From: a virus
Reading direction: 5' to 3' (one strand)
IMG/VR virus record: IMGVR_UViG_3300030098_003969
Location: 4,922-27,233 of that record
Length of the DNA: 22,312 nucleotides
Shown here: positions 1 to 22,312 of the stretch, piece by piece
Layout: each line of letters begins with the position of its first letter
Position numbering within the stretch: the stretch's first letter is position 1
Notes under the pieces: generated by a model
Seen by the model: the letters and a program-made list of their open reading frames with translations, nothing else
Database searches by the model: none
Told to the model about the DNA's origin: nothing
Translations under genes and position numbers: made by a program

Positions 1-474
1 TCCTCCGTCATAAAGTGCTTCAAGTTCTTCAAATGATTTTTCTACATTGTTGAAATCTATTGTTTCTACTTTAGGACCGTCATTTTTGGCTGGTGCAGGT
101 GTTGCTTTCTTACCTGTATACACACTTATGCCGTGTTTCTTTAATGTTGTAACTGCCTTGTGAAGGTCATCAATAGTTTCAGATTTTTCTTCTTCCTCTT
201 CTACCATTTTTTCTTCTTCTTCTTCGGCTTCTTCTTCTGGTTCTTCCTCTTCCTCTTCTTCCTCTTCTTCGGCTTTTTCTTCCATTTCACCTTCAAGGTA
301 AGCAAGAACTTCTTTAAGTTTAGCAAGCGTGGCTTCCATGTCTTTCATTAGTGCCTCTTCCTTGCCAACTTCAACTGGCTCATCAAGTCCGGCAGCTAAT
401 TCTACGTCCTCTGATTCAACGATTTCCTCGTCGACAGCTTTTTCGTGAGTGCCACCACATGCGCAATCTGTCAT
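1..474 (-). CDS. Acidic protein, 3' partial: candidate capsid scaffold or capsid precursor N-terminus
   Basis: The frame is open from the ATG at 474 to the left edge, giving 158 residues with the C-terminus missing. It begins MTDCACGGTHEKAVDEE, then has a predicted helical stretch (about residues 40-65), then a run of almost pure glutamate with a few Lys and Pro (about 65-100), then a more ordinary part ending in EELEALYDGG. Extreme acidity and coiled-coil character next to a prohead protease are typical of a scaffold (delta domain) or a capsid protein carrying one; this role is inferred from position. A strong TATA box sits about 24 nt upstream of the ATG and no Shine-Dalgarno is visible, so the mRNA is probably leaderless and independently transcribed, as expected for an abundant virion protein. 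Confidence 0.75.
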   Translation of the reverse strand, partial: MTDCACGGTHEKAVDEEIVESEDVELAAGLDEPVEVGKEEALMKDMEATLAKLKEVLAYLEGEMEEKAEEEEEEEEEEPEEEAEEEEEKMVEEEEEKSETIDDLHKAVTTLKKHGISVYTGKKATPAPAKNDGPKVETIDFNNVEKSFEELEALYDGG

Positions 475-503
475 GTATATACACTTGGAAAAGGGTATAT
501 AAG
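475..503 (-). promoter_or_regulatory. Archaeal TATA promoter of the acidic capsid-region gene
   Basis: On the minus strand CTTATATACC lies at 494-503, about 24 nt before the ATG at 474, the spacing of a leaderless archaeal transcript. A second motif, GTGTATATACAT, abuts the start codon (473-484) and closely matches the palindrome at the 8697 start. Confidence 0.65.
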
Positions 504-523
504 TAATCTAAACTTTCCGGAAA

Positions 524-1579
524 CTACTTCTTACCAAATAATTGTTCAGCAGTTTGACGTGTTAATTGTTCTGATGGATTCCAACCCGGCCTGCCCATCT
601 TATTTCTTAATTCATACCCTGAACGATTTCTAACTCTTGAAGGAGTGTTCTTTGGACCTCTACCTGAATACTTTCCGGGATTTCTCCAAAGCTCCGCACA
701 AAACGCACGCTCATTAAACACCTGAGTTCCACCCCTATAGTTTCTTAACTTACGTGCATTAAATCGACAAGCATCCATATATGTCTTAGGCGGATTCTTA
801 GACCTACGCCTCTTAGGTGCTTTCTCTAATATAGAATCTAATTGCTTGTCTATCTTTGTCCATTTCTTTGCACGTATCGGTTTTAACATCTCATCTAAAG
901 CTGCACTCATCTTACTAAACCTTCTGGCTTGGATTGCCCTCTCTTGATTAACTGCACCTGCCCTAGTCTTATGACATCCAAGTAACTTTCTATTCTTCTT
1001 AGCATAAAGACAATATTCACCATTCTTACGTTCTATTATCTTTTCTACCATGCCTTCTATTTCATCTAGCGTTACTTGCTTTGTCACCTTAACTGGTTCA
1101 TTAGCTTTTGCTGCTGCTACCTGTGTAACAGTAGCTTCTGGGTTAGCTGGCCTGTTGCCAACCCATGATACGGACCAAAGAGACAACTCGGAGATGTTGT
1201 TGTGGCAGACGTCTCCTTCGCAGACCTTCTCTTGTTTTTCGGCTTCCCCTCTAATAGAGGAGCCACCCTTGTCACCGTAAATCTTCATCTCTTCCCACAC
1301 TCTATCATGCATAGGAAGTCTGTTGTGTATCCCTACTCGGATTTTTAATTTGCCATTTTTAATCTTATATGCAAGAGGTAGACCCACTGGCATCTCCTCA
1401 TGCTTGTATGAATAAACACCATATTTCATAAAAAAATCCATTGATTCTTTCATAGTGTCAGTATCTATTTTGTCATTCTGTTTATCGATAATAGGCGAAC
1501 TAATAAATGTCTCTAAAATTCTGTCGTTGTACCACTCAGGTCGGTAAACTTTCCAATTAGTGTCTTTAGCGTCTGCCAC
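524..1579 (-). CDS. Prohead protease (HK97/XkdF-like) with a basic C-terminal extension
   Basis: A 351-aa protein. Residues about 20-150 follow the pattern of phage prohead serine proteases: an N-terminal strand with SSPIIDKQNDKIDT, a candidate catalytic histidine in SYKHEEMPVG (His60) and a candidate nucleophile in GGSSIRGEA (Ser107/108), then ELSLWSVSWVGNRPANPEA. These enzymes cleave scaffold and capsid precursors inside the prohead. Residues about 185-351 are very basic, include a segment starting NGEYCLYAKKNRKLLGCH of a type seen fused to or near phage proteases, and are not needed for catalysis. The start is GTG: the upstream ATG is out of frame and a TATA box lies about 24 nt before the GTG. 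The gene sits between the connector and the acidic scaffold-like gene, the normal position. Confident as a protease; the catalytic residues are my assignment. Confidence 0.8.
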   Translation of the reverse strand: MADAKDTNWKVYRPEWYNDRILETFISSPIIDKQNDKIDTDTMKESMDFFMKYGVYSYKHEEMPVGLPLAYKIKNGKLKIRVGIHNRLPMHDRVWEEMKIYGDKGGSSIRGEAEKQEKVCEGDVCHNNISELSLWSVSWVGNRPANPEATVTQVAAAKANEPVKVTKQVTLDEIEGMVEKIIERKNGEYCLYAKKNRKLLGCHKTRAGAVNQERAIQARRFSKMSAALDEMLKPIRAKKWTKIDKQLDSILEKAPKRRRSKNPPKTYMDACRFNARKLRNYRGGTQVFNERAFCAELWRNPGKYSGRGPKNTPSRVRNRSGYELRNKMGRPGWNPSEQLTRQTAEQLFGKK

Positions 1580-1593
1580 AATACAACATTGAA

Positions 1594-1608
1594 AGTATAT
1601 TTATAAAC
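1594..1608 (-). promoter_or_regulatory. TATA promoter of the protease gene (leaderless GTG start)
   Basis: The minus strand reads GTTTATAAATATACT, with its centre about 23-25 nt before the GTG at 1579, and it overlaps the stop codon of the preceding gene. No Shine-Dalgarno sequence precedes the GTG. Confidence 0.5.
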
Positions 1609-2117
1609 TAAGACTTCTTTCCGGAAAGTTCTTTTTGAACTACTGCATATACGTTTTTTTCTAAATCTTCAAATGCACTTTCACAACCCTTTGTCATAAA
1701 TCTTGTAGGTGTTGTAAATGGTTGATTATCATAAACTCCTTTTGCTATCATAAATGGTTTCTCTCCAATAATCCTTGCATACTCTGCTATTGCACTATTC
1801 TTACCCCAAGGTGGAAATGATGAAGGCCCTCCATACTCAAGAATCCCTGCGGCAGGATGATTAGATTTTACACGTAACCTAACTGTCTGGTCTTTTACTT
1901 CAACCTCAGTTTCAATACTTGCTTCAAGACCTCCCGACGCAGCTTGTACTTTGTTTCCTGTTGCTAATGTAGAATCATATAATGCATCTATTGTCTTATC
2001 TTCTAATTCTTCTCTTGTCTGCTCTGCTGCTTCTACAATTATCTTTTCCCAAGTAGTTTGACTTTTAAATAAATTAATAATCCTTACAAACTGTTCGTCA
2101 TCTATTTCAATGCCCAT
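1608..2117 (-). CDS. HK97 gp10-like head-tail connector / tail completion protein
   Basis: A 169-aa protein with the layout of the HK97 gp10 family. An N-terminal helical half (about 20-55, TREELEDKTIDALYDST) is followed by a beta-rich core (VEVKDQTVRLRVKSNHPAA) and then the family-like run LEYGGPSSFPPWGKNSAIA with FTTPTRFMTKG near the C-terminus. Such proteins join the head-completion ring to the tail tube in siphoviruses. The start ATG overlaps the upstream stop as TAATG. Its place between portal and protease fits. Assignment is by motif memory, not by search. Confidence 0.75.
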   Translation of the reverse strand: MGIEIDDEQFVRIINLFKSQTTWEKIIVEAAEQTREELEDKTIDALYDSTLATGNKVQAASGGLEASIETEVEVKDQTVRLRVKSNHPAAGILEYGGPSSFPPWGKNSAIAEYARIIGEKPFMIAKGVYDNQPFTTPTRFMTKGCESAFEDLEKNVYAVVQKELSGKKS

Positions 2118-2353
2118 TAACGATACTCAAGCACTTCCTCTACTGAAGAATTACCATACTTTTCTTTCCACTTCTTATCAATAAACTTCTCAGCCTTCTT
2201 GTAATAAGCTACACGTGATTTAACAGCCATTTGCCTAGCATGTTCCCTGTCTCCATTCTTCCATTCCAATTCACTTTGACACTCTTGACAAAAACCTGAA
2301 CTTAATACATGAACTCTCATTCCACTTGCTAAACACTTCTTACACTTACTCAC
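2117..2353 (-). CDS. Small zinc-ribbon protein in the head operon
   Basis: A 78-aa protein with two cysteine pairs, CKKC near residue 4 and CQEC near residue 22, then a lysine-rich helical tail ending SSVEEVLEYR. The start is GTG, overlapping the portal stop as GTGA, so it is probably translated by coupling. A role in assembly or in nucleic-acid binding is possible but nothing in the sequence decides it. No named family recognised. Confidence 0.75.
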   Translation of the reverse strand: MSKCKKCLASGMRVHVLSSGFCQECQSELEWKNGDREHARQMAVKSRVAYYKKAEKFIDKKWKEKYGNSSVEEVLEYR

Positions 2354-3750
2354 GGTTTCAACGCTCCCACTTCTGGCTTTGCATCTGGCATTACTACCTT
2401 TGGCTCATCTGGTAAAACTAAATTCCCATCCTTGTCCAACGTAGCTTCTATTCCTAACTTGTTTAATACTGTAATAATATTTGCCTTCTGTAACATATTT
2501 GCCAAATGCTGCTGCTCATTCTTTACATTAATGTCTGCAAACTTTATCTTCCAAGTTTTGATTCCCATAATATTTAACAACGGTTTAAAGAAACCCATCT
2601 CTATACAATTCTGAGTTTCTAAAATAGTTCTATCAAATATATTAATTTGTTCTCCTTCTGCATTTAATCCACCAACACCTGCCGTACTTCCTGTTATAAT
2701 AGGCATTACGCCATAAGATGCGTTTATGTCGTTGTTAATGCGCTCCATATATGGCAGTGCCATCAACTCATCCATGTTAGGCATAACAGGCACAAACTTA
2801 GCCTGTCCCGTTCCTGTACCTTCTCCCCTACTACTTATAATTGGAACAAAGTTCGGATTACGTCTTGTCTCCTCTGCAATATATTCTCCAAGCCTATTCA
2901 ATGATTCTTCATCATGGCCGGGAATATCCAAGAAACCTTTAGGTGGTCTCTCTAATTTATAAATCTTATTTTGGAAGTTTTCAATAGCTAGAGCAGTTTC
3001 GATTTTCTTAGAAAGACCTATAATTGGCGACTGACCATACAATCTGGCACTCGCACTGTATTTATTGAAATGAATTACCTCATCTCGTGCAAAAGGAATG
3101 TTATCTTTCTCTGTGCCTTGGTCATAATAATATGCCATCTTAGCAGCAGGAAAGCCTCCCTCTGTCGGAGAGTCCTCATCCTCAACAAATTTTCTAGTTA
3201 TTGTATCAAAATAAATATCATTCTTAAATTTACCATACTCATCTACATGAAACCTCATGTGCTTTGCATCCTCAACCCAAAGCTGCTTAACTATCTTATC
3301 TTCACTACCTTCTATCCTATCATATACAATACTGACCCATACATCATCAAATACTTCTAACTGACGTATCATTGCCTTAAACAACTCCATACCTGAAATG
3401 TCTGCATCTCCACTTGTCGGGTCTCTAAGTAATGTCTCTAATATTTTTCTTTCTTCCTTATCCCCTGTATCACCAACAGCGTGGTATTCCCACCCCTTAG
3501 CGACTGACTGAGAAGCTATTCGTGTGATTACCGTGCGAAGATGAGAATACCTGTCAGCTAATTGTTCTAAATAAAATTGGTCTACTGGTGGCAATATAGA
3601 TTGCTGAAACGATGCACTATTACCCATTGCAGAATATACTGGAGTCCTTGCTTCTTTTTCTATTGCCTGTGCATCCTCTGAAACCATGCGCTCTAAAGGC
3701 GAAGCCTTCCTAACTGGTTTTCGTCTAAATATATTACTGTACCATGCCAT
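2350..3750 (-). CDS. Portal protein (HK97/SPP1 superfamily)
   Basis: A 466-aa protein, within the normal portal range. It has a charged N-terminal tail, an alpha/beta body with VITRIASQSVAKGWEYH (about 75-92), the usual portal stretch ARDEVIHFNKYSASARLYG followed by QSPIIGLSKKIETAL (about 222-255), and a C-terminal helical region ending in a Pro/Lys-rich tail. The dodecameric portal forms the DNA entry vertex and docks the terminase. It starts inside the end of the preceding gene (17-bp overlap) and ends in a GTGA overlap. It sits two genes after the RHH gene and downstream of TerL, the usual terminase-portal-protease order. Confidence 0.9.
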   Translation of the reverse strand: MAWYSNIFRRKPVRKASPLERMVSEDAQAIEKEARTPVYSAMGNSASFQQSILPPVDQFYLEQLADRYSHLRTVITRIASQSVAKGWEYHAVGDTGDKEERKILETLLRDPTSGDADISGMELFKAMIRQLEVFDDVWVSIVYDRIEGSEDKIVKQLWVEDAKHMRFHVDEYGKFKNDIYFDTITRKFVEDEDSPTEGGFPAAKMAYYYDQGTEKDNIPFARDEVIHFNKYSASARLYGQSPIIGLSKKIETALAIENFQNKIYKLERPPKGFLDIPGHDEESLNRLGEYIAEETRRNPNFVPIISSRGEGTGTGQAKFVPVMPNMDELMALPYMERINNDINASYGVMPIITGSTAGVGGLNAEGEQINIFDRTILETQNCIEMGFFKPLLNIMGIKTWKIKFADINVKNEQQHLANMLQKANIITVLNKLGIEATLDKDGNLVLPDEPKVVMPDAKPEVGALKP

Positions 3751-4126
3751 GTATGTCCTCCAATGTTTTCTTTATGTTATTAAGCCTTTCTGTTTTTTGT
3801 AACAAATCTAATCGCTTCTTTAAGGACTTACTCCAACGATGTCCTGCATTACCACCCATTAACTTCCACATAATATATCCCTTACTTGGATTAAGCCTGT
3901 TTCCAAAATTCTTTGCTGGTGGGTCTACCTTCTCATGACGCCTAAAATACGTGTCTATCTTTACCGCAGTATCATAACCTACATCCTTCTGCATCCTTAA
4001 CTTGTAATTAATAGCCTTAGTAACCTTACCACCACCATAACCGTGAACTGTACGCAACTCTCGCCCATCTAACGCTTCCTTCTTAACGCCACGTGGAATT
4101 TTATACCTTGTTCTTCTATCGGCCAT
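3734..4126 (-). CDS. Small basic virion-associated protein preceding the portal
   Basis: I choose the ATG at 4126 (130 aa, MADRRTRYKIPRG) because GGGAG precedes it by a few bases; an in-frame ATG at 4141 would add five residues. The C-terminal part contains KIDTYFRRHEKVDPP and GYIMWKLMGGNAGHRWSKS, a pattern I recognise from uncharacterised domains encoded beside portal and protease genes in many phages (RHEK... followed by W..GG.AG). Function is unknown; an internal head or packaging-accessory role is an inference from context. It overlaps the RHH gene by 11 bp and the portal by 17 bp. Confidence 0.7.
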   Translation of the reverse strand: MADRRTRYKIPRGVKKEALDGRELRTVHGYGGGKVTKAINYKLRMQKDVGYDTAVKIDTYFRRHEKVDPPAKNFGNRLNPSKGYIMWKLMGGNAGHRWSKSLKKRLDLLQKTERLNNIKKTLEDIHGMVQ

Positions 4127-4265
4127 GATACTCCCGAACATACCGCCTAAGAACTGGCTCCACTAAGACGCCCGTTGGTACATTCTCAGCCTTAGCAATC
4201 TCTTTAAGACTGTCTTTTGTCTCATTACTTATTCCGTAAATTTCCAACCTCGTTCGCTTTTTCAT
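4116..4265 (-). CDS. Ribbon-helix-helix (CopG/Arc-like) microprotein, 49 aa
   Basis: The protein begins MKKRTRLEIYGISNETKD and continues with SLKEIAKAENVPTGVLVEP and LRRYVREYHGR: a short beta strand followed by two helices, the size and pattern of an RHH DNA-binding monomer. It opens the head operon right behind a TATA pair and overlaps the next gene. RHH dimers usually bind palindromic operators; the GTATATAC motifs in the promoters here are plausible targets (inference). No Shine-Dalgarno is visible, so a leaderless start is likely. Confidence 0.75.
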   Translation of the reverse strand: MKKRTRLEIYGISNETKDSLKEIAKAENVPTGVLVEPVLRRYVREYHGR

Positions 4266-4283
4266 AGTCTGGTTGGATGTCTC

Positions 4284-4306
4284 GTATATACTTAATGTAT
4301 ATAAAC
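4284..4306 (-). promoter_or_regulatory. Double TATA promoter of the head operon
   Basis: The minus strand carries GTTTATATACA (about 4296-4306) and GTATATACG (4283-4291), the latter about 22 nt before the ATG at 4265. The segment lies in the short gap between TerL and the RHH gene. Confidence 0.5.
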
Positions 4307-4310
4307 TTTA

Positions 4311-5774
4311 CTATACATAATCCCAACTTGCAAAACTTAAACCCTTTTTATTTAAATTCTTAATAGCTAATTCACACATCCATAACGCCATCACTGCATC
4401 TGGCGTGTGACCCTCAAGCCTTCCGTTTTTACCATAAACTAACCTAGCCAACCCATCTGTTAACTTTCTAGGACCGGGACGACTTGCCTCCCTTATTTCT
4501 TCTTGCCACGGAATCTGGTATCTCTCTTTTTCAAACTCCAAGGCCAACCCCGGTATACCAACGTCATGAGAGTGCTTTTCTCGGCCCGTGTTGTGTCCTT
4601 CGACCGGAAGGCCTGCCAAATCACTCGCACTATGTACAACCAACCTCTGATACCCATTCGATTCTATCATTATAGTATCTGGATTAAAACGTTTCGCAAG
4701 TTCTCTGATTTTTAACACTTGAGTTTCCAACCAACCACTTCCTTTAGCCATTACCTTGCCTGTCCAACTATACAAGACCCTACGATACTCCGTACGCTTA
4801 TTATAAGCCACAAGAACGTAGCTTGTCTCATCATTCTGACTGTTCATACCCACAGCCAAGTCAACACCCATAACGACGCTTATATCGTCATTGTACTCTG
4901 GCAACCCCATATCTAAATTTTCATCCAAACATCGCTGAAGTACCTCATACGGTATAACTGCACTCTCTGGGTCCAACGGATTTAACATATACTCAGACTC
5001 GAAAGCCCGACTTCCCATTGTCTCCTTCTCTGTATCTAGCCTTTCCTGATTCCAATACTCAGGCCACCTAGGCGTTCCATCTTCTAACAAAGCAGGATGC
5101 CTTACTACATTCCACTCCGAACTCTCAGACACCCAATCCGTAATATCTCCAACACGCTTTTGTGTTCCTACCAATAACATCTTAGACTCTGGCAACCTCA
5201 TCGGCATTACAACTCTCTGAACGTAATGAATAACCTTCTCATCAGTCAAATTTGGAAACTCTTGCAATACATCGTCCAAGATAATCATGTGTACGTGAGG
5301 ACCCTCAAGAGCTTTTCCAATACTTGCAGCAGCAACCCTACTTCCATTGTTAAATCTTTTAGCGCTTTTTCGTATTGTCACCTTCCTATCTTCTGCCTTT
5401 TGTAAAAAACCACTAAGTCGCCAACTTCGCTTACATAATTCCTCAAATTGCTCCAATTTATCCCAAGCCTGCTCCAATGTAGCCGAAATATACAATGCCC
5501 TGAAATTTGGCTGCTTGTGCATCATGTAAGCTAACACACAAAGACCCCACGTTGTTTTCAAGTGACCCCTTGCACAAATAATAGAAGCAAACTCTCCCTT
5601 CTGAAAGTTCTCCTCCCACTGACTATGCATCTCACCCAACGGAACATAAGTCCCCGGCTCATGGTCCATATAGTCTCGCATTACCTCATCTATAAACTCA
5701 TTCAAACTAAGTGGCTGCTCATTCATTATCTCCAATGCCCCAGCTATTGCCTGCGTAATGTGTTTGCTATTCAT
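4311..5774 (-). CDS. terL: Terminase large subunit (TerL)
   Basis: A 487-aa packaging motor and headful/site nuclease. The ATPase has an atypical Walker A, CARGHLKTTW (residues 68-76), Walker B MIILDD (163-168) with the catalytic Asp pair, and coupling motif LVGTQ (201-205). The RNase H-like nuclease has GVDLAVG (Asp305), MIESNGYQ (Glu371) and HTPDAVMAL (Asp459). All landmarks are present in the usual order and length, so it should be functional. It is the last gene of the packaging operon and its ATG overlaps the TGA of a 45-aa ORF as ATGA, suggesting translational coupling. Confidence 0.95.
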   Translation of the reverse strand: MNSKHITQAIAGALEIMNEQPLSLNEFIDEVMRDYMDHEPGTYVPLGEMHSQWEENFQKGEFASIICARGHLKTTWGLCVLAYMMHKQPNFRALYISATLEQAWDKLEQFEELCKRSWRLSGFLQKAEDRKVTIRKSAKRFNNGSRVAAASIGKALEGPHVHMIILDDVLQEFPNLTDEKVIHYVQRVVMPMRLPESKMLLVGTQKRVGDITDWVSESSEWNVVRHPALLEDGTPRWPEYWNQERLDTEKETMGSRAFESEYMLNPLDPESAVIPYEVLQRCLDENLDMGLPEYNDDISVVMGVDLAVGMNSQNDETSYVLVAYNKRTEYRRVLYSWTGKVMAKGSGWLETQVLKIRELAKRFNPDTIMIESNGYQRLVVHSASDLAGLPVEGHNTGREKHSHDVGIPGLALEFEKERYQIPWQEEIREASRPGPRKLTDGLARLVYGKNGRLEGHTPDAVMALWMCELAIKNLNKKGLSFASWDYV

Positions 5775-5908
5775 TTGTGTTTTGCTACAGCTATTTCTAT
5801 ATATTTAGTTTCTGCATCTAAAATTATCAACTTTTCATGAACTTCTTGTAAACTGTCAGACTCTTCCAATACTTTGCCGTCTTTAATTATTCTAATGATG
5901 GTAACCAA
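5771..5908 (-). CDS. 45-aa ORF coupled to TerL, TTG start
   Basis: This frame has no ATG. Read from the TTG at 5908 it gives MVTIIRIIKDGKVLEESDS, then LQEVHEKLIILDAETKYIEI and AVAKHK. It overlaps the end of the nuclease gene by 22 bp and its TGA forms an ATGA with the TerL start. The gap it fills is otherwise the only one in a 13-gene chain of overlapping genes, which is the main argument that it is translated. The start codon is uncertain. No family recognised. Confidence 0.5.
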   Translation of the reverse strand: MVTIIRIIKDGKVLEESDSLQEVHEKLIILDAETKYIEIAVAKHK

Positions 5909-6396
5909 CCCCTGCCATCCCAACTATAAACATCAAAATGCTTCCTATACCTGTATCGGTCTATCAAAAAACACCTTGTTACCTTCTCATCACTGTCATA
6001 ATAGGTCTCACCACCACTTACTCGCCTGTAAACACAGTCCTTTAACAAATTCTTCAAGTCCTCTACACTTATTACCCAAAGCTGCTTGTCTCGAATGTTA
6101 GGAATATAATATGCAAAATACATCGCCTTAGTCTTTCTTATTCCACTCGGCTTACCACGACACTTATACTCTATCGCCATGTTGCCCGTACCATTCTCAT
6201 CCCAGTTTTTTTCAAAATAATCTGTCTTTACTTCGTAAGTTAGCACATGACACTCGTCATCTTCAAACAAAATGTCAAAAGCACTGTCATCATTATACTT
6301 AATAAACCGCAAACCAAGAACTGTCTCACCAAAATGCCTAACTGCCTGCTCACCCTTGTGACCATCAGCCAAATCTTTCTCAAAATTGTTGTTCAT
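5887..6396 (-). CDS. PD-(D/E)XK superfamily nuclease
   Basis: A 169-aa protein. Glu16 (GHKGEQAVR), Asp41 (SAFDILFED) and the EVK triad (YEVKTDY, residues 55-57) form the PD-(D/E)XK signature. NMAIEYKCRGKPSGIRKTKA (73-90) is a stretch I recognise from viral resolvase-like and endonuclease relatives. Such enzymes in phages cleave branched DNA before packaging or degrade host DNA. Encoded immediately ahead of TerL in the packaging operon, branch resolution during packaging is the more attractive role, but that is inference. Its ATG overlaps the previous stop as ATGA. Confidence 0.75.
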   Translation of the reverse strand: MNNNFEKDLADGHKGEQAVRHFGETVLGLRFIKYNDDSAFDILFEDDECHVLTYEVKTDYFEKNWDENGTGNMAIEYKCRGKPSGIRKTKAMYFAYYIPNIRDKQLWVISVEDLKNLLKDCVYRRVSGGETYYDSDEKVTRCFLIDRYRYRKHFDVYSWDGRGWLPSLE

Positions 6397-6734
6397 AATA
6401 ACAACTCCTCCTCAAATTTATCATTCGCATCCACAAACCTGACCTCTAACGGATAATTTGCCGCTTTACGCACTAAACTGTCCCTAGGCTCCGTATTGTG
6501 TACCTCATACACTACTCCCGTGTCTGCATCTATAACATCCGCACGTAAACCACTAGGCTCAAATATCGCCTCAGTATAAAATTCGTGTCCCCACTCCTTT
6601 AACTTTTTACAAATATTAAACTTCATCGTAATATGTGCGTCCGTCTCACCTGAACCCCAACGCAATACATTGCGATTCCTGTTGCTCGTTCTTAATAATC
6701 TACTTATATTGTTTCTCTGTATTTGTTTATTCAT
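6393..6734 (-). CDS. Small PD-(D/E)XK-like protein with an atypical ExH motif
   Basis: A 113-aa protein with an Arg/Asn-rich start, then HITMKFNICKKLKEWGHEFY, a helix leading into TEAIFEPSGLRADVIDAD and VVYEVHNTEPRDS. The arrangement Glu55, Asp66, Glu77-Val-His79 resembles a restriction-endonuclease fold core with His in place of the usual Lys. It could be a divergent nuclease, an inactive relative, or a structural partner of the nuclease encoded next to it. It is in a tight overlap chain on both sides. Confidence 0.6.
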   Translation of the reverse strand: MNKQIQRNNISRLLRTSNRNRNVLRWGSGETDAHITMKFNICKKLKEWGHEFYTEAIFEPSGLRADVIDADTGVVYEVHNTEPRDSLVRKAANYPLEVRFVDANDKFEEELLL

Positions 6735-6879
6735 CTATCTGCCGCCTACAAGCCTTACAAGTTACCTCATCATCATCATATGTAGCAGTTACAAACAACA
6801 ATCCATTCGTCTTATCCACATAACGGCCACATAAAGTCCAAAAAGACTGGCCCATGTACTTGTGAACTACCCTATCCAC
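6727..6879 (-). CDS. 50-aa cysteine microprotein, GTG start
   Basis: Read from GTG at 6879 the product starts MDRVVHKYMGQSFWTLCGRY and ends TCKACRRQIDE. Cys at WTLCG plus the CKAC pair resembles the small phage proteins that pair a WTLCG motif with a C-terminal TCKxC knuckle. GGTGGG lies just upstream of the GTG. It overlaps both neighbours by 8 bp. Function unknown; zinc or protein binding is likely. Confidence 0.65.
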   Translation of the reverse strand: MDRVVHKYMGQSFWTLCGRYVDKTNGLLFVTATYDDDEVTCKACRRQIDE

Positions 6880-7057
6880 GGTTACCCACCAAATCCCCCA
6901 TTATAGGTGTATATATCTCATGGTGCTTGCACTCATAACAATCTACCATAGGACGACCTTCCTTCTTTTCACTAAAAATAAAATGATGCTTCTCCAAATG
7001 ACGATGCTCTTCTTCCCAACGATTTCCACATAAAAAACAATCAAAACGCCATTTCAT
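6872..7057 (-). CDS. 61-aa zinc-finger microprotein
   Basis: I choose the ATG at 7057 (MKWRFDCFLCGNRWEEEHRH) rather than an upstream in-frame start at 7084, because 7057 forms an ATGA with the previous stop. CFLCG near the N-terminus, EEHRHLEKHH, and DCYECKHH make two Cys pairs with many His, consistent with one or two zinc sites. Unknown function; one of four consecutive zinc microproteins in the packaging operon. Confidence 0.7.
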   Translation of the reverse strand: MKWRFDCFLCGNRWEEEHRHLEKHHFIFSEKKEGRPMVDCYECKHHEIYTPIMGDLVGNRG

Positions 7058-7194
7058 TTCAATAACCCCAAACAACGCTTGCAATTTACATACTTTAACT
7101 TTCTTTCTTTCATCTTTTGATACTCTCCGGGCGTTGCCTCATGACCACATAAACTCATGTGAGCAACCTCACTAGGTGCATGCTTTTTTCTCAT
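7054..7194 (-). CDS. 46-aa zinc-knuckle microprotein
   Basis: Reads MRKKHAPSEVAHMSLCGHEA then TPGEYQKMKERKLKYV and ends NCKRCLGLLK. The LCG followed by a distant CKRC pair is the layout of small phage VxCKRCL proteins. Both ends are ATGA overlaps, which sets the start. Function unknown. Confidence 0.7.
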   Translation of the reverse strand: MRKKHAPSEVAHMSLCGHEATPGEYQKMKERKLKYVNCKRCLGLLK

Positions 7195-7292
7195 AAACTC
7201 TTCCTTAACTGGTCACGATACGCATGTACACCTAACCAAAAACCGGCTATGAAAAACACAACTATCAAAAATAATGCCAATAAATTACTCAT
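7191..7292 (-). CDS. 33-aa single-pass membrane microprotein
   Basis: MSNLLALFLIVVFFIAGFW is a clean hydrophobic helix followed by a positive tail, AYRDQLRKSL, predicting N-out/C-in insertion. Its ATG overlaps the upstream stop and its TGA overlaps the next ATG. A membrane peptide in a packaging operon could be a pinholin-like or envelope-modifying peptide, but nothing beyond the TM segment supports that. Confidence 0.65.
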   Translation of the reverse strand: MSNLLALFLIVVFFIAGFWLGVHAYRDQLRKSL

Positions 7293-7386
7293 GGATACAA
7301 TCCTTACAAAAGCCCCCATTGTCTTCTATCTCTTTAGTAGATAATATCATGCCACACGCCTTGCAACGCCATATTCCATTAGTCAT
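7285..7386 (-). CDS. 33-aa zinc-ribbon microprotein
   Basis: MTNGIWRCKACGMIL followed by STKEIEDNGGFCKDCIHE: CKAC and CKDC with a short linker, essentially a bare zinc ribbon. The start lies inside the end of the preceding gene and its end overlaps the TM microprotein. No other domain fits in this length. Confidence 0.7.
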   Translation of the reverse strand: MTNGIWRCKACGMILSTKEIEDNGGFCKDCIHE

Positions 7387-7573
7387 TTTTCTCCTCCATT
7401 ATATCCTCTATCATCTGCTTACATAATAACGTAACCATACCCAATGCAACCGCATAAGCCTTTTTTTCCTTTCCCTTATACTCCATAGGATTGTCATCCA
7501 AAAACTTCTGAACATGCATTATTAACTCATGCAAAACTACTGTCCACACATCATGACTAGTCGCCTCACTCAT
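7379..7573 (-). CDS. 64-aa protein of unknown function
   Basis: A mostly helical product with TVVLHELIMHVQKF and AYAVALGMVTLLCKQM as two amphipathic or hydrophobic helices and an acidic end, EDIMEEKND. ATGA overlap with the preceding gene. Not recognised. Confidence 0.75.
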   Translation of the reverse strand: MSEATSHDVWTVVLHELIMHVQKFLDDNPMEYKGKEKKAYAVALGMVTLLCKQMIEDIMEEKND

Positions 7574-7824
7574 TGGTCTATCCTACCCTCACACCAACCT
7601 AATACATCCTCACACGCATCAAAAATTCCCTGCATATATATCCGAGTATTATAATCCGTCATTGTCCAATTCTTTTCTCTAAACTCCTGAGTATTCTGCA
7701 TCTTCTTCAAACAATACGCACGTATATCCATATACCGAATCTCTCGCTCCAAATCTGCCTTCGTAAACGTGTGTTTACGTTTTCCTGCAACATGACCACT
7801 ACTCAAACCATTACGCTTCGCCAT
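7570..7824 (-). CDS. 84-aa protein of unknown function
   Basis: Begins MAKRNGLSSGHVAGKRKHTF with a basic N-terminus, then a helical part (ADLEREIRYMDIRAYCLKK) and an acidic Trp/Cys-containing C-terminus ending GWCEGRIDQ. It overlaps the TerS-candidate gene by 14 bp and could be a packaging accessory by position. Not recognised. Confidence 0.75.
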   Translation of the reverse strand: MAKRNGLSSGHVAGKRKHTFTKADLEREIRYMDIRAYCLKKMQNTQEFREKNWTMTDYNTRIYMQGIFDACEDVLGWCEGRIDQ

Positions 7825-8332
7825 CTAAATCACCCCTCAATAACGCAATATATGTCCGCAAAAAATGCTGCTTCTTCGCACGACTTATATCCGTCTGCTC
7901 CAATGCATTCTGTATACACTCATTTATGTGGCTCACCAACTCGTCCTTCTCCTTCTGTATGTCGCCCATACTGTTCAACATCTCTGTCATCTTAGCAAAC
8001 TCATGCCCTCTAATCTCTGCATTACCTTGCCGTAGGCGGCCCAAAAATTCCTGTCTCACTTCCTCAACCTCAGCCATCCTAGCTCCCATGTCCTGCACTA
8101 CTGTCTTTTTTACCTCCTCTGCCAACTCATGCTCCACACTCTTCAACTCTTCCTTCCAACCCATCTTAGCGGCCCACTTCTGTATAGTGCGCATACTCAA
8201 ATTCCAATCATAACGGTCATTCAACTCCTCCGCTATAGCCTTAAACGTCATGCCATTCAAATACATGCCAAACGCCTCCTGCTTATCTGCCAAACTATAC
8301 GTATTCGGTCTCCCTACTTTTCCTTCGCTCAT
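7811..8332 (-). CDS. Terminase small subunit candidate (TerS), HTH protein
   Basis: A 173-aa protein. Residues about 10-60 form a helix-turn-helix of the type found in phage terminase small subunits: YSLADKQEAFGMYLNGMTFK followed by AIAEELNDRYDW and SMRTIQKWAAKMGW. The rest is long helices with heptad-like spacing (about 60-145), suited to ring oligomerisation. TerS recognises viral DNA and loads TerL. It sits second in the operon that ends with terL, but nine genes and about 2 kb separate the two, which is unusual since they are normally adjacent. A regulator of the same fold is the alternative. Confidence 0.7.
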   Translation of the reverse strand: MSEGKVGRPNTYSLADKQEAFGMYLNGMTFKAIAEELNDRYDWNLSMRTIQKWAAKMGWKEELKSVEHELAEEVKKTVVQDMGARMAEVEEVRQEFLGRLRQGNAEIRGHEFAKMTEMLNSMGDIQKEKDELVSHINECIQNALEQTDISRAKKQHFLRTYIALLRGDLDGEA

Positions 8333-8697
8333 TATACTCCCTTATTTCTAAACATATCGCTCGTGACCATTCTTCGCTCGACTCTACGCTCCGCATCTAA
8401 TATCTCTCCTACTACCTCCTCACTAGCTGCATGAGACTCATTGATTACCGTATCCTCAAAATCATCATCCCGCATGTGTATCCTACCATCACCACCATCA
8501 TCCTGTACATCTAATTCCAACATACCCTTGTGACGCTCTACATGCATAAACAATGCATCCCATATCTCATCCGCCATTGAAGAACCCTCTAACGTAACTA
8601 TACGCCACATGTCCTCCATGACCTTTTCTCTTAACTTATCTCGACCTGCCGATATCAAATATCGCTTAGGACGCTCTCTAGTCTTTGACCATACCAT
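8332..8697 (-). CDS. RHH-like DNA-binding protein opening the packaging operon
   Basis: A 121-aa protein. KRYLISAGRDKLREKVMEDM followed by WRIVTLEGSSMADEIWDALF looks like a strand and two helices of a ribbon-helix-helix repressor. The C-terminal half is acidic (DVQDDGGDGRIHMRDDDFED) and then basic near VERRMV. First gene after a TATA promoter, and its start codon overlaps the perfect palindrome ATGTATATACAT, which would suit autoregulation by an RHH dimer. Regulation is inferred; the fold assignment is moderate. Confidence 0.6.
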   Translation of the reverse strand: MVWSKTRERPKRYLISAGRDKLREKVMEDMWRIVTLEGSSMADEIWDALFMHVERHKGMLELDVQDDGGDGRIHMRDDDFEDTVINESHAASEEVVGEILDAERRVERRMVTSDMFRNKGV

Positions 8698-8729
8698 GTA
8701 TATACATTATGTAAAGGACTATATATACT
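8696..8729 (-). promoter_or_regulatory. TATA promoter and 12-bp palindrome of the packaging operon
   Basis: The minus strand has AGTATATATAGT at 8718-8729, about 27 nt before the ATG at 8697. ATGTATATACAT, a perfect palindrome at 8696-8707, overlaps the start codon and could be an operator. Confidence 0.6.
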
Positions 8730-8745
8730 TACCGTTCAAAATTAT

Positions 8746-8809
8746 AAAAAAATTATAGATTACCTACCTAACCACAAAGGTTGACCCCCCTTCCACATGG
8801 GTTGGGGGG
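8746..8809 (-). terminator. Probable terminator of the 9655-8824 operon
   Basis: After the stop at 8824 the minus strand has a C6/G6 hairpin (8785-8790 with 8804-8809), a small AACC/GGTT hairpin (8770-8782) and then a seven-T run (complement of 8746-8752) flanked by AT-rich sequence. T runs are the archaeal termination signal. Confidence 0.55.
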
Positions 8810-8823
8810 CCTTATTGTTTGGC

Positions 8824-9186
8824 TTATAGTCTTCTTATGGGTATGTCATAAGCGTCCTGATAAAGTAGTGTTGATAGGTCCATTATTACCGAAGCTCCAC
8901 CATCAAAACCACAACCACTAACGCGACAAGACCAATCGTCTTCTTTAACTCCATAACCATAAGAGCTTAATAAATCACAAACTCTATAAGTTATATCATT
9001 AATGTATAACTGACCACCTATATTAGATGCCGTATAGAAACTATACCATCTAGTTAAACCAGTTTTAGAAACCCTGTTTAACTTATAATAGATTCCATTA
9101 GTCTTTATCATGTCCTTATCGAAGTCTTCAAGCATCCTATTTAGTTTAGGTTCTCTCACTTCTATTTGTCCGTATGTAGGTTTCAT
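8824..9186 (-). CDS. Conserved viral protein of the RSG-R / GCG-D type, unknown function
   Basis: A 120-aa protein with YKLNRVSKTGLTRWYSFYTA (about 33-53) and CRVSGCGFDGGASV (about 87-100). This pairing, with YINDITYRVC between, matches a widespread phage hypothetical family whose members carry RSGMSR and GCGMDMGF. The function of the family is not known to me. Last gene of a three-gene operon, overlapping the previous stop by ATGA. Confidence 0.7.
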   Translation of the reverse strand: MKPTYGQIEVREPKLNRMLEDFDKDMIKTNGIYYKLNRVSKTGLTRWYSFYTASNIGGQLYINDITYRVCDLLSSYGYGVKEDDWSCRVSGCGFDGGASVIMDLSTLLYQDAYDIPIRRL

Positions 9187-9416
9187 TTTTCTACCTCATT
9201 GTATATACTGCCATTTTCTTTAATTGAGAGGTAAACCCACTTACATACTGCTTCATCAGCTAAAGTGCCTCTATCGTCCTTTAATAGGTCAATACCACAA
9301 TGTATTTTAAGGGATTTAGATAGCTCACCTAGAAAGTGATGAATCTCTGCCATTATAACTTCTGGGTATTCCTCCTCTAATTTATAGTAATATTTTAAAT
9401 GCCCAAATCCATTCAT
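9183..9416 (-). CDS. 77-aa helical protein of unknown function
   Basis: Begins MNGFGHLKYYYKLEEEYPEV and continues with amphipathic helices (IHHFLGELSKSLKIHCG). ATGA overlaps join it to both neighbours. Not recognised. Confidence 0.75.
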   Translation of the reverse strand: MNGFGHLKYYYKLEEEYPEVIMAEIHHFLGELSKSLKIHCGIDLLKDDRGTLADEAVCKWVYLSIKENGSIYNEVEK

Positions 9417-9655
9417 TTTTTCACACCCCCTAGAGGGTTTTTAGTCCATTCTTGCATAATAAAACAATAATGATAAGTTCGGGATTCTGTGAGTATCTCA
9501 CACTCTCTTAATAGACGTGGATAGTCTATTTGAACGAACTTTCTTGTTTTGTCCCTTCTTGCCTTACGAAATCTATAAGAGTTTCTCTTAAGATTTGCAA
9601 ATTTGCCACTATTGACTTTTTTCGAGCTAAAATCTCTATACGTGATTTTTGTCAT
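9413..9655 (-). CDS. 80-aa highly basic protein, first gene of the operon
   Basis: KRNSYRFRKARRDKTRKF and many more Arg/Lys residues suggest nucleic-acid binding. No Shine-Dalgarno lies before the ATG, but a TATA box is centred about 25 nt upstream, so the transcript is probably leaderless. Family not recognised. Confidence 0.7.
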   Translation of the reverse strand: MTKITYRDFSSKKVNSGKFANLKRNSYRFRKARRDKTRKFVQIDYPRLLRECEILTESRTYHYCFIMQEWTKNPLGGVKK

Positions 9656-9674
9656 AATCTCAGAATAGCGTATA

Positions 9675-9685
9675 GTTTATATAAC
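9675..9685 (-). promoter_or_regulatory. TATA promoter of the 9655 operon
   Basis: GTTATATAAAC on the minus strand, centred about 25 nt before the ATG at 9655: archaeal leaderless spacing. Confidence 0.6.
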
Positions 9686-9712
9686 TTATGTGTCCTAATT
9701 ATTAAACCATAA

Positions 9713-9782
9713 AGTATATATACCCTATCCTATGACCAGCTCCACCCTCAATGAAATACGGCTGACCGTAAGGTATATATAC
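9713..9782. promoter_or_regulatory. Two stacked palindromic TATA boxes
   Basis: AGTATATATAC at 9713-9723 and GGTATATATAC at 9772-9782. The core GTATATATAC is self-complementary, so either strand could be read. On the plus strand they would drive transcription into the structured gene-free DNA at 9790-10001; on the minus strand they stack with the promoter at 9675. Confidence 0.45.
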
Positions 9783-9789
9783 TCACTCC

Positions 9790-10001
9790 TGTTGGCGGTT
9801 TAGGGTCTAACGATTCGCCACCCTAATAATATCTGTTAGCTAACGCTATACAGATTCTTACATAAGGGAAGGACGACTTATTTAACCCTTAGCTCTTTTC
9901 CCAAAATCCATCGCGAAAAGCAAGATAACTCCTACTATAGCATAAGATTAGCATCATTGGGCCATATAGACCCTCCGCTATCCTACGCACACACACGAGG
10001 G
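9790..10001. ncRNA. Candidate structured RNA or control element in a 378-bp gene-free gap
   Basis: No credible ORF fills 9656-10033. Visible structure: GGCG 9794-9797 with CGCC 9816-9819, interleaved with TTAGGGT 9800-9806 and ACCCTAA 9820-9826, giving H-type pseudoknot topology; a ten-pair hairpin ATCTGT-TAGC/GCTA-(T)-ACAGAT at 9831-9855 with a TAAC loop and one bulge; TAAGGG 9863-9868 with CCCTTA 9886-9891; CTTTTC 9895-9900 with GAAAAG 9915-9920; CCCTC 9971-9975 with GAGGG 9997-10001. G+C is locally raised (about half in 9781-9840 and 9961-10020 by hand count). TATA boxes precede it on the plus strand. It could instead be a DNA control site. Confidence 0.4.
9881..9892. repeat. TTTAACCCTTAG element, copy 1
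   Basis: First of four identical 12-mers in the window. Here it lies inside the structured gap and its CCCTTA half can pair with TAAGGG at 9863-9868. Confidence 0.8.
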
Positions 10002-10033
10002 ATTTAAGGAACTACACATGAACTAAATGTATT

Positions 10034-10210
10034 CTAATTACTTAATTCCTCCCTATATTTGAACATTGAATCTTTAGCACTAAGATAACTAACTGCTTTA
10101 GTTAATTGACTCCATGCTAGGTCTAGTTCTTCCTTTGAATCAAGACTATCTGTTAATTTCATTATGTCTATTACTATTTCTTTTATTCTTGTCGTGTTTG
10201 TTTCGTCCAT
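10034..10210 (-). CDS. 58-aa helical protein, last gene of the accessory operon
   Basis: Reads MDETNTTRIKEIVIDIMKLT, then DSLDSKEELDLAWSQLTKAV and ends KYREELSN. Predicted as two or three helices, weakly similar in style to the 10340 product. The start directly abuts the preceding stop. Not recognised. Confidence 0.7.
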   Translation of the reverse strand: MDETNTTRIKEIVIDIMKLTDSLDSKEELDLAWSQLTKAVSYLSAKDSMFKYREELSN

Positions 10211-10339
10211 TTAATTGAACCCCCATCCCCAATCTTCATAGTATTCTTCATTATCAATCATACGATTATAATTTTCTTCAGCTCTGTTGTAGGAACAATC
10301 CATACATTTACAATGCTTTTCATCACCTATACAATCCAT
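10211..10339 (-). CDS. 42-aa Cys-rich microprotein
   Basis: MDCIGDEKHCKCMDCSYNRA packs four Cys and one His into the first 15 residues, then an acidic aromatic tail (MIDNEEYYEDWGWGFN). Probably one zinc site. The ATG follows the upstream TAA immediately, with AAGGAG about 10 nt ahead. Confidence 0.7.
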   Translation of the reverse strand: MDCIGDEKHCKCMDCSYNRAEENYNRMIDNEEYYEDWGWGFN

Positions 10340-10564
10340 TTAAATCAACTCCTTTTTAATTCTTGACAAGATATTGTAAATATAATCTGGACTGAAACGT
10401 AGCGAATCATCGCTATCTTCAATCAAATCTAATATCTCATTGATAGTATCTATTGCTTCTTTTTTTGTGTTGTTCATATTTGTTTTCTCCTTTGTCATGA
10501 TAGACACAGCCCCGCTGGTCCTCCAATTATATTGGGCCATTTGGGGTTGTTCCGTGTTTCTCAT
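10340..10564 (-). CDS. Small helical acidic protein, start uncertain
   Basis: From the ATG at 10564 it is 74 aa; this fits a leaderless start because TATATAC is centred about 24 nt upstream. From the internal ATG at 10474 (MNNTKKEAIDTINEILDLIE) it is 45 aa and has GGAG about 10 nt before it. The last 45 residues look like the real protein, an acidic two-helix unit ending SRIKKELI; the N-terminal extension is low in predicted structure. Family unknown. Confidence 0.65.
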   Translation of the reverse strand: MRNTEQPQMAQYNWRTSGAVSIMTKEKTNMNNTKKEAIDTINEILDLIEDSDDSLRFSPDYIYNILSRIKKELI

Positions 10565-10582
10565 AATTTACCATAACCAATA

Positions 10583-10594
10583 GGGTATATATAC
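10583..10594 (-). promoter_or_regulatory. Internal TATA promoter
   Basis: GTATATATACCC on the minus strand, in the only real gap of the operon (10565-10602), about 24 nt before the ATG at 10564. Confidence 0.55.
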
Positions 10595-10602
10595 TTTGTG
10601 GT

Positions 10603-10770
10603 CTAATCTCCCTCATCGACTAATTCTATATCATCAAATTGCCAAATATCATAGCCATCTAACATAATTCGATTTACCTGCTCTTCTGCATCTAAATCAT
10701 CTACTGCATCCACTTCAAACTCTGTCTGCTGTAAGCTAACTGTTATTCTATATTTTCGTTTGTCACTCAT
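10603..10770 (-). CDS. 55-aa acidic protein resembling DpnD/PcfM-type domains
   Basis: Begins MSDKRKYRITVSLQQTEFEV and continues DAVDDLDAEEQVNRIMLDGY, ending DDIELVDEGD. A strand, an acidic turn with DLDAEE, a helix and a final strand form the small beta-alpha-beta pattern of phage proteins that sense or bind DNA-modification or transfer machinery (DpnD/PcfM-like); this is a weak resemblance. It overlaps the preceding gene by 8 bp. The 15458 gene has the same pattern. Confidence 0.65.
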   Translation of the reverse strand: MSDKRKYRITVSLQQTEFEVDAVDDLDAEEQVNRIMLDGYDIWQFDDIELVDEGD

Positions 10771-10945
10771 TCTTCACCTCTTCACCACAAATTAAACAAG
10801 CATTTTCATATATTGGCATTTCAAATTCACAAGGCTCACAATCACTCCATTTATCATATTTTAATTTGCCTTCATTACAAGCCTCAATTACTTTTGAACA
10901 ACCACCTTTCTCATATATCTTATATGCCTTTTCGTAATTATTCAT
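10763..10945 (-). CDS. 60-aa zinc-binding protein
   Basis: NNYEKAYKIYEKGGCSKVIE is a helical start; then KYDKWSDCEPCEFEMPIYEN and ACLICGEEVKNE give two CxxC pairs. The YDxWSxCEPC...ACLxCG pattern looks like a family found in other environmental viruses. Start supported by GGAAGGAG upstream and ATGA overlap. Confidence 0.75.
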   Translation of the reverse strand: MNNYEKAYKIYEKGGCSKVIEACNEGKLKYDKWSDCEPCEFEMPIYENACLICGEEVKNE

Positions 10946-11337
10946 TGTTTTCTCCTTCCAAATACCATTCCTACCGGTTTTTCTTTAAGATAAATTTTTC
11001 TGGCAATAAATTCATAATCTGGCCAATTTCTATTTAAAGAATATGCATGATTATAAGCATTAGATTTAACTCGTCTACGGTGTGTTTTCCTTGTAGGAAT
11101 ACCCTCTGGATAAAATTCATGTTCACTTATCAATAACCATTCTTTTGGAGCCAAAGCATCCATTCTTTCAGCCCAACCTAATCTAAGCATATTTGGTAAT
11201 CTTCCGAGAAACCATTTGTTAGGATTGTCATTATATTTACCTTTATTTGAATTATTCTTATTGCCTCTAAGAGTTGTTTCAATATATGAATTATCTTTCA
11301 TCATTTGCTCTATTTTTTCGTCTGAATAAACCTTCAT
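10942..11337 (-). CDS. 131-aa basic protein of unknown function
   Basis: N-terminal half is Lys/Asn-rich (TLRGNKNNSNKGKYNDNPNK), the middle has LGRLPNMLRLGWAERMDALA, and the C-terminal half carries TRKTHRRRVKSNAYNHAYS and ends VFGRRKQ. The charge suggests nucleic-acid contact. ATGA overlaps at both ends. Not recognised. Confidence 0.75.
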   Translation of the reverse strand: MKVYSDEKIEQMMKDNSYIETTLRGNKNNSNKGKYNDNPNKWFLGRLPNMLRLGWAERMDALAPKEWLLISEHEFYPEGIPTRKTHRRRVKSNAYNHAYSLNRNWPDYEFIARKIYLKEKPVGMVFGRRKQ

Positions 11338-11525
11338 TCTTCTTCCTCCATCTGGGCCTTAGATTTGTAGTCTATATACTTTAGATTATAATCCGATTGG
11401 GTTAGGATTGTGACAGGACAAATTAGTCTATATGCCCCATTGTCTGTAGGAACCCAAACAAGCTCTTTCCCATAACAATCACAATCCTCGACATCACAAC
11501 GACTTCTATACCAATCTTCAGTCAT
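11334..11525 (-). CDS. 63-aa Cys-containing protein
   Basis: RSRCDVEDCDCYGKELVW has three clustered Cys, and a fourth occurs in YRLICPV, so one metal site is possible. The tail is acidic (KAQMEEEE). TAATG and ATGA junctions fix both ends. Not recognised. Confidence 0.7.
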   Translation of the reverse strand: MTEDWYRSRCDVEDCDCYGKELVWVPTDNGAYRLICPVTILTQSDYNLKYIDYKSKAQMEEEE

Positions 11526-11770
11526 TATTTTTTCTCCTTTGGTGGAACGATTTTCTCATCCTCTAATCTGTCCATAGTTTGGTCAAAGATTACCTCATGG
11601 TCAAATTCCAATTCCTCGCCTTTTATGGAAACTGTAATTTCCTCACCACTATACGTATCGGTTTCCATTTCTGGATAGCCTAACCATATAGTCGCATCTT
11701 CATAATGAAGAAACTCTCTGGCTTGTTCTAAAGTCTTTTTTACTATATCTTCTACTAATTTTCTATCCAT
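11525..11770 (-). CDS. 81-aa acidic protein of unknown function
   Basis: I choose the ATG at 11770 (MDRKLVEDIVKKTLEQARE) because GGAGGTGA, a full archaeal Shine-Dalgarno, lies five bases upstream; an in-frame GTG nine bases earlier falls within that site. The rest is beta-rich and acidic (TYSGEEITVSIKGEELEF). Not recognised. Confidence 0.75.
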   Translation of the reverse strand: MDRKLVEDIVKKTLEQAREFLHYEDATIWLGYPEMETDTYSGEEITVSIKGEELEFDHEVIFDQTMDRLEDEKIVPPKEKK

Positions 11771-11927
11771 GTTTTTCACCTCCTTTTTCTTTTGTTATTT
11801 CTCCTGTTGATTCTAACTCAATTCCTTTGCCTGTTAAGGAATATATATCCTCATCATTCTCGTCGGCTCCTAACTCTACTAAACCCTCTTCCATCATCTC
11901 TCGTAGAGCTGATTCTATCTGGGCCAT
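11763..11927 (-). CDS. 54-aa winged-helix-like protein
   Basis: From the ATG at 11927: MAQIESALREMMEEGLVELG then ADENDEDIYSLTGKGIELE. This is the helix-strand-strand end of a winged helix (EEGLVE...YSLTGKG), as in small archaeal regulators, though the usual N-terminal helices are missing. A GTG at 11969 would give 68 aa, but it overlaps the previous gene; AAAGGA precedes the ATG. Confidence 0.6.
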   Translation of the reverse strand: MAQIESALREMMEEGLVELGADENDEDIYSLTGKGIELESTGEITKEKGGEKHG

Positions 11928-11949
11928 AAGATAGTCCTTTTTGTTGATT

Positions 11950-12348
11950 TTAATAGTCAATAGGACCACCTCTGTGACAATCTAAGCATAGACCATTCCA
12001 TAGCTCTACAGCAGTCTCTGTGTTGCACTTTGTCATATCGCACGTTCCAAATCCATCGGATTCTGTATCATCATAGTGATATAATTTGCCATCAATTAGC
12101 TCTAAGCTATAGTCTCTATACACCTGTTCATCACAGCCTTCTAACATAGCTTTTTTGGCAACCTCCCACTTAGGCTCGTGACCTTCTGTATTCCAACCAT
12201 CAAAATACATTTCATCAAACATCTCCTGTATTTTCTTGTCGTAAGCTTCACGGCCTTTCTTGTTTAGATGGCCATCCATTGACAATCTTGTTAGTGTGCT
12301 AATTTCCTCATAGTATGGATGCTCTGTCCAAATATCTCCGTAGCCCAT
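11950..12348 (-). CDS. 132-aa protein with a C-terminal Cys cluster
   Basis: A long charged helical N-terminal part (GREAYDKKIQEMFDEMYFDG) is followed by a strand-rich segment and FGTCDMTKCNTETAVELWNG then LCLDCHRGGPIDY, giving two Cys pairs with a His: a probable zinc site. Preceded by GGAGGA and starting right after the upstream stop. Not recognised. Confidence 0.75.
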   Translation of the reverse strand: MGYGDIWTEHPYYEEISTLTRLSMDGHLNKKGREAYDKKIQEMFDEMYFDGWNTEGHEPKWEVAKKAMLEGCDEQVYRDYSLELIDGKLYHYDDTESDGFGTCDMTKCNTETAVELWNGLCLDCHRGGPIDY

Positions 12349-12531
12349 TTAGTCCTCCATTGATTCTAAGATGCTTTCACATTCTGGAGCATAATTTACA
12401 ACCATTGTAAGAAAACGAACATAAGCTTCTTTTTCATATTCGGACATCTCATTAGTTTCATAGAGACTATCGAAACAATCTCCTAAATCACCAACCGTGT
12501 TCTCGAATCTACAATAACTCATATTAGGCAT
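12349..12531 (-). CDS. Conserved MPNMSYCRFENT family protein
   Basis: A 60-aa protein opening MPNMSYCRFENTVGDLGDCF, a start I recognise from a widespread phage and prophage hypothetical family, followed by an acidic helical remainder. Function of the family unknown to me. GGAG lies about eight bases ahead and the ATG overlaps the previous TAA. Confidence 0.75.
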   Translation of the reverse strand: MPNMSYCRFENTVGDLGDCFDSLYETNEMSEYEKEAYVRFLTMVVNYAPECESILESMED

Positions 12532-12650
12532 TAGTGGAACTCCATTCTTAGTAATTCCATAAGGTCTAACTGCTTAGATATGCAGTTTCGACAGTCGCAT
12601 TGCTGGGCGTGTGTTGAGGCATTACAGCCTGTAGTGTTTGTGTATCTCAT
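12531..12650 (-). CDS. 39-aa Cys-rich microprotein, first gene of the accessory operon
   Basis: MRYTNTTGCNASTHAQQCDC then RNCISKQLDLMELLRMEFH: Cys at 9, 18, 20 and 23 plus a His suggest one zinc site, then a short amphipathic helix. GGTGAT sits five bases before the ATG and a TATA box further upstream; the stop overlaps the next start. Unknown function. Confidence 0.7.
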   Translation of the reverse strand: MRYTNTTGCNASTHAQQCDCRNCISKQLDLMELLRMEFH

Positions 12651-12681
12651 ATTATCACCAACCAAAATGCCACAGGGGGTA

Positions 12682-12693
12682 GTGTATATAAAC
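12682..12693 (-). promoter_or_regulatory. TATA promoter of the accessory operon
   Basis: GTTTATATACAC on the minus strand, about 37 nt before the ATG at 12650. This leaves room for a short leader carrying the GGTGAT ribosome binding site. Confidence 0.6.
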
Positions 12694-12813
12694 CTTTCGT
12701 TAACCTTTTATACCCCCTTCTACAGAAATTGCTCTATATTGGGGTTTATAAGGCCACCGGTCAAAAAATCTAAATTTAAAGGATTGCCTATATAAAAGGA
12801 GTATATATACTAA

Positions 12814-12963
12814 ATGCCCAAATCCATTTTAAAGCTCGTAGGCGTATGGTGTATATATCCCCTTTATGATTGTATACAAATAGCACTTTGGACGCTTAAC
12901 GGCCGTTTAAATGCACGTTTTTGTTTTAGTATACAACCTCTAGTTGTTATCCTAAAAACCTAA
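12814..12963 (+). CDS. Possible 49-aa leaderless ORF in the control region
   Basis: An ATG at 12814 lies about 21 nt after CTATATAAAAGG and opens 49 codons: MPKSILKLVGVWCIYPLYDC, then IQIALWTLNGRLNARFCFSI and VVILKT. It is hydrophobic and runs through the palindromes into the repeat tract. An open frame of this length is not improbable by chance at this base composition, so this is a weak call. Confidence 0.22.
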   Translation: MPKSILKLVGVWCIYPLYDCIQIALWTLNGRLNARFCFSIQPLVVILKT

Positions 12964-13125
12964 AAACCAAAACTCCTAAAACTCCAAACCACCCAATTAA
13001 CCTAATCGCCTAAACAACCTAAATAACCTAAAAGACATTACAACCTAAAATACATTATGGCTTTTCGCCATTAATCTAAATCACCCAAATCTCCTAAAAA
13101 ACCTATTAGGTTATTTGCCCTAAAA
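12951..13125 (+). repeat. CCTAAA short direct repeats
   Basis: CCTAA occurs at 12951, 12959, 12975, 13001, 13009, 13018, 13027, 13044, 13093 and 13119, most steps being 8-9 or 16-17 bp. The tract has almost no G on the plus strand. Confidence 0.65.
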
Positions 13126-13142
13126 TACATAGGACATAGTTC

Positions 13143-13192
13143 TTATATAGACCCCTCGCCAATGTGTTATTGCTAGGAGTCCTTTATCCTAG
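13143..13192 (+). promoter_or_regulatory. TATA promoter of the plus cluster and 5' inverted repeat
   Basis: TTATATAG at 13143-13150 predicts initiation near 13172. CTAGGA (13173-13178) and TCCTAG (13187-13192) form an inverted repeat at the expected RNA 5' end and include the AGGAG sequence. It could act as an operator or as a hairpin masking a ribosome site. Confidence 0.55.
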
Positions 13193-13206
13193 TAGTGGTA
13201 ATACAC

Positions 13207-13452
13207 ATGGAACACACACGCCCAAAACCGGAATCATTTGATGACGCAGTTTATCGATTACTCGATGCCGAGATAATCGGTGGAATGACTGCCTTCAATT
13301 TGACTCGTGCCACGAACGTCAAACATGGCGAGATGATTCGTATTCTTACGGACATATCTATTGATTTGAAAAAACGTGCTGATGAAAGGATTAAAGCCAT
13401 TCATACAGATTACGCAAATCAAAAGGAGGAACATGAACAAACAACAACGTAA
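13207..13452 (+). CDS. Small HTH-like protein, first gene of the plus cluster
   Basis: From the ATG at 13207 it is 81 aa; an in-frame GTG at 13195 would add four. ESFDDAVYRLLDAEIIGGMT then AFNLTRATNVKHGEMIRILT has the length and rhythm of a helix-turn-helix core, followed by a charged helix (KKRADERIKAIH). As the first gene next to the control region it may be a regulator. Fold assignment is tentative. Confidence 0.6.
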   Translation: MEHTRPKPESFDDAVYRLLDAEIIGGMTAFNLTRATNVKHGEMIRILTDISIDLKKRADERIKAIHTDYANQKEEHEQTTT

Positions 13453-13543
13453 AGCACTCGACAAAATAAATTGGTTGTCTGTAAAAGTAGGACTTCATTG
13501 TCTGAATACAGATGACTGCCATTGTCCACAATGCAACGAATAA
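13433..13543 (+). CDS. 36-aa Cys-rich microprotein
   Basis: MNKQQRKALDKINWLSVKVG then LHCLNTDDCHCPQCNE. A basic N-terminal helix is followed by five Cys and two His in the last 16 residues. AAGGAGG lies four bases before the ATG, the best ribosome site on the plus strand. It overlaps the HTH-like gene by 20 bp and ends just before the structured region. Confidence 0.7.
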   Translation: MNKQQRKALDKINWLSVKVGLHCLNTDDCHCPQCNE

Positions 13544-13544
13544 A

Positions 13545-13900
13545 CACCGGCTACCACAGGACTCCGGTCTTGTGGGGCCAAAGGTGACAACGAGGTTTTG
13601 CTTACCTCATGCAAACCCTATGGCTACAAGGGGTCACTAAACGGTAGCGGTGGTATGGTCTACCACTATCCTAAAACAGGCCACTCGGTTAGAGAAGATG
13701 AAAATAGCAAAATAATATTGCACTCTAACCACCTTACAGTCATACGCAAAAGAGACACGGTTTAAATCCGTTGAGGGAGGCATCCCAAATAGTTAAGTTA
13801 GGAGCTTGAGAGACAGGCAGTTCAAACGTAGAACTATAATATCCTGTGAAAAATCATTAGGCATAATGGCCTGTGACCTAATGCCCGATAGCAGATTAAC
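13545..13900 (+). ncRNA. Candidate structured RNA of about 350 nt, class unknown
   Basis: No protein gene fits. Helices on the plus strand: CCACAGGAC/GTCTTGTGG at 13554-13575 with a TCCG loop, extended by GGC/GCC; a three-way unit closed by GTGAC 13584-13588/GTCAC 13633-13637 enclosing GAGGT/ACCTC (13592-13608) and CCCT/AGGG (13616-13632); GTGGTA/TACCAC 13650-13666; GGTTAGAG 13687-13694/CTCTAACC 13723-13730 enclosing GCAA/TTGC; ACGG/CCGT 13757-13771; GGGA/TCCC 13775-13786; ACAGG/CCTGT with inner AGTTC/GAACT 13813-13847; CATTAGG/CCTAATG 13855-13883. G-T pairs that work only as plus-strand G-U favour this strand. Hand count gives 61 G+C in 120 at 13561-13680, well above the surroundings. It does not look to me like tRNA, RNase P or SRP RNA. 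Confidence 0.5.
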
Positions 13901-13925
13901 ACTTTTGCGCTGACACCTTACATTT

Positions 13926-13988
13926 ATGAATGAATATCAATTAAACCGCTACAGTTATATAGACTGTTCCCTATGGGAAATCCTATGA
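13926..13988 (+). pseudogene. 20-aa ORF repeating the start of the 14361 gene
   Basis: ATGAATGAATATCAATTA here recurs at 14361-14378, and ACCGCTACA resembles AACGCTACA further on. The product (MNEYQLNRYSYIDCSLWEIL) stops after 20 codons, and its TGA overlaps the ATG at 13985. It looks like a gene-start remnant from duplication, possibly kept as a leader coupled to the next gene. Confidence 0.45.
13955..13962 (+). promoter_or_regulatory. TATA box for the 13985 gene
   Basis: TTATATAG, identical to the box at 13143-13150 and again followed by AC. It is centred about 26 nt before the ATG at 13985. Confidence 0.5.
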
Positions 13989-14161
13989 GTTGGACAGACA
14001 AATTTAAACATTGTATGGCCTGTGAAGAGCCATCAGTATTTTGTAATTGCGAAGAGCCTGATTACTTTGAGGACAAATATAGATATCCATATGAGAAAGC
14101 TACAATAGATAATATCTCTAAGATTCTATGGGGAGATTCAAAATTTAAAAGAATGGAGTAA
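13985..14161 (+). CDS. 58-aa Cys-rich acidic protein
   Basis: I choose the ATG at 13985 (MSWTDKFKHCMACEEPSVFC) because it has TATA spacing for a leaderless start and an ATGA overlap; an ATG at 13973 would add four residues. CMAC and FCNCEEP give four or five Cys for a zinc site, then a Tyr/Asp-rich segment and a helix. Unknown function. Confidence 0.65.
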   Translation: MSWTDKFKHCMACEEPSVFCNCEEPDYFEDKYRYPYEKATIDNISKILWGDSKFKRME

Positions 14162-14163
14162 TT

Positions 14164-14364
14164 ATGAAAATTAAAAAACTAAGTGAAAAAGATTGGATGT
14201 TTAGACATTCATATAATCGTAATGAACCTACATGGAATCAATACCGAATACTTGATGTTGATGAGAATGGAGATTGTCATTTTTATAATTGGGCTTCTGA
14301 TTACAAATCCTTAGATTGGTTAAAAGAAATTGTTGGAGATATAGATGGGATGCAATCTTTATGA
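14164..14364 (+). CDS. 66-aa protein of unknown function
   Basis: Begins MKIKKLSEKDWMFRHSYNRN and continues with TWNQYRILDVDENGDCHFYN, beta-rich, then a short helix. GGAG lies six bases ahead of the ATG. The stop overlaps the next start as ATGA. Not recognised. Confidence 0.7.
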   Translation: MKIKKLSEKDWMFRHSYNRNEPTWNQYRILDVDENGDCHFYNWASDYKSLDWLKEIVGDIDGMQSL

Positions 14365-14558
14365 ATGAATATCAATTACAAATCAAACGCTACAAGCAAC
14401 TAAGAGAAATCTACTACGGAGATTCTGAAAATAAAGTAGTCCTTGAAGATTTAGAATTTAAATCTATGTTGATTCAACTTAAAAGAAGTATAATGACAAA
14501 ACGAAATCGAACAAACGAAAACCAAATCCTTTTTAAATCCGAATTTCCCAATGAATAA
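14361..14558 (+). CDS. 65-aa basic helical protein
   Basis: The start is set at 14361 (MNEYQLQIKRYKQLREIYYG) by the ATGA overlap; an upstream in-frame start would lie inside the previous gene. Further on are SMLIQLKRSIMTKRNRTNEN and a short tail. Predicted helical and basic. Its first 18 bases are duplicated at 13926. Last gene of the plus cluster. Confidence 0.7.
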   Translation: MNEYQLQIKRYKQLREIYYGDSENKVVLEDLEFKSMLIQLKRSIMTKRNRTNENQILFKSEFPNE

Positions 14559-14584
14559 TCAGCGGGTGGCGGATGGATGGATTA

Positions 14585-14596
14585 TTTAACCCTTAG
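14585..14596. repeat. TTTAACCCTTAG element, copy 2
   Basis: It lies between the convergent plus and minus clusters and supplies the last codons and stop (CCT AAG GGT TAA) of the minus-strand zinc-ribbon gene. Confidence 0.8.
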
Positions 14597-14771
14597 GGCT
14601 TTTGAGTTTATTTAACACAAACTGAACTTCTTCTATCGTATTTGCCTTTGCTTGTATCTTTGTGTTCTTTCTATTCATATTATACTGACATCTATAGCAA
14701 CGCCATGACTTATTCTTAGATTCTCCTGTCCTATATACATAACACTTAGGACAACGCAATACATAGAACAT
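14586..14771 (-). CDS. Archaeal-type zinc-ribbon protein
   Basis: A 61-aa protein. MFYVLRCPKCYVYRTGESKN then KSWRCYRCQYNMNRKNTKI, followed by QAKANTIEEVQFVLNKLK. The ribbon (CPKC...CYRC), then a strand of K-x-K type and a helix with A-x-T-x-E-E, match small archaeal zinc-ribbon proteins (DUF1922-like). Role unknown; such ribbons often bind RNA polymerase or nucleic acid. Start overlaps the previous TAA. Confidence 0.75.
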   Translation of the reverse strand: MFYVLRCPKCYVYRTGESKNKSWRCYRCQYNMNRKNTKIQAKANTIEEVQFVLNKLKSPKG

Positions 14772-14854
14772 TAGACATCCTTTATTATCTGATTACAAAG
14801 AACGCATTTCCATCCTTTGTCAGTTCCTACTTGGGCTTCGTGTTTACAGCTCAT
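14771..14854 (-). CDS. 27-aa zinc microprotein
   Basis: MSCKHEAQVGTDKGWKCVLC then NQIIKDV. CKH and CVLC provide a complete metal site in 27 residues. The TAATG junction with the next gene supports translation. A possible TATA (TTTTTATACG) lies about 44 nt upstream. Confidence 0.55.
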   Translation of the reverse strand: MSCKHEAQVGTDKGWKCVLCNQIIKDV

Positions 14855-14874
14855 ATTATTTTGGGGGCCATAAG

Positions 14875-14938
14875 GTGTTCAATGAACGAACACGTATAAA
14901 AATTGGTAATACAATCGTCGTGCGTAATTCTCTTACGC
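14875..14938. repeat. Two inverted repeats between microgenes
   Basis: GTGTTC 14875-14880 with GAACAC 14888-14893, and GCGTAA 14922-14927 with TTACGC 14933-14938. They fill the 108-bp gap between the 30-aa and 27-aa genes and could be a terminator, processing site or operator. Confidence 0.5.
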
Positions 14939-14962
14939 CTCTATTCCTTATGACCTTTCCCA

Positions 14963-15055
14963 TTAATCTAAACCTAGTATCCTTGCACAAGATTTACAAT
15001 GGTATTTATCTTGACTAGATAAATAACCTCTGCAACCTTTGCATCTACCATACAT
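14963..15055 (-). CDS. 30-aa zinc-ribbon microprotein
   Basis: MYGRCKGCRGYLSSQDKYHC then KSCARILGLD: CKGC and CKSC, a minimal ribbon. It begins in a TAATG overlap with a 22-aa ORF and is followed by the hairpin-bearing gap. The cysteine spacing is strong evidence it is a real product. Confidence 0.65.
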   Translation of the reverse strand: MYGRCKGCRGYLSSQDKYHCKSCARILGLD

Positions 15056-15123
15056 TATTTTATTTCCTTTTTTATCTTTTTAATGTAAGCTTCCCATTTA
15101 CGAATTGTCTTACTTGTCATCAT
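15055..15123 (-). CDS. 22-aa basic micro-ORF
   Basis: MMTSKTIRKWEAYIKKIKK then EIK, a single Lys-rich helix. It overlaps the 20-aa ORF upstream and the 30-aa zinc ribbon downstream (TAATG). The continuous overlap chain is the only support; it may simply be a coupling leader. Confidence 0.35.
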   Translation of the reverse strand: MMTSKTIRKWEAYIKKIKKEIK

Positions 15124-15172
15124 TCAATACCGCTATTGCTAACGTATCTACAGTTACTAACTTAGTTACCAT
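15110..15172 (-). CDS. 20-aa micro-ORF
   Basis: MVTKLVTVDTLAIAVLNDDK, starting in a TAATG overlap with GGAG just ahead of the ATG. Too short for a fold. Supported only by its ribosome site and junctions. Confidence 0.35.
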   Translation of the reverse strand: MVTKLVTVDTLAIAVLNDDK

Positions 15173-15360
15173 TAGTTACTCCACTTCCTACCATCAGGAT
15201 TATTCTGCCAAAATTCATCTTCAATTTCTTCATACTTTAAAGCATTATTACTAAATTTTCTTAATTTTTCTAAGACTTCTTCATATTGAAAATCTCTATC
15301 AATTGCACTACAACCAAAAGCAATTTCAAATACCTCTCCAATAAATTCTTTTTTATTCAT
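15172..15360 (-). CDS. 62-aa acidic helical protein
   Basis: Begins MNKKEFIGEVFEIAFGCSAI, then DRDFQYEEVLEKLRKFSNNA and ends NPDGRKWSN. Unrecognised. ATGA overlap upstream fixes the start. Confidence 0.7.
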   Translation of the reverse strand: MNKKEFIGEVFEIAFGCSAIDRDFQYEEVLEKLRKFSNNALKYEEIEDEFWQNNPDGRKWSN

Positions 15361-15461
15361 TCGTAAACCTCACCACATTCCATACAGCACATTTCTATTA
15401 ACTCATAGCCACAAGCCGGACACCTTTCAGTATCATCATAACCATATACTGTTATACTCAT
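15357..15461 (-). CDS. 34-aa zinc-ribbon microprotein
   Basis: MSITVYGYDDTERCPACGYE then LIEMCCMECGEVYE: CPACG and CMECG, a complete ribbon. ATGA overlaps at both ends. Confidence 0.7.
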   Translation of the reverse strand: MSITVYGYDDTERCPACGYELIEMCCMECGEVYE

Positions 15462-15634
15462 ACTTTCAACTCCGTCTTCCTTACATCTAAAATCTCTACA
15501 TCTACATGAGAAGCATTAGCTGAATCAAATCCTGTTTCGTATGCCTTATCTTCTGCATCAGCTATACCGTCTGCATCAACATAAACTGTATGCCATTCCT
15601 TAACACATACTTCTATCTTATACTCTTTGCTCAT
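15458..15634 (-). CDS. 58-aa DpnD/PcfM-like small protein
   Basis: MSKEYKIEVCVKEWHTVYVD then ADGIADAEDKAYETGFDSAN and HVDVEILDVRKTELKV. Strand-strand, an acidic AxDAEDKA helix and a final strand, the layout I associate with DpnD/PcfM-type phage proteins and shared with the 10603 gene. The start follows the repeated GAGGTTGTCCCAATG junction. Function unknown. Confidence 0.65.
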   Translation of the reverse strand: MSKEYKIEVCVKEWHTVYVDADGIADAEDKAYETGFDSANASHVDVEILDVRKTELKV

Positions 15635-15647
15635 TGGGACAACCTCA
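15631..15647. repeat. 17-bp junction repeat, copy A
   Basis: TCATTGGGACAACCTCA, identical to 15780-15796. On the minus strand it encodes the end of one gene (RLSQ), a GAGGT ribosome site and the overlapping start of the next. Confidence 0.85.
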
Positions 15648-15783
15648 CGTCATAAATATCTCCTTCAACATCCATACCGTATTCTTCTACATAAGAAGCC
15701 CACCATTTGTCTGCTTCCTTTCTAGTCCAAAATGCTTTCTCTGGTTGTCCTGCTTTTGAATATATATAAATAAACTCTGTCAT
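15631..15783 (-). CDS. 50-aa Trp-rich protein
   Basis: I choose the ATG at 15783 (MTEFIYIYSKAGQPEKAFWT), which forms an ATGA with the preceding stop; a longer version from 15870 would run through the 43-aa gene in another frame. Then RKEADKWWASYVEEYGMDVE and a RLSQ end. Not recognised. Confidence 0.65.
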   Translation of the reverse strand: MTEFIYIYSKAGQPEKAFWTRKEADKWWASYVEEYGMDVEGDIYDVRLSQ

Positions 15784-15796
15784 TGGGACAACCTCA
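15780..15796. repeat. 17-bp junction repeat, copy B
   Basis: Identical to 15631-15647, again at a stop/start junction in the same position relative to the reading frames. The enclosed unit is the 15631-15783 gene. Confidence 0.85.
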
Positions 15797-15911
15797 ATAT
15801 CTCTTCTTCTGCAAATTCCTTTGTCATAGAATCTACCATGCCCTCTGGAGCTTTTAATAACTGAATACACATAAGCAAATACTTCTGCTTGTTAACTTCT
15901 ATCTTACTCAT
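15780..15911 (-). CDS. 43-aa helical protein
   Basis: MSKIEVNKQKYLLMCIQLLK then APEGMVDSMTKEFAEEEILR and LSQ. Predicted two helices. Flanked by ATGA overlaps; ends in the same RLSQ as the next gene because of the shared junction repeat. Unknown function. Confidence 0.65.
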   Translation of the reverse strand: MSKIEVNKQKYLLMCIQLLKAPEGMVDSMTKEFAEEEILRLSQ

Positions 15912-16030
15912 CTATCGCTCCAAAGATGACAAAATTCCTGATGTATTCCTAGAAGCTCCCAATCTATGTCTTCTTCATTTTCTACTAATGGAGTTTCGTA
16001 ACCACATACACAAACTGCTGAATGTTTCAT
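15908..16030 (-). CDS. 40-aa Cys/His microprotein
   Basis: MKHSAVCVCGYETPLVENEE then DIDWELLGIHQEFCHLWSDR. CVCG plus HQEFCH would give a compact C2HC-type site. TAATG and ATGA junctions on either side. Confidence 0.65.
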   Translation of the reverse strand: MKHSAVCVCGYETPLVENEEDIDWELLGIHQEFCHLWSDR

Positions 16031-16332
16031 TAGTCACCGCCCTCATAATCTTTGAGTAGTTTTCTTAGTTGTTCCGCTTCTGAGGCTTTTAAGGCCTTGC
16101 CGACGCCTTCTGGTATCTTACCACTCAACTCGTCTTTAACGGCCCTTAACGCGTCTTTAAGGTGTATCCTTGCACGTCTTAGCTCATACTTGTGGACTTC
16201 CATAGCCTTTTCTAAATCTAAAGCTACTTCATCACTTATTGTATAAGTTGTCTCTATGTCAGCCCTTGCTGATTCATATTGCTTGTCTGTGGGCGTTGTT
16301 GCCCCTAATTTTATTGTTATTTGTTTTATCAT
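16030..16332 (-). CDS. 100-aa protein, first gene of the micro-gene operon
   Basis: IKQITIKLGATTPTDKQYES then ARADIETTYTISDEVALDLE, a beta-rich start, followed by long charged helices (RRARIHLKDALRAVKDELSG, then KASEAEQLRKLLKDYEGGD). The style resembles small viral proteins of unknown function that pair a strand hairpin with a coiled helix. GGTGAT precedes the ATG and a TATA box lies about 50 nt upstream. Confidence 0.75.
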   Translation of the reverse strand: MIKQITIKLGATTPTDKQYESARADIETTYTISDEVALDLEKAMEVHKYELRRARIHLKDALRAVKDELSGKIPEGVGKALKASEAEQLRKLLKDYEGGD

Positions 16333-16377
16333 TGTATCACCATTGTTTTACATTGAGTAGGATGACATTACGGGTGG

Positions 16378-16388
16378 TCTATATAAGC
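16378..16388 (-). promoter_or_regulatory. TATA promoter of the micro-gene operon
   Basis: CTTATATAGAC on the minus strand, the same TTATATAGAC core as both plus-strand promoters. A leader of roughly 25 nt with GGTGAT would follow. Confidence 0.6.
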
Positions 16389-16397
16389 ATTACGCCC

Positions 16398-16570
16398 AAC
16401 AGACACACACCTTCATTTCCACTCGAACTTTTTAGAATGTGTCTAACAAACTTTAAGCACAAAAATGAGTTGTTTAACCCTTAGGGGTTCGACGGCTTAT
16501 TAGATATTTTATAGGTTTATCCTCTATAATTATAATAAATCTCCAGTGGAAACGAAGGTGTGTGTCTGTT
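16398..16570. repeat. 17-bp perfect inverted repeat flanking a 139-bp segment
   Basis: AACAGACACACACCTTC at 16398-16414 is the exact reverse complement of 16554-16570. The right arm ends at the stop of the hub-like gene and the left arm lies just upstream of the 16378 TATA box. The enclosed DNA carries element copy 3 and no ORF. Confidence 0.85.
16473..16484. repeat. TTTAACCCTTAG element, copy 3
   Basis: It lies inside the inverted-repeat segment. Followed by GGGTT, it can fold as AACCC/GGGTT. Shares TGTTTAACCCTTAG with copy 4. Confidence 0.8.
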
Positions 16571-16580
16571 TAACCCTTAG
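16569..16580. repeat. TTTAACCCTTAG element, copy 4
   Basis: It encodes the final codons and stop (TCT AAG GGT TAA) of the tail hub-like gene, overlapping the right arm of the inverted repeat. Confidence 0.8.
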
Positions 16581-17697
16581 AGGATATTCGTTTTATTAAC
16601 TCATTAGTAGTTATTCTGCCTGCACCTAAAGTTATAGATGTGTTTATTGTATTTGTAATAGTTGTATTATATTCTTTTACAAAAAATCTTTGTTTATCTT
16701 TAAGTGTAGGAATAGAAACTTCTACTACATCTCCTAAATCTATCCAATGTCCGTTTTCCACATTAAGTGTATATGCACCAGCAGGTTTGCTGTTACTATT
16801 AACTATACTAAATGCTAAGTCATTCATTTTAGAAGTATTTGCTGTTTTAACATTAACTAATAAACTTTGAGAACCATATTGATTAATGCTACTTGTATCT
16901 GCATAAGTAGCTACATAATCTGTCTTGTCGCTTGTAACTGCTACACTATTTACCATACGTGCAGTATCTACAGTTGCAGCTAAACCCTTACCTATTACAT
17001 TAAAACTATTACGCCCTAAACTAATTACTGGTGTTTGAGTATATATGTCTGGCTGTATTACTTCAAGTACATTATTATTTCGTATAAAATAATACCAACG
17101 TAAAAAAGTTAAAGGAGGATAAGCACCTTCAAGAAAAATATCAGATGGTTTAGAAGTATAAGTTTCTGCAAATATTTTATCTAGAAATCCTTTACGTGTT
17201 TGATAACCATTAAAACCTTGGTCTTTTTTGTATTTAACGCCACAAAGAGTGTTTAAGGCTTTAAGGTCAATTATAGTATTATTATCCACCTCATAGATAT
17301 TATCGTCCATACTATTGTTTAAACCAGCCTTAGCAGCAGGAATTAAATCCATGCCTGCAAAATGGTCGTCTTGATAATTAATTAATTGCGAAGATTGTAA
17401 ATCTGCAACATAATCGAAAGCAGTTGCAGTAGAAATATCATAACTTGGTATAACTGATTTAATTTTACCTACAAAATCTATACCTTTTGCAACATCAGAT
17501 TTGCCTACTTGTATTCTTAAGGTACGGCCAACGCTACACATCTCAAGTCCTTCTCGTGTAGAAAATTGTATTGTAACTCTTCTTGCAGCATTTAATTTAG
17601 CTTGTATAGATATTGCATGTACCCATGGAAAAGTATGGCCATCTATAGTAACATCTTCATCAAGTAAATCATTGACAAAAACAGTTGCATCTGCCAT
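16570..17697 (-). CDS. Tail hub / baseplate-like protein
   Basis: A 375-aa protein. The N-terminal part reads like late-control or hub proteins (XkdQ/gp27 style): RRVTIQFSTREGLEMCSVGR, TLRIQVGKSDVAKGIDFVGK, then DYVADLQSSQLINYQDDHFA with AAKAGLNN. The rest is beta-rich, with a C-terminal IDLGDVVEVSIPTLKDKQRF barrel-like stretch. Such hubs close the tail tube and carry the tip. It follows the giant tail protein with a TAATG overlap. No lysozyme domain seen. Confidence 0.65.
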   Translation of the reverse strand: MADATVFVNDLLDEDVTIDGHTFPWVHAISIQAKLNAARRVTIQFSTREGLEMCSVGRTLRIQVGKSDVAKGIDFVGKIKSVIPSYDISTATAFDYVADLQSSQLINYQDDHFAGMDLIPAAKAGLNNSMDDNIYEVDNNTIIDLKALNTLCGVKYKKDQGFNGYQTRKGFLDKIFAETYTSKPSDIFLEGAYPPLTFLRWYYFIRNNNVLEVIQPDIYTQTPVISLGRNSFNVIGKGLAATVDTARMVNSVAVTSDKTDYVATYADTSSINQYGSQSLLVNVKTANTSKMNDLAFSIVNSNSKPAGAYTLNVENGHWIDLGDVVEVSIPTLKDKQRFFVKEYNTTITNTINTSITLGAGRITTNELIKRISSKG

Positions 17698-20600
17698 TAG
17701 ACCGACTCACCAGATATTACAAAGTTTAATGAATACATTTCATCGCCACCCTGTTCAGGTTTTTTATCTAATGACCAAGATTGTAGTTTTAACTTATATG
17801 TAACATAGGTAGTGTCGCTAGTCTTTTTGTATGCAAACGTTGCATAATTATATCGATTATCAATTAATTGAGTTATAGCTGCAAATCCAGTATCGTCCAT
17901 AACTCTTACTGACATGGCCAAAGTAGGCAAACCATACTTTGTATGCACAGCACCTACTGGATACCTACGCATTCCTACTGGCATATTAGCATTTAATGTA
18001 TTTGCTCTTGTAATTTTTACTGCTTGTATTGCTATACTTCCTGAATCATGAATAGTATCTAAATTTAATGATGCTGGAACTCTAAATGGAATTGATACAG
18101 TTGCAGCAGTAGAATCAGTATCTTTGTCGTCCATTGCAATTAAATTAAATGTTTCTATTGCATCTGATTCACAAGCTACCGATATAGAAGGTCTTGTTGC
18201 ATATATCTCTTTTTTAACAAAATTAGTTACTGTTTCTGTAGAATCTATCTTTTTAAAAGAAGTATCCACATACATATGATATTCTCCACTTGATTCTTCT
18301 ACTTTATCAACCAAATACATTCCTTGATTTGCAGCAGTAAATCCACCTTTAACTATAATAAAATCTCCCGGAGCAAACCCATCTTGAATAAAATTCTCAT
18401 GCCCTCCTGTAGAATGGCTCTCAAATCTTTGATTTGATGAATCTGCTTTTATTCTTGCACCATATCCCGTAGTTCCCCCACTAGGTGCGGTTGCAGCTAT
18501 TGAAGTTAATCCTCCCCAAATATTCTGGTCTGTATCTACGCATAACTTTGGAACAACACACCTAGACTTGTCATGAGCAGTAGGTTCTGTACCATCACTA
18601 TCTGATGAAAATATTTGATATATCTCACTGGCTGAAGCTGTACTATCCACAGTAGTAACATAAGCAAAGTCTACTTGTTTAAAATAAATGTCTTGAGAAC
18701 CATCATTTGCAGCTTCTGCATGCCAACTACTGCCTGCACCTGCTGCTGTAGTGTAACCTGTATCTCCGGGCTTTACTGTTGCTTTAACATATTTGTAATA
18801 GCCATCATTAAAACCAGCGTCATCGTCGTTTATTGAAGTTCCATTTGCATCAAAAGAACCCAACCCAACTACAGTAATTACTGCATCTGTGTATCCTGAT
18901 TTACTACATCTTGCCCATAACTTACGGCTTGCTGGTTCTAACGGTTCGTTGTTTATATCTAATACGCCTGAAGTTACAATATCTGCTGCCGCAGCTTGTG
19001 TACAAGACCACTTATATTGTTTAATAGATTTACCACCACCAAAAGCACGAGAATTAGTCCCAGAAAGAACTACAGCACTATCTCTATCTCCTGCTGTAGA
19101 AGCAAGTGCAGTTTCTCCTCTAGATGCACTAATAGACGCTTCTGGTGGTATTGCCGTGTTTGTAACAATTACGCTTTCTGCATCACTGCGCCATCCATAC
19201 TCATCTTCAACTACTACCCGTATTGTCGGTCTTTCTAAATATCCGTCAGTCCCATCAGAGGACCTAGTTGTAGGATACTCTTCATCTACTCCATATCTAT
19301 GTGTTAATGTAACAACTCCCTCTGTTGTCGAAGAAGGAGAAGATAATTCATATTCAACATAATTATCTATACTTTCTACATTGCCTACATTAAATAAAGA
19401 TTTTTGAGGGACGCTTGCTGGAGAATATACATAAAGTTCTGAACTAGTAGACTCATGCGCTATATCTGACGTTCCAAACAATCCTCTTGTTATTGTATAT
19501 TGCTGGTCTGTACCTCCTGATTTCTCTTCTACTATTTTAACTATCTCTAAATTTTCAGGAATAGTTGGATTGTCTGTAGATGTAGATGCTATAACTATAT
19601 ACACTTCATTAAGTCCAGCCTCATAAATATATCCATCTAAACCGTGGTCTTGATTGACTTGTAAATAATTTTGAGTTGCTGGTAAATCAGCATTTAAAAT
19701 AGTTCTGTTAGACGAACTGCCATCTGGTTTCATACAAGCACTTGGCATTCCATTCCAATTAACATAAACTTTCTTAATTTTACCTTGCGCAGGGCCTTGG
19801 CCATGATGTTGATTTCCAGCACTAGAAGTGTCAACCGTTACTTTTAATTCAACTTTATCGCCAACTTCAAAACTACTTGTTGCCGTACCTTCCTTGTTGT
19901 ATGTAGCTGCTGCAACAATCTGTGGTCTTACTGCTTTAACTAAATTAGATGAAATTGCATTTGTTGTCGTATTATTAGCGTCCTCTATCCACATGCGATA
20001 ATACCAATTTCTACTTTCACCATCACGAGTACCGTCTGAAAACAAACCAGTATTGCTTAATTCTTTTGTATTAAATGTGCGCCTTCCTAATTCTGTAGTA
20101 GTTAAATGCGGACCACTATTATCATTATATGCAGGAGTTTCTGTAACGTTTCCATTTGAAACTGAATTTAATGTAGTTAAATAAATCTTAGCTAAATCGG
20201 CATCATCTAATCCGTTAATAACATTAATGTTAGCCGTTTGATAACTACCACTTCGTTGGTCCCACCATGTTAAACCGTCATCATTTGCTTCTATCTCTAT
20301 TTGTGGAGGTAAAGGTGCAGGGTCCTCATATAACACTTGATAATTAAGACTAAACGAAGTAAGAGCGGCAGCAGGACTTGTTGTTGGATTTGAAGTAGGA
20401 TTGTGATAAATTGCAAGATTAACTTTGCTACCCCAAGTTAAATCATAAGCCTCTACAAATGTTTTTAAACTAACTGAAGGACCCGTTGCCTCAGATACAA
20501 ATGCTTTGTATATTTTTTCAGTACCTTTACTACCTCCTAAAAAACGAGGGTTCCAAGTAGAACTGCCGTCTGAAGTTCTCCACGTTGCATTGGTAGGACT

Positions 20601-21137
20601 AAAATCACCAGACAATAATGCAAAAAAAAGCGTACCAGTATGACCAGTTATTCCGTAATTTAATTTAATGTCTTTAACTATAGCATCTTTTGTTATGCCA
20701 TGAGTTGCAGGTTCTGCAATAGTAAATGTACAGAGAGTAACACATGTGTTTAATCGACTTTTGTAAATATCTGCATTAGTAGGCAAATCACCTGAAGCAG
20801 TAGTCGTACCATCATAACCTCGTTCTACAGGGTCCATAATAACACCACTACCAGAAACATAGTATGATGTGTTGTTTGCACTAATTGTAGAACTACCATC
20901 TGCTTTAACAAATATAATATCTCCTTCACTAAAATCATCTGTTACATCGCCATTGTCTGTAGTCCAATCTGTTTCAGTAGGACTTATTACTTCAGCAGTA
21001 TCAACGCCAGAATCTACTAAATCTTCTTGTTCTACTCTTGTTGAACCTGCATAAGGAGTAGTAGGATTTTCATTGTCAATATAACATCTAGCTGAAGAAC
21101 CAATACTTATTGCATCCGTATATGCTTCTACACCCAT
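17697..21137 (-). CDS. Giant beta-rich tail protein with Ig/PKD-like region
   Basis: A 1146-aa, Ser/Thr/Gly/Asp-rich protein and the largest gene here. Residues about 640-760 look like PKD/Ig-like repeats (RPTIRVVVEDEYGWRSDAES, then VVLSGTNSRAFGGGKSIKQY and KWSC). Earlier parts repeat short beta motifs such as FSEGDIIFVKADGSS, echoed by FAPGDFIIVKGG near 910. The last about 120 residues (RRYPVGAVHTKYGLPTLAMS... KLKLQSWSLDKKPEQGG) look like a compact tail-assembly domain. No signal peptide. Likely a tail-tip or receptor-binding fibre; archaeal viruses often use PKD/Ig repeats for adhesion (inference). Lies between tape measure and hub. Confidence 0.7.
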   Translation of the reverse strand: MGVEAYTDAISIGSSARCYIDNENPTTPYAGSTRVEQEDLVDSGVDTAEVISPTETDWTTDNGDVTDDFSEGDIIFVKADGSSTISANNTSYYVSGSGVIMDPVERGYDGTTTASGDLPTNADIYKSRLNTCVTLCTFTIAEPATHGITKDAIVKDIKLNYGITGHTGTLFFALLSGDFSPTNATWRTSDGSSTWNPRFLGGSKGTEKIYKAFVSEATGPSVSLKTFVEAYDLTWGSKVNLAIYHNPTSNPTTSPAAALTSFSLNYQVLYEDPAPLPPQIEIEANDDGLTWWDQRSGSYQTANINVINGLDDADLAKIYLTTLNSVSNGNVTETPAYNDNSGPHLTTTELGRRTFNTKELSNTGLFSDGTRDGESRNWYYRMWIEDANNTTTNAISSNLVKAVRPQIVAAATYNKEGTATSSFEVGDKVELKVTVDTSSAGNQHHGQGPAQGKIKKVYVNWNGMPSACMKPDGSSSNRTILNADLPATQNYLQVNQDHGLDGYIYEAGLNEVYIVIASTSTDNPTIPENLEIVKIVEEKSGGTDQQYTITRGLFGTSDIAHESTSSELYVYSPASVPQKSLFNVGNVESIDNYVEYELSSPSSTTEGVVTLTHRYGVDEEYPTTRSSDGTDGYLERPTIRVVVEDEYGWRSDAESVIVTNTAIPPEASISASRGETALASTAGDRDSAVVLSGTNSRAFGGGKSIKQYKWSCTQAAAADIVTSGVLDINNEPLEPASRKLWARCSKSGYTDAVITVVGLGSFDANGTSINDDDAGFNDGYYKYVKATVKPGDTGYTTAAGAGSSWHAEAANDGSQDIYFKQVDFAYVTTVDSTASASEIYQIFSSDSDGTEPTAHDKSRCVVPKLCVDTDQNIWGGLTSIAATAPSGGTTGYGARIKADSSNQRFESHSTGGHENFIQDGFAPGDFIIVKGGFTAANQGMYLVDKVEESSGEYHMYVDTSFKKIDSTETVTNFVKKEIYATRPSISVACESDAIETFNLIAMDDKDTDSTAATVSIPFRVPASLNLDTIHDSGSIAIQAVKITRANTLNANMPVGMRRYPVGAVHTKYGLPTLAMSVRVMDDTGFAAITQLIDNRYNYATFAYKKTSDTTYVTYKLKLQSWSLDKKPEQGGDEMYSLNFVISGESV

Positions 21138-21910
21138 TATACTACAGTTCCTCCACTTATAAAGTCACCAGATATAAAACTATTAAAGGCATCTAATTGG
21201 TCGCCACCAAAATCAGCTATAGCTTCTTTAATTCCTAAAATACCATCCGTTGCCCAACGTATTCCTTCTCCAAGCTTTTCAAATGCTGCATTTGCTGCTT
21301 CAATTCCTGCCGTAACTGCACCAAATTCTTTTTCAAGTAATAATAAAACTCCAGTTAAAAGAATCGCACCTGCTACTATCACCATAATTGGGTTAGCCCA
21401 CATTGCTGCACTAACTGCACTTATACTTCCTGCCAATGTAAAATTACTAATTGCTGCTTTAAAATTCATACCAGTCATTGCTGCTGTAACTACAGTATCT
21501 AATTTCTTAATAGCAATCAACACTTCTAAACCACCTGTAACTAATTCCATTTGTCTAACATTGTTTTGTAATATTCTTGCTTGCTCTTCGTTAATCATAT
21601 TAGACGCTTCCATCCCACCAATCATTTTATTCAAACCGCCAGTTGTCTGGTTCAATGCACTGGTAACTCCTTCTAATGCAATCATCTGTGCAGCAAGGTT
21701 TACTTTATTTTTGTCTATCTCTGTGTTAGTTTTTTTAGACGAATCTCCCAAATCGTCCATGCTGTCAGCAGCCCCATCAATTTGGTCGCTAGTTTTGTCA
21801 GCAGTTTCTCCCAATTCTTTAATGTCTTTCTCTGCTTTTTTAATTTCTTCTTGAGCTTTTGTATAATCTGCAACAATCTCTGCTGCAATCATTGCACCAA
21901 TTTCAGGCAT
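21137..21910 (-). CDS. Short tape measure-like protein
   Basis: A 257-aa protein. Residues about 10-75 are coiled coil (DYTKAQEEIKKAEKDIKELG, then TADKTSDQIDGAADSMDDLG). Residues about 150-192 contain hydrophobic helices (AMWANPIMVIVAGAILLTGV). The end is Gly/Ala-rich with DAFNSFISGDFISGG. This is the signature of tape measure proteins, which set tail length, but it is much shorter than the usual 600-plus residues. No peptidase domain. Position after a chaperone-like gene and before the tail-tip genes supports the call. Confidence 0.65.
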   Translation of the reverse strand: MPEIGAMIAAEIVADYTKAQEEIKKAEKDIKELGETADKTSDQIDGAADSMDDLGDSSKKTNTEIDKNKVNLAAQMIALEGVTSALNQTTGGLNKMIGGMEASNMINEEQARILQNNVRQMELVTGGLEVLIAIKKLDTVVTAAMTGMNFKAAISNFTLAGSISAVSAAMWANPIMVIVAGAILLTGVLLLLEKEFGAVTAGIEAANAAFEKLGEGIRWATDGILGIKEAIADFGGDQLDAFNSFISGDFISGGTVV

Positions 21911-22312
21911 GTTTAGCTAAAACGTCCTCCCTCATTGCATCTATTTCACCTATTCTTTCCTGATAAACATGTTGCATCATCTTTGCCTTTTCATTTAACA
22001 TTGAATCCGATATAGCCATAAGTGTTTTTTGGTCATATTCGTCCATGACATCAAACATAAGCCTTACATCTTCATAGTTCATTTTAGGTTCTTCTATCAT
22101 ATAAGACAACATTCCATAGTATAATGGTACACATCTTGTCGAAAAATCAGCTACATACTGTGCTTCTTTGTCTGTAACCTTTTCAGCATTCAACATTTTC
22201 TTAGATATTTTCTTGTAAACATTGGCTTCCTTAGCTATTTCCAATTTTAAATTATAAAATTTAGAATCTAACTCACCCCATTCGGCCTGTGTTAGTTTTC
22301 TAATTACAACTT
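21903..22312 (-). CDS. Tail assembly chaperone-like protein, 5' partial
   Basis: The frame is open to the right edge: 22 residues upstream of a possible TTG at 22244 (including RKLTQAEWGELDSKFYNLK) continue without a stop, so the true start is beyond 22312. At least 135 residues are visible; the body is all-helical (SKKMLNAEKVTDKEAQYVAD, then MNYEDVRLMFDVMDEYDQKT). A helical protein directly before the tape measure, with an 8-bp overlap, matches tail assembly chaperones (gpG-like). No slippery site can be judged because the start is missing. Confidence 0.6.
   Translation of the reverse strand, partial: VVIRKLTQAEWGELDSKFYNLKLEIAKEANVYKKISKKMLNAEKVTDKEAQYVADFSTRCVPLYYGMLSYMIEEPKMNYEDVRLMFDVMDEYDQKTLMAISDSMLNEKAKMMQHVYQERIGEIDAMREDVLAKHA

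Follow-up and report, generated by a model that had tools for sequence, protein, structure and literature searches.

Comparative sequence analysis points to a conserved, exchangeable RNA hairpin in a marine, plausibly archaeal, virus

Several structured RNAs of marine viruses are known from comparative genomics. These include manA RNA (RF01745), which has been proposed as a riboswitch candidate (PMC2864571), and orphan motifs such as wcaG, PhotoRC and other cyanophage motifs, which sit 5' of metabolic or photosynthesis genes (PMC2864571). Phages also encode the structured non-coding RNAs GOLLD and ROOL, which are often located near tRNA genes (PMC12286853). None of the papers that we searched describes arrays of structured RNAs from viruses that infect marine archaea. 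Here, we describe an array that probably belongs to such a virus, in a stretch of 22,312 nucleotides (referred to as the window), which corresponds to positions 4922-27233 of a virus record 27,233 bases long. A short motif in this array, module B, is likewise an orphan RNA motif of marine viruses, but it has no single class of downstream genes. manA RNA is found in the same arrays, directly upstream of B in four other contigs (contigs other than the window carry L numbers): L088 and L100, where it scores above the Rfam cut-off, and L101 and L117, where it falls below this cut-off with E-values of 4e-13 and 3e-14. B is, however, much smaller than manA RNA and has a different core. As for GOLLD and ROOL, some of the arrays adjoin a tRNA gene (tRNA-Glu), while their domains are far smaller, are joined as swappable modules and have TATA-type promoters. 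In agreement with the initial annotation, which assigned the region 13545-13900 to no known class, Rfam gave no match there; specifically, manA was not detected at its gathering score (55.2 bits) or at E-values up to 10, and the GOLLD and ROOL models matched neither the window nor the relatives searched. A search of isolated phages with the same region also gave no match.

The window encodes a terminase and a portal protein, and its genes lie mostly on the minus strand; the structured region belongs to a small plus-strand cluster at 13.2-14.6 kb. TATA-like boxes precede many gene starts, although the window has no excess of short TATA-like strings over shuffled sequence. The nearest annotated relatives of the terminase are those of the haloarchaeal viruses PhiH and PhiCh1 (~25% identity), and together with the TATA boxes this makes an archaeal host likely. 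The earlier attribution to an archaeal virus is thus plausible, the source apparently being a virus of marine archaea, with the host deduced from these features. An alignment of the terminase against cellular genome contigs, as a search for proviruses that might indicate the host, gave nothing, and ARAGORN detected no tRNA or tmRNA in the window. As annotated, the region lies downstream of a TATA promoter and directly follows a Cys-rich microprotein gene; the TATA box is 400 nt upstream, with two small ORFs in between (Table 1). Neither the 81-aa nor the 36-aa product matched Pfam or PHROG families. The leader between the TATA box and the first ORF is partly conserved in L003, L019, L087 and L098 (blastn). 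Upstream of the cluster, between divergent genes, 12930-13120 is AT-rich with many short CCTAAAA-type repeats, also in relatives, and is possibly a regulatory or replication region.

Table 1. Coordinates of the features in and around the RNA array (window numbering)
Feature	Position	Strand	Remarks or basis
TATA box	13142..13149	+	sole one upstream of the RNA region on the plus strand; next at 13955
Leader hairpin (TGTGTTAT..CTAGGA/TCCTAG..AATACACA), TATA to first ORF	13163..13206	+	sequence
Small ORF, 81 aa	13207..13452	+	96% identical in L003
Cys-rich small ORF, 36 aa	13433..13543	+	ORF list
Module A	13545..13684	+	cUCCGg tetraloop hairpin, three-way domain GGUGAC..GUCAC, 3' hairpin GUGGUA/UACCAC
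Module A, first hairpin (cUCCGg tetraloop)	13545-13587	+	compensatory changes in relatives
Module B, new RNA motif	13686..13731	+	stem 13687-13694/13723-13730
Module B, near-invariant core GATGAAAATAGCAAAATAATATTGC, 25 nt	13697..13721	+	copies compared
Linker CACCTTACA after B	13730..13738	+	in relatives, similar linkers behind other RNA modules
Module C, closed multi-hairpin domain	13739..13913	+	closing helix GUCA..CGCAAAAG / CUUUUGCG..UGAC
Second linker copy CACCTTACATTT, array end	13914..13925	+	sequence
21-nt direct repeat TTTATGAATGAATATCAATTA, copy 1	13923..13943	+	copy 2 at 14358-14378

The initial annotation regarded 13545-13900 as one plus-strand RNA of about 350 nt. A plus-strand RNA with structure conserved in relatives was indeed found for the first hairpin of A and for module B, though not for C, and the region proved to be composite, with three modules (A, B and C) of differing histories placed end to end. 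The structure also extends further than proposed, to ~13925. The folding energy of 13545-13900 on the plus strand (-108.8 kcal/mol, z -3.25, equalled by 1 of 100 shuffles) gives weak support for structure, and the minus strand has a z of -2.55. Since a scan of the whole window in 150-nt segments (mean z -0.44, sd 1.22, first percentile -3.55) places the region merely among the lowest few percent, energy by itself is weak evidence, and we rejected it as proof of a structured RNA because similarly low values occur elsewhere in the window. The reported rise in G+C is present (0.508 over 13561-13680 vs 0.374 for the whole window) and is reached by 0.9% of 120-nt segments. The reported absence of an ORF is correct in that no frame is open in all relatives, but the window itself has one open frame (13544-13765), which is closed in four relatives.

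Full-length module A (z -3.39 on its own) is present in the window and in L003, L019/L089, L087 and L098, while its first hairpin occurs without the remainder in L028/L086 and L014/L103. The five full copies carry indels, and since they have no reading frame in common, a protein-coding explanation for A-B was ruled out. Across six distinct sequences of the first hairpin, 98% of the cells pair and three pairs have changed on both sides, a number matched by 2 of 500 shuffles. This hairpin has 13 G-U and 0 A-C cells, which favours the plus strand as the RNA, as had been argued from G-U pairs; that argument does not carry over to module B, whose 3 G-U and 5 A-C pairs give no strand signal. The remainder of A fits the GGUGAC/GUCAC pairing in 5 of 5 copies, and fits the alternative long pairing CACC-GCUAC/GUAGC-GGUG equally.

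The core of module B follows the pattern GATGA[A/T]AATAGCAAAATA[A/G]TATTGC. This pattern retrieved 21 stretches and looser patterns added five contigs, which with the window gives 30 nearly invariant copies on ~27 virus contigs. Only positions 6 (A or T) and 19 (G or A) vary in real members. When the constancy of the core was tested by a search in which the seven bases of the apical loop were fully free, real members kept AATARTA and other viruses gave chance matches alone. Outside the core, two types can be distinguished. In type I, the first strand of a stem of 5-8 pairs is followed by RA and the core, and a single base then leads to the second strand. In type II (L084, L088, L102, L113, L117, L119, L129 and L133), GGGGAAC and a hairpin whose loop is TATCGAC precede GACCTAAARA, the core, N and ACCC. 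Here two more stems covary, namely the outer one and that of the hairpin, with one A-C mismatch in L119. In the B stem, 7 of 8 pairs have changed on both sides (35 such cells vs 10.1 in shuffles), and the covariation score is 0.490 vs 0.148 in shuffles. The expected covariation among relatives was accordingly seen in B and in the first hairpin of A, both of which combine compensatory changes with the lack of a conserved frame. Comparative evidence thus identifies both as conserved RNA structures and A-B as non-coding.

A covariance model of B recovered the copies with no other match in 544 kb, and found one copy in the window's own genome. The core had no match in 84,980 species genomes, so that a cellular origin was rejected, and in isolated phages it gave only partial chance matches. 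Two assignments to known kinds of element were also rejected. Although GAUGA of B resembles a C box, the box C/D model RF00353 scored 22.6 bits at 13687-13730 (gathering score 45; E 3.5), and the conserved core has no D box (CUGA). An integron-like recombination site was rejected as well, since the required core sequences are missing in most B stems.

To compare contexts, we used the corresponding slots of terminase relatives (L003/L055, L019, L028, L014 and L008). Blastn between relatives showed a modular slot in which A and B are common and the sequence after B varies; L087 and L098, retrieved by the B pattern, keep the A-B order. B follows A in the window family, manA RNA in the four contigs mentioned above, another RNA in L028 and L095, and a 22-aa ORF in many contigs. 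At position 9504 of L094, B stands directly behind a TATA box without an ORF and is followed by a non-coding body. L090 has the same RNA body, with a hairpin E (GTTTCAGGGGCCGAATCCCGAC on its stem) in the place of B. B and E are exchangeable, since the two contigs share the body and differ in the hairpin at the identical place. From these comparisons, B emerges as an exchangeable hairpin: its core stays nearly constant, and its stem and neighbours change freely. Hairpin E, as a module with the constant core TTTCAGGGGCCGAATCCCGA on varied stems, was seen in L090 (3037), L092, L082 and L093.

Other RNAs recur in these arrays. A larger RNA containing GCCTGACAAG and GGCGAAGG is shared near B by L082, L084, L088, L090, L092, L094, L102 and others; it occurs in the downstream flanks of up to 13 of 29 B copies, and had no match in Rfam. 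A relative of the L008 slot RNA in L047 has a TATA box of its own in front and a T-run behind, with another promoter next, and for this reason looks like a stand-alone RNA gene. By eye, the hairpins of the L008 and L047 RNAs look compensated; the slot RNAs of L008, L019 and L028 did not fold clearly better than shuffles. AGGCAG is present in each of the otherwise unalignable slot RNAs (L003, L008, L019, L028 and, at 13815, the window), its significance being estimated by hand.

Our preferred reading, to which we give about an even chance (probability roughly 0.5) on the sequence evidence, is that a viral transcript driven by the TATA box has the array as its non-coding tail, and that B, an exchangeable hairpin of viral non-coding RNAs, serves recognition and probably acts in trans on a conserved host factor. 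The transcript would end in an array of separately folding RNA domains, in which B would serve as an address by which a variety of non-coding viral RNAs (here A and C, elsewhere others) dock on one conserved host partner, in the simplest case the ribosome or an RNA-binding protein. During infection these RNAs would act in trans; the linker CACCTTAYA may be a single-stranded joint or a processing site. A shared recognition tag is suggested by the nearly unchanged core of B beside many different partner RNAs, and the strong covariation, the almost frozen core and the restriction to virus contigs imply that something conserved must read B. No complement to the core was clearly enriched near the copies, so that B probably finds its partner outside its own RNA. 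That partner RNAs are swapped among relatives would fit an arms race or host-specific tuning. More tentatively, and with less confidence than in the reading above, marine and probably archaeal viruses may possess hypervariable arrays whose non-coding RNAs act in trans and are assembled from interchangeable domains, B being the universal docking tag for one conserved host factor; this would constitute an undescribed modular RNA effector system. B is in any case a clear new RNA motif, known from virus contigs only, and its partner, if identified, would reveal a host process that these viruses attack or borrow. Hairpins swapped on one body and bodies swapped behind one hairpin also provide a natural design for dissecting the roles of the domains.

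The main rival to B as a recognition tag is regulation in cis, in which the modules are leaders or intercistronic controls of small ORFs, A hides a Shine-Dalgarno sequence, and B plays the part, suggested for manA, of an aptamer or expression platform. We consider this possible but rather unlikely. A cis role is suggested by the position of the window-family array between ORFs and by B lying immediately upstream of an ORF start in L098 and L028. In L014 and L028, moreover, a small ORF begins behind the first hairpin of A, which itself comes after a stop codon, and AAAGGUGA in the last strand of that hairpin immediately precedes the start; manA is itself a riboswitch candidate, and type II B looks like an aptamer. 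The conserved, covarying helices of B would suit a riboswitch aptamer, but its gene context is inconsistent: most copies precede another non-coding stretch and no one gene class, in L094 a promoter precedes B and a non-coding body follows it, and an apparent inserted cassette with its own promoter severs the ORF that comes after the window's array.

Alternatively, B and the linker might mark cleavage sites or protective 5' or 3' ends without any role in trans. This would agree with B being located where modules adjoin and, in one case, where a transcript starts, and with the CACCTTAYA-type linkers behind several modules in relatives. We nevertheless regard it as improbable, because a near-invariant core of 25 nt exceeds what a stability stem needs and no known processing motif was recognised. 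Still less credible is selection for translation of a pentapeptide from the core, which reads ATG AAA ATA GCA AAA TAR. The variable core positions do preserve the start and the stop (TAA in the window, TAG in other copies), but third codon positions before the stop are unchanged in 30 copies, bases past the stop are equally conserved, and type II copies have no upstream Shine-Dalgarno site. Structure that arose by chance, or a DNA-level feature (a site of recombination or replication, for instance), is a reading that equally low folding energies elsewhere in the window and module swapping between relatives would permit. It can practically be dismissed given the compensatory changes in B and in A's first hairpin, and given that A, read on the plus strand, has G-U pairs but no A-C mismatches.

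Module C yielded no homologues by blastn over the loci of relatives or by an exact 19-base pattern. Without a relative, its predicted structure depends on energy alone (z -3.19 for the module by itself), and C is a candidate structured RNA. Just behind the array, the 21-nt direct repeats bound a segment of ~414 bases, which contains two ORFs and a separate TATA box (13955), and 13923-14378 has the appearance of a cassette inserted at the start of a small gene. Elsewhere in the window, a second intergenic structured RNA was observed on the minus strand at 9790-10025, with a z of -5.27 that is stronger than that of 13545-13900. It has homologues in L003, L004, L008, L014, L016, L019, L020, L028 and L087, and by eye its hairpin strands are compensated (GGG..CCC vs GGA..TCC).
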